DNA from: Frankia sp. AgB32
GTDB taxonomy: Bacteria; Actinomycetota; Actinomycetes; Frankiales; Frankiaceae
Length of the DNA: 57,402 nt
Assembly (NCBI RefSeq): GCF_023243045.1
Contig: NZ_JALKFX010000036.1
Location: 1 to 57,402, forward strand
Direction: 5' to 3'
The position numbers and the translations under genes were made by a program. The notes under the pieces are model-generated. The model ran no database searches, was not told where the DNA came from, and worked only from the letters and a program-made list of their open reading frames with translations. Of the stretch, positions 1 through 57,402 are shown in pieces (the stretch's first letter is position 1; every line of letters starts with the position of its first letter).

Positions 1-1048
1 CCGCGACGAACGTCTGCGTGGCGAAGCGCTCCTCGTGCTCGAAGGCGCGCATGGCCGCCTTCTGCCCGGCGGCGTCACCGTCGAAGGTGAAGATGACCTC
101 GCCGCGGCGCTCGTCCGAGTCCATCAGCAGTCGACGCACGACGCCGACATGCTCCGGACCGAAGGCCGTGCCACAGGTGGCCACAGCGGTGGTCACGCCG
201 GCCAGATGGCAGGCCATGACATCCGTATACCCTTCGACCACGACGACCTGGTAACGCCGGGCGATATCGCGGCGGGCCAGCTCGGCGCCGTAGAGCAGCG
301 TCGCCTTCTTGAACAGCGGTGTCTCGGGCGAGTTGAGGTACTTCGGGCCCGCGTTCGGCGTTCCGTCGGCGGCCAGCAGCCGGCCGCCGAAACCGACGAC
401 CTCACCGGCGAGGTCCTTGATCGGCCACATGAGACGGTGGTGGAACCGGTCGATCAGGCCGCCCCGGGAACCCTGCTTCGACAGGCCGCCGAGCACCAGT
501 TCCTCGCCGGTGAAGCGGCGGGCCAGCAGCTGCCGGGTGAGTGCGTCCCAGCCGGTCGGCGCGTAGCCGACGCCGAAGCGGCGGGCGGCCTCGAGGTCGA
601 ACCCGCGGGCGGTCAGGAAGTCCCAGCCGGCCCGGGCGTCAGGATGGCTGGTGAGCTGCTCGGCGTAGAACTCGGCCGCGATCCGGTGCGCCTCCAGCAA
701 CCGCTGGCGCTGACTGGCGACCGTGCGGTCGGTGGTGCCGCCGCCCTCGAAGGTCAACGTGACGCCGGCCCGCCGGGACAGCCGCTCGGCCGCCTCCCGG
801 AAGCTCAGCCCGTCGATCTCCCGGACGAAGGAGTAGACGTCGCCACCCTGCTGGCAGCCGAAGCAGTGGAACAGGCCGGTGGCGACGTTGACGTAGAAGG
901 AGGGTGACTTCTCCTCATGGAACGGGCACAGCCCGACCAGCTCGTTGCGCCCGGCGGGGCGCAGTTGGACGTGTTCGGAGACGACGTCCGCGATCGGCGA
1001 GCGCTCCCGGACCAGGGCGACATCGGCATCACGGATGCGTCCGGCCAT
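1..1048 (-). CDS. dnaG: DNA primase DnaG, N-terminal 349 residues (3' end outside window)
   Basis: Primase makes the RNA primers for leading- and lagging-strand synthesis, working with the replicative helicase. Translating the minus strand from the ATG at 1048 gives a CHC2 zinc-binding module (C41, H44 in CPFHEEKSPSF; C62 and C65 in CFGC), then the catalytic core and the TOPRIM metal site; the DGDAAGQKAAMRAF stretch lies about 20 residues before the window edge. The start follows a strong ribosome-binding site (GGGGAGGGG, 3 bases away). The gene runs off the left edge, so the helicase-interaction domain is not visible. Closeness to dgt matches the mycobacterial order. Confidence 0.96.
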   Translation of the reverse strand, partial: MAGRIRDADVALVRERSPIADVVSEHVQLRPAGRNELVGLCPFHEEKSPSFYVNVATGLFHCFGCQQGGDVYSFVREIDGLSFREAAERLSRRAGVTLTFEGGGTTDRTVASQRQRLLEAHRIAAEFYAEQLTSHPDARAGWDFLTARGFDLEAARRFGVGYAPTGWDALTRQLLARRFTGEELVLGGLSKQGSRGGLIDRFHHRLMWPIKDLAGEVVGFGGRLLAADGTPNAGPKYLNSPETPLFKKATLLYGAELARRDIARRYQVVVVEGYTDVMACHLAGVTTAVATCGTAFGPEHVGVVRRLLMDSDERRGEVIFTFDGDAAGQKAAMRAFEHEERFATQTFVA

Positions 1049-1465
1049 CCGCCCCTCCCCTCGTCCGTGCCGGGCGAGGTACCTCACCCGGGGCAGATCG
1101 CCCACCAGTCGTGTGCCAGGTCATACCCACTTGACCGATCTTCGGAACGCTGCCGCCGGAACCCCCGACCGAGGCCGGCGGCCACTTACGCGGCGCCCCG
1201 CACATCGGTCCTACCGGTGCGATGGTACGTGTCGTAAGCGCGACAGTACGGATCATGCCACGGGAATGTTGGGGACAGGGGCCGCGACCTGCGATCCCAT
1301 CCGGTTCGGCGCCGCCGCGCGCGGGGCTCGCGAAGCCGCCCGCACCCGGGGGCGCGGACGTCCCTCCGGCGGGGGCGGCGGGGGCACACCGACGGCGGAA
1401 CGCGACGCAACCTTTTACCTCCCGCCGCGTCGCCGCGGCCGGGATGGTCGCCGCTGCCCGGACGG
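1049..1465. other. Intergenic region between dgt stop and dnaG start
   Basis: These 417 bases hold no convincing gene; long frames here are antisense or shadow frames. They should carry the dnaG promoter, but no clear -35/-10 pair is visible. The one structured element is an imperfect inverted repeat at about 1226-1249 (GTAC...TGTCG-N6-CGACA...GTAC), which could be an operator or a transcript hairpin. Confidence 0.5.
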
Positions 1466-2728
1466 TCACAGGATCCGGGGCATCGGCCGACCGCGCAGCG
1501 TGGCGTGGCGCCGCTCGGCGCTGGCGTCGGTCAACCGGGCGACCTGGTCGATGACCACCCGTAGTCGGGCCGCGTCGTCCGCGGCGGCGGCGAAGAACGG
1601 CCGCAGCGACGGGTCCAGCGTCCGCGGGGCGCCGAGCAGGACCAGTTCCACGAGCTCGCCGATGACCTCCCGCTGCCGGGCCTGGCGCGCCCGCGCCCCC
1701 GGTCGCTCCATGACGTACCAGGCGGTGACGCCCTTGAGGGCCGCGCACTCGGCCACGGTGGCCGCGTCCACCGCCAGGTCCGCGCCGAAGCGCCGCGGTG
1801 GCCCGCTCGGGTGGCGCTCGCGGGTGGCGCGGACGGCGGCCCGGGAGAACCTGGCGATGAGTTCGCTCGTCATCGCCCGCAGCGCCGCCTGGCCGCGCGC
1901 CGAGGTGATCTCCGAGCGGATCCACCAGGGCTGGGCACGCAGTGCGTCCAGGGCGGCGGCGACCGCCGCGGCGGGAGACTCCGGGAACCGCAGTGCCGTC
2001 GCGGTGGCCAGTTCCTCGCGGTGTCCCGGGTCGTCGAGGGCCGCCAGTTCGATGTGGCCGGCGACGACTCCGTCCTCCAGATCGTGGACCGAGTAGGCGA
2101 CGTCGTCCGCCCAGTTCATGATCTGCGCCTCGAAGCAGCGCCGCCCGGGCGGCGCGTCCGCCCGCAGCCAGGCGAGGACGGGCAGGTCCTCGGTGTACGC
2201 GCCGTACTTCGTCGCGACCGGGTCGGGCCCGTGGCCGCGGGCCCAGGGGTACTTGGTCGCCGCGTCGAGGCTCGCGCGGGTCAGGTTCAGGCCCGCGCTG
2301 CTCCCGTAGACGTCGACGATCTTGGTTTCCAGCCTCGTCAGCTCGCGCAGGCTCTGGGCGTTGCCCTCGAAACCGCCGCAGGCGGCGGCCGCCCTGTCCA
2401 GTGCCTGCTCACCGTTATGCCCAAAAGGGGGATGGCCCAGGTCATGGGCGAGACAGGCCGCGTCGACGAGGTCGGGGTCGGCCCCGAGCTCCGCCGCGAG
2501 CTCCCGCCCGACCTGCGCCGTCTCCAGCGAATGCGTCAGCCGCGTACGCGGGAAGTCGTCGTCGAGCGGGCCCACGACCTGCGTCTTTCCGGCGAGCCGG
2601 CGCAACGCGCTGGAGTGCAGCACCCGCGCGCGATCCCGGGCAAACGGGCTGCGCGACTGCGGTGTAGCCTTCGGACGTTCATCAACCCGACGGACGATGT
2701 CCAAGGCGTCATACCACTCAGCGACCAC
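1466..2728 (-). CDS. dgt: Deoxyguanosinetriphosphate triphosphohydrolase-like HD protein
   Basis: HD-domain hydrolase that cleaves dNTPs to deoxynucleoside and triphosphate, helping control dNTP pools. Read from the GTG at 2728 it is 420 residues, beginning MVAEWYDALD. It shows the family hallmarks: HSSALRRLAGKTQVV near 37-52, H66 in RLTHSLETAQV, and the HD pair H95-D96 in LAHDLGHPPFGHNGE. The same frame stays open to a GTG at 2794, but that would leave only 28 bases to the divergent gene starting at 2823, so the inner GTG is preferred. Neither start has a strong ribosome-binding site. Function is inferred from motifs; the true substrate could be another dNTP. Confidence 0.93.
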   Translation of the reverse strand: MVAEWYDALDIVRRVDERPKATPQSRSPFARDRARVLHSSALRRLAGKTQVVGPLDDDFPRTRLTHSLETAQVGRELAAELGADPDLVDAACLAHDLGHPPFGHNGEQALDRAAAACGGFEGNAQSLRELTRLETKIVDVYGSSAGLNLTRASLDAATKYPWARGHGPDPVATKYGAYTEDLPVLAWLRADAPPGRRCFEAQIMNWADDVAYSVHDLEDGVVAGHIELAALDDPGHREELATATALRFPESPAAAVAAALDALRAQPWWIRSEITSARGQAALRAMTSELIARFSRAAVRATRERHPSGPPRRFGADLAVDAATVAECAALKGVTAWYVMERPGARARQARQREVIGELVELVLLGAPRTLDPSLRPFFAAAADDAARLRVVIDQVARLTDASAERRHATLRGRPMPRIL

Positions 2729-2822
2729 GAGCTTGAGCGTATCGGCGCGATTCGGGGACCTCGGCGGATCGCAGCGACGATACTTTGTGCGCACCCTTCA
2801 CCAATCGGCCCGGAGGCCCGCC

Positions 2823-2978
2823 GTGGACAAGATCATCAAGTATGGCGCGATCGCGTTCGTCATCTTCTTCGTGGTGACCGCACCCAACAGTGCGGCCAGC
2901 ATCATCGACCGCGTGTTCGGATGGTTGCAGTCCTGGGCGGATGGGGTGTCCCAGTTCGTCACCGACACCGCATTGTGA
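2823..2978 (+). CDS. Small single-helix membrane protein (51 aa), unknown function
   Basis: The GTG at 2823 follows a good ribosome-binding site (CGGAGG, 6 bases away) and opens a 51-residue protein with one hydrophobic segment, about residues 5-24 (IKYGAIAFVIFFVVTA). A short amphipathic tail rich in W, D and S follows (FGWLQSWADGVSQFV). It is divergent from dgt and 40 bases before a second membrane protein gene, so the two plus-strand genes may be co-transcribed. I do not recognise a characterised family. Strict G/C third positions and the strong ribosome-binding site support a real gene. Confidence 0.7.
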   Translation: MDKIIKYGAIAFVIFFVVTAPNSAASIIDRVFGWLQSWADGVSQFVTDTAL

Positions 2979-3018
2979 TCCCTGTCCGGGCGGCCCGGAT
3001 GTCTGGGACACTGCCAGC

Positions 3019-3558
3019 GTGGTGAGACTCCAGCTTCCGGATCCGGCGCAGCGCGACGCCAAGTACCTGGCATCCCAGGAGCGCCTGGTGATGATGGTGC
3101 GGCTGCACTGGGCCGTCCTGCTACCCGTGTTCCTGCAGACGCTGGGTGCCGTACTGCTCGCCCTGGTGGCGAACATCCTGTTCGCCGCCCAGGACGTCGA
3201 CGCGGGCTTCATCACCCCGCTGCTGTGGTACTTCGCGCTGGTCATGATCCTCCGGATGCTCTGGAAGGTCGCGGACTGGCAGTTCGATCATCTGATGATC
3301 ACCGACAAGCGGCTGCTGAAGGTGTCCGGGATCTTCTTCCGGAAGGTCCAGACGATGCCGCTGTCGAAGATCACGGACCTGACCTACAACCGGGATCCCC
3401 TCGGCCGCCTGCTCGGGTACGGCGAGTTCGTGGTCGAGTCGGCCGGCCAGGACCAGGCGCTGTCGAAGATCCAGTTCCTGCCTCGGCCGGACCGGCTCTA
3501 CCTCACCCTGGTCGACATGACCTTCGGTGGAGCGCCCTCCCCCGCAGGCGACGACTGA
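3019..3558 (+). CDS. PH-domain (YdbS/bPH2-like) membrane protein
   Basis: A 179-residue membrane protein: an N-terminal cytoplasmic stretch, two transmembrane helices (about 22-50, LHWAVLLPVFLQTLGAVLLA; and about 62-85, PLLWYFALVMILRML), then a soluble bacterial PH domain (about 90-172) with ITDKRLLKVSGIF, KITDLTYNRDPLGRLLGYG and VESAGQDQALSKIQFL. This layout is typical of the DUF304/bPH2 family; the role is unknown, and such proteins sit in the cytoplasmic membrane. Two GTG codons (3019, 3022) can start it. It ends in a convergent region with a strong terminator shared with tkt. Confidence 0.85.
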   Translation: MVRLQLPDPAQRDAKYLASQERLVMMVRLHWAVLLPVFLQTLGAVLLALVANILFAAQDVDAGFITPLLWYFALVMILRMLWKVADWQFDHLMITDKRLLKVSGIFFRKVQTMPLSKITDLTYNRDPLGRLLGYGEFVVESAGQDQALSKIQFLPRPDRLYLTLVDMTFGGAPSPAGDD

Positions 3559-3670
3559 GCCGGTCACCGGCGGGACACGGTGGCCGGCAGGCACTGACAG
3601 GGCACGATTGATGACCGAGCACCACTGATGACAGCGCACCGCTGATACTGCACACCGTCGGCGCTGAACG

Positions 3671-3712
3671 CCATGAGGGGCCGGGGAGCAACTGCTCCCC
3701 GGCCCCTCATGG
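3671..3712. terminator. Bidirectional terminator hairpin between PH protein gene and tkt
   Basis: A perfect inverted repeat with 20-base arms (left arm 3671-3690, right arm 3693-3712) and only two bases between; in RNA the top pairs open to make a small loop. It lies 31 bases beyond the tkt stop and 112 bases beyond the PH gene stop, between convergent genes. There is no long T tract, common in GC-rich actinobacteria. Confidence 0.8.
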
Positions 3713-3743
3713 TTGTGCTGTCAGGCCGGCTGCCGCGGCGCGC

Positions 3744-5618
3744 TCAGCGCAGCAGGTCGCGCGCGGCGTCGACGATGTGCTTCGCCGAGATGCCGGCGGC
3801 GTCGAGCAGCTCGGTGGGAGTGCCGGAACCCGGCAGCGACCGCACCGCGAGGTGGCGCACGTTCAGCGCCAGGCCGCTGTCGTCCAGCGCGGACAGCACC
3901 GCGCCGGCCAGCCCGCCCTCAGGGTAGTGGTCCTCCGTCACGACGATCTTCCCGCCGGTGGCCCGGGCGGCCTCCAGCAGGGTCGCGGCGTCCACCGGCT
4001 TGACCGAGTAGAGGTCGATCACCCGCGCGGCGACTCCCTCGGCGGCCAGCGTGTCGGCCGCGGCCAGGGACTCGTGCAGGGTGACCCCGGCACCTACGAG
4101 CGTGACGGTGTCGCCATCCGAACGGCGCAGCACCTTCGACCCGCCGGGCGCGAACGGCTCGTCCGGACCGTAGAGCACCGGGTAGGCACCGCGGGTCGTG
4201 CGCATGTAGCTCACGCCGGACAGGTCGGCCATCGCCTCGATGAGCGCGGCGGCGGACGTCGCGTCGCTCGGGTACAGCACCGTGGACCCGCCGACGGCCC
4301 GCATCATCGCGAGGTCCTCCAGCGCCATCTGCGACGGGCCGTCCGCACCGATCTCCACGCCGGCGTGGCTGCCGGCCAGCCGGATGTCGACCTGGGAGAT
4401 CGCGGCCATCCGGATGAAGTCGTAGGCGCGGGAGAAGAACGCCGCGAACGTCGACGCGAACGGCACGTAGCCGCGCACCGACAGACCGACGGCCGTGGCG
4501 ACGAGCTGCTGCTCGGCGATGAAGATCTCGAAGAAGCGGTCCGGGTAGGCCTTGCCGAAGTCCTCGGCGTACGTCGAGTTGCTGACCTCAGCGTCCAGGG
4601 CGACGACGTCGGTGCGGGCACCGAGCGCCGCGAGCGCCTGCCCGTACGCCCGCCGGGTGGCCACCTTGGCACCCAGCTCGTAGCGGGGCAGGGTGATCGC
4701 GGGGCGCTGGATCGGCTCCGGCCGGGGCTGGTCCGCCGCCGGGATCGGGCCGCGCACGCGCAGGTCGCGCTCACCGCCGAGCTCGGCGATGGCGCGCTCG
4801 GCCATGTCGGCGGGCAGCGGCTTGCCGTGCCACCCCTCCGCGTCGGCGACCTCGGAGAAGCCCTCGCCCTTGCGGGTACGGGCGAGGATGACCGTCGGCC
4901 GGGAGGCGTCCTCGGCGTCGGCGAGGGCGGCGTCGATGGCGTCGACGTCGTGGCCGTCGATGACGACCGCGCGGGCACCGAACGCCTCGACCCGCTTGGC
5001 GTAGCGGTCCATGTCCCAGCCGAACTCCGTCGGGCCGCGCTGGCCGAGCCGGTTGACGTCGACGATCGCGACGAGGTTCGACAGCTTGTAGTAGGCGGCC
5101 TTGTCGAGCGCCTCCCAGATCGAGCCCTCGGCCATCTCGCTGTCACCGCACAGCACCCAGACGCGGTACGGCGACTTGTCGAGGTACTTGCCGGCGATCG
5201 CGACACCGACGGCGTCCGGCAGGCCCTGGCCGAGCGAGCCGGTGGCGACGTCGACCCATGGCAGGATCGGCGTCGGGTGCCCCTGCAGGCGCTCGCCGAA
5301 CCGGCGGTAGCCGTTCATCAGCTCGTCGTCGCTGACGACCCCGACCGCCTTGTAGACCGAGTAGAGCAGCGGGGAGGCGTGCCCCTTCGAGAAGATGAGG
5401 TGGTCGTTCGCCGGGTCCTCGGGGTTGTCCCAGTCGTAGCGCAGGTGCCGCGCCACCAGCACGGCCAGTATGTCCGCCGCGGACATCGATGAGGTGGGAT
5501 GCCCGGAGCCAGCCGACGTGCTGCTGCGCACCGAGTCGACGCGCAGCTGCGCCGCGAGTTCGCGGACCGTCTTCAGATCAGCCGTCCCGACCGCGCTTTC
5601 GGATACGGGAGTTGCCAC
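3744..5618 (-). CDS. tkt: Transketolase (short, 624-aa type)
   Basis: Thiamine-diphosphate enzyme of the non-oxidative pentose phosphate pathway, moving two-carbon ketol units between sugar phosphates. It has the N-terminal ThDP-binding half (H40 in GSGH, HLIFSKGHASPLLY 73-86, GSLGQGL 127-133, GDSEMAEGS 158-166), the central pyrimidine-binding half with the ThDP-activating glutamate E369 (IFIAEQQLV), and the C-terminal transketolase domain. At 624 residues it is shorter than the usual 660-700-residue bacterial form and resembles the type also found in animals. The GTG start follows AAGGAG with 6-7 bases spacing. It stands alone, with a terminator downstream. Confidence 0.95.
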   Translation of the reverse strand: MATPVSESAVGTADLKTVRELAAQLRVDSVRSSTSAGSGHPTSSMSAADILAVLVARHLRYDWDNPEDPANDHLIFSKGHASPLLYSVYKAVGVVSDDELMNGYRRFGERLQGHPTPILPWVDVATGSLGQGLPDAVGVAIAGKYLDKSPYRVWVLCGDSEMAEGSIWEALDKAAYYKLSNLVAIVDVNRLGQRGPTEFGWDMDRYAKRVEAFGARAVVIDGHDVDAIDAALADAEDASRPTVILARTRKGEGFSEVADAEGWHGKPLPADMAERAIAELGGERDLRVRGPIPAADQPRPEPIQRPAITLPRYELGAKVATRRAYGQALAALGARTDVVALDAEVSNSTYAEDFGKAYPDRFFEIFIAEQQLVATAVGLSVRGYVPFASTFAAFFSRAYDFIRMAAISQVDIRLAGSHAGVEIGADGPSQMALEDLAMMRAVGGSTVLYPSDATSAAALIEAMADLSGVSYMRTTRGAYPVLYGPDEPFAPGGSKVLRRSDGDTVTLVGAGVTLHESLAAADTLAAEGVAARVIDLYSVKPVDAATLLEAARATGGKIVVTEDHYPEGGLAGAVLSALDDSGLALNVRHLAVRSLPGSGTPTELLDAAGISAKHIVDAARDLLR

Positions 5619-5978
5619 ACCAGTCTCCTTATTGTGATCCGCAGGGTGTTGTCACACGCGTCGCGTGCCCGTCTCCGCCGGTTGCATCGCCGCCGCCTGT
5701 CGCACTACCCTTTCGCCCGGCGATCCGAACCGTACCAGCGTGGGTGAGCACCGAAGAGGGTCGATGGGATCCCGCATAGGTCACACTCACGATCCACCCG
5801 AGCCGGCCCCGGTGGCGCGGCGGCCGATCTCGCCACCGGTGTCGACGTCCGCGCCGGTGGGAACCGTCCACGCACCGGCAGCCGGGGCGGGTCGCTCGCC
5901 GGATGGTGGCGCCGGGCGCGACGCCGGTCGGTGCCGCCGCGCCCGTGTCGGCAGCGCGGACAGGCCCCGGCGGCACTC
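5619..5978. other. Intergenic region upstream of tkt
   Basis: These 360 bases carry the tkt leader and ribosome-binding site at the left end. No convincing gene is seen; open frames are arginine-rich shadow translations. A 7-bp inverted repeat (CCACCGG at 5833-5839, CCGGTGG at 5854-5860) may be a weak terminator for the YdcF-like gene. No clear promoter hexamers are visible. Confidence 0.45.
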
Positions 5979-6665
5979 TCACACCCCTGGGGTTTTCGCC
6001 TCCGGCGGTGAGGCCCGGTGGAAGAGCTGGTACCAGCGATAACCCAGGCCCTCCCGGATGATGTAGTGAATCTTGGTGTCCACTCCGTGGACGGACGGCC
6101 CGGTGGTGACCGGCGACGTGCTCGCGGTCAGGCCCAGGTCACGGGCCATCGTGCGGGACCGCAGGCTGTGCCAGGGATCGGTGACCAGCACCGCCGAGCG
6201 CCAGTGCCGCGAGTTCATCACCCCGGCGACCGCGGTCAGCGAGCCGAGCGTGTCCGATCCCTCCGGCACGACGATCACCTCGCCCGCCGGCACGCCCCGG
6301 CGGCGCAGGTAGGCCGCGCCCGCCTCGGCCTCGGTGTAACGGTCTCCCGGCTGCTTGCCGCCGATGGTGATCACGGTGGGTGCCACCCCTTCGCGGTACA
6401 GCGCCAGGGCGTGGTCGAGCCGGGTGGCGAATACCGCGGAGGGGCGCCCGTCGTACTGGGACGCTCCCAGCACGACCAGCACGTCGGAGCGCGGGTGATG
6501 GTCCTCCCGGCCGACCCACCACACCTGGACGAGCGTCGTCAGGGACGCGACGACAAGGGCCGCGACGAGCGCGGCCACCACCCGCACGGCCCACCGCCAC
6601 CACGGCACCCGGTACCAGTCGGCGTGAAACGGACGGATGGCGAGACGAGGACGGGACAGACCCAC
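5979..6665 (-). CDS. YdcF/SanA-like DUF218 membrane protein
   Basis: A 228-residue protein with a basic N-terminus, one transmembrane helix (about 26-48, VRVVAALVAALVVASLTTLVQ) and an extracytoplasmic DUF218 domain: DVLVVLGASQYDGRPSAVF near 60, ITIGGKQPGDRYTEAEA near 99 and VVPEGSDTLGSLTAV near 131. The family (YdcF, SanA, ElyC) is linked to envelope or vancomycin-permeability phenotypes, but the biochemistry is poorly known. The start is GTG with no obvious ribosome-binding site, so an internal start is possible. It lies 91 bases beyond the glyQS stop. Confidence 0.85.
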   Translation of the reverse strand: MGLSRPRLAIRPFHADWYRVPWWRWAVRVVAALVAALVVASLTTLVQVWWVGREDHHPRSDVLVVLGASQYDGRPSAVFATRLDHALALYREGVAPTVITIGGKQPGDRYTEAEAGAAYLRRRGVPAGEVIVVPEGSDTLGSLTAVAGVMNSRHWRSAVLVTDPWHSLRSRTMARDLGLTASTSPVTTGPSVHGVDTKIHYIIREGLGYRWYQLFHRASPPEAKTPGV

Positions 6666-6756
6666 GCAAAGGACGTTAGACCCCTACGGCGCATTCCATC
6701 GTGCCCGGGACCACCTCCGCCCGCCCCTTCCGCCCGACGGCCCGTAGCTGCCGGCC

Positions 6757-9810
<3,054 letters not shown>

Positions 9811-10135
9811 CGGGTAGGCCTCGGCTTTTCACGATCACGGTCACGGACGGAGCGGGACGCCCCGCCCGCCGGTGGGACTGCGGGCCGCGGACGGGCGGCT
9901 CCCGCGGGCGGGCCGGTCCGGCGATCACGGCCGCGCCGACCGGCGAACCGGGCGGGCAGGTGCCGCGCACCCGCGCCCGGAGCGCACGAAGCCGCGTGGC
10001 CACGATGCCGATTCGAGGCTACCGGTCGGCGCCGACAATCCGGCGGCAGGCCGCACCGCCCGATCATCCGGAACTCGCGCGAGGAGGCGGGGCGAGCGGG
10101 AACCCGGCGTCGCGGGCGAAGAGGCGGGGGTCGGG
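9811..10135. other. Intergenic leader region of glyQS
   Basis: These 325 bases upstream of glyQS contain no credible gene. I looked for T-box signatures on the minus strand (the conserved GGGTGG-type motif and a terminator/antiterminator) and saw none. A TAGCCT hexamer on the minus strand near 10017 could be a -10 element but has no clear -35. Confidence 0.4.
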
Positions 10136-10570
10136 TCAGGGGCGGCGGGGCGCGGCGGTGTCCGCGTCGACGGCGCGGTCGGAGCGGAAGGTGCCGGCCG
10201 CGGGGCCCACGGCGGAGAGCACCTCGAAGGCGCCGGGCGCGTCGACGGCATGCGCCAGCAGCGGCGTCAGCGTGCGCCGGACCTCGAAGGAGGACAGCGC
10301 CCGCCGCCACGGGCCGGGACCGTCCCACTCGGTGGTCAGCAGCCAGGACTCGGGGGCGTCGAGCGCCCGGGCGAGGCGGCCGGAGCGGAAGCCGCGGGCC
10401 TCGGCGAGCGCGTCCAGTGCCGCACGCGCACCCGCGGGGAACTCCGCCGCCGCGGCCGGTGGCAGCACGAAGGCGATCTGGGCGACCACCGGCGCCCCAG
10501 CGCCCGCCGCCCACCCGCCCGGCCGCGGCGGCCTGCCCGGGTGCTCGGGGCTGGCCGGATCCTCAGGCAC
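10136..10570 (-). CDS. Antibiotic-biosynthesis-monooxygenase (ABM)-like small protein
   Basis: A 144-residue protein with a proline/glycine-rich N-terminus and an ABM-like alpha/beta segment (VVAQIAFVLPPAAAAEF near 28-44; ARGFRSGRLARALDAPESWLLTTEW near 58-82; WRRALSSFEVRRTLTPLL near 88-105). ABM dimeric barrels include small cofactor-free monooxygenases and many proteins of unknown role. The GTG start at 10570 overlaps the uppS stop by 8 bases, so translation is probably coupled to uppS. The tail (about 126-144) is charged and disordered. The function cannot be told from sequence. Confidence 0.72.
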   Translation of the reverse strand: MPEDPASPEHPGRPPRPGGWAAGAGAPVVAQIAFVLPPAAAAEFPAGARAALDALAEARGFRSGRLARALDAPESWLLTTEWDGPGPWRRALSSFEVRRTLTPLLAHAVDAPGAFEVLSAVGPAAGTFRSDRAVDADTAAPRRP

Positions 10571-11360
10571 GATGCGCGACCGTGCCGCCGTACCGCCGGT
10601 CGCGCCGGGCGAAGTCCTGGCACGCCGACCACAGGTCGCGGCGGTCGAAATCCGGCCACAGCGTGTCCACGAAGGAGAACTCGGCGTACGCGGCCTGCCA
10701 GAGCAGGAAGTTGCTCAGCCGCTGCTCACCGGAGGTGCGGATGACCAGGTCCAGATTGGGCATGTCGGGCTCGTCGAGATAGCGGCTGACCGTCGCCTCG
10801 TCGATCCGGTCGGCGCGCAGCCGGCCGTCGCGCACGTCCCGGGCGATCGCCGCCGCCGCGTCCGCGATCTCCGCCCGCCCGCCGTAGTTCACGCACATCA
10901 CCAGCGTGAGCCGGTCGTTGTCCCGGGTGAGCTGCTCGGCGGACTCCAGTCGGCGGATGACGCTGCCCCACAGCCGGGGGCGCCGGCCCGCCCAACGCAC
11001 CCGCACGCCGAGCGCGTCCATGTCATCGATGCGCCGGCCGAACACGCCGTCGGTGAAGCGCATCAGGAACGCGACCTCGTCGGGCGAGCGCTTCCAGTTC
11101 TCCGTCGAGAAGGCGTAGACCGACAGCCAACGCACGCCGAGCTCGATGGCCCCCTCGACGCAGTCGAACAGGGCGTCCTCGCCGGCCTCGTGGCCCTTCG
11201 TCCGAGCCAGGCCGCGCCGCTTCGCCCAGCGACCGTTGCCGTCCATGACGATGCCCACGTGCTTCGGGACCAGGCTGGCCGGCATCACCGGGGGACGGGC
11301 GCCCGAAGGGTGAGGGTGCGGATCCCGGAACCGCGCCCCCAGCTCATTGCGCACAGTCAC
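10563..11360 (-). CDS. uppS: Isoprenyl (undecaprenyl/decaprenyl-type) diphosphate synthase
   Basis: Cis-prenyltransferase that adds isopentenyl units to make the long-chain polyprenyl diphosphate used as lipid carrier for peptidoglycan and other envelope glycans. Motifs: HVGIVMDGNGRWAKRRG 34-50 with catalytic D40, YAFSTENWKRSPDEV near 82-96, and the C-terminal DLVIRTSGEQRLSNFLLWQ and EFSFVDTLWPDF blocks. At 265 residues it is of normal length. The GTG start at 11360 sits 6-7 bases after a GGGAGG ribosome-binding site. It lies downstream of recO as in mycobacteria, where this copy makes decaprenyl diphosphate; product length here is not deducible. Confidence 0.94.
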   Translation of the reverse strand: MTVRNELGARFRDPHPHPSGARPPVMPASLVPKHVGIVMDGNGRWAKRRGLARTKGHEAGEDALFDCVEGAIELGVRWLSVYAFSTENWKRSPDEVAFLMRFTDGVFGRRIDDMDALGVRVRWAGRRPRLWGSVIRRLESAEQLTRDNDRLTLVMCVNYGGRAEIADAAAAIARDVRDGRLRADRIDEATVSRYLDEPDMPNLDLVIRTSGEQRLSNFLLWQAAYAEFSFVDTLWPDFDRRDLWSACQDFARRDRRYGGTVAHRA

Positions 11361-11363
11361 GGC

Positions 11364-11561
11364 CTACCTCCCCAGATCGGGCCAGGGCTGCGCCGAGCCG
11401 TCGTCATCCGTTGCACTGGTACCTGCCATCGCCACACCGTCCCCCTGCAGACGCCCGAACTGCGCGGGAAGCTGCCCACTGTCGCCGTCCACCTCACCAT
11501 GTCCGCCCTCGTCGGCATTCAGCGCGTCCCCCCGCTGCCCGAACCCGCCGAGGCGGCCACG
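11364..11561 (-). other. In-frame open extension after the recO stop (65 codons)
   Basis: Reading on in the recO frame past its TGA (11562-11564) there is no stop for 65 codons; the TAG at 11364-11366 falls right at the uppS Shine-Dalgarno. The peptide is acidic and glycine-rich (GQRGDALNADEGGHGEVDG, ...SATDDDGSAQPWPDLGR) and about three quarters of third positions are G or C. It could be a read-through tail of RecO, a small gene starting at an internal GTG/ATG, or chance openness in GC-rich DNA. Confidence 0.3.
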
Positions 11562-12293
11562 TCAAGCCCGTTCCAGATGCGGCAACGCGCGCAGTCCCCG
11601 CTCGAGATGCCACTGGAGATAGGCGGCGACGATGCCACCTGCCTCCCGCCGGGCCCGGAGGTCGCTGCGCAGCGCCCCATCCCAGTCGCCACGCAGCAGA
11701 TCCGTCAGCAGCCGCACCGCTCCCGCCGAGACCGACGCCGCGCCATGTGGCCGACATTGCGCGCAGACTACGCCGCCGCCCCCGACGGTCAGCGACAGGT
11801 GCTGACCCGGCTCCCCGCACCGGGCACAGTCGTCCAGCGCCATGCCGTACCCCGACACCGCCAGCGAGCGCAGCAGGTAGGCGTCGAGCACCAGCGCGGG
11901 CGGCCGCTCCCCCGCCGCCAGCGTGCGCAGACCCCCGACGAGGAGCAGGAACAGCCGCAGCGCCGGCTCCCGCTCCTCGCTGGTCAGCCGCTCCGCGGTC
12001 TCCAGCATCACGGCCGCGGCGGTGTGCCGGGCATAGTCGAGCGCGATCGTCGTCCCGTAGGGGGAAATGATGTCGGCCTGCGTGACCGTGTCCAGCGACC
12101 GGCCGGAATGCAGCATCAGGTCGACATACGTGCCGGGCTCCAGCCGGGAGCCGAACCGCGAGGTCGTCTTGCGCACACCCTTGGCGACGGCCCGCACCCG
12201 GCCGGTGCGACGAGTGAGCACGGTGATGATGCGGTCAGCCTCGGCGAGCGGAGTCGTTCGCAGGACGACCCCTTCGTCGCGATACACCGGCAC
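11562..12293 (-). CDS. recO: DNA repair protein RecO
   Basis: Recombination mediator of the RecFOR pathway: binds single-stranded DNA, anneals strands and helps load RecA. From the GTG at 12293 it is 243 residues: an N-terminal OB fold (VPVYRDEGVVLRTTPLAEAD, then ITVLTRRTGRVRAVAKGVRK), a helical C-terminal domain, and a zinc-finger-like cysteine set (CARCGEPG near 156 and VCAQCRPHG near 177). The frame is open well upstream of 12293, but RecO similarity starts exactly there. The order recO-uppS matches mycobacteria; era lies beyond the intervening Nudix gene. Confidence 0.93.
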   Translation of the reverse strand: MPVYRDEGVVLRTTPLAEADRIITVLTRRTGRVRAVAKGVRKTTSRFGSRLEPGTYVDLMLHSGRSLDTVTQADIISPYGTTIALDYARHTAAAVMLETAERLTSEEREPALRLFLLLVGGLRTLAAGERPPALVLDAYLLRSLAVSGYGMALDDCARCGEPGQHLSLTVGGGGVVCAQCRPHGAASVSAGAVRLLTDLLRGDWDGALRSDLRARREAGGIVAAYLQWHLERGLRALPHLERA

Positions 12294-12372
12294 CCGCCCA
12301 TGGTTGCACGAGCCCGACCCGGCGGGGTAAGGCGAGGTCATCCGGTGCCCCGCCGAGACCGGGCCATCCCGG

Positions 12373-13404
12373 ATGGCGACCTCCGGTAACGCCACCCCTA
12401 CCGACCGTCGTCGGCGACCGATTTCACCGGACTCACCCGCGCGGCAGGCCGCTGCCTTGCCGGATGATGGCGCAGTGCGGGTTGTACGGCGGACGGCGCG
12501 GGCGATCCTCATCGACGAGGAGAGCCGGCTGGTCCTCTTTCGGCGGACGTTGCCCAAGCGCAAGCCCTACTGGTCCACGCCGGGCGGCGGGGTCGACCCC
12601 GAGGACGACTCGATCGAGGCGGCGCTGCACCGCGAGCTCGCCGAGGAACTCGGCGCGACGGTCGACCGTGTCCAGCAGGTCTTCCTCACCAGCCCGCCGC
12701 GTGGCGACGGCATCGCGGTGGCGCACTTCTTCGTGTGCCGGCTCGTCTCCATGGATCTGTCCCTGCGCACCGGGGAGGAGTTCAGCAACCCGGCGAAGGG
12801 CCGTTACGACGTCGAGCGGATCGACCTGCGCGGCAAGAAGCTCAGCCGCTACGCCCTGCAGCCGCCGGAGGCCAAGGAGTTCATCCTGGTGAACCGCCAC
12901 GCCCTGCTCGAAACAGCCCTCGACGCCAGCACACCGCCCCTGACGAGCACCAACGGCCACGCCGCCGACGCGACACCAGAAACCCCGGCTGCTCAGACCC
13001 CGGCCACTCAGACCCCGGCCACTCAAGCCGCGATCACGACGACGCCGTCACCGTCCGCATCCGTACCGGATGCCGAGCCGACGCCCGCAGACACCCCGGG
13101 CACGGCACCGCGCACCGCGTCCCCGTGCGCAGCGACGCCGCGCGAAGGGGCCCCGCGCGAAGGGACGCCGGAGCCCGTTCCCCGGCTGCCGGGTGACGGC
13201 GTCCGCGTGCCCTGGGTGCCGGCGCCCGCGGCGGACACCGTGGCTGCCGCCCGGCCGCCCGGCGAGCCCGCCAGATCTCGGCGGCGGGGACGACCGGCGC
13301 CGCTGGAGATCGTGGACGGTGACGGGGCCGGTGCGGCGCCCCCGGCCGAGCCGCGCGAGGTGGTGCAGCGACCGGGCTGGTGGCGCCGCCTTACCCGCCG
13401 GTGA
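12373..13404 (+). CDS. Nudix hydrolase with long disordered C-terminal tail
   Basis: Residues about 38-160 form a Nudix domain that would hydrolyse a nucleoside diphosphate-linked substrate. The Nudix box reads G-VDPED-D-SIEAALH-RELAEELGA near 73-95: the REXXEE core is intact, but the first glutamate of the consensus is aspartate. After about residue 185 the protein becomes a Pro/Ala/Thr-rich disordered tail of about 150 residues ending in basic residues (GWWRRLTRR), with a 15-bp in-frame DNA repeat near 12990-13024. The start may be the ATG at 12373 or an in-frame GTG near 12475. It is divergent from recO and convergent with era. Substrate unknown. Confidence 0.85.
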   Translation: MATSGNATPTDRRRRPISPDSPARQAAALPDDGAVRVVRRTARAILIDEESRLVLFRRTLPKRKPYWSTPGGGVDPEDDSIEAALHRELAEELGATVDRVQQVFLTSPPRGDGIAVAHFFVCRLVSMDLSLRTGEEFSNPAKGRYDVERIDLRGKKLSRYALQPPEAKEFILVNRHALLETALDASTPPLTSTNGHAADATPETPAAQTPATQTPATQAAITTTPSPSASVPDAEPTPADTPGTAPRTASPCAATPREGAPREGTPEPVPRLPGDGVRVPWVPAPAADTVAAARPPGEPARSRRRGRPAPLEIVDGDGAGAAPPAEPREVVQRPGWWRRLTRR

Positions 13405-13421
13405 CGGGCCGCCCCGGCCCG
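13405..13421. terminator. Hairpin between convergent Nudix gene and era
   Basis: Perfect inverted repeat with 7-base arms (CGGGCCG, CGGCCCG) and a three-base loop, immediately after the Nudix stop and 20 bases beyond the era stop. No T tract; probably acts in both directions. Confidence 0.55.
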
Positions 13422-13440
13422 CGGTCGGACAGCGGCCGCG

Positions 13441-14388
13441 TCAGAAACCGAGGCGGCGCAGCTGGCGGGGGTCGCGCTGCCAGTCCTTGGCGACCTTGAC
13501 GTGCAGGTCGAGGTAGACCGGCGTACCGAGCAGGGCCTCGATCTGGGTACGCGCCCGGGTGCCGACCGCCTTGAGCCGGGAGCCGCCGGCACCGATCACG
13601 ATCGCCTTCTGGCTCGACCGCTCGACGAAGACATGGACCCGGACGTCGAGCAGCGGGCGGTTCGCCGGGCGGTCCTCCCGCGGCACCATCTCCTCGACCA
13701 CCACCGCCAGCGAGTGCGGGAGCTCGTCGCGCACGCCCTCCAGCGCCGCCTCCCGCACCAGCTCGGCGACCATCACCTGCTCGGGCTCGTCGGTCAGCTC
13801 ACCGCCGGGGTACAGCATGGGGCCGGTCGGCAGCCGGGAGACCAGCACGTCGGCGAGGACGTCGACCTGGTAGGTGCGCACCGCGCTCACGGGCACGATG
13901 TCGCTGAACTCGCCCAGGCCGGAGACCTCGAGCAGGCGGGCCCCGATCCGGTCCGGATCGGGCACCTTGTCGGTCTTGGTGAGGATGGCGACGACCGGCG
14001 TGCGTTTCGGCAGCCGGCCGAGCTCCTCGGCGATGTAGCGGTCACCGCGGCCCACCGGCTCGTCGGCGGGCATGCAGAAACCGACCACGTCGACCTCGGA
14101 CAGGGTGGCCCGCACGACATCGTTGAGGCGCTGGCCGAGCAGGGTCCGCGGCCGGTGCAGACCAGGGGTGTCGACGAGGACGAGCTGCGCGTCGTCGCGG
14201 TGCACGATGCCGCGGATGGCGTGCCGGGTGGTCTGCGGCCGGCCGCTGGTGATGGCGACCTTGGTGCCGACCAGCGCATTGGTCAGCGTCGACTTGCCGG
14301 CATTGGGCCGGCCGACGAGGCAGGCGAAACCGGAGCGGAAGTCGGCCGGGGTGATCCCCGGAGCGGCGGCGCCGCTGGACACGGCCAC
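13441..14388 (-). CDS. era: GTPase Era
   Basis: Essential GTPase that binds the 3' end of 16S rRNA during small-subunit assembly. From the GTG at 14388 it is 315 residues. G motifs: GRPNAGKST (G1, 26-34), DTPGLHRPR (G3), TKTD (G4) and PVSAV (G5), followed by a C-terminal KH domain (VFVERSSQKAIVIGAGGSRLKAVG). The start lies one base after the stop of the CDA-like gene (TAA-C-GTG), so it is probably translationally coupled. A second GTG lies two codons downstream. Confidence 0.95.
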   Translation of the reverse strand: MAVSSGAAAPGITPADFRSGFACLVGRPNAGKSTLTNALVGTKVAITSGRPQTTRHAIRGIVHRDDAQLVLVDTPGLHRPRTLLGQRLNDVVRATLSEVDVVGFCMPADEPVGRGDRYIAEELGRLPKRTPVVAILTKTDKVPDPDRIGARLLEVSGLGEFSDIVPVSAVRTYQVDVLADVLVSRLPTGPMLYPGGELTDEPEQVMVAELVREAALEGVRDELPHSLAVVVEEMVPREDRPANRPLLDVRVHVFVERSSQKAIVIGAGGSRLKAVGTRARTQIEALLGTPVYLDLHVKVAKDWQRDPRQLRRLGF

Positions 14389-14389
14389 G

Positions 14390-14794
14390 TTAGCTGGTCG
14401 TCCGGGCGCGGGCGGTGCCGTCGGGGCCGCCGAGGTACACCGGGATGCCACTGCCGAACTCGGCCAGCGTCGCGAGATCGTCGCCGGCGAACGCGTCGCC
14501 TTCCGTGACCACCGCGGCGGCCTCGAAGCGGCGCGCGCCGCTGGACACGGCGGCGGCGACCGCCGCGCGCAACGCCGAGATCGCGAGCTCCGGACGGGCT
14601 GTCCCGACGGTGGCGGCCGCGTAGGTCCGCCCGTCGGTGTCCCGCAGGGCCGCACCCTGCGCGAGGCTCCCGTCGGGCACGTAGGCGCGCAGCCGCGCCG
14701 AACGGGCCAGGACGAGCAGCTTCGCGTCCTCGGCCGTCAGGTCGAGGACAGGCCCGGGCGCCGGGGCGCCCGGCTGGGGCGGATCAGCGGTCAC
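14390..14794 (-). CDS. Cytidine-deaminase-like protein lacking the zinc site
   Basis: A 134-residue protein matching the length and layout of small cytidine deaminases (LTAEDAKLLVLARSARLRAYVPDGSLAQGAALRDTDG, then a helix before SSGARRFEAAAVVTEG). The catalytic zinc motifs are missing: where active enzymes carry a Cys/His-Ala-Glu triad this protein has GTARPELAISALRAA, and there is no PCxxC. It is therefore probably a pseudoenzyme. Its GTG start overlaps the CorC stop (GTGA) and its stop is one base before era, placing it in a tight ribosome-biogenesis operon; mycobacteria keep a small gene at the same place. Role unknown. Confidence 0.8.
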   Translation of the reverse strand: MTADPPQPGAPAPGPVLDLTAEDAKLLVLARSARLRAYVPDGSLAQGAALRDTDGRTYAAATVGTARPELAISALRAAVAAAVSSGARRFEAAAVVTEGDAFAGDDLATLAEFGSGIPVYLGGPDGTARARTTS

Positions 14795-16209
14795 GAGGTC
14801 ACCTTTCCGTGCTGCGTGGAGCTGCCGGGCTGCGTGGAGCTGCCGGCCGGGGTGGAGCCACCGGTCGGTGCCGCGCCGCCAGCGGGATCGCTGTCGGCGG
14901 CACCGTCCGGGGACCGGTCCCCGGTGGCGCTGGTCGGTCGGCCGGCGATCCGCGCCGCGACGACCGTGCCGATCTGGTTGCGGCGGCCCGCGGCGCGCTC
15001 CGCGGTCAGGCGCAGACCGCCGACCGTCACCGTCGCTCCGGGGATCGGAACCCGACCCAGCGCGCTGGCCAGCAGACCGCCGACCGTCACCGAGTCGTCG
15101 GCGCCAGGCAGTTCGTCAACGTCGAGGTCGAAGAGCTTGCCGAGATCGTCGACGTCGAGGCGGGCGGTTACCCGGGCGGTGTCGGCGTCGAGCCACTCCA
15201 CCGGCGCCACCTCGCTGTCGTACTCGTCGGTGATCTCGCCGACGATCTCCTCGAGGATGTCCTCGATGGTGACGAGCCCGGCGGTCCCACCGTACTCGTC
15301 GATGACGATCGCCATGTGGGTCCGCGAGGCCTGCATCTCCCGCAGCAGGTCGTCCGCGGGCTTGCTCTCGGGCACCAGCGCCGGCGATCGCATGATGTCC
15401 GCGACGGGCGCGTCCTCGTCGCCCTCCCGCTCCTGGCGGACCATGTCCTTGAGGAACGCGATGCCCACCACGTCGTCGACGCTCTCGCCGATCACCGGCA
15501 TGCGGGAGAAGCCGCTGCGCAGCGCGAGCGCGACGGTCTGGCGGACGGTCTTCGTCGACTCGATGAACACCATGTCCGGGCGCGGCACCATCACCTCGCG
15601 CACGAGGGTGTCCCCGAGCTCGAAGACGGACGCGATCATGTCGCGCTCGCCGCGCTCGATCACCTCGTTCTCCTCGGCGAGGTCGACGAGGTCCCGCAGC
15701 TCGGCCTCGGAGGCGAACGGCCCGTCGCGATAACCCGGGCCGGGCGTCACGGCATTACCCAGCGCGATGAGCAGGCGGGGCAGCGGTCCGAGGATCCGGG
15801 CCAGGCGGACGGTGAGCCCGGCGGTGGCCAGGGCCACGGCGGGCGCGTGCTGGCGGCCGAGGGTCCGGAACATCACCCCGACCAGGATGTACGCGACCAG
15901 AGTGGCGACCAGTGCGCCGAGCCCGACGGCGGCGAAACCGGCCCCGTAGGCGTGCACGAACAGGACCGTCAGACAGGCCGCGGCGAGCATCTCGCCGATG
16001 ATCCGCAACAGCAGCAGCATCGCCAGGAACCGGCCGGGATCGGCCACGACCGTGGCCAGGTTGGCCGCCCCGCCCCGCCCCTGCCGGGCGAAGGACTCCA
16101 CCGACACCCGCGACACCCGGGTCAGGGCCGCGTCCACGCAGCCGAAACCCGCCGCCGCGAGCGAACCGACCACGGCGAGAAAGACGAGCAGAAGATCGCC
16201 GGAGCTCAT
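14791..16209 (-). CDS. CorC/HlyC-type membrane protein with CNNM, CBS pair and CorC domains
   Basis: A 472-residue membrane protein of the family linked to magnesium/cobalt homeostasis. The N-terminal CNNM-like domain has about four hydrophobic segments (LLLVFLAVVGSLAAAGFGC near 6-24 and further helices to about 155). Two CBS modules follow (DTLVREVMVPRPDMVFI; PVADIMRSPALVPESKPADD), then a CorC/HlyC domain (VTARLDVDDLGKLFDLDVD) and a Ser/Gly/Pro tail. The ATG at 16209 has GAGGG 5 bases upstream. DNA for the tail contains a perfect 18-bp tandem duplication (14811-14846). It lies between ybeY and the CDA-like gene, the usual actinobacterial arrangement. Confidence 0.9.
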   Translation of the reverse strand: MSSGDLLLVFLAVVGSLAAAGFGCVDAALTRVSRVSVESFARQGRGGAANLATVVADPGRFLAMLLLLRIIGEMLAAACLTVLFVHAYGAGFAAVGLGALVATLVAYILVGVMFRTLGRQHAPAVALATAGLTVRLARILGPLPRLLIALGNAVTPGPGYRDGPFASEAELRDLVDLAEENEVIERGERDMIASVFELGDTLVREVMVPRPDMVFIESTKTVRQTVALALRSGFSRMPVIGESVDDVVGIAFLKDMVRQEREGDEDAPVADIMRSPALVPESKPADDLLREMQASRTHMAIVIDEYGGTAGLVTIEDILEEIVGEITDEYDSEVAPVEWLDADTARVTARLDVDDLGKLFDLDVDELPGADDSVTVGGLLASALGRVPIPGATVTVGGLRLTAERAAGRRNQIGTVVAARIAGRPTSATGDRSPDGAADSDPAGGAAPTGGSTPAGSSTQPGSSTQHGKVTS

Positions 16210-16228
16210 CGACGCCCTCGGCGGGCTG

Positions 16229-16783
16229 TCAGTGCGCGGCGGTCGGACCGGGCTCGCTCGCGCCGTCCGCACCGCCGGTACCACTCGCGCCGCCGGCGGG
16301 ACGCTTCCCACCGGCGGTCCTCGCCGCGGCCTCCCAGGAGGCCAGCAGCTTGCTCTGGATCTTCCACATCTCGCGCTCCTCGTCCGGCTCGGCATGGTCG
16401 TACCCGAGCAGGTGCAGGATGCCGTGCGTGCACAGCAGGTGCAGCTCGCGCTCGAAGGAGTGGCCCGCCTGCTCGGCCTGCCGACGCGCGACATCCGGGC
16501 AGAGCACGACATCGCCGAGCAGCGTCGTCGGGTCGTCGTCACCCGACTCCGACCAGGACGCGTCGAACGCCTCGTCCTGCGCGAACGACAGGACGTCGGT
16601 CGGGCCCTCCTCGCCCATGTACCGCACGTGCAGGTCGGCCATGGCCTTTTCCTCGATCAGCATCACCGACAGCTCGGCGAGCGGGCTGACCTTCATCGCG
16701 TCCAGGACGAAGCGGGCAAGCGCCGTCAGGCGCACCTCGTCGACGTCGGCGGCGCTTGACTCGTTGGCAACGAACACGGCCAT
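16229..16783 (-). CDS. ybeY: Endoribonuclease YbeY
   Basis: Metal-dependent RNase involved in 16S rRNA 3'-end maturation and ribosome quality control. It is 184 residues from the ATG at 16783 (MAVFVANESS); GGAGAGG sits about 6 bases upstream. The zinc motif HGILHLLGYDH (H120, H124, H130) is intact, as is the family block GPTDVLSFAQDE near 60-71. A short disordered Gly/Ala tail follows. It lies 28 bases after phoH and 19 bases before corC, an operon-like arrangement. Confidence 0.94.
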   Translation of the reverse strand: MAVFVANESSAADVDEVRLTALARFVLDAMKVSPLAELSVMLIEEKAMADLHVRYMGEEGPTDVLSFAQDEAFDASWSESGDDDPTTLLGDVVLCPDVARRQAEQAGHSFERELHLLCTHGILHLLGYDHAEPDEEREMWKIQSKLLASWEAAARTAGGKRPAGGASGTGGADGASEPGPTAAH

Positions 16784-16811
16784 CAGCGGTCCTCTCCCAC
16801 CGCGGGGACGG

Positions 16812-17855
16812 TCACCGTCGGTCCCGGCGGGCGGGCCGGGCCGGCGCCGCCGCGGCGCTGGCCGCCTCATCGGCGTCCCAGCGGGCGTACGCGTCGACGA
16901 TCTCGCCGACCAGCCGGTGGCGGACGACGTCGGAGCTGGTCAGGGTCGCGAAGTGCACGTCATCCACACCGTCGAGGATCTCCCGGACGACCCGCAGGCC
17001 ACTGCGGGTCCCGCTGGGCAGGTCGACCTGGGTGATGTCACCGGTCACGACGATCTTGGCGCCGAAGCCGAGGCGGGTGAGGAACATCTTCATCTGCTCG
17101 GCCGAGGTGTTCTGCGCCTCGTCCAGGATGATGAACGCGTCGTTCAGGGTGCGGCCGCGCATGTAGGCCAGCGGGGCGACCTCGATCGTGCCGCTCTGCA
17201 TCAGCCGCGGGATCGAGTCGGGGTCGATCATGTCGTGCAGCGCGTCGTAGAGCGGGCGCAGGTACGGGTCGATCTTCTCGTACAGGGTTCCGGGCAGGAA
17301 ACCGAGCCGCTCCCCCGCCTCCACCGCCGGGCGGGTGAGAATGATCCGGTTGACCTTCTTCGCCTGCAGCGCCTGCACGGCCTTGGCCATCGCCAGATAC
17401 GTCTTGCCGGTGCCCGCGGGGCCGATCCCGAACACGATCGTGTGCTGGTCGATCGCGTCGACGTAACGCTTCTGGTTGAGCGTCTTCGGCCGGATGGTCC
17501 GGCCCCGGTTCGACAGGATGTTGAGGGTGAGGACCTCCGCCGGGCGCTCCTCGGCGCCGCTGCGCAGCATCGCCAACGAGTGGTCCACATGCTGCGGGCT
17601 GAGTTCCGTACCCGCGTCGAGCAGCGCGACGAGCTCCGCGAACAGCTTCGACGCCAGCTCGATCTCCGCCGGCGAACCCGTGATCGTGATCTCGTTGCCG
17701 CGCACGTGGATGTCGGCGGAGAAGGCTCGCTCGATCGTGCGTAGCAACTCGTCCTGGTGGCCCAGCAGGCTCACCATGTTGTGCGGACCGGGTACAACGA
17801 TGCGCGTCGTGGCGGGAGCGGCCGACGCGACGGATGGCGTGACGGATTCGGGCAT
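16812..17855 (-). CDS. phoH: PhoH-like ATPase
   Basis: P-loop ATPase of the PhoH family, related to RNA-helicase motor domains and often beside ybeY, suggesting an RNA-metabolism role. It is 347 residues: an N-terminal KH-like region (about 25-90, ITITGSPAEIELASKLFAEL), Walker A GPAGTGKT (145-152), Walker B IILDEAQN, and later VVTGDITQVDLP and GLRVV. The ATG start has a poor ribosome-binding site. The 189-base leader has three copies of a CTGACCAGG-type repeat. Confidence 0.93.
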   Translation of the reverse strand: MPESVTPSVASAAPATTRIVVPGPHNMVSLLGHQDELLRTIERAFSADIHVRGNEITITGSPAEIELASKLFAELVALLDAGTELSPQHVDHSLAMLRSGAEERPAEVLTLNILSNRGRTIRPKTLNQKRYVDAIDQHTIVFGIGPAGTGKTYLAMAKAVQALQAKKVNRIILTRPAVEAGERLGFLPGTLYEKIDPYLRPLYDALHDMIDPDSIPRLMQSGTIEVAPLAYMRGRTLNDAFIILDEAQNTSAEQMKMFLTRLGFGAKIVVTGDITQVDLPSGTRSGLRVVREILDGVDDVHFATLTSSDVVRHRLVGEIVDAYARWDADEAASAAAAPARPARRDRR

Positions 17856-18044
17856 AGAAAGCGACCAGCTACGGCCGCGGCACCTCTCGGGATCGATGAC
17901 CGTGGTGGGTGGTGCGACGCGCGGCGGACGGGCATCTGGATCAGCACATTCCTGGTCAGAGCAGCCTGGTCATCAGAGCCAGCCTGGTCAGGAGCCGCCT
18001 ACCGAACGCCAGCCACGGGCGCTACCCACCCAGTCTATCCATCA
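17856..18044 (-). promoter_or_regulatory. phoH leader with short direct repeats and candidate -10 box
   Basis: On the minus strand the region between rsmE and phoH contains a TAGACT hexamer near 18030, typical of actinobacterial -10 boxes, and three spaced copies of a TGACCAGG-type repeat between about 17950 and 18000. If the -10 is real, phoH has its own promoter and a leader of about 165 bases. No good -35 is seen. Confidence 0.35.
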
Positions 18045-18803
18045 TCACGCCGGGCCGTCCCAACGACCTAGCTCGGCCAGCACGACCGACGCGGCGACCA
18101 CCCCGGCGGTGGAGGTGCGCAGCACGGTGGGGCCGAGCCGGGCCACCACCGCGCCGGCGTGGCGCAACGCCGCGACCTCCGCGTCGGCGAGGCCGCCCTC
18201 CGGCCCGACGACCAGCAGAATCTCCGCCGCGGCGCCGTCGCGCGCGGCGACGCCGGGCAGCTGGCTGCGGACCAGGCCCACCAGCGGCAGCTCGGCCTGC
18301 TCGTGCAGCGCGACGGCCAGCGTCGCCGCCGACACCCGCCGGGCCAGCTCTCCCGGGCCGACGAGCTCCCCCACCACCGGCCAGTGCAGGCGGTGGGACT
18401 GCTTGGCCGCCTCCGTCGCGGTGCGGGCCCAGCGCTCTCGGGCACGGACGCCCCGCTCGCCCTCCCAGCGGACCACCGACCGCCCGGCCGACCACGGGAC
18501 GATCTCGTCGACGCCGACCTCGGTCAGCATCTCCACGGCGCGCTCGCCGCGGTCACCCTTGGCCAACGCCTGCACGATGACCACCCGCGGCCGCGGCGCG
18601 ACCGCGTCGGCCCGCTGCCGGACCGCACAGTCGATCTCGTCTCGCCGCACGGCGACGACCTCGCACTCCAGGACCCGGCCCTGACCGTCGGTCACGTCCA
18701 CCGGCTCGCCGGGACGAAGCCGGCGCACGGTGGCGGCGTGCCGACCCTCCGGCCCGGCCAGGGTGAACAGGTCCTCGGCCGGCAGCGGCGACAGCCAGAA
18801 CAA
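18045..18803 (-). CDS. rsmE: 16S rRNA m3U1498 methyltransferase RsmE
   Basis: SPOUT-family methyltransferase that methylates N3 of U1498 in 16S rRNA. It is 252 residues from a TTG: an N-terminal PUA-like domain (LAGPEGRHAATVRRLRPGE near 15-33), then the SPOUT knot with VQALAKGDRGERAVEMLTE, LLVVGPEGGLADAEV and RLGPTVLRTSTA. The frame holds no ATG or GTG upstream of this point before the dnaJ stop. A strong GAGAGGG lies 18 bases before the TTG but only 6 bases after it is an in-frame CTG (18815), so a rare CTG start is possible. Confidence 0.92.
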   Translation of the reverse strand: MFWLSPLPAEDLFTLAGPEGRHAATVRRLRPGEPVDVTDGQGRVLECEVVAVRRDEIDCAVRQRADAVAPRPRVVIVQALAKGDRGERAVEMLTEVGVDEIVPWSAGRSVVRWEGERGVRARERWARTATEAAKQSHRLHWPVVGELVGPGELARRVSAATLAVALHEQAELPLVGLVRSQLPGVAARDGAAAEILLVVGPEGGLADAEVAALRHAGAVVARLGPTVLRTSTAGVVAASVVLAELGRWDGPA

Positions 18804-18848
18804 CGCGCTGGTCAGCGACTTCCCTCTCCGCAGCGGGCCGGGCGCCGG

Positions 18849-19988
18849 CTAACGGCCGCGCCGGGAGCCCCGGCGGCGGAACAACCCGCTCCCGCCGATC
18901 GAGGAGCCGCCCACGATCGCGGGCGCCTCCTCCTCCCGCAGCTTGGCGAGTTCCCGCAGCAGGCGCTCCTGCTCGGCGTCCAGCTTCGTCGGCGTCTCGA
19001 CGTTGATGTGAATGTGCAGGTGCCCACGGCCGGCAGCCCGCAGGTGCGGCACTCCGCGACCGGCCAGCCGGATGACCTCGCCGGGCTGCGTCCCCGCCTT
19101 CACCGCGATCGACTCGGTGCCGTCCAGGGTCTCCAGGGTGGCGGAGGTTCCCAGGGCGGCCGAGGTCATCGGCAGCGGCAGCTCGCAGTGCAGGTCGTCG
19201 CCCTCCCGGGTGAAAACCGGATGCTGCTTCTCGGAGACCTCGACATACAGGTCACCGGGCGGCCCGCCCCCGGGCCCGACCTCGCCCTCACCGGACAGCC
19301 GGATACGCATGCCGTCCTCGACGCCGGAAGGGATCTTCACGGTCAGGGTCCGGCGCTTGCGGACCCGCCCGTCGCCCCCGCAGTCCCGACAGGGGTGCTC
19401 GATCACGGTGCCGGTACCCGTGCAGCGCGGGCACGGGCGGGAGGTGACCATCTGACCGAGAAATGACCGGGTGACCTGCTGGACCTCACCGCGACCGGCG
19501 CAGGTGCCGCAGGTCGACGGATGGGTGCCGGGGGCCGCCCCGGCACCGCTGCAGGTCGAGCACACCGCGGCGGTGTCGACGGTGATCTCGCGGGTAGCGC
19601 CGAAGGCGGTCTCGGCCAGTTCGAGCTCGATGCGCAGCAGCGCGTCGTTGCCGCGGCGGACCCGCGAGCGGGGGCCGCGGTTCGCCCCGCCACCGAAGAA
19701 GGCGTCCATGATGTCGCCGAGGCCACCGAAGCCGGCGCCGAACGGCGAGCCGCCCCCGCCCCCACCGCCGGGGGCGAGCGGGTCACCGCCGAGGTCGACG
19801 ATCTGGCGCTTCTCCGGGTCGGACAGCACCTCGTAGGCCGCTGTCACTCCCCGGAAGCGTTGCTGCGCCTCGGGGTCGGGGTTGACGTCCGGATGCAGTT
19901 CCCGGGCAAGCTTGCGGTAGGCCCGCTTGATCTCGTCGTTCGACGCCTCTCGACGCACGCCGAGAACAGCGTAGTAGTCCACGGCCAT
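18849..19988 (-). CDS. dnaJ: Chaperone DnaJ (DnaJ2)
   Basis: Co-chaperone that stimulates DnaK and presents unfolded substrates. It is 379 residues with a J domain (HPD at 32-34), a Gly/Phe-rich linker with seven consecutive glycines, a zinc-binding region with four CxxCxGxG units ([32 protein letters not shown]) and a C-terminal substrate-binding domain. Its ATG shares one base with the hrcA stop (TGATG), so the two are translationally coupled. Control by HrcA is expected from the upstream CIRCE. Confidence 0.95.
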
Positions 19989-21007
19989 CAGTCGGCACCC
20001 AAGAGTTCACCCACATATTTGGCGACGGCCCGGACGGCCGCCATCGTCCACGGATAGTCCATCCGCATCGGCCCCACGACACCCATGCCGCCCAGCGCGA
20101 AGGGCCCGCGGCCGTAGCCGGTGGCCACCACCGCGGTCGACCGCAGAGCATCGACGTCTGTCTCTCGACCGATGCGTACCGTTACAGTACCGGTCTCCCG
20201 GGCCGTCCCGATGAGCTTCATCAGCACGACCTGTTCCTCGAGCGCCTCCAGGATCGAGCGCAGCGAGTCCGCGAAGTCGACCGTGGCGCGGGTCAGGTTG
20301 GCCGTGCCGGCCATCGCGACGCGTTCCTCCTGGCGCTCGACCAGAGCCTCCAGCACCGCTCCGGTCATCGTCGCCACGCACGGTCGCAGCTCGGGGCGCG
20401 TCCGGTCGGACAGCGCGATCACCACGTCCGAGGCCTCCGCCAGCCGCTGCCCGACGAGGTCGCGGTTCAGCGTGGAGCGAAGCTCGCCCGCGATCTCGTC
20501 ATCGACCGGCGTGAGGCTGTCGATGATCCGCTGCTCGACCCGACCGGTGTCCGTAATGATCACCATGAGGAGTCGGCGCGGCCCGAGCGTCACGACCTCG
20601 ATGTGCCGCACACTGCTGCTCGTCAGCGAGGGATACTGCACCACGGCGACCTGGCGGGTCAGCTGGGCGAGCAGTCGGACCGAACGACGGACCACATCGT
20701 CGAGGTCGACCGCGCCCTCCAGGAAGCTCTGGATGGCCCGCCGCTCGGCTCGCGACAGCGGCTTGACCCCGGACAGACGGTCCACGAACAGGCGGTAGCC
20801 CTTGTCGGTCGGGATCCGGCCCGCACTGGTGTGGGGCTGCGTGATGTAGCCCTCTTCCTCCAGCGCGGACATATCGTTACGCACCGTGGCAGGCGAGACA
20901 CCCAGACTGTGACGTTCCGCCAGTGCCTTGGACCCCACCGGCTCGTTGCTCAGGACGAAGTCCTCCACGATCGCTCGAAGAACCTCGAGGCGCCGATCCT
21001 CCAACAC
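19988..21007 (-). CDS. hrcA: Heat-inducible transcription repressor HrcA
   Basis: Repressor that binds CIRCE operators and is released on heat stress. From the GTG at 21007 it is 339 residues: an N-terminal winged helix ([35 protein letters not shown]), the conserved [17 protein letters not shown] segment, a GAF-like middle ([15 protein letters not shown]) and the C-terminal [14 protein letters not shown] block. A GGGGG run about 8 bases upstream acts as ribosome-binding site. It begins a two-gene operon with dnaJ and is preceded by a CIRCE element, so it should regulate itself. Confidence 0.96.
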
Positions 21008-21075
21008 GTGGTCGCACCCCCTTCGGCGGGCGGGACATGGCCGGACCACGGTGCGTGTCCCGGCGGCCACCGGTC

Positions 21076-21106
21076 TGGCACTCGGCCACGGCGAGTGCCA
21101 AGTGTA
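21076..21106 (-). promoter_or_regulatory. CIRCE operator (HrcA site) abutting a TACACT -10 box
   Basis: TGGCACTC (21076-21083), a nine-base spacer and GAGTGCCA (21093-21100) form a perfect 8-bp inverted repeat with the exact CIRCE geometry. On the minus strand TACACT (21101-21106) directly precedes it, so transcription would start inside the operator. It lies 68 bases upstream of the hrcA GTG, as expected for HrcA autorepression of hrcA-dnaJ. Confidence 0.93.
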
Positions 21107-21233
21107 GCCGCCGCTTCCGCTCGAGGCACACGACATCAACCGACCCACAGGTGACCGCCAGGGCGCGGCCGCCTCCATCCACAGAACGCCCGCCCGCCCC
21201 CGCGCGTTCCTACCGTGGCGCAGGGCGCGCCGC

Positions 21234-22469
21234 TCAGGTGGGCAGCAGCGCGCGCACCACCGTGTCGGTAAGCAGCCGGCCCCGCCTGGTCAGGCGAATC
21301 CGACCGTGCTCGAGCCCGCCGGCCTCCACCAGCCCGGAGTCGACCAGGTCGCCCGAGGCGGCCCGGCCGGCGTCGTCGAGCTCGTCGACATCCAGCCCGT
21401 CGGCGAGCCGGACCCGCAGCATCACCCGCTCGACTCTGCGGGTGTCCTCGTCGAGTTCCTCCCGGGCCAGGGCCGGGCTGCGACCCGCGCCCAGCCGGGC
21501 AGCGTACTCGGCGGGATGGCGCACGTTCCACCACCGCACGCCGCCGACGTGACTGTGCGCGCCCGGACCGAAGCCCCACCAGTTGCCACCGCGCCAGTAG
21601 CCGAGGTTGTGCCGGCAGCGCGCGGCGGGCCCCCGCGCCCAGTTGCTGATCTCGTAGTTCGTCAGGCCGGCGGCGCCAAGCAGCTCGTCCGCCAGCAGGT
21701 AGCGGTCGGCCAGCAGGTCGTCGTCAGGCTCGAGCAGCTCGCCGCGACGCACCCGGCGGGACAGCTTGGTCCCCTCCTCGACGGTGAGCGCGTACGCGCT
21801 GACATGATCCGGCCCGAGCGCCACGGCAGCCCGCAGGCTGGCCTCCCAGTCGGCCTCCGACTCCCCGGGCGCACCGTAGATGAGGTCGAGGCTGACCTGG
21901 TCGAACCCGGCCTTGCGCGCCCAGCGCATCACCTCCGACACCCGACCTGGGGTATGCCGCCGATCCAGCGCCGCCAGCACATGCGGCCGGTCGCTCTGCA
22001 TGCCGAAGGAGATCCGGGTGAACCCGGCGGCCCGGAGCTGCTCGAGCTGGGCGGGGTCGACCGATTCCGGGTTCGCCTCAGTGGTCACCTCGGCATCGGC
22101 CGCCAGCCCGAACTCGGCCGCGAGCGTGCGCAGGAGCCGGGCGAGATCGTTCGCCGGCAACAGGGTCGGCGTGCCGCCGCCCACGAAGACGGTGGACAGG
22201 GGCGGGGTGCCGTCCGCGAGCACCCGGCGCGCGAGCCGGATCTCCTGGACGGCGATGTCGACGAAGGTCGTCAGGCCCACCGAGGAGATCAGGGCGCCAC
22301 CGAGATCGGCCGCCGTGTAGGTGTTGAAATCACAGTAGCCGCAGCGCGCCGCACAGTACGGGACGTGCACGTACGCCCCGAACGGTCGAGCCGCCAGCTC
22401 GGCCAGCGAGGCCGCGGGCAGCGCTCCGTCGTCGGGCGGAGGTGCCCCGTCGGGAGGCATTTGTGGCAT
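21234..22469 (-). CDS. hemW: Heme chaperone HemW (radical SAM, HemN-like)
   Basis: Radical-SAM protein of the HemW type, thought to insert heme into target proteins; often misannotated as oxygen-independent coproporphyrinogen oxidase. It is 411 residues from the ATG at 22469. The [4Fe-4S] motif is C39-x3-C43-x2-C46 ([13 protein letters not shown]), followed by [32 protein letters not shown] and the C-terminal HemN domain. It lies upstream of hrcA on the same strand but is separated by the CIRCE promoter. Confidence 0.92.
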
Positions 22470-22494
22470 GCCCCCAGTGTGCCCCCAACCGATG

Positions 22495-22521
22495 GGTTTA
22501 CGGCAACGCAATGTTTGTCAA
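22495..22521 (-). promoter_or_regulatory. Candidate hemW promoter
   Basis: On the minus strand a perfect TTGACA (22516-22521) is followed after 15 bases by TAAACC (22495-22500), about 26 bases before the hemW ATG. The spacer is shorter than ideal and the -10 is imperfect, so only the -35 is convincing. Confidence 0.35.
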
Positions 22522-22590
22522 GCGCACGAGCGAGCCGGATCTGGCCACGTCAGGACCACGTGCGGATAACCCCGAACGCGCACCCTTGGG

Positions 22591-22854
22591 GTGACCCGGT
22601 TGACCGTGATGTTTTGCCCTCGTTGTGGCAGAGCGGAGGATTATGGGCAAGTCATCGTGGAACGGTCGACCCCGGTACGAAAAGATCCGTTCATGGACGA
22701 TGACGTCAGGGCCCTTCTGGAGACGATCTCCGAACTGCTCCCGCCCCGGACCACTGTGTATCGTTCCAGCGCCGCCACGTCCGCCGAGGGCTGTCCACTC
22801 GTCGAACCGGTCACCGAGCCGATCCCGCTGCCCGTGGCGCTGCCAGCGAGCTGA
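22591..22854 (+). CDS. Possible small hypothetical protein (up to 87 aa)
   Basis: An open frame in the 466-base gap between hemW and lepA. It includes MFCPRCGRAEDYGQVIVE and, from an internal ATG at 22693, MDDDVRALLETISELLPP and a Pro/Val-rich tail. Third positions are G/C-rich in the second half only. No start has a good ribosome-binding site. A strong hairpin begins 10 bases after the stop, which fits either this gene or lepA on the other strand. I do not recognise a family; it may be a shadow. Confidence 0.3.
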   Translation: MTRLTVMFCPRCGRAEDYGQVIVERSTPVRKDPFMDDDVRALLETISELLPPRTTVYRSSAATSAEGCPLVEPVTEPIPLPVALPAS

Positions 22855-22864
22855 CGGCCCCCGC

Positions 22865-22896
22865 ACCTGGCCGGGCCCGAGCTCCCCCGGCCAGGT
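22865..22896. terminator. Strong hairpin downstream of lepA
   Basis: Perfect 11-bp inverted repeat (ACCTGGCCGGG and CCCGGCCAGGT) with a 10-base loop, about 40 bases beyond the lepA stop on the minus strand and just after a possible small plus-strand gene. Probably a transcription terminator for lepA; no T run. Confidence 0.65.
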
Positions 22897-22935
22897 CGTC
22901 CGGGGCAGTTCGCGTTCGGGTGACCCGAAGGTGCC

Positions 22936-24816
<1,881 letters not shown>

Positions 24817-25142
24817 GGGAGCGGTCCCGTGCCGAGATCAGGGTGCGGCCTTCACCTTCATCGTGCTCGCCTTCATCGTGCCAGGAGCCGGCACGGGTCG
24901 GCTCCTGGCACTGGTCGACGCCGGGTTTGATAATCTGGGTGCCGCCCGGGTGTGCCGCCCCGGGTGGGCCACATTGTCGTCCCGTCGCGCCTCCGGTCGG
25001 TCCCACGGCCCGCGTGGCGTCGGACCAGACGAAGGTGGCAGCCTCGCCAGGCCCGGTACCCCAGGCCGCTGCCCGCGGCCCGCGGCCCCGTGACATGATG
25101 TGTCCGCACCATTCCGACTCGACAACCCAGAGGTTCCTTCGC
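24817..25142. other. lepA-rpsT divergent intergenic region with hairpin and candidate -10
   Basis: The region contains a perfect 11-bp inverted repeat (TGCCAGGAGCC at 24879-24889, GGCTCCTGGCA at 24900-24910; 10-base loop) and, just to its right on the plus strand, a TTTGATAATCT stretch (about 24926-24936), the most TATAAT-like sequence nearby. If used, it would give rpsT a leader of about 200 bases. A near-repeated CCTTCATCGTGC segment lies at 24850-24880. No gene is seen. Confidence 0.45.
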
Positions 25143-25412
25143 GTGGCCAACATCAAGTCGCAGATCAAGCGCAACCTCACCAACGAGAAGCGGCGGCTGC
25201 GCAACAAGGCGGTCAAGTCCGAGCTCAAGACGCATGTCCGCCGGTTCCGCGAGGCGGTCGAAGCGGGCGACGTCGCGCGCGCCAGCGAGACGCTGCAGAT
25301 CGCTTCCCGCAAGCTGGACAAGGCAGTCAGCAAGGGCGTGATCCACTCCAACCAGGCCGCGAACCGCAAGTCGGCCCTGGCTGTCGCGCACGCGAAGCTG
25401 ACCGCCAGCTGA
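25143..25412 (+). CDS. rpsT: 30S ribosomal protein S20
   Basis: Primary 16S rRNA-binding protein of the small subunit. The GTG at 25143 follows GAGG by about 8 bases and opens an 89-residue basic helical protein ([37 protein letters not shown]), a normal length for S20. It is the only plus-strand gene in this stretch of the backbone and is followed by a clear terminator. Confidence 0.97.
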
Positions 25413-25424
25413 CTCCCGCGGCTT

Positions 25425-25453
25425 AGCCGGGGCCTGATGGGGCTCCGGCTTTT
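25425..25453 (+). terminator. Rho-independent terminator of rpsT
   Basis: AGCCGGGGCC (25425-25434), a six-base loop and GGCTCCGGCT (25441-25450) pair with one G-U, followed by TTT. It begins 12 bases after the rpsT stop. Confidence 0.8.
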
Positions 25454-25574
25454 CTGCGTGCCGTCAGATGGGGCAGTGGGGGCGCTTTCCCGCACCTGGA
25501 CGGTCTCGGGTTTCGAGTGCGGATCCCGCCGGGCCAGCCGGTGCCCGCGGGCCTCGACGCCGCCGCGCCTCACC

Positions 25575-25997
25575 TCACCGTGGGATCCCCGCGTTCGTGC
25601 GGGAGGTCTCGTTCCCAGGGCCGCTTTTCGGCTTGATCAGGCGTTCCAACGCCTCGTGGTAGGCAACTCCCACGGCCACCGCCGCGGGCAGGACCAGCAC
25701 CACCCAGGCGCTCGCCAGATCGCCGAGGGCCACGATGACGGTCAGCAGCGCGGTCACGGTCGTCAGTGACGCCCGCATCCACCCGGCCGGCAGTACCCGC
25801 AACCGGAACCAACCGCCGGGCGGCAGCACCTCCGCCGCCGCGCCGCCGCTCGCCGCACCACCGGCCGCCGCACCACCAGCCGCCGCACCACCAGCCGCTG
25901 GGTCACCGGCCGCTGGGCCACCCGCATCTCCGCCACCCGCCGCCGGGGCCGGGTCCCGGCCCGAGTTCGGGTCCGATGTCGACGGCGGCTGGCTCAT
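25575..25997 (-). CDS. Small membrane protein with Ala/Gly repeat N-terminus
   Basis: A 140-residue protein whose ATG overlaps the holA stop (ATGA), so it is co-translated with holA. Residues 1-55 are disordered and dominated by AAGG-type repeats encoded by 15-bp DNA repeats near 25842-25930. Residues about 76-112 form two closely spaced hydrophobic helices (ASLTTVTALLTVIVALGDL and SAWVVLVLPAAVAVGVAY), followed by a basic cytoplasmic tail. I do not recognise the family; actinobacteria-specific and of unknown role. Confidence 0.72.
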   Translation of the reverse strand: MSQPPSTSDPNSGRDPAPAAGGGDAGGPAAGDPAAGGAAAGGAAAGGAASGGAAAEVLPPGGWFRLRVLPAGWMRASLTTVTALLTVIVALGDLASAWVVLVLPAAVAVGVAYHEALERLIKPKSGPGNETSRTNAGIPR

Positions 25998-26992
25998 CGC
26001 CGCCCCCCGCGATGCTCACGATCCCGCGGAAGTGACCGGGCGGTGGCCACCTCACGCAGGAGCTTCTCCAGCGCATAGCCGGCGTCCACCGACGCGCCCT
26101 TGACGCCGGCATCGGCCGTGGCCGCCGCCCGCAGCGCCAGGCCGAGGCCCGGGTCCGACCAGGCCCGGACCGCGCGTTGGGCCTTCTCGACCTTCCAGTC
26201 CGGCATGCCGAGCGCACGGGCCAGATCCCATTTGCTGCCCGGCCCCGCCGAACCGACCTTGGCGAGATCACGAAGCCCGCCGGCGACCGCGCTGGACACC
26301 AGCACCGCCGCCGTGCCGCCCTCCAGCGCCTGGCGCAACAGGGTCAACGCCTGCGGCAGGTCACCGCCGATGATCGCGTCGGCGACCGCGAACCCGCTGG
26401 CCTCGGCACGCCCACGATGAAATCGGCCCACGGCCGCCTCGTCGAGCATGCCCCCGTCGGTGTCCGCCACCAGCTGGTCGCAGACCGCGGCGAGCTCCCG
26501 GAGGTCCCCGCCCACCGCGTCGAGCAGAACCCGCACCGCGCCATCGCTGATGCGACCGCCGAGCCGGCGGACCTCGGCCACGACGAAGTCGTGCCGGTCA
26601 CGCGCCTTGGTGATCTTCGCGGCGGGAACGACACGGGCCCCCGCGTCCTTCATCGCGTCCGCGAGTTTGCGGTTCTTCACACCGCCGCTGTGCACGAGGA
26701 CGAGTACGACGTCGTCCAGCGGCCGGCCGAGGTAGGACAGCAGCGCGTCCCGCAGTTCCTCCCCGAGATCCTGCACACCCCGCACGATCACGACACGGCC
26801 GCCCCCGAACATGGCGGTCGAGCCCAGATCGACCAGATCCGCGTCGGTGAGTTCGCCCGCCGCCCGGTCGACGATCTCCACCTCGGGATCGTGTCGCCGG
26901 GCGGTCTCGATTACTTCTCGAACGGCGCGCCCGACGAGGAGGTCCTCGTCGCCGGTGACGAGAACGAGGGGGGCAGGCGTGGAGGCAGCCAC
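25994..26992 (-). CDS. holA: DNA polymerase III delta subunit
   Basis: Clamp-loader subunit that opens the sliding clamp. It is 332 residues with the family layout: an N-terminal AAA+-like fold without a working P-loop (PLVLVTGDEDLLVGRAVREV near 8-27; STAMFGGGRVVIVRGVQDL near 58-76), then the collar region (GRISDGAVRVLLDAVGGDLREL and a C-terminal helical bundle). The GTG start lies 12 bases after the comEC stop and has a weak ribosome-binding site, suggesting coupling. Order comEA-comEC-holA is the normal actinobacterial one. Confidence 0.92.
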   Translation of the reverse strand: MAASTPAPLVLVTGDEDLLVGRAVREVIETARRHDPEVEIVDRAAGELTDADLVDLGSTAMFGGGRVVIVRGVQDLGEELRDALLSYLGRPLDDVVLVLVHSGGVKNRKLADAMKDAGARVVPAAKITKARDRHDFVVAEVRRLGGRISDGAVRVLLDAVGGDLRELAAVCDQLVADTDGGMLDEAAVGRFHRGRAEASGFAVADAIIGGDLPQALTLLRQALEGGTAAVLVSSAVAGGLRDLAKVGSAGPGSKWDLARALGMPDWKVEKAQRAVRAWSDPGLGLALRAAATADAGVKGASVDAGYALEKLLREVATARSLPRDREHRGGRR

Positions 26993-27004
26993 CCGAGCAG
27001 CATG

Positions 27005-29560
27005 TCACGATCCGTCCGCCGCCCGTTGGCGCACCACCGTGACGGTGGCCCGTCCCGGCGCCGAAGGACCCGAGCCGGGATCCGCACCCGGCGGTGAGCA
27101 CCCGCCGATCGCCGGACCGGCGGCGTTCGCACCACCCGGCCCGACGACGGCGAGCGCGCCGTCGCGGTCAGTCCGGGCCACGGCCGCGCCGGCCCGCGCG
27201 AGCGCGCGAAGGGTCGACGCGGCCGGGTGGCCGTAGTCGTTCCCGGCTCCGACGCTGATGAGGGCATAGCGGGCGCCGGTCGCGGCGAGGAACCTGGGCT
27301 CCTGGTTGGCCGAGCCGTGATGAGGCACCTTGAGCACGTCGGCGCGCAGCTCGGCCGACACACCGGGCAGCTCCAGCAGCAATCGCTGGGCGACAGCCTC
27401 GACGTCACCGGTGAGCAGGATCCGCACGCCGCCCACCCGCGCGGCGAGCACCAGGCTGTCGTTGTTGGGGTCGCTGTCGGTGCCGTGCAGCGTCGTGCGG
27501 GGGGCGAGCACCGACCAGCAGGATTCGCCAACCCGGCCACCTGATCCCACCTCCGCTGCCCGCAGCGGCACACCCGCCTGCTCGGTCCATCGACGCACCA
27601 GCCGCCACTGCCCGATCGGCTCGCGTAGCGGGCCGATCAGCACCTCCCCTACCGGCATCCGGCCAAGCACGCCGGGCAGGCCGTCCACGTGATCCGCGTG
27701 CAGATGACTCAGGATGATCACCGGTAGTCGCCGCACTCCGAGCTCGTGCAGGCAGCGCTGGAGCAGATGCGGGTCCGGCCCGGCGTCGACCAGAACGCCG
27801 CTGCCCGGTCCCGTCCGCAGCACCAGCGCGTCCCCCTGGCCGACATCACAGGCAACCACCCGCCAGTCGGGTGGCGGCCATCCGATGATCCGGTCGACGA
27901 CGACGCAGCGGGCCATCAGCAGTCCGGCGAGCGCCGCGGCGGCAACCCGTCGTCCCCACCGCCGACGCACCATGGCCACCACCGCCACCGCGACCGCCGC
28001 GGCCGTGACCGCGCCGACCGTCCCGCCCGGCCAGTGCAGGTTCGCTGCCGGTAACGACGCGCCCCGGTGCGCCACCGCGACCAGCCACCAGCAGGGCAGA
28101 CCGGCGACCTGGGCCAGCACGTGGGCCAGCGGCGGCGCGGGCACGGCGGCGGCCAGCGCCAGCACGCCCAGCACCGTCGCGGCCGGGACCGCCGGCGCGG
28201 CGAGGATGTTCGCCGGGATGGCAACCAGGCTCACCCCACCGCCGATCCACGCGATCAACGGCGTGCAGGCGATCTGCGCGGCCGCGGCGACCGCGAGTAC
28301 CTCGGCGACCCGCTCGGGCAGCCGCCGGGCGAGCGCTGTGTGCCAGCCCGGCGCCAGAATGATCATTCCTGCGGTCGCCTGCACGGACAGCGCGAACCCC
28401 ACCGACAGGGCCAGCGTCGGCATGGCCAGCACGAGCAGGGTCACGCTGGCGGCCAGCGCCGGCAGCACTGCCCGCGGCCGCCCAGCGGTGACCGCCGCGA
28501 GCCCGACCAGACCCATCACCCCGGCCCGCAGCACGCTCGGAGACGGTCGGGCCAGGACGACGAAGGCGAGCAACGCGCCCGCGCCCACCGCACCGCGCAA
28601 CCGCAACCCGCGCCGGGCCCACGCCGCCACCAGGACCGCCGCCGCCGTGACGATGGCCACGTTGCCGCCGGAGACTGCGGTCAGATGTGTCATTCCGGCC
28701 CGGCGGAAGTCCGTCCGCAGGTCCGCGTCCAGGTTCGAGAGATCGCCGACGACGAGGGCCGGAAGAAGGCCCCGGCGGGGCTGCGGGAGACCGCCCGCCG
28801 CGGCACGCAGCCCCGTCCGGAGCCGTCCGGCGATCCGCTGCACGGCGCTCGGCCGCCCGACCGGCGCCGGCGCGCCGCTTACCAGCACGACCGCGGCGAC
28901 GGTGGGATCGGACCGGGGCGTGGCGAGCCGGCCTGACACCGCCAGGTGCTGGCTGGGCAGCAGACCGTTCCACCCCGCGCCGCGGCCGAGCAGCACCACC
29001 GGCACGCGGGTCCGCACGGTGACGCCGCGCACGGTGGCGGATTCCAGCCGCGCCGCGACGACGAAGGACGGTTCGGCCCGCGGGCCGGACGAGTCACCCA
29101 CCACCGGCCGCGGATCGTCGGTGAGGACCACCGACATGGTGCCTGCCGCTCCCCCGCGGGCCAGGTCGGCGAGCAGGCCATGGTGGCCGGGACGCGTCGC
29201 CAGGCCGCCCGAGAGAAGACCGGCGGCGAGAAACGCGGCCGAGGTCGCCAGAACAGCGATCACGGCGGGCAGACGGTCGCCGTCCGCCTCAGCCAGCCCG
29301 CCTGGGCCGCCTTCGGCGTCGCTGGGAGCGCTCCGAACCGCTCGACCTCGAGTCCGGACGACGACCCGGGACCAGACCACCAGCAGCGCCGGCACGGCGA
29401 TGGTCACGCCGCCCGCCAGCACCATCGCGGCGCCCGGCATGGTCCAGCTCACCGAGACCGCGGCTCCGGCCCACGCGGCCAGCGCCGGGACGACAAGCCG
29501 GGCATCGACCACAGCCGCGGCCGGTTCGGGACGTTCGGGCAGCGCCAGACCGATTTCCAT
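27005..29560 (-). CDS. comEC: ComEC/Rec2-type DNA-channel membrane protein
   Basis: Polytopic membrane protein that forms the DNA uptake channel in competent bacteria. From the ATG at 29560 it is 851 residues. The N-terminus has hydrophobic segments and a DUF4131-like region, then the Competence domain with many helices (AGMTHLTAVSGGNVAIVTA is the signature), and a C-terminal metallo-beta-lactamase domain (DVGQGDALVLRTG, LSHLHADHVDGLPG, VPHHGS). A GTG at 29575 is an alternative start. It follows comEA by 19 bases. No other competence pilus genes are visible here. Confidence 0.92.
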   Translation of the reverse strand: MEIGLALPERPEPAAAVVDARLVVPALAAWAGAAVSVSWTMPGAAMVLAGGVTIAVPALLVVWSRVVVRTRGRAVRSAPSDAEGGPGGLAEADGDRLPAVIAVLATSAAFLAAGLLSGGLATRPGHHGLLADLARGGAAGTMSVVLTDDPRPVVGDSSGPRAEPSFVVAARLESATVRGVTVRTRVPVVLLGRGAGWNGLLPSQHLAVSGRLATPRSDPTVAAVVLVSGAPAPVGRPSAVQRIAGRLRTGLRAAAGGLPQPRRGLLPALVVGDLSNLDADLRTDFRRAGMTHLTAVSGGNVAIVTAAAVLVAAWARRGLRLRGAVGAGALLAFVVLARPSPSVLRAGVMGLVGLAAVTAGRPRAVLPALAASVTLLVLAMPTLALSVGFALSVQATAGMIILAPGWHTALARRLPERVAEVLAVAAAAQIACTPLIAWIGGGVSLVAIPANILAAPAVPAATVLGVLALAAAVPAPPLAHVLAQVAGLPCWWLVAVAHRGASLPAANLHWPGGTVGAVTAAAVAVAVVAMVRRRWGRRVAAAALAGLLMARCVVVDRIIGWPPPDWRVVACDVGQGDALVLRTGPGSGVLVDAGPDPHLLQRCLHELGVRRLPVIILSHLHADHVDGLPGVLGRMPVGEVLIGPLREPIGQWRLVRRWTEQAGVPLRAAEVGSGGRVGESCWSVLAPRTTLHGTDSDPNNDSLVLAARVGGVRILLTGDVEAVAQRLLLELPGVSAELRADVLKVPHHGSANQEPRFLAATGARYALISVGAGNDYGHPAASTLRALARAGAAVARTDRDGALAVVGPGGANAAGPAIGGCSPPGADPGSGPSAPGRATVTVVRQRAADGS

Positions 29561-29579
29561 GCCGACGGCGACCACGGGA

Positions 29580-30944
29580 TCAGACCCGGACCAGCGGCAG
29601 AAGATCCGCGAGACGCCTGTCGCCCACTCCCGTGACCTCGCCGAGCTGGTCGGGAGACCGGAACGGCCCGTGGGCCGCACGCCACTCGACGATCCGCTGT
29701 GCCAGCACCGGGCCGACGCCGGGCAGGCCGTCGAGCTGCTCGACACTGGCGTTGTTGAGGTCGACAGGATCGCCCGTGGTGCCGCCCGGGCCCGCGCCAC
29801 CAGTGCCGCCCAACGCGGACCCGGCCGTACCTCCCCCGGCAGGCGGCCCGGCCGCGGGCGCGGGCGGCCCGGGCTGGCCGTCGACGAGAATCTGCTCGCC
29901 GTCGACCAGCACCCGGGCGAGGGGGATCCCGGTGGTGTCCGTGCCAGGCAGGGCCCCCCCGACACGGTCGATTGCGTCGATCACCCGCGAGCCGGCCGCC
30001 AGCCGCACCACGCCGGGATGGCTCACCCGCCCGGCGACGTCGACCACCACCTCGCCGACACCGGTTGACCTGGCCGCAGCCGTGGCCTCGGCCGGATCAC
30101 CGCGAAACGGGGTGGCAGCGCCGCCACGCGCGGCCGGCTCGCCCGAGACCGCGACCGGCGTGGCGGCGACCGCGGACGCGGTGGCCGGCGCGCTCACGGC
30201 AACCGGACGGTGTTGCCAGGCAAGCCACGTCGCCGTGACGGCGGCGACGAGCGCCACCATCGCGAGGACCAGTGTGGCGCTCGCGGCGGGCGTCACCACC
30301 GCTCCCCGCAGACCGGCCGGCAGCCAATCGGCCAGCCGTTGCCGGACCAGGCGCCAACGGCCCACGGTCAATCGGTCGACGTCCGCGCCCCGGCGCCCGA
30401 CGACCGGGGAGAGGGAGCCGCCTGCGCGTCCGGCCGCACCCGCGACCGCCCGCGGCGCGGCGCGCTCCGTCGATCGGGATGCGAGGTCGAGACGGTGCTC
30501 CGTGTGGCGAAGGGCATCAATGTCGGCGTTGGTGGGGATGGCGCCGAGAGCGGTGCGCGCGGCGTCGGTGCGCGGGACACGGGCATGGAGCACGTCGTGG
30601 GCACTGCTGGCGGCCTGCTGCTCGGCATCGCTGGCGTCGTCCCCCGCGGGCTGGAGAAACGTCCTGTCGTCCGCCCGCGGATCGTCATCGGCCGCGAAGA
30701 AGCCCTCCTGCACGCGCGGTCGCGTGTCCGTCGGGGCCGCGGGTACGCCGTCCTGGCCGCGGGAGGCGGCGATGTCCGCCGGCGGGCCGGAGCGGAGCTG
30801 GGTGATCGGGCTCGCGTCCCTCGACCGGCGCGGCGCGGAGAACACGACGATCGGAGGTGCGGCAGCGGCGGGAAGGGGTGGGAGCGGATCGGGTGGACGC
30901 CGCAGCGGATCGGGGCACCCGGGTCCAGGGGTGGTTGTGACCAT
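29580..30944 (-). CDS. comEA: ComEA-type DNA-binding protein with long N-terminal extension
   Basis: Envelope DNA-binding protein of the competence family. It is 454 residues. The first 220 or so are disordered and cytoplasmic (Pro/Ala/Arg-rich), then one transmembrane helix (about 224-246, TLVLAMVALVAAVTATWLAW), an SLBB domain (VVVDVAGRVSHPGVVRLAAG, IDAIDRVGGALPGTDTTGI), a Gly/Pro linker and a C-terminal helix-hairpin-helix pair (VDLNNASVEQLDGLPGVGP, PDQLGEVTGVGDRRL). ComEA proteins are usually much shorter, so the cytoplasmic extension is unusual. The start ATG has no clear ribosome-binding site; a later start is possible. Confidence 0.9.
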   Translation of the reverse strand: MVTTTPGPGCPDPLRRPPDPLPPLPAAAAPPIVVFSAPRRSRDASPITQLRSGPPADIAASRGQDGVPAAPTDTRPRVQEGFFAADDDPRADDRTFLQPAGDDASDAEQQAASSAHDVLHARVPRTDAARTALGAIPTNADIDALRHTEHRLDLASRSTERAAPRAVAGAAGRAGGSLSPVVGRRGADVDRLTVGRWRLVRQRLADWLPAGLRGAVVTPAASATLVLAMVALVAAVTATWLAWQHRPVAVSAPATASAVAATPVAVSGEPAARGGAATPFRGDPAEATAAARSTGVGEVVVDVAGRVSHPGVVRLAAGSRVIDAIDRVGGALPGTDTTGIPLARVLVDGEQILVDGQPGPPAPAAGPPAGGGTAGSALGGTGGAGPGGTTGDPVDLNNASVEQLDGLPGVGPVLAQRIVEWRAAHGPFRSPDQLGEVTGVGDRRLADLLPLVRV

Positions 30945-30994
30945 GGGGTGGACCGTAGAAGGGACGTCGCCTCAGTGGCAGGGCCCGCGCTCGC

Positions 30995-31023
30995 CCTGTG
31001 GACGCAGCGGAGATATCCACAGG
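30995..31023. repeat. Inverted repeat in the comEA-yceI intergenic region
   Basis: CCTGTGGA (30995-31002) and TCCACAGG (31016-31023) are perfect 8-bp inverted arms separated by 13 bases. The right arm with its flank (ATATCCACA) is one base off a DnaA box. It lies 50-80 bases upstream of comEA; possible operator or replication-protein site. Confidence 0.45.
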
Positions 31024-31125
31024 ACAGGAGTCGAGGCCCGACCGAACCCGGTCGGCCCGGTACGGTCACGCCAGACAGTCGAGGGCGACGGAATACCCGT
31101 CGGAGCACCGCGTTGGATGACAGAA

Positions 31126-31139
31126 GTTGCGCATGCAAC
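31126..31139. promoter_or_regulatory. Candidate MarR-type operator upstream of yceI
   Basis: GTTGC-GCAT-GCAAC is a 5-bp inverted repeat of the TTGCnnnnGCAA type commonly bound by MarR-family repressors. It lies 72 bases before the yceI ATG. No MarR gene is in the window, so this is inference. Confidence 0.4.
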
Positions 31140-31211
31140 CAACTGCGGGCGCGCCTCGCCGGGGGGAACGCGGCAGGGGGCCGACCCGCCCAACACATCT
31201 TGGAGGACCCG

Positions 31212-31775
31212 ATGACGGCTCCCACGACGGACCTGACCAGCCTGACCGGTACCTGGACGATCGACCCGGCGCACTCGCGGATCGGATTCGCCGCGCGCCA
31301 CGCGATGGTCACCACCGTGCGCGGGCAGTTCTCCGCTGTCGAGGGCTCGCTCAACCTCGACGGCACGGAGCCGACCGCGTCCACCGCGACCGTCACCATC
31401 CAGACGGACTCCTTCTCCAGCGGAGTCCCGGATCGGGACGGTCACGTGAAGTCCGCGGACCTCCTCGACGTCGCGGCGTACCCCACGATCACCTTCGTCA
31501 GCACCGGCGCCACCGCCGGCAAGGGCGACGACGAGTACGTGCTGACCGGCGATCTGACGATCCGCGGCGTCACCCAGCCGATCGACATCGACATCACGTT
31601 CGAGGGCAGCTCCAAGGACCCGTTCGGCAACGTCCGCGCCGGCTTCACCGGTACGACGGCGCTGAACCGCAAGGACTTCGGCCTCACCTTCAACGCCGTG
31701 CTGGAGACCGGCGGTGTACTGATCAGCGACAAGGTGAAGGTCGAGCTGGACATCTCCGCGATCAAGGCATCCTGA
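31212..31775 (+). CDS. YceI-family lipid-binding protein
   Basis: A 187-residue lipocalin-like beta barrel of the YceI family, whose members bind polyprenoid or other amphiphilic lipids. Recognisable family blocks: TWTIDPAHSRIGFAARHAMV near 14-33, SADLLDVAAYPTITFVS near 81-97, LTIRGVTQPIDIDITFEG and LNRKDFGLTFNAVLETGG. No signal peptide, as usual for actinobacterial YceI. The ATG follows GGAGG by 5 bases. A ferredoxin gene starts 125 bases downstream on the same strand. Confidence 0.93.
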   Translation: MTAPTTDLTSLTGTWTIDPAHSRIGFAARHAMVTTVRGQFSAVEGSLNLDGTEPTASTATVTIQTDSFSSGVPDRDGHVKSADLLDVAAYPTITFVSTGATAGKGDDEYVLTGDLTIRGVTQPIDIDITFEGSSKDPFGNVRAGFTGTTALNRKDFGLTFNAVLETGGVLISDKVKVELDISAIKAS

Positions 31776-31900
31776 CCCTGTCAATGGCCATCGGCGACCT
31801 CGCTGTGGTCTGCTGGGGGACGTCGCTGTTCCCGCACGGACCACGGCGGTAGGGTCCACACGACTACGACATTCTGGAAGCATTACCGGGAGGTCCGCCG

Positions 31901-32095
31901 ATGCGCGTGAACGTCGACTTCGACCGTTGCGCGAGCAGTGGAACATGTGTCCGGCTAGTCCCTGACATCTTCGAGATCCGCGATGACGGTTACCTCTATG
32001 TCCTGCAGGAGGAACCTGACGAGTCGCGGACAGATGACCTTCAGGAGGCGGTCGAGTGCTGTCCGACCGAGGCGATCAGCATCAGTGAAAGCTGA
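31901..32095 (+). CDS. [3Fe-4S]-type ferredoxin
   Basis: A 64-residue acidic electron carrier. Cysteines are C10-x5-C16 (RCASSGTCVRLVPDIFEI) and, near the C-terminus, CCPTEAI. A three-cysteine set with CxxxxxC and a late CP is typical of actinobacterial single-cluster ferredoxins that feed cytochromes P450 and similar oxygenases. The ATG follows GGGAGG by about 8 bases. A TAGGGT hexamer near 31851 may be its -10. No P450 is in the window, so its partner is unknown. Confidence 0.93.
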   Translation: MRVNVDFDRCASSGTCVRLVPDIFEIRDDGYLYVLQEEPDESRTDDLQEAVECCPTEAISISES

Positions 32096-32186
32096 CCGCT
32101 GCTAGATCGGCGCGCGCAGTACACCGGCTGGCGCCGGATCCGACGTGGAACGTCCGCAGCGGATACGGCGCCACCTGCCGGGTATT

Positions 32187-32234
32187 CCTCTCCCCGTGGA
32201 CCCGCGCAACTCGCGGGGGTCCACGCAGGGGAGG
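32187..32234 (+). promoter_or_regulatory. Hairpin that buries the Shine-Dalgarno of the HdeD-like gene
   Basis: GTGGA-CCCGCG (32196-32206) pairs with CGCGGG-GG-TCCAC (32212-32224; two-base bulge), closing a five-base loop. Below a small internal loop, CTCCCC with its preceding T (32190-32195) pairs with GGGGAGG (32228-32234), which is the ribosome-binding site 7 bases before the ATG at 32242. The whole Shine-Dalgarno is thus base-paired, a layout that suggests translational control such as thermosensing or protein binding. Confidence 0.6.
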
Positions 32235-32241
32235 TGCCACG

Positions 32242-32817
32242 ATGGCAACGATCTACCGACAGCAGCGGCAACATGCCGCGCCCAGCGCGTTGTGGCCCGC
32301 GCTTCTGGCTCTCGGCACGGCCGTCACCATCCTGGGGCTGCTGCTCATCACCAATCCGTTCGCGACCGCCGGGGCACTGGCTGTGCTCGCGGGGATCGCG
32401 CTGATCCTGTCGGGGATCAGCGAGACGATCGCGGCCGCGCGGTCGAAGAACACGGCGACCGCCGCGTTCTTCGGGATGCTGCTGGTCCTCGGTGGAGTGA
32501 TCGTCCTGGTGTGGCCGGGAGTCACTCTGCACGTCGTGGCTGTGGTCGTCGGCGCCGTTCTGATCGTCAGCGGCCTGGTGCGGGCGGCGATGATGCGACC
32601 ATCATCATCACGGTCGTCGCAGGGCGGCTCTGGAGGAGCGGTCTGGGGCTACGTGCTTGGCGCGCTCAGCGTGGTGGTGGGGATACTCGCGCTCGTGTGG
32701 CCCGGAGTGACGATCGTCGTGCTGGCGGTTCTCTTCGGTATTCAGCTGATCGTCGCCGGCGTGGCGGAAATCGCGCTGGCGCTGGCGCTGCGGCCGCATC
32801 CGCAGCATCCAGCCTGA
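32242..32817 (+). CDS. HdeD-family (DUF308) membrane protein
   Basis: A 191-residue protein with six predicted transmembrane helices in two triplets (LWPALLALGTAVTILGLLL, ALAVLAGIALILSGISETI, FFGMLLVLGGVIVLVWPG; then VWGYVLGALSVVVGILAL and two more). The repeated VWPGVT motif (LVWPGVTLHVV, LVWPGVTIVVL) is typical of HdeD proteins, linked in enterics to acid stress. The function here is not shown. GGGGAGG lies 7 bases before the ATG but is sequestered in a hairpin. Confidence 0.9.
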   Translation: MATIYRQQRQHAAPSALWPALLALGTAVTILGLLLITNPFATAGALAVLAGIALILSGISETIAAARSKNTATAAFFGMLLVLGGVIVLVWPGVTLHVVAVVVGAVLIVSGLVRAAMMRPSSSRSSQGGSGGAVWGYVLGALSVVVGILALVWPGVTIVVLAVLFGIQLIVAGVAEIALALALRPHPQHPA

Positions 32818-32889
32818 CCTCGCCGGGCGGCCCGGGCCGGTGCCGCGCCGCCGGCCTCGGCCGAGCGCGACACCCACCCGCACCGGGAA

Positions 32890-33678
32890 TCAGTCGAGGA
32901 TGCGGTCCCGCCAGCGGCGGATCGACTCGTCGCTGGCCCCGTGCTCCAGGAGCCAGCCGGCGACCCCGCCCGGGTGCCCGTCGGTCGCGGCAAGCACCGC
33001 CTCGGCGGCCTCCGGCGAGATCCTGGTCAGCTCCCCGCCCGCCTCCACGGAGCCGGTGCCGGGCAGGATCGCGTGGCCCCGCAGCCTTCGCAGGACGCCT
33101 GGCATGTTCGGCCCGGTGGCGGCGTAGTCGTCGAGGATGTCCCGCTCGATCACGCCTGCCAGGCGCAGCAGCACGGCGACGGTGACGCCGGTGCGGTCCT
33201 TGCCCGCGGCGCAGTGGATGAGCACCGGGCCGGGCGCCTCGGCGACGAGGTTGACGATCTGCGCGATCTGCGGCGCCGCGTACTTCACCATCACCTGATA
33301 GAGCGCGCCCAGGCCGCGCTCGATGGCATTCTTCCTGGCGGCCGAGTGGCCGGCGGTGGGCTGGTCATCGAACAGCGGAATGACCACGACGGTGGCACCG
33401 AGGGCCGCAAGCGGATGCGCGTCAGGTCCCCGCTCGATCGCGGACCGCAGATCGATCACCGTGCGAGGCGGCCAGGTCAGCTCGGACGGCGGACGATCCT
33501 CGACCTTGGGCATCTCACTGCGGTAGAGCACCCCGGCACGGGTGCGCCGACCATCGTCGGTCGGCAGGCCACCGACGTCACGCAGGTTGACCAGCCCGGA
33601 GATGTCCGGCGGAGCCGGCGCCTCCAGCGGCACGGCGTCCGCGCCGCCCGGGACATCTGGATCGGTTACGGACGTCAT
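32890..33678 (-). CDS. Tyrosine/serine protein phosphatase (DSP-like)
   Basis: A 262-residue phosphatase of the actinobacterial tyrosine phosphatase family related to mycobacterial PtpB. The N-terminal NLRDVGGLPTDDGRRTRAGVLYRS block (31-54) and the P-loop HCAAGKDRTG (C156, R162) are intact, followed by the family C-terminal helices. It would hydrolyse phosphotyrosine or phosphoinositide by a cysteine nucleophile. No signal peptide. A strong GGAGGAGG sits 4 bases before the ATG at 33678. It stands alone on the minus strand. Confidence 0.93.
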   Translation of the reverse strand: MTSVTDPDVPGGADAVPLEAPAPPDISGLVNLRDVGGLPTDDGRRTRAGVLYRSEMPKVEDRPPSELTWPPRTVIDLRSAIERGPDAHPLAALGATVVVIPLFDDQPTAGHSAARKNAIERGLGALYQVMVKYAAPQIAQIVNLVAEAPGPVLIHCAAGKDRTGVTVAVLLRLAGVIERDILDDYAATGPNMPGVLRRLRGHAILPGTGSVEAGGELTRISPEAAEAVLAATDGHPGGVAGWLLEHGASDESIRRWRDRILD

Positions 33679-33874
33679 GGGTTCCTCCTCCGGCCAGGCC
33701 GGAATGCTCGACAGCGCCTACCGTTCAACCGCCAGGACGACCACGTTCCGCTCCCGGACCAGGGCGCTGCGTCGGCACCATGCCGGTTCAGCCCACGGGC
33801 CCGCGCGCCCGGTCGGACCGCTCACCCCTCGGCCGCCGGTAGGCACCATACTTGCCGAACCGTGCATGATCCTG

Positions 33875-33894
33875 TGCCTATCACTCGATAGGCA
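33875..33894 (-). terminator. Hairpin just downstream of the SRAP gene
   Basis: TGCCTATC-ACTC-GATAGGCA is a perfect 8-bp stem with a four-base loop, 9 bases beyond the SRAP stop. It is relatively AT-rich for this genome and has no T run; terminator is the simplest reading. Confidence 0.55.
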
Positions 33895-33902
33895 TCACGT
33901 TC

Positions 33903-34820
33903 TCACCGTGCGCGGACCGCCGGATCCAGACGCGCCCGCGCGCCGTCCGCGCCACGTTCGAAGCCCGCCAGGTCCACCGGCTCCGGCGCCGCGCCAGCGC
34001 TGCGCGGACCGGCGGCGAGGCCGTCAAGGGCCACGGCCGATGGCCCGCCGGCCGCCGCGATCGCCTCCGCCACAGCGGGATCGAGGTCGACCGGATCGGA
34101 CAGGTGCGATCCCCTGTTTCGCACATTGCCCACCTCGGCCACGACCGGATGCGCCGTGGCCACTCCGGCCGGGGCCGGGCGCAGCAGCGATTCCAGCGCG
34201 GCCGGGTCACCGGCCGGGTCGAGCCAGCGGTCCCAGGCGGTGGTCGGCAGGATCACCGGGGAGCGGTCATGCAGGAAGGCCAGCCCCTCCGCCGGCCCGG
34301 TGGTGAGAATGGTGAAGGTCACCAACGGCTCGTCCCCCTTCCGCCAGACCTCGTAGAGCCCGGCGAAGGCGAAGATCCCGCCGGACGCCGGATGTCCCGC
34401 CGGGTGCACGTAGAACGGCTGCCCGCGGCGGCCACCGCCGGCGGGACGGAACCACTCGTAGAAGCCGCTGGCGGGCACCAGGCAACGCCGGGACGCGTAG
34501 GCGGAGCGGAACGCGGGCTTGGTCGCCACCGTCTCCGCCCGCGCATTGATCATCTTGGCGCCGATCGAGCGGTCCTTGGCCCAGGACGGCACGAGCCCCC
34601 AGGTGGCCAGGCGCAGAGCCCGCCCACCAGCCGACCCGGCACCACCCGGCGCATCGGCCGTCGTGGCTGCCGAGCCACCCCCGCCCGGCACGACGATCGG
34701 CATCGTCGAGGTGGGAAAGACATTGTGGTTCTCCGCAACCCCGCCGTCAGTCTCGTCCCGAGCGGACATCGCCGCGACGAGATCATCGGACTTCAGCTTC
34801 TGCGTGTAGCGCCCGCACAT
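33903..34820 (-). CDS. SRAP-domain protein (YedK/HMCES-like)
   Basis: Forms a covalent DNA-protein crosslink with abasic sites in single-stranded DNA, shielding them from breakage. It is 305 residues and starts, as the chemistry requires, with Met-Cys (MCGRYTQKL; C2 becomes the N-terminal nucleophile). Other active-site residues: N92 in KMINARAET, E122 in SGFYEWFRP and H184 in FLHDRSPVI. An insertion of glycine/alanine-rich sequence lies at 45-68. The frame is open far upstream but the conserved Met-Cys fixes the start. Confidence 0.95.
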   Translation of the reverse strand: MCGRYTQKLKSDDLVAAMSARDETDGGVAENHNVFPTSTMPIVVPGGGGSAATTADAPGGAGSAGGRALRLATWGLVPSWAKDRSIGAKMINARAETVATKPAFRSAYASRRCLVPASGFYEWFRPAGGGRRGQPFYVHPAGHPASGGIFAFAGLYEVWRKGDEPLVTFTILTTGPAEGLAFLHDRSPVILPTTAWDRWLDPAGDPAALESLLRPAPAGVATAHPVVAEVGNVRNRGSHLSDPVDLDPAVAEAIAAAGGPSAVALDGLAAGPRSAGAAPEPVDLAGFERGADGARARLDPAVRAR

Positions 34821-34897
34821 GACGCCAGTGTCGCAGCCAGGTCCGACAGTTCCGGTGCTCCGGCGCCGCCGGACCTGTACCTCGGCCGTCCGGTGCG

Positions 34898-35590
34898 TCA
34901 GCCGAACAGCGCGACGGCCCCGCCAGCCGTGCAGGCCAGGCCGATCAACCCGAACAGCCCGACCCAGAAGACCCCGGTCAGCCCGGTGAGCCGGGCGAGC
35001 TGGTCGGGATCCGAGTCCCGGGCCCGCCGCCGTCGACGCTGCCGCTGCACCTCGACGACTGGTCGTAGCGCACCCAGCAGCAGAAAGCAGGCGATGTAGG
35101 CCGCGAAGCCGGCACGTGCGGTGGGTGGCGCGAACCACGAGATTCCGAGAATCGCCGCGGTACTGACCAGCAGCGAGACCACCCCGAAGCCATTGCGGAT
35201 CACGATGAGCATCGTCAGCAGGAGTGCGACGCAGAGCTGGAGCACCAGGCTGGTGCGGCCGGTGGCCAGCAGGCCCGCCGCGCCGAGACCGATCAGGGAC
35301 GGGGTCGGGTAGCCGGCGGCGACCGTGGCGATCACGCCCGGGCCGGTCGGCCGGCCGGAGGAGATTGTGACACCGGAGGTGTCCGAGTGCAGGCGGACAC
35401 CGGCCAGCCGTCGACCGCTCACGACGGCGGCCAGGGCGTGTCCACCCTCGTGCGCGATCGTGATCACGTGCCGGGCGACCGGCCACACCCGGTCGCTGAG
35501 CACGGTCACCGCAGCGAGGACGGCGGCCACCACGAGCACCCAGCGCGGCGGATCCGCCTGCGCCTCGAGACTGCGCCGCAGGATGTCCAT
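34898..35590 (-). CDS. M50B-like membrane metalloprotease
   Basis: A 230-residue polytopic membrane protein with a zinc-protease motif HEGGH (in ITIAHEGGHALAAVVSGRRL, about 46-65) between hydrophobic segments, followed by five or so further helices (VIATVAAGYPTPSLIGLGAAG; LVLQLCVALLLTMLIVI; GVVSLLVSTAAILGISWF) and a basic loop. This matches the peptidase M50B-like family. The ATG at 35590 has GGAGGG 10 bases upstream; the frame is open to another ATG at 35713, which would add 41 polar residues. It may be in one transcript with the SRAP gene (77-base gap). Substrate unknown. Confidence 0.83.
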   Translation of the reverse strand: MDILRRSLEAQADPPRWVLVVAAVLAAVTVLSDRVWPVARHVITIAHEGGHALAAVVSGRRLAGVRLHSDTSGVTISSGRPTGPGVIATVAAGYPTPSLIGLGAAGLLATGRTSLVLQLCVALLLTMLIVIRNGFGVVSLLVSTAAILGISWFAPPTARAGFAAYIACFLLLGALRPVVEVQRQRRRRRARDSDPDQLARLTGLTGVFWVGLFGLIGLACTAGGAVALFG

Positions 35591-35914
35591 CCGATCCGCT
35601 CCCTCCGCCAGGTCGGCCGGCCCGTGCCCACCGACCGACCGCTGCCCACGGGCTGACCGGACCTGACGCCCGTCGCCGGCTTCGCCGATCCCGACATCAT
35701 CCTGCTCCGGCATCGATATCCGGCTCCGACATCGATGTCCGTTCGGACATCATCGGCCCTGAAGCTGTGGACATCCGACGGCGCCCCGGGACGAGGCGGT
35801 CAGGTGCGCGACGCACCACGCCCCACCGGCGGGTTGCCCGGCGGTAGTGTCGGCACCGGACGGGAGCCGACCGGGAAGCCGATCCGGCGAGGACAAGCTG
35901 AGGGGTGGCCTGCC

Positions 35915-36631
35915 GTGGCGGAGTACGTCTACCGGCCGGTCGTCACCGTGGCGAAGGGCCTGTTCGGAGCGTTGCGGCTGCGGATCGACATGCAGGGCCT
36001 CGAGCACGTGCCCGCGTCCGGTGGCGCCGTGGTTCTGATCAACCATGTCTCCTACCTCGACTTCGCCCTCGCCGGTCTGCCGTTCTGGCAGGCCGGGCGC
36101 CGGCCGGTGCGGTTCATGGCGAAGAAGGCGGTTTTCGAGCATCGGATCGCCGGCCCGCTGATGCGCGGCATGCACCACATCCCGGTGGACCGGGAGGCCG
36201 GCGCCGGCTCGCTGCGCGAGGCGCTCGCGGCACTGCGCGCCGGCGAGCTCGTCGGTGTCTTCCCGGAGGCGACGATCAGCCCGAGCTACTGCCTCGCCCC
36301 GTTCAAGTCCGGTGCGGCTCGGCTGGCCGCGCACACGAACGTCCCCGTCATCCCCGTCGTCCTCTGGGGAAGTCAGCGCACCCTGACCAAGGGTCACCCG
36401 TTCCACCTGCGGGAGGCGATCGGTACGCCCGTCACCATCACGGTGGGCAACCCCGTGCCCCCGGAGGAGCTCGCCGACCGCCGGGCCGGGACCGACACGC
36501 TGCACAAGACAATGGCCGAGTTGCTTGACACCGCCCAGCGGCGCTATCCATACCCGGCGCCCGGGGAGCCGGACTGGTGGCTGCCCGCCCACCTCGGCGG
36601 ATCCGCTCCGCCGCCGCCCACCACGGCGTGA
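35915..36631 (+). CDS. 1-acyl-glycerol-3-phosphate acyltransferase-like (PlsC family)
   Basis: Acyltransferase of phospholipid or glycolipid synthesis, membrane-associated. From the GTG at 35915 it is 238 residues. Motif I is NHVSYLD (43-49, NHx4D), motif III is VGVFPEAT (about 113-120, FPEG-like with A for G) and the PVIPVVLWGSQ block follows. An AGGGG lies about 9 bases upstream. A proline-rich tail (PPPPTTA) ends the protein. The substrate, lysophosphatidate or a specialised acyl acceptor, cannot be told. Confidence 0.92.
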   Translation: MAEYVYRPVVTVAKGLFGALRLRIDMQGLEHVPASGGAVVLINHVSYLDFALAGLPFWQAGRRPVRFMAKKAVFEHRIAGPLMRGMHHIPVDREAGAGSLREALAALRAGELVGVFPEATISPSYCLAPFKSGAARLAAHTNVPVIPVVLWGSQRTLTKGHPFHLREAIGTPVTITVGNPVPPEELADRRAGTDTLHKTMAELLDTAQRRYPYPAPGEPDWWLPAHLGGSAPPPPTTA

Positions 36632-36793
36632 GCACAACGGTCGCCACAGCACCAAGCACTCCGCGAATCCTGACAGGCTCTCGTCAGAGTCCTTGACCTG
36701 CCGCGCGTTTCTCCGGGAATGTTGGAGCCTGATATTCAGGGCTCGCGACGTACGAGCCGGATGGAACCGGGCAGGCAGCGATGGTGTGCAGCG

Positions 36794-37250
36794 ATGGGAC
36801 GTGAAAAGACTGTGGTCGGGGCGCCCCCTTTCAATACGGACGAGATGTTCGTCGACGCGCTACCCAAAGTGGATCTGCACAGTCGGCTGATTTTCCCGGA
36901 ACCGCAGCGCACCGGAAACGACCGCGGGGGCGGTTCACCGCAATCTGCTGATGAAAGACGTTTCGCCACCGCGGCATTGCTGACCGCACGCCGGCTGGCT
37001 GCCCAACGGGTGAGGTACGCCGAGATAACCATCAGTCCGTGGGAACACGAGTCCCGTGGGGTGAACCCCGTGGCCATGTTCGTGGGCCTCGACCGCGGGC
37101 GCCGGGCGGCCGAGCGTGAGGCGGGGATCCAGGTCCGCCGGATTGCCGAGATTCCCGCCGCCGCCGAGCCCGGGCCTCGCGCGGCTCGGCCACGTCTGCG
37201 GCGCCCTTGCCGAGGCCGCGCTCCTCGACCACCTGCACCGCTGCCAGAGA
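36794..37250 (+). pseudogene. Adenosine-deaminase-like relic (frameshifted, internally deleted)
   Basis: From the ATG at 36794 the frame begins like an adenosine/adenine deaminase (MFVDALPKVDLHSRL) and continues with LLTARRLAAQRVRYAEITISPWEH and REAGIQVRRIAEIP. The metal-binding HxH is H-S-R, so a key histidine is lost. About 37173-37250, in another frame, reads GLARLGHVCGALAEAALLDH, resembling the later RIGHG...LLDHL segment; the intervening region that should hold the catalytic THAGE motif is absent. Surrounding DNA (36632-37451) otherwise has no good gene. A decayed gene is the simplest reading. Confidence 0.6.
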
Positions 37251-37451
37251 CCGGACGGGCGGTGTTGCGCGACGAACTCGCCACGACCGTGGCCGCGTGG
37301 GACCCGTCCGCATCGCCGTCATCCGCCCGACGGGCCGGCACCCGCGGGCCCGCGCTGGCCCGCAGGTGCCGGCACAGCACGGTCATCACCGGCGGATCCG
37401 GGTATCGTGCGCCCGGATCATGACCGGAAGAATGTCAGGCGGAGGTATTCC

Positions 37452-38039
37452 GTGCGCACCGTTGGGTGGGTCCTTCTCGTGATCTGCGCCATAACCCTAG
37501 TCTGCGCCGCCAGCCTGCTTGACCGCCGTGGCGGCCGTGCCACGCTACGTCGACGATTCGGACCAGAATACGACCGAGCGGTTGCCGAACACGGCGGCCG
37601 GCGGGCCGCGGATCGGTATCTCACCGATATCGTCGAACGACGCGAGGCCCTTACCATCACTGCGCTGAGTACAAGCGAGCGCAAAGCCTTCACGGACCGC
37701 TGGGCGAAGCTCCAGAGCCATTTCGTGGACGATCCTGCCGGCGCGACGTCGAAGGCGGATGATCTGGTCGCCGACGTCCTGCGAAGCCGTGGATATCCGA
37801 CGGGCGACTTCGCCGAGTGCGCAGAGCTGCTCGGCGCCGACCATCCTGGGCTGGTCGCCAGCTACCGCGAGGCCCACCGCCTGGCCATGGCGACGTCGAC
37901 ACCTGGCGGCGACGGACGCCGACCGGACACCGAACGTCTGCGTTCCGCGTTCGTGCGTTACCGGGAGCTGTTCGGCGAGCTGGTGGGGGTGGGAGACACC
38001 GCCGTGGGGTCACGGACGGGCGCTGGACGGCCCGGATAG
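37452..38039 (+). CDS. Conserved actinobacterial membrane-anchored protein
   Basis: The GTG at 37452 follows an excellent ribosome-binding site (GGAGGT, 6 bases away). The 195-residue product has one N-terminal helix (VGWVLLVICAITLVCAASL, about 4-22) and a soluble helical domain with RRFGPEYDRAVAEHGGRRAA, LSTSERKAFTDRWAKLQSHF, VDDPAGATSKADDLVADVLR and SRGYPTGDFAECAELLGADH. I recognise this domain as a family widespread in actinobacteria with no known function. Its 3' end overlaps the alkB 3' end on the other strand by 82 bases. Confidence 0.82.
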   Translation: MRTVGWVLLVICAITLVCAASLLDRRGGRATLRRRFGPEYDRAVAEHGGRRAADRYLTDIVERREALTITALSTSERKAFTDRWAKLQSHFVDDPAGATSKADDLVADVLRSRGYPTGDFAECAELLGADHPGLVASYREAHRLAMATSTPGGDGRRPDTERLRSAFVRYRELFGELVGVGDTAVGSRTGAGRPG

Positions 38040-39190
38040 CGGGCAGCGAGAGCCCTCCGCCGAGGTGGGTGGACGTTGGCCCGGTCGAGATCACCGCCGT
38101 AGTGAGCCGCCACCCGGTCGTCCATCAGGCGGAACCACACCGGCGGCAGGAACGCGACAGGCAGCAGCGTGGCGTACCCCGCGGGCAGTTGCGGGGATTC
38201 CTCGAACGAGCGAAGTGCCTGGTATCGACGAGTGGGGTTGGCATGGTGATCGCTGTGTCGCTGGAGCTGGTACAACGCCAGGTTGCTGATCACGGCGTCG
38301 CTGTTCCAGCTGTGGCTGGGGGTGACGGCCTCGTACCGGCCGGCGTCGGTCCGGGCGCGGGCGAGTCCGTAGTGCTCGATGTAGTTCACCCCTTCGAGCA
38401 AGGTGATCCCGAACAGCGCCTGGGCGACGAGGAAGCCGAGTACCGAGGGCCCGAAGACCGCGGCCAGGGTGCCGAAGAGGACGGCGCTCAGAAGCCAGCC
38501 GAGCAGCACCTCGTTACGCGGCGACCAGACCCGTGCGCCACGCAGCCGCAGCCGGCGGCTCTCCAGCGTCCAGGCCGAGCGCGCGCCGCCGACGACCGTC
38601 CGTGGCCAGAACCGCCAGAAGCTCTCCCCCAGCCGGGCACTCGCCGGGTCCGGTGGCGTGGCGACCCGCACGTGATGGCCGCGGTTGTGCTCGACGTAGA
38701 AGTGACCGTAGGCGGTGGCGGCGAGCATGAGCCGCGCCAGCCAGCGTTCCAGGCGCCCGCGGCGGTGGCCCAGCTCATGTGCCGTGGTGATGCCGACTCC
38801 GGTGACCGTGCCGACGGAGATCACCGCACCGATCCGGGCGAGCACGGACAGGTGCCCGCTGTCCCAGGCCGACGCCCCGAGCACCAGACCGACGCCCGCC
38901 AGCGGCAGATAGAGGTAGGTGCAGCGGCGGTAGAACCGATCGTCCTCGAGCGCCGGGAGGATGTCCTCCGGCGGATTGACCGAGTCCGGCGGAGAGGTCA
39001 GATCCAGTATCGGAACCAGCATGAAGACGAACAGCGGGGTTATCCACCAGTGCACCCCCAGGCCCGTTCGGTGCCACAGGCCGTAGCCGACGATCGCCAG
39101 CAGCGGGACGATGACAGCCGTGAGCCACATGTAGCGTTTGCCGTCGCGCCAGGCGGGACAGCCAGGCGCCGAGTACACGGGAGCGGCCAC
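37958..39190 (-). CDS. alkB: Alkane 1-monooxygenase AlkB
   Basis: Integral-membrane non-heme diiron hydroxylase that oxidises the terminal carbon of alkanes. From the GTG at 39190 (GGAGGT 4 bases upstream) it is 410 residues. Histidine boxes are HELGH (138-142), EHNRGHH (167-173), NYIEHYG (269-275) and RHSDHH (311-316), set between about six hydrophobic segments. The C-terminus is a Pro/Ser/Thr tail with no fused rubredoxin (no CxxCG). AlkB needs a rubredoxin electron donor, usually encoded next door; none is in this window. Confidence 0.92.
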   Translation of the reverse strand: MAAPVYSAPGCPAWRDGKRYMWLTAVIVPLLAIVGYGLWHRTGLGVHWWITPLFVFMLVPILDLTSPPDSVNPPEDILPALEDDRFYRRCTYLYLPLAGVGLVLGASAWDSGHLSVLARIGAVISVGTVTGVGITTAHELGHRRGRLERWLARLMLAATAYGHFYVEHNRGHHVRVATPPDPASARLGESFWRFWPRTVVGGARSAWTLESRRLRLRGARVWSPRNEVLLGWLLSAVLFGTLAAVFGPSVLGFLVAQALFGITLLEGVNYIEHYGLARARTDAGRYEAVTPSHSWNSDAVISNLALYQLQRHSDHHANPTRRYQALRSFEESPQLPAGYATLLPVAFLPPVWFRLMDDRVAAHYGGDLDRANVHPPRRRALAARYPGRPAPVRDPTAVSPTPTSSPNSSR

Positions 39191-39265
39191 CGGGACCTCC
39201 GATCCACCGGGCGACCGGCCTGCACCGGTCGCGCCAGTCCGGCCGCGAAAACGGGCGATGGGACA

Positions 39266-39298
39266 GTTCGGCAGAACCGACTGGTGAATCTGCCAGTC
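39266..39298. promoter_or_regulatory. Nested inverted repeats between alkB and the divergent small gene
   Basis: Three overlapping inverted repeats lie together: GTTC-GGCA-GAAC (39266-39277), GGCAGA...TCTGCC (39270-39294) and GACTGG...CCAGTC (39279-39298). They sit 76 bases upstream of the alkB GTG and 60 bases upstream of the divergent gene, a natural place for an operator. The regulator is unknown. Confidence 0.4.
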
Positions 39299-39357
39299 CG
39301 GCGGCGGAGACGACAACAGGATCTCCGACACATGACACCCAAAGGAAGTAACCGACA

Positions 39358-39642
39358 GTGATAACGGCGGGTGCGCCGTCCCGGCCGCCGAATCCGCGCA
39401 GATCCCGCTCGATGACGGACTCACCGCCCTGGGTCGGGGGCGTCATGGTCGCCACCCTCCTGTTGCCGGCCGTCATTCTGATCACCTACACGCTCGTGCC
39501 ACTACCCGGTCAGGAACGGCTGGGAAGCGGAAACTATGTGCTCGCCGGCGCCGTGTTCGCCACGAACATCCTGCTGCCCCGAGTGCTGCGGCGGGCTCGC
39601 CGGCTGCGTCGCGCACTGCGCCGAACGCGCCCCGGCCCGTAG
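39358..39642 (+). CDS. Small two-helix membrane protein
   Basis: A 94-residue protein from the GTG at 39358 (AAGGAAG, 9 bases upstream); an internal ATG at 39412 would give 76 residues. Two hydrophobic segments (GVMVATLLLPAVILITYTLV; NYVLAGAVFATNILLPRVL) are followed by a strongly basic C-terminus (RRARRLRRALRRTR). It is divergent from alkB. No family recognised; a role with AlkB is only suggested by position. Confidence 0.6.
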   Translation: MITAGAPSRPPNPRRSRSMTDSPPWVGGVMVATLLLPAVILITYTLVPLPGQERLGSGNYVLAGAVFATNILLPRVLRRARRLRRALRRTRPGP

Positions 39643-39768
39643 TACTAGGCCCGAACCACCGCACTCGTCCCCTTGCCCGGCCACCGCAGCCACCATCGGT
39701 GGCCGGGGGCAGGGTGGGGCGTGCCACGACCGGTCCTGTCCGCGCACGTGAGCTGCGACGATTGCCGG

Positions 39769-40671
39769 GTGTCCGCGCTGGTCGTCCTGCTGGTCGGCCT
39801 GATCGCCGGGATTGTGGTCCGGCGCTGGCGCAGACCGCCCGAGGGTGCCGCGGCGATGGTGAACACCTGGCTGCTGGACATCGCGCTGCCCGCGCTCGTC
39901 CTGCACGCCATGCACGAGGTGCGGTTCCCGGACAACCTCGCGCTCGTCCTCGCCGCGCCGTACCTGCTGTTCGCCGTGTCGACCGGGCTGTACCTGCTCG
40001 CCGCGCGGCCGCTGCGGCTGCGGCGGGAGACCGTCACGGCGTTGATCGCCGCCACGGCGGTGGCGAACACGAGCTTCGTCGGCTTCCCGATGGTCACCGC
40101 CTTCTACGGCGCGGACTCGGTGCCCATCGCCGTCCTCGTCGATCAGCTCGGCTCGTTCCTGCTGCTGAACACGGTGGTCCTCAGCCTCGTCACGGTGGTT
40201 GCCGGAGCATCGTTGCCGCGCGCGGAACTCACTCGACGGGTACTGACCGCGCCGGCGCTGCTCGCCCTGATGACGGCCCTGGTGCTGCGGCCGGTGAGCT
40301 TCCCGGGCTGGCTGGACAGCGCGCTGGTATCGCTCGGCGGCACCCTCACCCCGCTGGCGCTGTTCTCCATCGGCCTGCAGCTCGAGGTGCGTGCCGTACG
40401 ACGGTGGTGGCGCGAGCTGGTGCTCGGCCTCGGGGTGAAGCTCGTGGCGGCACCCGCGATCGTGGTCGGCCTCTACGGTCTCGCCGGCGGGCTTGGCGAC
40501 CATGCGGTCACGATCGCGCTGTTCGAGACGGCGATGCCCCCGATGGTCGCCGGCGCGCTGATCGCCGCGCGCCAGGATCTGGCCACCCCGTTGCCCAGCC
40601 TGCTGGTGGGGGTCGGAGTGCCACTTTCGTTCGTCACCCTGCCGTTGTGGTCGCTGCTGCTGGGGTCCTGA
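39769..40671 (+). CDS. AEC-family transporter
   Basis: A 300-residue membrane protein of the auxin-efflux-carrier family, which exports or imports small carboxylates and similar solutes. About ten helices are visible in two halves, with the family segments NTWLLDIALPALVLHAM, TALIAATAVANTSFVGFPMV, LTPLALFSIGLQLEV and ALFETAMPPMVAGALIA. The GTG at 39769 is chosen because similarity starts there; a GTG at 39748 is in frame. Substrate unknown. Confidence 0.88.
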   Translation: MSALVVLLVGLIAGIVVRRWRRPPEGAAAMVNTWLLDIALPALVLHAMHEVRFPDNLALVLAAPYLLFAVSTGLYLLAARPLRLRRETVTALIAATAVANTSFVGFPMVTAFYGADSVPIAVLVDQLGSFLLLNTVVLSLVTVVAGASLPRAELTRRVLTAPALLALMTALVLRPVSFPGWLDSALVSLGGTLTPLALFSIGLQLEVRAVRRWWRELVLGLGVKLVAAPAIVVGLYGLAGGLGDHAVTIALFETAMPPMVAGALIAARQDLATPLPSLLVGVGVPLSFVTLPLWSLLLGS

Positions 40672-40851
40672 CCTGGCCGGATCCTGGGCCGATCGGAATC
40701 TGGTGAGAGCGCCGAGCTCACGGGCTAGGGTGAGTCACGGGCACCGGCGCGGTGTTCGGCAAGCCGCCCCACGGGCGTCTTGCCTGGCGGATGACCATGC
40801 CGGATCGACGGCGGTTGCGGGCGCCGGCGTCCGAGAGGAGTGGATCCAGCG

Positions 40852-41766
40852 GTGAGTGCGGTGCAGACGGCCGATCGGGTGGACGGGGCGAGCGCGGGCC
40901 CGGTGTCGACGTTCTCCCGGCTGGGCGTGATCGGCTGCGGCCTGATGGGCTCCGGGATCGCGGAGGTGGCTGCCCGGGCCGGTCTCGACGTCGCCGTCCG
41001 TGAGGTCGACAGGTCGGCGCTGTCCGCCGGTCGGACGCGGCTGGTCGCGTCGCTGGACCGTGGCGTGCGCGGCGGCAAGATCAGCGAGGCGGAACGGGAC
41101 ACGGTGCTCGGCCGGCTCACGTTCACCACCGAGATCGACGCTTTTGGTGACCGTGACGTGGTCGTCGAGGCCGTCGCGGAGAACGAGCAGGTCAAGTCGG
41201 ACATCTTCGCCGCGCTGGACAAGGTCGTGAGCCGCCCGGACGCCATCTTCGCGTCCAACACCTCGTCGATTCCCATCATGAAGCTCGGGATGGCGACGTC
41301 CCGGCCGGAGCAGGTCGTCGGCATCCACTTCTTCAACCCGGTGCCCGTCCAGAAGCTCGTCGAGATCGTCCCCTCGCTGCTGACCTCGGCCGAGACGGTG
41401 AGCGCCGCGCAGGGATTCGTCACCGATCGCCTCGGCAAAGAGGTCATCCGCTCGCAGGACCGCGCTGGCTTCGTCGTCAACGCGCTGCTCGTGCCGTATC
41501 TGCTCGCCGCGGTGCGGATGCTGGAATCCGGTTTCGCCGCGGCGGACGACATCGACCGGGGTATGGTCCTCGGCTGCGCCCACCCGATGGGGCCGCTGCG
41601 GCTGTGCGACCTGATCGGGCTCGACACGATCAAGGCGGTCGCGGAGTCGCTGTACGAGGAGTTCAAGGAGCCGCTCTACTCTCCGCCGCCGCTGCTCATG
41701 CGGATGGTCGACGCCGGCCTGCTCGGCAAGAAGAGCGGGCGGGGCTTCCACAACTACGCGGCCTGA
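40852..41766 (+). CDS. 3-hydroxybutyryl-CoA / 3-hydroxyacyl-CoA dehydrogenase
   Basis: NAD-dependent oxidation of 3-hydroxyacyl-CoA in fatty-acid breakdown or butyrate-type metabolism. It is 304 residues from the GTG at 40852: an N-terminal Rossmann fold (LGVIGCGLMGSGIAEVA, G28-x-G30-x2-G33), catalytic regions FASNTSSIPI and GIHFFNPVPVQKLVEIV with the conserved histidine, and a C-terminal dimerisation domain (GPLRLCDLIGLDT, GKKSGRGFHNY). AGGAG lies 11 bases upstream; a GTG at 40840 is in frame. An acyl-CoA dehydrogenase follows after 72 bases, an operon-like pair. Confidence 0.95.
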   Translation: MSAVQTADRVDGASAGPVSTFSRLGVIGCGLMGSGIAEVAARAGLDVAVREVDRSALSAGRTRLVASLDRGVRGGKISEAERDTVLGRLTFTTEIDAFGDRDVVVEAVAENEQVKSDIFAALDKVVSRPDAIFASNTSSIPIMKLGMATSRPEQVVGIHFFNPVPVQKLVEIVPSLLTSAETVSAAQGFVTDRLGKEVIRSQDRAGFVVNALLVPYLLAAVRMLESGFAAADDIDRGMVLGCAHPMGPLRLCDLIGLDTIKAVAESLYEEFKEPLYSPPPLLMRMVDAGLLGKKSGRGFHNYAA

Positions 41767-41838
41767 CCCCCGGCCCGGCCCTGACGGCGGGCCGACCGGC
41801 CGACACGAGCGCGAACCACGATCAGCGAGGCAGTCGCC

Positions 41839-43002
41839 GTGAACCCGAGTTTCAGTCTGTATCAGCTCGCCGAGGAGCATGTCGCGCTGCGTGAGACGGT
41901 GCGCGACCTCGCCGAGAAGGAGATCGCCCCGCATGCGGCGGACGTCGACGAGCGGGAGCGGTTCCCCGCCGAGGCGCTCGACGCGCTCAACCGGGCCGGG
42001 TTCGAAGCGGTGCACATCCCCGAGGCGTACGGCGGGCAGGGCGCCGACTCGATCGCGACCTGCATCGTCATCGAGGAGGTCGCGCGGGCCTGCGCGTCGA
42101 GCTCGCTGATCCCCGCGGTCAACAAGCTCGGCAGCATGCCGATCATCCTGTCCGGCTCCGAGGAGCTCAGGCGCCTCGTTCTGCCGTCGATCGCCAGCGG
42201 CGAGGCGATGATCTCCTACGCGCTGTCCGAGCGGGAGGCCGGTTCCGACACCGCCTCGATGCGCGCCCGGGCCCGCCTCGACGGCGACCACTGGGTCCTC
42301 GACGGGACGAAGACCTGGATCACGAATGCCGGCGTGTCGACCTGGTACACGGTCATGGCGGTGACCGATCCGAACGCGGCCCGCAAGGTCGACGGCATCT
42401 CGGCGTTCGTGGTGCACCGGGACGACCCCGGTTTCGAAGTCGGGACCAAGGAGCGCAAGCTCGGCATCAAGGGCTCCCCCACTCGCGAGATCCACTTCAC
42501 CGGCTGCACGATCCCCGCCGACCGGATCATCGGCGAGCCGGGGACCGGCCTGCGCACCGCGCTCGCCACCCTCGACCACACCCGGCCGACGATCGGCGCG
42601 CAGGCCGTCGGCATCGCCCAGGGCGCCCTCGACGCCGCGCTCGCCTACGTCCAGCAGCGCCGCCAGTTCGGCCGCGCGATCGCGGACAACCAGGCCGTCC
42701 AGTTCATGCTCGCCGACATGGGCATGAAGATCGAGGCCGCCCGCCAGCTCGTGTACGTCTCCGCCGCCCGGGCGGAACGCGGCGAGCCGGCGCTCGGCTT
42801 CATCTCCGCTGCCGCGAAGTGCTTCGCCTCGGACGTGGCGATGGAGGTCACCACGGACGCCGTCCAGCTGTTCGGCGGCGCCGGCTACACCCGCGACTTC
42901 CCGGTCGAGCGCATGATGCGCGACGCCAAGATCACGCAGATCTACGAGGGCACCAACCAGGTCCAGCGGGTCGTGATGGCCCGCGCGCTGCTCAAGGGCT
43001 GA
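41839..43002 (+). CDS. Acyl-CoA dehydrogenase
   Basis: FAD enzyme that introduces the alpha-beta double bond in acyl-CoA. It is 387 residues, standard length. Recognisable blocks: ISYALSEREAGSDTASMRAR, WITNAGVSTWYTVMAVTD, YVQQRRQFGRAIADNQAVQF, LFGGAGYTRDFPVERMMRD and IYEGTNQVQRVVMAR, the last carrying the catalytic-base glutamate of short-chain enzymes. The GTG has GAGG about 10 bases upstream. With the upstream 3-hydroxyacyl-CoA dehydrogenase it could supply two beta-oxidation steps; alkB nearby makes an alkane-to-acyl-CoA route plausible but unproven. Confidence 0.95.
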   Translation: MNPSFSLYQLAEEHVALRETVRDLAEKEIAPHAADVDERERFPAEALDALNRAGFEAVHIPEAYGGQGADSIATCIVIEEVARACASSSLIPAVNKLGSMPIILSGSEELRRLVLPSIASGEAMISYALSEREAGSDTASMRARARLDGDHWVLDGTKTWITNAGVSTWYTVMAVTDPNAARKVDGISAFVVHRDDPGFEVGTKERKLGIKGSPTREIHFTGCTIPADRIIGEPGTGLRTALATLDHTRPTIGAQAVGIAQGALDAALAYVQQRRQFGRAIADNQAVQFMLADMGMKIEAARQLVYVSAARAERGEPALGFISAAAKCFASDVAMEVTTDAVQLFGGAGYTRDFPVERMMRDAKITQIYEGTNQVQRVVMARALLKG

Positions 43003-43024
43003 CGCCGTCCGGTGGGGAACCGGG

Positions 43025-44869
43025 TCAGTTGATGCAGGCGGCGACCGCGGTCGTGGTCGGCACCGCCGGGCTCGCCGTCGTGGTCGGCGAGATCTCCGAC
43101 AGGCCGTCGGTCGCTGCCGGGGAATCCGTCGACGGGGACGTCGCGGACAGGGCCGCGGCCGACACGGGCGCGGTCAGCGACGTCCCCGCAGTTGATGACG
43201 TGCCCGCGGTTGATGACGTGCCCGCGGTCGGGCTGGCCTGCGGGGTCTGGCCGGGCACGACGAGTGGTGCCGGCGTGGTGCCGTCCGGTTCCGGCGTGGA
43301 GGCGTCGCCCATCAGGGTGGCGAAGAAGGTCCGCACGGCTTCCGGGTCGTACATGAAGTAGAACGCCGGGTGGGCGACCTGGCCGGTGACGGGCACCGTC
43401 GCGAAGGTCACCGAGCCGGCGTCGATGCCGCGCAGCCGATCGGCGAGGCGGCGCAGGTCGGCGAGGTTCGTGCCGTTGTCGAGGACGGTCGACTGGGTGA
43501 GGGCGCTCAGGAACGCGCTGAGCTTCGCCGGGCGCAGCAGCACGTCGCTGGACGCCACCTTGCGGAACACCGCCGCGAGGAACGCCTGCTGGCGGTGGAT
43601 GCGGGACAGGTCGCCGTCGAGGAAGCCGTGGCGCTGCCGCACGAACGCCAGCGCCTGCGCGCCGACGATGTGGTTCAGCCCGGGCTGGCCGACGAACCCG
43701 GAGCTGGGGTCGTTCAGGTTCGTCGCATGGACCCGCCGGCCGTTGTCGAGGGTGAGGGGCTCGACGTAGGGCGAGGCGGTCAGGCACACGTCGACCCCGC
43801 CGATCGCGGTGGTCATCGCCTGGAACCCGCCGAAGTCGACCTCGGCGTAGTGGTCGATGCGGACACCCGTGAGCTGCTCCAGGGTGGCGACCAGCAGGGC
43901 CGGGCCGCCACTGTTGAAGGCGCTGTTCACCCGATCGTGGCGCTCCCGGTGCCGGGTGCCGTCGGCGTCGGTGTACGCCGGGATCGGCAGGTAGAGGTCG
44001 CGCGGGATCGACACGATGGACGTCCGGCCGTCGCTGTCCAGGTGAGCGATCATCATCGTGTCGGACCGGGCGCCACCGACCTTCGCCGCGTCGGTGCCGG
44101 TCCGCACGTCCGAGCCGACGAGCAGCCAGTTCTCGGTCCCCGCGGGCACGGCCGGCGGACGGGACGCCTCCACCCGGGGCAGGCCGATGTCGGCCCGGTC
44201 GATCTTCCGGTCGTAGACGGTCAACGCGATCCAGCCGGCCACCGTCGACGCGAGGATCGCCACGCTCAGCACGCCGGCCAGCAGGAGAACGATCCGGTAT
44301 CGCAGTCCACGCCGGCGTGGTGGCGCCGGGGTGTCGCCGATCAGGGCCCGGAGCGGATCCGCCGCCTCCACCGCGGACGCCGCGCCGGAGGTCACCGCCG
44401 TCGCGGCCGCCACCGCTGCCATGGCTGCCGCAGCGGTCTGCGCGGCGGAGGCCGGGTCCTCGGAGCCGGCGCGCGAACCAGCGCCCTCCGGGTGGACGGC
44501 TCCCGGCGGGACGGCGGGCGCGCTGCCCGCGGTGGCGGCTGCGCCGCCGGGAGACACCTCGGGTTCGGGCCGCGCGGTCGCGGCCCGCCCGGCCATGGAG
44601 GTACCCGCCACGGGGCTGGCCACGGCGGTCGATCTGGGAGAGGGCAGACCGGTGGCGCCGGGGGTGGTGAGCGGCACCGTTGCCGCCTCGCCGGCCGGCC
44701 CGGCACGCCGGATGGGCTTCGTCTCGTCCTCAGCCGGCTGGTTGGGAGCCTGCGGGTTGCGCGCGTCGCGGTCCGAGCCAGCGACACCACTCGGATCGGG
44801 CGACGCGTCGGCGGACTTCGCCTCGCGCTCGTCGGCCGGTCCGCGGTCGGCGGAGCGTCCCAGCTTCAC
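43025..44869 (-). CDS. LytR-CpsA-Psr (LCP) family cell-wall glycopolymer ligase
   Basis: LCP enzymes transfer lipid-linked glycopolymers (in actinobacteria, arabinogalactan-like or teichoic polymers) to peptidoglycan. It is 614 residues. The first 185 are disordered and cytoplasmic (Ala/Pro/Gly), then one transmembrane helix (about 191-215, RIVLLLAGVLSVAILASTVA) and the extracytoplasmic LCP domain (LLVGSDVRTG, GGARSDTMMIAHLD, SIPRDLYLPIP, RVNSAFNSGGPALLV, LAFVRQRHGFLDGDLSRIHR). The last 80 residues are a Ser/Thr tail with TAGTSS repeats. The GTG start has no clear ribosome-binding site; a TATTTG hexamer about 11 bases upstream could make it nearly leaderless. Confidence 0.92.
   Translation of the reverse strand: MKLGRSADRGPADEREAKSADASPDPSGVAGSDRDARNPQAPNQPAEDETKPIRRAGPAGEAATVPLTTPGATGLPSPRSTAVASPVAGTSMAGRAATARPEPEVSPGGAAATAGSAPAVPPGAVHPEGAGSRAGSEDPASAAQTAAAAMAAVAAATAVTSGAASAVEAADPLRALIGDTPAPPRRRGLRYRIVLLLAGVLSVAILASTVAGWIALTVYDRKIDRADIGLPRVEASRPPAVPAGTENWLLVGSDVRTGTDAAKVGGARSDTMMIAHLDSDGRTSIVSIPRDLYLPIPAYTDADGTRHRERHDRVNSAFNSGGPALLVATLEQLTGVRIDHYAEVDFGGFQAMTTAIGGVDVCLTASPYVEPLTLDNGRRVHATNLNDPSSGFVGQPGLNHIVGAQALAFVRQRHGFLDGDLSRIHRQQAFLAAVFRKVASSDVLLRPAKLSAFLSALTQSTVLDNGTNLADLRRLADRLRGIDAGSVTFATVPVTGQVAHPAFYFMYDPEAVRTFFATLMGDASTPEPDGTTPAPLVVPGQTPQASPTAGTSSTAGTSSTAGTSLTAPVSAAALSATSPSTDSPAATDGLSEISPTTTASPAVPTTTAVAACIN
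43172..43226. repeat. 18-bp tandem repeat in the LCP gene tail
   Basis: Two perfect copies of GTTGATGACGTGCCCGCG (43191-43208, 43209-43226) follow a degenerate third copy. On the coding strand they encode repeated TAGTSS units, so copy-number change would keep the frame. Confidence 0.85.
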
Positions 44870-44937
44870 CCGTCAACCCGACAAATAGAGCATTTCTTGA
44901 TCAGTGCCGACATCGGGGAAGGGAAGGAGGTCGCGAC

Positions 44938-44979
44938 ATGCTTCACCCGCCACCCCTCCCCCACACGGATACCACTTAA
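44938..44979 (+). CDS. Possible 13-aa peptide with canonical Shine-Dalgarno
   Basis: AAGGAGG, 7 bases upstream, precedes an ATG that encodes MLHPPPLPHTDTT and a TAA. The ribosome-binding site is among the best in the window. A Pro-Pro-Pro motif can stall ribosomes, so it might be a leader peptide, but no plus-strand gene follows closely. It overlaps the upstream region of the LCP gene on the other strand. Chance is possible. Confidence 0.3.
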   Translation: MLHPPPLPHTDTT

Positions 44980-45326
44980 TAGCCGGATAGGCCCACTACC
45001 ATAAGCAGGCTCTCCGGAACCTTGGCGATGTGGGCCGCACATGTGACGACGACCGCTTTTAGCTGACAAATGCCCACGCGCCGCAGCCTGGTGGCCACCC
45101 AGGAGACACGTGCTTCGGCGAGGAGTGCAGCCGAGACGTCACTCCGCGGTAGACTCGGACATTTTTGGGCAATTAGTGCGAAAAATCCGTGGCGGAGCGA
45201 ATCCCACTCTGCGCCGCATCCGGATCATCCCGAGTCCGGCGAGGCGGCCGGGCAGTCGCGGCAGGCGGAACGCCGCCGGGGGGCGGACCAGCGGATCGGG
45301 CGAGGTGGCGACCGCGCGCGGCGCGG
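44980..45326. other. Relatively AT-rich intergenic region
   Basis: These 347 bases are less GC-rich than the surrounding genes, with TAATAGCC, CTTTTAGCTGACAAATG and an ATTTTT-N14-AAAAAT inverted repeat at about 45160-45186. No convincing gene is seen; the frame opened by the ATG at 45070 runs antisense into the epimerase gene. It probably holds promoter or structured-RNA elements I cannot assign. Confidence 0.4.
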
Positions 45327-46298
45327 TCAGCCTCGGTCCAGCTCCGCCAGGGTGCGTCGCAGGCCCTCCGCCAGCGGGGTCGGCTCCCAACCGAGCTCGG
45401 CGCGGGCCCGGCTGGCGTCCGGGACCGCGTTCCAGCGCAGGTAGTGGAGCTGCCCGCGGGCCAGCGGCGGAGGCTGGCGGATCATCCGGGCCACCAGCTC
45501 CCCGCCGGCGGCAAGTGCGCTGGCGAGCACGGGCGGGATCGTGGCCCGCGGCGGTCGTCCACGACCGGCCACCGACACCACCGCGGCGGTCAGTTCACGC
45601 AGGCTGACGTGGGCATCGGAGAGGATGTACCGCTCCCCGGGACGACCGGCGTCGGCGGCTGCGAGATGCCCGCGGGCAAGTCCTTCGGTGAACACCAGCC
45701 CGAACCCACCCGGCGGCACCACGGGCAGCCGGCCGCGCAGCGCCGGGCGGAACATCCGGCCCTCCATCGACGTGGGGCCGTAGGGCGGGAAACCGTAGAC
45801 GGTGGCCGGGTTGACCACCACGACCTCGACGTCACCCGCGGCATCGAGGACGGCGCGTTCCGCTCGTTGCTTGGACCGCTCGTACGGGGTCTGCTTCGGC
45901 GCCGTCGCGAGGTTGGTCTCGTCGAAGTGGCCGCCGGGCAGGGCGTCGAACACGTCGATGGTGCTGGTGTGCACCAGCCTGCGTACCCCGGCGTCGGCGG
46001 CGGCGCGGGCCACGTTGGCCGAACCGGCGACATTGACCCGCTCGAACAGGCCGGGATCGGGCAGCCACTGCTCCGGGACACCCATGGCGTTGAACACGAT
46101 GTCGACCCCGTCGACGGCGGGGCGCAGCGTCGCCTGGTCGGTGACATCACCGACCACGAGCCGGGCCGCACCGGGCAGCCGGCGGCCGCCCCGGGCAGGG
46201 TCCCGCACCAGGGCCCGCACTTCATGCCCGTCCGCGAGCGCGGCCCGCACGACCGCGCCGCCGACCTTTCCGGTCGCCCCGGTGACAAGGATCCGCAC
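45327..46298 (-). CDS. NAD-dependent epimerase/dehydratase family protein
   Basis: Extended short-chain dehydrogenase/reductase, 323 residues. NAD(P)-binding motif GATGKVGG (7-14; GxxGxxG), acidic DVTD near 51-54, the catalytic pair Y139-x3-K143 (PYERSK) after STIDVF, and NPATVYGFPPYG. It probably modifies a nucleotide sugar or related substrate; similarity to hopanoid-linked HpnA-type reductases also seems possible. ATG start at 46298. It stands alone on the minus strand, divergent from the PAC2 gene. Confidence 0.88.
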   Translation of the reverse strand: MRILVTGATGKVGGAVVRAALADGHEVRALVRDPARGGRRLPGAARLVVGDVTDQATLRPAVDGVDIVFNAMGVPEQWLPDPGLFERVNVAGSANVARAAADAGVRRLVHTSTIDVFDALPGGHFDETNLATAPKQTPYERSKQRAERAVLDAAGDVEVVVVNPATVYGFPPYGPTSMEGRMFRPALRGRLPVVPPGGFGLVFTEGLARGHLAAADAGRPGERYILSDAHVSLRELTAAVVSVAGRGRPPRATIPPVLASALAAGGELVARMIRQPPPLARGQLHYLRWNAVPDASRARAELGWEPTPLAEGLRRTLAELDRG

Positions 46299-46552
46299 CG
46301 GACGCAGCCTATGCCGGCGGCACGCCCGCGGCCCCCACCCCCGCGGCAGGCCGGGACCGCGTTGCGTGCCGGTCAGGCCAGCCGGTAAGCCGGTAAAATC
46401 AGGACGAGACTCGGGCGGCGTCAGGCCGGTACAGCACCGGGACGGACCCGCCCGTCCTTCGGCGTTTCCCGGGCCGGCGGAATGCCGATGGCGCTGGTCG
46501 TGCTTCTTTTCAGGTGACGGAAGCGACCGGCGGTGTGAGGAGGACCTCGATC

Positions 46553-47491
46553 GTGCTGGATCCGCGAGAACTCTACGAGCTCACCGAGGAAGCATCGGAC
46601 GACCCGATCGTCCAGCACCGCCCGGTCATGCTGGAAGCGATGACCGGAGTGGTGGATGCCGGCAACGCGGTGGGCCTGGCCGGGGAGCACCTGCTGACCG
46701 CGCTCGAGCATCGCGTCGTCGCGACGTTCGATATCGACCAGTTGCTGGACTACCGCTCACGCCGACCCGCCATGATCTTCTCGGAGGATCACTGGGAGAG
46801 CTACGCCGAGCCGGTGCTGGCGATCTACCAGCTTCGCGACGAGTCCGACGTGCCGTTCCTCCTGCTCACGGGGCCCGAGCCCGACCTGCAGTGGAAGCGT
46901 TTCTCGGCGGCCGTCCGCGGCCTCGTCGCCGAGCTGGGCGTGCGGCTCAGTGTCGGGATCAACGCCATCCCGATGGCGGTGCCGCACACCCGCCCGGCCT
47001 CGCTCACCGCGCACGCGAGCCGCAAGGAGCTCATCGTCGGTCACGAGCCCTGGCTGCGGCGTCTGCAGGTGCCGGGCAGCGCCGGCCACCTGGTCGAGTA
47101 CGAGCTGGGACACGACGGTCGGGACGCCATGGGCTTCGCCGTCCACGTCCCGCACTACCTCTCCCAGACGACCTACCCCGCGGCCACGGAGGCCCTGCTC
47201 ACCTCGATATCGAAGGCGACCGGGCTGATGCTGCCGCTGGACGGCCTGCGCTCCGCGGCCATGGCGGTCACCGACGAGGTCAACAACCAGATCGCGCAGG
47301 GCGGGGAGGCAGCGGCACTCGTCCAGGCGCTCGAGGAGCAGTACGACGCGTACCAGCGGGGCCGCCAGAACCCGGAGGCGCCGGCGGCCGAGAACGAGGA
47401 GAAGCTGCCGACCGCCGATGAGCTCGGCGAGGCGCTTGAGCGTTTCCTCGCGGAGCAGTCGGAGCCGGGCGGCCCCAACACGCTGCCCTGA
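46553..47491 (+). CDS. PAC2-family protein
   Basis: A 312-residue protein of the PAC2 (proteasome assembly chaperone 2-like) family common in actinobacteria. Family blocks: LDPRELYELTEEASDDPIVQ, HRPVMLEAMTGVVDAGNAV, FLLLTGPEPDLQWKRFSAAV, and the conserved VPHYLSQTTYPAATEALL near the middle. A C-terminal acidic helical tail follows. The GTG at 46553 has AGGAGG about 9 bases upstream. Actinobacteria carry proteasomes, but the role of this protein is not established. Confidence 0.88.
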   Translation: MLDPRELYELTEEASDDPIVQHRPVMLEAMTGVVDAGNAVGLAGEHLLTALEHRVVATFDIDQLLDYRSRRPAMIFSEDHWESYAEPVLAIYQLRDESDVPFLLLTGPEPDLQWKRFSAAVRGLVAELGVRLSVGINAIPMAVPHTRPASLTAHASRKELIVGHEPWLRRLQVPGSAGHLVEYELGHDGRDAMGFAVHVPHYLSQTTYPAATEALLTSISKATGLMLPLDGLRSAAMAVTDEVNNQIAQGGEAAALVQALEEQYDAYQRGRQNPEAPAAENEEKLPTADELGEALERFLAEQSEPGGPNTLP

Positions 47492-47655
47492 TGCACCGTG
47501 GGCGGAGCCCGGTCGTCTTTGCCGTGTTTCCGCCGCGGCTCCGGATGGCGGTTTCGATTTCCGCGGCCGGCCGTCGGCGTCCGGAAGTTGCCATTCTTTT
47601 GACTGCGGTTGGGTAGTAGCGTTCCGGTTCGCCGATCCGTCGAGTCATCCCAGGC

Positions 47656-47669
47656 GACAGAAATCTGTC
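47656..47669. promoter_or_regulatory. Palindrome upstream of the DUF2269-like gene
   Basis: GACAGA-AA-TCTGTC is a perfect 6-bp inverted repeat with a two-base centre, 57 bases before the ATG at 47727. Candidate operator; regulator unknown. Confidence 0.4.
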
Positions 47670-47726
47670 AACGTGGTGACCCGCTGACCGAGAAAGCCGG
47701 ACGATGCCCGCGCCCAGGACCGTCGC

Positions 47727-48599
47727 ATGAGCGCCACCTCCGAGATAACGGCGTTCGCCAGCAGCACCATTTCAGGCGAGGATTCCGCCGAGGCTGGAAC
47801 CGCCAGTCAAGAACCGGCCCGGCCGGACGTCGGGACGGCACCCGCACCCGCCTCGAAATCACGTGCGACGTCGCGGATCCCACCGGAAGCCGACCAGAAC
47901 CTCCCGGCCGAATCCGCCGCCGCTTCCACCGCCGCCGGCACCGCACAGCCCGCCGGTGCGCCCGCGGGGCCCGTCGCCGATGCCCCCGTCGCCGATGCCG
48001 AGGCCACCGCCGGTGATGCCCCCGGCGTCGGCCGGGACCAGCGTCCCGACCGGCGTCGGTCCCGGCCCGGCCCGCGGCAGGTGGGGCGGCCGCTGCGCAG
48101 ACCGGCGCGCCTGGCGCTGCTGACCCTGCACGTCGTCGTCAGCGTGAGCTGGAACGGTGTGGCGTTCGCGCAGCTCGCCCTGGCGTCGACAGCCATGGCG
48201 AATGCGGACCTGCGGCACGCGGCCTACGAACTGATGCACGTCGTCGACCGCGCGGTCGACATCCCACTGGCGCTGCTCACCCTGATCACCGGTGTGGTGA
48301 TGTCCGTGGGGACCAGATGGGGTCTGCTGCGGCACTGGTGGGTCGTCGCGAAGCTCACGATCACGGTATTCGCGGTCATCAGCGGCGGTGCCGTCGTGCG
48401 GGCCCTCATCGTGTCGGCGGACCACGCGACCCGCGGCGCACCGGCCGCAGCGCCGACGCAGTCAGCCGCTCTGATCGTCTGCGCCTGCGTCATGAACGTC
48501 CTGTTCATCACCGCGACGGTGCTGTCCACGGCCAAGCCCTGGGGACGCACGCCCCGCGGTACCCGGGAGCTCACCGCGGCACTGGTACCAACCGGCTGA
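47727..48599 (+). CDS. DUF2269-like integral membrane protein with disordered N-terminus
   Basis: A 290-residue protein. Residues 1-125 are low-complexity (Ala/Pro/Arg), then four transmembrane helices follow: LALLTLHVVVSVSWNGVAFA, DIPLALLTLITGVVMSVG, VVAKLTITVFAVISGGAVV and ALIVCACVMNVLFITATVL. The conserved histidines and the W in the helices resemble DUF2269 membrane proteins. Function unknown. It ends just before an extreme G/C homopolymer hairpin. Confidence 0.75.
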   Translation: MSATSEITAFASSTISGEDSAEAGTASQEPARPDVGTAPAPASKSRATSRIPPEADQNLPAESAAASTAAGTAQPAGAPAGPVADAPVADAEATAGDAPGVGRDQRPDRRRSRPGPRQVGRPLRRPARLALLTLHVVVSVSWNGVAFAQLALASTAMANADLRHAAYELMHVVDRAVDIPLALLTLITGVVMSVGTRWGLLRHWWVVAKLTITVFAVISGGAVVRALIVSADHATRGAPAAAPTQSAALIVCACVMNVLFITATVLSTAKPWGRTPRGTRELTAALVPTG

Positions 48600-48633
48600 T
48601 CACACCGCGCAGACGCCCGGACTCCGGGCCTGT

Positions 48634-48671
48634 GGGGGGGGGGGGGGGCCGCGCCCCCCCCCCCCCCCCCC
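48634..48671. repeat. G15-CCGCG-C18 homopolymer hairpin
   Basis: Fifteen consecutive G (48634-48648), five bases and eighteen consecutive C (48654-48671) would form a 15-bp pure G-C stem; the G run could also form G-quadruplexes. It lies between convergent genes, 35 bases after the DUF2269-like stop, next to a second hairpin (GCCCGGA-C-TCCGGGC, 48615-48629). It may be a terminator or slippage hotspot. Homopolymer length may be uncertain in the assembly. Confidence 0.7.
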
Positions 48672-48767
48672 GCCCCCGCGGGCCGCCCCGCCCCCGCCGG
48701 GGCCCACGGGCCATCGATCGCCCCGACCAGTGCACCCCGAGGGGTGGTACGTCTGGGCACCAGCCGC

Positions 48768-49181
48768 TCAGCGGCGGTCGGACACCCGGCCGATGTCGGC
48801 GTCGGACAGCGCCCGCACCGCCAGCTCGTCCACGAACCGTTCGACGATCGCCCCGACCGGCAGCCGACTCACTTCCGCGATCAGACGGGTGGCCTCCGTG
48901 TCCGCGCCGCAGGCGTCCCACCCCTGGGCGTCGAGGCTGTTACGGAGCGCGGCGCGATAATCCGCTTCGGTGATTTCGGGAAAGCTGCGAACCATGGCCG
49001 TGGTGGTTCCGTAATAGGAACCCAGGCCAACGAATACCCGGCCGCACTCGCACCGGCCGTGTGGCCGGTCCAGGTGCATGTCGCAGAACGCGCGCAGGGT
49101 GACGAGCTCGCCTTCCACCGCCCAGTGGAAATCATCGACCCGCAGGCCCTGCGCGTACGCGGTGGCCGTGAGAAGTTTCAT
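48768..49181 (-). CDS. Small conserved hypothetical with Cys/His cluster
   Basis: A 137-residue protein from the ATG at 49181 (MKLLTATAYAQ); GAGGAG lies about 9 bases upstream. The middle contains FCDMHLDRPHGRCECGRVFVG, a Cys-x2-His ... Cys-x-Cys set that could bind a metal, then SYYGTTTAMVRSFPEITEADY, and a C-terminal helical region. I cannot name a characterised family. The frame is open 25 codons upstream but similarity-like composition starts at 49181. Confidence 0.7.
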   Translation of the reverse strand: MKLLTATAYAQGLRVDDFHWAVEGELVTLRAFCDMHLDRPHGRCECGRVFVGLGSYYGTTTAMVRSFPEITEADYRAALRNSLDAQGWDACGADTEATRLIAEVSRLPVGAIVERFVDELAVRALSDADIGRVSDRR

Positions 49182-49382
49182 GCTCCCAAGCTCCTCGTGG
49201 TCGCCCGACCGCTTCCGACTGGGAAGCGGGTGCCCTCCCGATCTACGAGAAGACAACCATCCCCCACCGGCAAAGTCTCGACTTAGCCATGATCGGGGTA
49301 TTCTCTACCCCACGTTACGGTCCGGCCGCGCGCCGGTCGCAACGCGTCGGAGTCCGCGCGCGTGGTGGGAGGGCTGCAGCCG

Positions 49383-50585
49383 GTGAGCGTAATCGCCGCC
49401 GCATCGCCGGATCGCGCGGTCGCGGGTAGCCCCGGCGCCGACGGGCCTCCCGCCCCCACCCGCCCACCGCGGCGGGCCGCGGACGCCGCGACCTGGCGTG
49501 GCCTGCTGTATCTCCTGCTGAACTTTCCGCTCACCCTCCTCGGTTTCCTCTATGTGACGATCATGCTGTCCCTCGGTCTGGGCCTGGTCGCCACCGTGGT
49601 CGGGATACCGCTGCTCGCACTGGGGTTCCAGGTCTGCCGCTGGTTCGGCGACCTGGACCGGGCCCGCGCCGGGCGGCTGCTCGGGCTGCATATCCCGAAG
49701 CCGTCCCGTCCTCCGCGTCGGCGCGGGTTCGGCCTCGATGCCCTGGCCGACCCGGTCGCCTGGCGGCACGCGCTGTACCTGCTGATCCGGCTGCCCTGGG
49801 GGATCGTCTGCCTGGTCGCGGTCCTGCTGCTGGTCATCGTCGGCTGGGTGGTGCTGCCCTGGGCCACCCGCGGGCTGGTCGCGGTGGACAAGGCGATGGC
49901 CCGTGGCCTGCTCTCCCCGTCAGCAGAAGTGGAACAGCGGATCAGGGAACTGGCGGTCCAGCAGGCCGCGCAGGCCGACTCGGCGGCACATCTGCGGCGC
50001 ATCGAACGCAACCTGCACGACGGCGCCCAGGCGCGGCTCGTGGCGCTGGCGATGGGCCTGGGCATGGCGAAGGAGAAACTCGCCGAGGATCCGCAGGCCG
50101 CCGCACTGATGGTGGCCGAGGCGCACGGCGAGGCGAAACTGGCCCTGCTCGATCTGCGGGACCTCGCCCGCGGCATCAACCCGGCGATCCTCACCGACCG
50201 CGGCCTGCCAGCGGCCCTCGCCTCCCTCGCCGACCGCTGCACGGTGCCGACCCGGGCCACGGTCGAGCTGCCGCACAGGCCAGCGGCAGCACTGGAAGGG
50301 ATCATCTATTTCACCGCGTCGGAACTGTTGACCAACATCAGCAAACACAGCCAGGCCACGTCGGCATCGCTGGATCTGCGCGTGACCGGCGATGCGTCGC
50401 TGCTGCTCGAGATCAGCGACGACGGGGTCGGCGGCGCGGACCCCCGGGGTGGCACGGGCCTGGCCGGTCTGACCGGCCGGATCGGTGCGATCAACGGAGT
50501 GATGACCGTCGACAGCCCGCCCGGTGGGCCGACAGTGGTGCGGGTGGAGCTTCCGCGACCGGAGGGCCCCAGTACACGAAACTGA
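49383..50585 (+). CDS. NarL-group sensor histidine kinase (orphan)
   Basis: A 400-residue membrane kinase from the GTG at 49383 (GGGAGGG, 9 bases upstream). Four hydrophobic segments in two pairs (LLYLLLNFPLTLLGFLYVTI, LSLGLGLVATVVGIPLLALG; LYLLIRLPWGIVCLVAVLLL, VIVGWVVLPW) form a 'putative sensor' domain. A HisKA_3 dimerisation domain follows with phospho-acceptor H212 (RIERNLHDGAQARLV), then an HATPase domain (ELLTNISKH, ISDDGVGGADPRGGTGLAGL). No response regulator gene adjoins; the next gene is an MFS pump on the other strand. Confidence 0.92.
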   Translation: MSVIAAASPDRAVAGSPGADGPPAPTRPPRRAADAATWRGLLYLLLNFPLTLLGFLYVTIMLSLGLGLVATVVGIPLLALGFQVCRWFGDLDRARAGRLLGLHIPKPSRPPRRRGFGLDALADPVAWRHALYLLIRLPWGIVCLVAVLLLVIVGWVVLPWATRGLVAVDKAMARGLLSPSAEVEQRIRELAVQQAAQADSAAHLRRIERNLHDGAQARLVALAMGLGMAKEKLAEDPQAAALMVAEAHGEAKLALLDLRDLARGINPAILTDRGLPAALASLADRCTVPTRATVELPHRPAAALEGIIYFTASELLTNISKHSQATSASLDLRVTGDASLLLEISDDGVGGADPRGGTGLAGLTGRIGAINGVMTVDSPPGGPTVVRVELPRPEGPSTRN

Positions 50586-50597
50586 TCCCGGCACGGC

Positions 50598-52100
50598 CTA
50601 GCCGGCGGCTGTCCGCTCTGCCTCCGAGCCCAGCGTGGCAGGCGGCGCGTCGCCCCGTTCCGCGGTGGTGCCAGCGCTCGCTGGCCGGTTCGGTAGCAGG
50701 AGGACGAGCGGGACGGCGGCCACAGTGAAGCCGAAGGTCCACCAGAAGGAAAGGGCGTAGGCATGCGCCTGGGCCGCCGAATCGGTCACACCGCGCAACC
50801 GACCGGCCAGCACGACGGCGAGCACGGCGGTGCCCAGAGAGGCACCGACCTGCTGGAAGATCCGCACGGCGGTGGTCGCCCTCGGGACCTCCGCAGGCGA
50901 CAGACCGGCATACGCGGCGGACATGACCGGCACCATCGCCGCCGCCAGCCCAAGCCCCCGCACCGCCAGAGACGCTCCGAGCACGAGCTCGCTGGTGCTC
51001 GTCCCTACCTGCGTGTAGGCCGCCGATCCCAGCACGCTGAGCCCCAGCCCGGCCAGAACCGTCAACCGTGGACTCACCCGGTCCGCCACCCGGCCGAGCA
51101 CGATCATCCCGATCATCATGCCCAGGCCCTGCGGAGCGAGCAGCAGGCCGGCACCGATCGCGCTGCGACCCCGCACCTGCTGCTCGTACAGCGGCAGGAG
51201 GAACATCGCTCCGAACAGAGAGGTCCCGAACAGGAACATCAGGCCAGCCGATCCGCGGAACGGTGCGGACCGGAACAGGCGCAGATCGATCAGCGGCACC
51301 CCCTTGACCCGCAGGGCGTGCACACCGAAGGCGACGAGCAGCACCACACCGACGGCCATCGGGACGAGCGTTGCCGCGGAGGCGAACTCACCGCGGCGCC
51401 CGGCCTCGGCAAATCCGTACACGACCGCCGCGAGCCCCGGCGAGAGCAGCGCGAAGCCCACACCGTCGAGAGGCTGGCGCCCGGAGACCGCCGTCGCGGG
51501 CAACGAGCGCCAGGCCAGCACGAACGCCACGGCACAGACGGGCACGTTGATCAGAAAGATCCACCGCCAGCTCACACTGTCGACGATCACGCCGCCGAGG
51601 ACGGGTCCGAGCACCGGGGTCAGCAACGCCGGCACGGACACCGCGGCCATGAGCCGGCCGATCCGCTGTGGGCCCGCCGCCTGCACCAGGATCGTCTGCA
51701 TCAGCGGCAGAAGCAGCCCGCCGCCCAGACCCTGCACCACGCGGAAGGCGATCAGGCTGCCCGCGGACCACGCGAGCCCACACAACGCCGAGCCGACCAG
51801 GAACAGGCCCAGCGCCAGCAGCCACATCCGCCGCCCCCCGTAGCGCTCCACCGACCAGCCGGACAGCGGGATGACCACGGCGAGCGCCAGCAGGTAGGCC
51901 GTGGTGACCCACTGGATCGTCGGGATGCCGACGTGGAACACGCCCGCCAGCGTGTCGAGCGCGACCGACACGATCGTCGCGTCGAGCTGCACCACGACCG
52001 CGCCGGCCAGAAGCACCAGGGCCAGGCGCACAAGCGCGCGGTCCAGCGGCGCCTCGGCGGCGGCCGGGGCCGCATCCGGCGTGGACATCCGTGTCGCCAT
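50598..52100 (-). CDS. DHA2-type MFS drug/proton exporter
   Basis: A 500-residue major-facilitator exporter with fourteen predicted helices. Motif A-like SGWSVERYGGRRMW, the motif C-type segment PALLTPVLGPVLGGVIVD typical of antiporters, and WRWIFLINVPVCAVAF are visible. The ATG at 52100 follows GGAGGT by about 7 bases; the open frame further upstream is an artefact. It is divergent from a TetR gene with twin operators between them, the classic arrangement of a repressor-controlled efflux pump. Substrates unknown. Confidence 0.93.
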   Translation of the reverse strand: MATRMSTPDAAPAAAEAPLDRALVRLALVLLAGAVVVQLDATIVSVALDTLAGVFHVGIPTIQWVTTAYLLALAVVIPLSGWSVERYGGRRMWLLALGLFLVGSALCGLAWSAGSLIAFRVVQGLGGGLLLPLMQTILVQAAGPQRIGRLMAAVSVPALLTPVLGPVLGGVIVDSVSWRWIFLINVPVCAVAFVLAWRSLPATAVSGRQPLDGVGFALLSPGLAAVVYGFAEAGRRGEFASAATLVPMAVGVVLLVAFGVHALRVKGVPLIDLRLFRSAPFRGSAGLMFLFGTSLFGAMFLLPLYEQQVRGRSAIGAGLLLAPQGLGMMIGMIVLGRVADRVSPRLTVLAGLGLSVLGSAAYTQVGTSTSELVLGASLAVRGLGLAAAMVPVMSAAYAGLSPAEVPRATTAVRIFQQVGASLGTAVLAVVLAGRLRGVTDSAAQAHAYALSFWWTFGFTVAAVPLVLLLPNRPASAGTTAERGDAPPATLGSEAERTAAG

Positions 52101-52117
52101 GGGCCGACCTCCGCTCG

Positions 52118-52162
52118 ACGTGCATCCCTGCCACGTGCATCCCTGCCACGTGCATCCCTGCC
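52118..52162. repeat. Three tandem 15-bp repeats in the MFS leader
   Basis: ACGTGCATCCCTGCC occurs three times without interruption, starting 17 bases upstream of the MFS start codon. It may influence leader structure or arise by slippage. Confidence 0.85.
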
Positions 52163-52215
52163 ACGCACGGTGACGACCCGCTCGGGCGGACGCGCAATGC
52201 TGATGACGGCGATGA

Positions 52216-52250
52216 CGATACACCGTATCGGTTGCCGATACACCGTCTCG
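52216..52250. promoter_or_regulatory. Twin TetR-type operators between MFS and tetR
   Basis: CGATACACCGTATCG (52216-52230) is a 6-bp inverted repeat with a 3-base centre; CGATACACCGTCTCG (52236-52250) repeats it with one changed base. The sites are 20 bp apart centre to centre (about two helical turns) and lie between divergent MFS and tetR genes, so they are almost certainly bound by this TetR protein. Confidence 0.8.
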
Positions 52251-52262
52251 GCCCGACGGTGA

Positions 52263-52299
52263 GTGACCTCGATGCGGCAGCCCACGTAACCTCGGGACA
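52263..52299 (+). promoter_or_regulatory. tetR promoter giving a leaderless transcript
   Basis: GTGACC (52263-52268), 18 bases, then TAACCT (52287-52292), with the tetR ATG only 6 bases further on. Transcription would start at or next to the A of the ATG, as in the many leaderless actinobacterial mRNAs. This supports 52299 as the start even though no ribosome-binding site is present. Confidence 0.6.
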
Positions 52300-53141
52300 T
52301 GGGCGACCACAACCGCGTGGAGGGCGACCCCCCGGGACTGAGCGCCCTGCTCCCCGCGGGCCCGGCGCGGCACCAGGCCGGACCCGCAGCCGATGCCGTC
52401 GAGATCTCCCCCGCCCCACCGACGGGTGACATGTCCGGGTACCGGCCCTCGAAGCTGCTGTGGGCCCGCTCGACGGGCCCACGCCGGCCGCGACTGACCC
52501 GCGAGGAGATCGTCGACGCGGCGATCGCCATCGCCGACGCCGAAGGGCTGACCGCCGTGTCGATCCGCCGGGTCGCCGCCGCCCTCAGTGCCCGGCCGAT
52601 GAGCCTGTACTCGCACTTCGACCGCAAGGATGATCTCCTCGCGCTGATGAACGACCGGGTGGCGGCCGAGATCCTCGTGCCGGAGCCGCTCCCGGCCGAC
52701 TGGCGCGACCGCCTGCGCGCGATCGCCCACCGAACGCGGGACAGCGCTCTGCGTCACCCCTGGATCCTGCAGGTCTACGTCGGCCCACCCCGCGTCGGCC
52801 CGAACGCGCTACGGCACGGGGAGCAGTCCGCGGCCGCCGTCGCGGATCTGCCGCTTCCCACGGCGCGCCGCGTCGCCCTGCTGCGGGCCGTGGACACCTA
52901 CACCCTCGGCCAGGTCGCCGCCGAGCTCCACGAGCAGCTGGCGAACGACAGCGCCAACCCGGCCGAGGTGCACGACTATCTGGCCCAGGCGCTCGACAGC
53001 GGTCAGTACCCGCATCTGGCCGCGCTGCCCCGCGCGGACCTCGCCCTCGTCCGCGGCGATGCCGCCCGCGAGAGCTTCGACCAGGGGCTGGACTGGCTCC
53101 TCGCCGGGGTCACCGCGGAACTCGACGCGGGCGCCGCGTGA
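52299..53141 (+). CDS. TetR-family repressor (TetR_C1 type)
   Basis: A 280-residue transcription factor. After a 65-residue disordered N-terminus, the HTH reads REEIVDAAIAIADAEGLTAV and SIRRVAAALSARPMSLYSHF, followed by RKDDLLALMNDRV. The larger C-terminal ligand domain (YTLGQVAAELHEQLAN near 207, FDQGLDWLLAGV near the end) resembles the tetracycline-repressor-like class. It is divergent from an MFS pump and should repress it through the twin operators. An internal ATG at 52431 is possible but the leaderless promoter supports 52299. Confidence 0.92.
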   Translation: MGDHNRVEGDPPGLSALLPAGPARHQAGPAADAVEISPAPPTGDMSGYRPSKLLWARSTGPRRPRLTREEIVDAAIAIADAEGLTAVSIRRVAAALSARPMSLYSHFDRKDDLLALMNDRVAAEILVPEPLPADWRDRLRAIAHRTRDSALRHPWILQVYVGPPRVGPNALRHGEQSAAAVADLPLPTARRVALLRAVDTYTLGQVAAELHEQLANDSANPAEVHDYLAQALDSGQYPHLAALPRADLALVRGDAARESFDQGLDWLLAGVTAELDAGAA

Positions 53142-53162
53142 ACCGGCCGCACAGGCGCCGGC

Positions 53163-53582
53163 TCAGACGCTGCCCAGTACCCGACTGACGCGCACTTCCA
53201 GCACCACGCGCAGCGGGTTGACCCGTGGCTCGCGGTACCGCTGGGCATAGCGGCGCACGGCGTCGGCGACGCTGTCCGCGTCGGCCCGCACCACGGCCAG
53301 CCCCTCCAGGGTCGACCACCGGGGGCCGTCGATCTGGCAGAGCGCCACGGCGGTGCCGCCGGCGGGCCCGGCCGCGATGATCCGCGCCTTACGGGACCGG
53401 GACGACGTGATGACCCGCGCGGTACCGGAGCCCGGGTCGAGCGTCGCGCCGACGGCCACCACGTGGACACCGCCGTCCGGGCGAACCGTCGTCAGGCTGC
53501 ACAGGTGCCGCTCCCGCCAGAAGGCGGCGAACTCCTCGCCCCGTTGGGTGAGGTCCAGCGGCCCGGCGGGCGAACTCGGCAT
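53163..53582 (-). CDS. PPOX-class (pyridoxamine-phosphate-oxidase-like / F420-type) protein
   Basis: A 139-residue split-barrel flavin/F420-binding protein. The N-terminal LDLTQRGEEFAAFWRERHLC (about 9-28) and SLTTVRPDGGVHVVAVGATL are typical of actinobacterial F420- or FMN-dependent PPOX-class enzymes, followed by ITSSRSRKARIIAAGP and WSTLEGLAVVRAD. The exact cofactor and reaction are not deducible. The ATG at 53582 is preferred; the frame is open to 53615. It follows tetR tail to tail (21-base gap). Confidence 0.85.
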   Translation of the reverse strand: MPSSPAGPLDLTQRGEEFAAFWRERHLCSLTTVRPDGGVHVVAVGATLDPGSGTARVITSSRSRKARIIAAGPAGGTAVALCQIDGPRWSTLEGLAVVRADADSVADAVRRYAQRYREPRVNPLRVVLEVRVSRVLGSV

Positions 53583-53668
53583 GCCGCCAGCGTGCCACGG
53601 TTCGGCTGGCGGCACGCCTCGCCCGCCCGTGCGCGGTCACCCGTCCGCGCCGGGCCCGGTCGAGGTCG

Positions 53669-54499
53669 TCAGGCCGGGTCCGTCAAGGGCCGCGCGGGTG
53701 GAGTCGGGAGACCGAGTCGGCGATGGGTGAGCACCGGGAACTCGGCGCGGACCTCGGCCGGGCGGTGCCGGTCGACCTCGGCCGTCACGAGGCCGGGCTC
53801 CTGATCGCCCTCGGCCAGCACCTGGCCCCACGGGTCGAGGATGACGCTCGTCCCGCCCAGGTCCTGGCCGGCGTGCCGGCCCGCGAGGTTGCAGGCGACG
53901 AGGTTGAGCTGGTTCTCGATGGCGCGGGCCCGGGTGAGCACCCGCCAGTGCGCCAGCCGGGCCGCGGGCCAGGCCGACACCACGGCGACGAGCTCGGCAC
54001 CGGCGTCGGCGAGCAGCCGGAACAGCTCCGGGAACCGCAGGTCGTAGCAGGTGGCCAGGCCAATGGTGCCGATCGCGGTCGGCACGGCGCCGACCGCCGC
54101 GCCGGGCGTCAGCAGCCGGGCCTCCGCCGAGCCGTACCCGAACAGATGGATCTTGCGGTAGACGTGCAGGATCTCTCCGTCGGGGCCGAGCAGGGCCGTG
54201 GTGTTGTACAGCCGGCCGTCCTCCGCCCGCTCCACCAGACTGCCCGCGACCAGGTGGAAGCCGCGTTCCCGGGCCACCTCCCGCAGCGCGGTGAGCGTCG
54301 GGCCGGTCAGGGGTTCGGCCTGCGCCTCGTAGGCGTCGAAGTGGAAGTAGCCGGTGGCCCACAGCTCGGGCAGCACCACCAGGTCCGCCTCGATCTCGCG
54401 CAGCTCGGCGCGCACCCGGCGGACCCGCTGCGCGGCGCTCTCCCCGTCCGGACAGGCGAGCTGCAGGCAGACGGTCCGCGTGCCGCGCTCAGCCGACAC
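53669..54499 (-). CDS. Nitrilase-superfamily carbon-nitrogen hydrolase
   Basis: Amide/nitrile hydrolase of 276 residues with the catalytic triad visible: E45 (VVLPELWATGY), K116 (HVYRKIHLF) and C151 (GLATCYDLRFPELF). The ARAIENQLNLVACN block is typical of the superfamily's small-amidase branches (omega-amidase-like or carbamoylase-like). Its GTG start lies inside the end of the metallo-beta-lactamase gene (11-base overlap), so the two are co-translated. Substrate unknown. Confidence 0.92.
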   Translation of the reverse strand: MSAERGTRTVCLQLACPDGESAAQRVRRVRAELREIEADLVVLPELWATGYFHFDAYEAQAEPLTGPTLTALREVARERGFHLVAGSLVERAEDGRLYNTTALLGPDGEILHVYRKIHLFGYGSAEARLLTPGAAVGAVPTAIGTIGLATCYDLRFPELFRLLADAGAELVAVVSAWPAARLAHWRVLTRARAIENQLNLVACNLAGRHAGQDLGGTSVILDPWGQVLAEGDQEPGLVTAEVDRHRPAEVRAEFPVLTHRRLGLPTPPARPLTDPA

Positions 54500-55202
54500 C
54501 CAGCATCGCCTTCCACTGCTGGGCGCTGGACGGTCGGAAGACGTGGTTCATCCGCTTGACCACCTCGAGGTCCTCGGATGCCTTCGGCGAGTACTGGTGA
54601 CCGGGGAAGACCGTCGTGGCGTCCGGCAGGGCGGCGAGTCGACGCAGGCTGTCGTACATCAGGCCGGCGTCGCCGCCCGGCAGGTCCATCCGCCCGCAGC
54701 CCTCCAGGAACAGCGTGTCGCCGGCGACGAGCCGGTTGTCGACGAGGAAGCACTGGCTGCCCGGGGTGTGGCCGGGCGTGTGCAGGAGCTGGATCGGAAT
54801 CTGCCCGACGGTGACCACGTCCGCGTCGTCGTGTTCCACGAGGTCCGACGCGGAGACGTCCGTCGCCTGCCGGACCCATTCGGCTTCGGCCCGGTTGACG
54901 TGGATCGGCACGTCCTCGCGCGCGAGCAGCTCGCGGATGCCCTCGATCTCGAATCCGAACGCCGAGCCGCCGACGTGATCGGCGTGGTAGTGGGTGACGA
55001 GCGCGCCGGTCAGCCGCATGTCGTCGGCGGCGAGGAGGTCCAGCAGGTCACCCACCTTGTAGGCCGGGTCGATGAGCACTGCTTCGCCGGTCTCCCGGTC
55101 GCCCACGAGGTAGACGAAGTTGACCATCTGGGTTCCAACGGGATCGCCCACGGCGAAGTCACGGCCGGACAGCAGCTGACGGAAGTACAGGCGGTCGGTC
55201 AT
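54489..55202 (-). CDS. Metallo-beta-lactamase-fold hydrolase (glyoxalase II / ETHE1-like)
   Basis: A 237-residue MBL-fold protein from the ATG at 55202 (MTDRLYFRQLLSGRDF). Metal ligands: HYHADH (71-76, THYHADHVGG), the later LLHTPGHTPGS histidine, LVAGDTLFLEGCGRMD (bridging aspartate) and VFPGHQYSP. The GCGRMDLPGGDAGLMYDSLR segment resembles persulfide dioxygenases (ETHE1), making sulfur oxidation or glyoxalase II-type thioester hydrolysis the leading options. It is the first gene of a pair with the nitrilase-like gene. Confidence 0.9.
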   Translation of the reverse strand: MTDRLYFRQLLSGRDFAVGDPVGTQMVNFVYLVGDRETGEAVLIDPAYKVGDLLDLLAADDMRLTGALVTHYHADHVGGSAFGFEIEGIRELLAREDVPIHVNRAEAEWVRQATDVSASDLVEHDDADVVTVGQIPIQLLHTPGHTPGSQCFLVDNRLVAGDTLFLEGCGRMDLPGGDAGLMYDSLRRLAALPDATTVFPGHQYSPKASEDLEVVKRMNHVFRPSSAQQWKAMLGVG

Positions 55203-55255
55203 CCGTTCAGCGTACGAAGCCCCGGCCCCGCGGCGCGTCAGGTGGGACGTGCGGG

Positions 55256-55998
55256 CTACATTCGGCGACATGCCGGGTGAGCGGCCCACGCCACGGACGG
55301 CCGCCAGCCGTCCCCGCCCCGCCGACGCGCGGATCACCCCACGCCAGGTGGCGCACTGGCGACGGATGGGTCTGGTCCGCGGTGGCAGCCGGGAGCTGGC
55401 CGACCTGCGGATGATCGGAGCGCTGCGGCGGGCCGGCGTGAGCCTGGGCCGTATCCGGGCCGCGCTCGAACGCGGTCGCGATGCCGCCCGCGCGGGCGCG
55501 CGGCCCGACCTGGCACGTTTCGCGGTGTACGCGGGCGAGCTCTACGTCCGCCATCCCGACGGCAGCTGGGAGGGCGACCGCCGACCGGGCCAGTTGGTGC
55601 TGGACGGCGCCGTGCCGCTGCTGCCGGTCCGGGGCGCCGTCAGGCCCGATCCCCTCACCGCGCCGTCAGCCGACGGCCGCGCCCTGCACGCGAGCGGTTC
55701 CCGCACCACCACGTCGGACCGCGGTGCGTCGGACCGCGCCGGGTCGGACCGCGCCGGGTCGGACCGCGGTGCGTCGAACCGCGGTGGCTCGGTGGAAAGA
55801 GGCTCGGCGGGGGGCGGACCGGGCCGGGCCGCGCTGCCCGGCGACGTCGCGGCGATCCACCGCTTCCTGGCCCGCCAGAACGCCCTGCTCGCCCCGGAGC
55901 GCGGCGCGCAGGTTCAGGCTGCGCTGTCCCAGGAGGCTGCACTGTCCCAGGAGGCTGCACTGTCCCAAGGGCACGAGAACGGGGCGACGGGCGGCTGA
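55256..55998 (+). CDS. MerR-like HTH regulator with repetitive tail (leaderless candidate)
   Basis: The coding part begins at the ATG at 55270; TACATT at 55256-55261, 8 bases before, is a plausible -10 giving a leaderless mRNA. The product is about 242 residues: a MerR-type winged HTH (ITPRQVAHWRRMGLVRGGSR near 27-46, then MIGALRRAGVSLGRIRAALE), a middle domain with FAVYAGELYVRHPDGSWEGD, and a low-complexity C-terminus with SDRGA/SDRAG repeats and EAALSQ repeats. It is divergent from the MBL gene, which it might control; that is inference. Confidence 0.72.
55714..55788. repeat. Five 15-bp tandem repeats in the MerR-like gene
   Basis: Units of the form TCGGACCGCGGTGCG / TCGGACCGCGCCGGG occur five times in tandem and encode SDRGA/SDRAG-type repeats, preserving the frame. 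Confidence 0.9.
55918..55969. repeat. Three 18-bp tandem repeats at the 3' end of the MerR-like gene
   Basis: GCTGCACTGTCCCAGGAG-type units, nearly three copies, encode the EAALSQ repeat. A second, independent in-frame repeat in the same gene. Confidence 0.9.
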
Positions 55999-56053
55999 CC
56001 GTTGCCCCCCGCCCGTCGTTCCCACCCGGTCGTGGCTCGGCGACGGGTGCCGT

Positions 56054-57079
56054 CTACCGCGGCGCGGTCGGGGCGTGGTGCTCGGCGAGGAAGTCGAGGA
56101 TCGCGCCGGTGGCGTCGAAGGTCCTGCCGGCCGTCGAGGTGTGCGGGTCGGCGCGGGCCTCCGGGCTCGCCGGCCAGAGGTGGGTGCCGCCGATGACCGT
56201 GTCCAGCAGCACGTCACCGCCCTGGGCGCAGCCGGTGTACCGCGCCGCGGTGACGCCCGGGGTCGGCTCGTAGCGCACCGGAGCCGACGCGCAGCCGTAC
56301 CGGGCGGCGTAGTCCTGGATGACGGCGGACGCCGCGGGAACCGACACGGTGGCGCCGACCACCTGGCCCCCGTTGTAGGGCACCGACGGATCGGCCGTGC
56401 CGTGCACCGCCATCGTGGCCGGGGCACGGCCGGCCGGGCAGCGGGCATCGGAGGTCGACGAGACCATGGCGACGGCGGCGAACAGGGGGGACCGGCACAC
56501 CAGCGCCGCGGCGAACTCCGCGCCGTTGGAGTGGCCGGTTGCGTAGACCCGCCCGGCGTCCAGGCAGTACCGGCTGGCGAGTTCCCCGAGCAACGCGGTC
56601 ACGAATCCCACATCGTCCGCCTTGCCCGGATCGGCGGGGGTGTTCCACCGGCGCGGCGTCCCGAGTGCATCCGGAGTCACCACGACAAATCCCCGGGCGA
56701 CGCCCAGGACACCCATTCTCGACCGCTGTTCCTCAAGGGCACCGTCCGCCTTGAAACCATGGAAGTCGAAGACCACGGGAAGGGCGTGGCGGCCGTCGTC
56801 CCGAGCCGGCACGAACAGTCGATATGTACGTGTCGTCTCACCGTAACGGTAGGAAAGAAGACCGCTGGACAGTGCCGGGTGCAGCCGGCTCGCGACGCAG
56901 GTGCCGTCGGTGGACAACCTGGCCGAGCCTGCCGTGGTGGCGGCGGAGGACACCGGGACGGACGCCGACGCCGCGGCGTCATGATGCTGCCGGGCCAGCA
57001 CGGGGACGGCCGCCAGCAATAGCGCGGCTATCACTGCGGCGACGGCGGCCCACCCGGGCACGCCCATTTTTCTGGGCAC
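56054..57079 (-). CDS. Secreted alpha/beta-hydrolase (PHB-depolymerase / feruloyl-esterase-like)
   Basis: A 341-residue exported esterase. The N-terminus is a signal peptide (about 1-29, MGVPGWAAVAAVIAALLLAA, cut after VLA). The hydrolase domain shows LPVVFDFHGFKADG (oxyanion region), GFVVVTPDALG, the nucleophile elbow GHSNGAEFA (catalytic serine), AVHGTADPSVPYNGG (acid region) and GGTHLWP (catalytic histidine). It resembles esterases of the polyhydroxybutyrate-depolymerase group. Start GTG at 57079; an ATG at 57066 is an alternative. Substrate unknown. Confidence 0.88.
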   Translation of the reverse strand: MPRKMGVPGWAAVAAVIAALLLAAVPVLARQHHDAAASASVPVSSAATTAGSARLSTDGTCVASRLHPALSSGLLSYRYGETTRTYRLFVPARDDGRHALPVVFDFHGFKADGALEEQRSRMGVLGVARGFVVVTPDALGTPRRWNTPADPGKADDVGFVTALLGELASRYCLDAGRVYATGHSNGAEFAAALVCRSPLFAAVAMVSSTSDARCPAGRAPATMAVHGTADPSVPYNGGQVVGATVSVPAASAVIQDYAARYGCASAPVRYEPTPGVTAARYTGCAQGGDVLLDTVIGGTHLWPASPEARADPHTSTAGRTFDATGAILDFLAEHHAPTAPR

Positions 57080-57402
57080 TGGCCCATCGTAGGAGAAGCG
57101 ACGCTAAAAAGGATATTCGGCGAAGGACCGGTATCCGACAACGGCCGACCGCCCGCGATGGCGGCGGAGCTGCCGCGACGGCTGGCCCACGATTGGGGCA
57201 CAACAGTCGAACCAATGTCAAGATCTGCCGATTTGCGCAGCTCTCGGTGAACGTCCGACCGCGGCACCAGGCGGGCCCATAGACTGGCCGCAGACGGAGT
57301 GCGCGGGCGCGCGCGGGATGGCGCTGCCGGGGCCCGGTCCCACGCCACCAACCGCCACTCCGGCCCGACACCGATCGACCCGACCACCGGCCGACCCGTG
57401 CG
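57080..57402 (+). promoter_or_regulatory. Intergenic end of window with candidate promoter
   Basis: No complete gene lies here. TAGACT at 57280-57285 looks like an actinobacterial -10, with only a weak -35 about 17 bases upstream. From the ATG at 57317 a Pro/Thr-rich frame (MALPGPGPTPPTATPARHR) runs open to the window edge and might be the 5' end of the next gene, but its ribosome-binding site is poor. An AT-rich stretch with GCTAAAAAGGATATTC lies at 57101-57118. Confidence 0.35.

Follow-up and report, generated by a model that had tools for sequence, protein, structure and literature searches.

The ribosome-binding site of a DUF308 gene in Frankia sp. AgB32 lies in an RNA hairpin that masks it on RNA with the whole 5' arm, and the existence of this hairpin is confirmed here. 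Our best explanation, to which we give an even chance, is that a stress-type promoter starts the mRNA inside the hairpin, leaving a stem-loop that abuts an open Shine-Dalgarno (SD) sequence, and that sealing would be confined to RNA reading through from the ferredoxin gene upstream. The window, that is the whole stretch of 57,402 nucleotides analysed, belongs to a genome of 6.68 Mb in 274 contigs. The features of the locus are as follows.

31901-32095, + strand: ferredoxin gene (Pfam Fer4_13), co-directional and upstream, a possible source of read-through RNA
32161-32166, + strand: -35-like hexamer GGATAC, 13 nt upstream of the -10-like hexamer, fitting GNNT (available text of PMC8346170)
32180-32185, + strand: -10-like hexamer GGGTAT of the SigB/SigF type
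32189-32195, + strand: outer 5' arm, complementary to the SD, mostly between the -10 hexamer and the predicted start
32193-32196, + strand: predicted transcription start zone, 8-11 nt downstream of the -10 hexamer by a spacing rule
32196-32224, + strand: inner stem-loop, the predicted 5' end of the mRNA, with 8 + 3 pairs, a G.G mismatch and its loop at 32208-32212
32225-32227, + strand: 3-nt bulge GCA at the junction of inner stem and SD helix, from folding
32228-32234, + strand: 3' outer arm containing the SD, with GGAGG at 32230-32234, from sequence and folding
32242-32817, + strand: gene for a DUF308 (PF03729) protein of 191 aa, distantly HdeD-like

Folding of 32160-32260 gives a minimum free energy (MFE) of -53.3 kcal/mol (z -3.69), and none of 200 dinucleotide shuffles is equally stable. 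The hairpin, which ends shortly before the start codon at 32242, occupies 32189-32234 in one register and 32187-32234 in another. Its outer helix joins 32189-32195 to 32228-32234 by seven pairs including one U.G, in the register common to the related leader L004. The second register is about equally good and is the MFE structure in some folds; it pairs 32187-32193 with 32228-32234 and 32195 with 32225. The inner helix pairs 32196-32203 with 32217-32224 (8 pairs) and is topped by the mismatch 32204/32216, three further pairs (32205-32207 with 32213-32215) and the loop AACTC. The original prediction, in which the SD pairs with an upstream arm around a 5-nt loop, agrees with this fold; its 11-bp stem with a small bulge exists as a stem, but with 8 + 3 pairs and a mismatch, and the bulge lies between the stem and the SD helix. 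The start codon can form a tiny hairpin of its own at 32235-32247 (TGCCA/TGGCA), with similar, non-identical pairings in some relatives, which is probably due to chance.

As controls we used 90 gene starts from 305 kb of this genome, selected mechanically for their codon composition and an SD motif, a rough set in which some starts are possibly internal or false and which lacks the DUF308 gene, as this failed the gene filter of the script. The MFE of positions -60 to -1 is -38.5 for the window leader against a control median of -21.8, and no control is as low (0/90). Opening of the SD in a 100-nt frame costs 8.97 kcal/mol compared with a control median of 3.93, a value exceeded by three of the 90 controls.

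The calculated cost of opening the SD changes with the position at which the RNA begins. It is 10.1 kcal/mol for RNA starting at the ferredoxin stop codon or at 32186, 7.7 from 32190, 3.9 from 32192 and 2.2-2.4 on the predicted short RNA with starts at 32193-32196 (3.0 with a shorter tail). By these calculations the SD of the short RNA is ordinary when set against the control median of 100-nt leaders, and that of the long RNA is sealed. The full burial of the SD claimed earlier is borne out for RNA that carries the whole 5' arm (about 9-10 kcal/mol), and such RNA would correspond to the sealed long transcript of a phage T4-type arrangement. A scan of 37 GGGTA/SD-start pairs, covering 616 kb of the 6.68 Mb, finds the largest drop at the window site (7.1, median 0.0). 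The next largest, 5.8 kcal/mol, belongs to a GGGTA/SD pair before a gene for a metallo-beta-lactamase-fold protein (L070:12059-13206, contig C22 of the same genome), which is without the required -35 box.

For RNA starting at the ferredoxin stop codon, the mean unpaired probability of GGAGG is calculated as 0.007 at 37 C, 0.02 at 50 C and 0.07 at 70 C. An RNA thermometer is rejected because the full hairpin is too stable and does not melt by calculation; the heat-opened switch proposed earlier is therefore not borne out. In the wider form of the switch reading the main mRNA has the whole hairpin, and heat, a protein, a ligand or a small RNA opens it. The complete burial of the SD on long RNA and the conserved inner stem speak for this idea and are the parts of it that stand. 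However, the predicted start lies inside the arm, the calculated accessibility of the SD does not reach 0.08 at 70 C, the outer arm is weak in one group of relatives (clade B, below) and the window has no Rfam match at gathering score, so that no known riboswitch or RNA family is recognised in it; we regard the switch as improbable. Four sub-threshold Rfam matches near the hairpin are far below their cut-offs and belong to three microRNA families and one snoRNA family.

Orthologues of the DUF308 protein (E 1e-20) are present in 20 of 35 genomes of the family, namely 10/13 in the window's genus Frankia (g1, own genome included), 6/6 in the sister genus (g2) and 4/5 in a third Frankiaceae genus compared (g3), and hairpins occur at the same place as in the window. 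The g1 contigs include those of Frankia sp. QA3, AgKG'84/4, F. canadensis and AiPs1. Three Frankia genomes (G001, G004 and G006) give no DUF308 protein match at E 0.001 and no strong match to a covariance model of the leader (best E 0.33 in G001, none in G004 and G006). Gene and leader may have been lost together in these genomes, of which G004 is 88% and G006 85% complete, with a model that misses some leaders. The window protein carries the DUF308 domain (PF03729) but scores 40.7 bits against the NCBIfam HdeD equivalog (NF007577, PRK10209.1), for which the cut-off is 189. The original prediction called the gene HdeD-like and drew on the stress association of HdeD in enterics; with the equivalog cut-off missed, enteric HdeD is a weak guide to the function of this protein. 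The link to stress may nevertheless be correct for another reason, the type of promoter.

Upstream of the start zone, 32161-32185 resembles the promoters of Streptomyces SigB homologues and is predicted to be a SigB/SigF-type (general-stress) promoter. According to the available text of PMC8346170, such promoters in S. coelicolor have an almost invariant G at positions 1-3 and an A at position 5 of the -10 box, spacers of N12-14 and -35 boxes of the form GNNT, GTTT or GTG.. (the table includes GTGAAA, GTGATG and GTGTAG), GNNT being the -35 given for Streptomyces osmotic SigB-type promoters. GGGTA is found 5' of the hairpin in 16/16 g1 and g2 leaders, 56-94 nt upstream of the start codon; its base rate is 0.00037 per position (616 kb of the own genome, both strands), from which 0.015 are expected per 40-nt slot. 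The four g3 loci (L019-L022) have GGGAAC and not GGGTA at the aligned -10 box, so that the three leading Gs and the A in fifth place are present in 16/16 and 4/4 loci, respectively. GGGAAC is also the -10 box of one S. coelicolor SigB/SigF promoter, SCO5749p, in the same available text.

All 16 g1 and g2 leaders also contain a hexamer beginning with G located 13-14 nt 5' of GGGTA. A -35 box that is GNNT or GTTT-like at 12-14 nt is recognised as GGATAC-N13 in the window (L003), L004 and L005. The corresponding boxes are GTGC..-N13 in six clade-B loci, GTGC..-N14 in the six g2 loci and GTAGCG-N13 in L007; the GTGC.. and GTAG.. boxes of these 13 loci have only the leading GT in common with listed boxes such as GTGAAA and do not fit GNNT. 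In g3 the -35 position is occupied by GACTGG at N14 in 3/4 loci, which is a poor fit. A SigBFG sigma factor above its curated cut-off is encoded in the own genome. A simple scan not designed for actinobacterial promoters finds no sigma-70 promoter between 31000 and 33000. Among the matches listed in the open-licence literature there is neither a Frankia start-site map nor a study of this leader, and none deals with HdeD/DUF308 in Frankia.

In Table 2 of PMC8346170, as available, the 24 strings printed after the -10 box are 3-11 letters long, with a median of 9 and with 21 of them at 8-11, and our start rule assumes that the last printed letter is the mapped start. The start so predicted, 32193-32196, overlaps the end of the outer arm at 32189-32195, and G32196 is both the first purine of the zone and the first base of the inner stem. 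The original prediction took a start downstream of 32195 to speak against itself, and the predicted zone straddles this limit. For the family we used the first pyrimidine-purine step at +7 to +11 after the -10 box, a choice that favours the reading of a promoter within the hairpin.

Under this rule 18 of 19 leaders form a single domain that takes in at least 83% of the RNA between the predicted start and the SD, and no more than two bases at the 5' end are left unpaired. The exception is L007, which has no single hairpin; L013 and L014 are branched, and L005 and L011 are closed by a lone pair. A span of at least 83% is also reached by 15 of 32 control UTRs (rank test p=0.028), and the single-domain span alone is therefore modest evidence. 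Leader folds are stronger per base than the 32 controls (p=0.0006); all p-values of leaders against controls are too small because the leaders are related. These 19-leader calculations exclude L022, for which no SD hairpin adjoining a start was seen; the start of L019-L021 was reset to the ATG after GGAG, and for L013 the scripts used the more distant GGGTA, while in alignment A4 it is a closer GGGCAC that lines up with the box elsewhere. Compared with its g2 relatives, L013 has its GGGTA box at a greater distance from the start, and within the 95 nt upstream of its DUF308 start the leader looks partly tandem-duplicated, CCAGGTC.CGGGCACGAGC being present twice.

Access to the SD varies among these leaders. 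The SD cost on read-through RNA is at least 6.5 in 7/19 (L003, L004, L005, L013, L014, L015 and L018), and the difference between read-through and +9 RNA is at least 3.0 in 7/19 (L003, L004 and L005, which form the window's clade, L015 of g2, and L019, L020 and L021 of g3) and zero or below in 6/19 (L007, L008, L010, L014, L016 and L017). Such a difference (at least 3) occurs at 3/32 control GGGTA sites (rank test p=0.011), and the rank test on c+1 minus c+9 gives p=5e-5, with rows that are not independent. In clade B the read-through SD cost is 2.3-5.8 and the long RNA differs from the short by -1.5 to 2.1. Three g3 loci have long-RNA costs of 3.9-5.3, near the control median, and g3 values shift with the RNA chosen (0.4 for L020 in one calculation and 3.9 in another). 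A costly SD is retained on the short RNA of L010 (6.3) and L014 (6.9).

Compensatory changes among orthologous leaders, which the original prediction had named as a check, are found in the inner stem. The covariation alignment (A6) contains eight Frankia leaders; L005 and L007 were left out because they were poorly aligned in A2, for which the RNAalifold consensus is also poor. Among the eight, 89.4% of the cells are paired and double changes occur in 4/13 pairs (6 cells), a covariation score matched by 2/500 shuffles, and slid-partner controls contain no double-change pair in five of six cases and at most one. The number of pair types in the inner stem is ordinary (234/500 shuffles). At pair 32197/32223 the window and L011 have U-A, whereas L004, L006 and others have C-G, so that it toggles in both clades; L012 has one A-U where G-C stood. 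Clade B alone has a score matched by 43/500 shuffles, which is not significant. The g2 arms are very different in sequence and again fold beside the SD, and in their consensus (A4) the RNAalifold covariation term is unfavourable (+2.5). The inner stem thus covaries among the eight Frankia leaders and not demonstrably in g2. A short stem persists in three g3 loci. Shuffles of single leaders from +7 give z of -2 or below in 5/16, and in 3/16 the closure of the SD exceeds that of 95% of the shuffles, which is weak alone.

The conservation of the outer arm differs from this. The outer pair 32195/32228 changes between C-G and A-U, with both sides altered, between the two closest leaders. In the six loci of clade B the arm makes three SD-arm pairs only, one of them broken in 2/6. 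The original prediction regarded orthologues with the same SD and no upstream arm as evidence against it, and clade B goes part of the way to such a case. The SD is sealed on long RNA in the window's clade (3/3 loci) and part of g2; this does not extend to the whole family and, with so weak an arm in clade B, sealing looks lineage-limited. Silencing of read-through RNA is likewise suggested by the sequences of the window's clade (3/3 loci) and few others, and not by those of clade B.

The E. coli ompA mRNA carries a stabilising stem-loop at its very 5' end. The Frankia stem-loop would resemble it in lying at the mRNA 5' end, with the differences that it stands directly against the SD and that its start is predicted. 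In the nearest rival to our explanation, the stem is a pure stabiliser, shielding the 5' end of the mRNA while the SD stays free, and the upstream complementarity has no function of its own. The SD-adjacent stem-loop that the clades have in common is as expected for a stabiliser, as are the weak SD-pairing arm of clade B and the long RNA of L014, L016 and L017, which is no more closed. However, the upstream tract lowers SD access more than at the 32 other GGGTA sites (the two rank tests above), and the outer pair 32195/32228 went from C-G to A-U on both sides; we therefore consider a pure stabiliser rather unlikely.

The inverted repeat could also act as DNA, as an operator binding a dimeric regulator that overlaps the start. 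The repeat does overlap the predicted start, and the left arm of L006, GTGCGGATCCGCAC, alone forms a perfect palindrome of 14 bp. But L012 differs from L006 in both arms in such a way that the left-arm palindrome is spoiled (it is lost in others too) and the stem is kept, and arm sequences diverge widely between clades with their complementarity maintained, which makes an operator very improbable.

A similarly slight probability attaches to the hairpin being the 3' end or terminator of the ferredoxin transcript. Such a role would suit a strong G+C hairpin about 94 nt downstream of the ferredoxin stop codon. However, the hairpin has no U tract and abuts the SD, and in g2 the leader is present at six loci whose examined flanks show no ferredoxin homologue. 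The three g1 genomes that have no orthologue also give no strong match to the leader model, which argues against a terminator, for a model that misses 5/13 known leaders. No terminator with a U tract turned up in a simple scan of 31000-33000. This result speaks for our explanation, as does the position of the ferredoxin gene, which lies co-directionally upstream of the DUF308 gene in 10/10 Frankia loci. A convergent phosphatase gene lies downstream in 9/10 of them (none was detected in L007).

A multi-copy or mobile repeat was considered and rejected, as a DNA search of the own genome returned the locus and one weak 46-base match. In 40 genomes the covariance model has eight matches below E 1e-8, which are its eight source leaders, and the others listed have E of at least 0.02. 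Of the 13 known g1 and g2 leaders contained in these 40 genomes it missed the five of G008, G010, G013, G019 and G022, and the absence of further copies is weakly shown because of these misses. Inspection of five weak matches (L045, L048, L057, L059 and L061) revealed no convincing case; the L048 hairpin follows GGGTAG and was taken, by assumption, to belong to the end of an opposite-strand gene.

Phage T4 offers the closest comparison. The leaders of T4 e, soc, 49 and I-TevI have hairpins masking the ribosome-binding site (RBS), and in the available text of PMC3014915 and PMC2988022 a late promoter in the 5' strand is documented for e and I-TevI; transcripts from these late promoters just upstream are missing one side of the masking hairpin, its 5' strand, and are translated. 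The Frankia locus would be like T4 gene e, as described there, in that the SD would be sealed on long upstream transcripts and the short transcript of a dedicated promoter would be without the 5' strand and translatable. Unlike T4, it concerns a cellular gene and a SigB-like promoter, and it would leave the inner stem-loop on the short transcript. The seg43(25) leader of Aeromonas phage 25 has a very stable hairpin just upstream of an unmasked RBS, with an effect on translation that is left open in the available text of PMC2988022; it shares with our locus the stable hairpin immediately 5' of the RBS, but seg43(25) is a phage endonuclease gene. The S. coelicolor SigB-homologue promoters have in common with ours the -35 starting with G, the N12-14 spacing and the GGG..A. 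-10, and differ in that no 5' hairpin is described for them in the available text of PMC8346170.

Taken together, we propose that the SigB/SigF-type promoter at 32161-32185 would start transcription inside the 5' arm, at about 32193-32196. The short mRNA would then open with a stem-loop filling nearly the whole stretch to the SD, and it would be translatable because its SD is no harder to open than average. With its 5' end tucked into the stem, it would probably be protected from 5'-dependent decay. Read-through RNA from the ferredoxin gene would carry the missing 5' arm and have its SD sealed, and the DUF308 protein would therefore be made mainly from the stress-type promoter. The SigB-like promoter and the 5' stem-loop at the SD would form the shared core, to which some lineages would have added the sealing arm, which would silence read-through RNA.

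More tentatively, and with considerable doubt on our part, the locus could be a chromosomal stress gate in the style of T4. An alternative-sigma promoter would lie within an RBS-masking hairpin, the gene would be deaf to read-through and only the stress sigma factor would enable its translation, with the 5' stem-loop kept across much of the Frankiaceae and the sealing arm gained or lost by lineage. If our explanation is true, a nitrogen-fixing plant symbiont would have an ordinary cellular gene in which the choice of start decides whether the RBS is open, and control by a stress sigma factor would be coupled to translation without a ligand or sensor. It would also be a reason not to read SD-masking hairpins as switches until the start of the RNA has been located.
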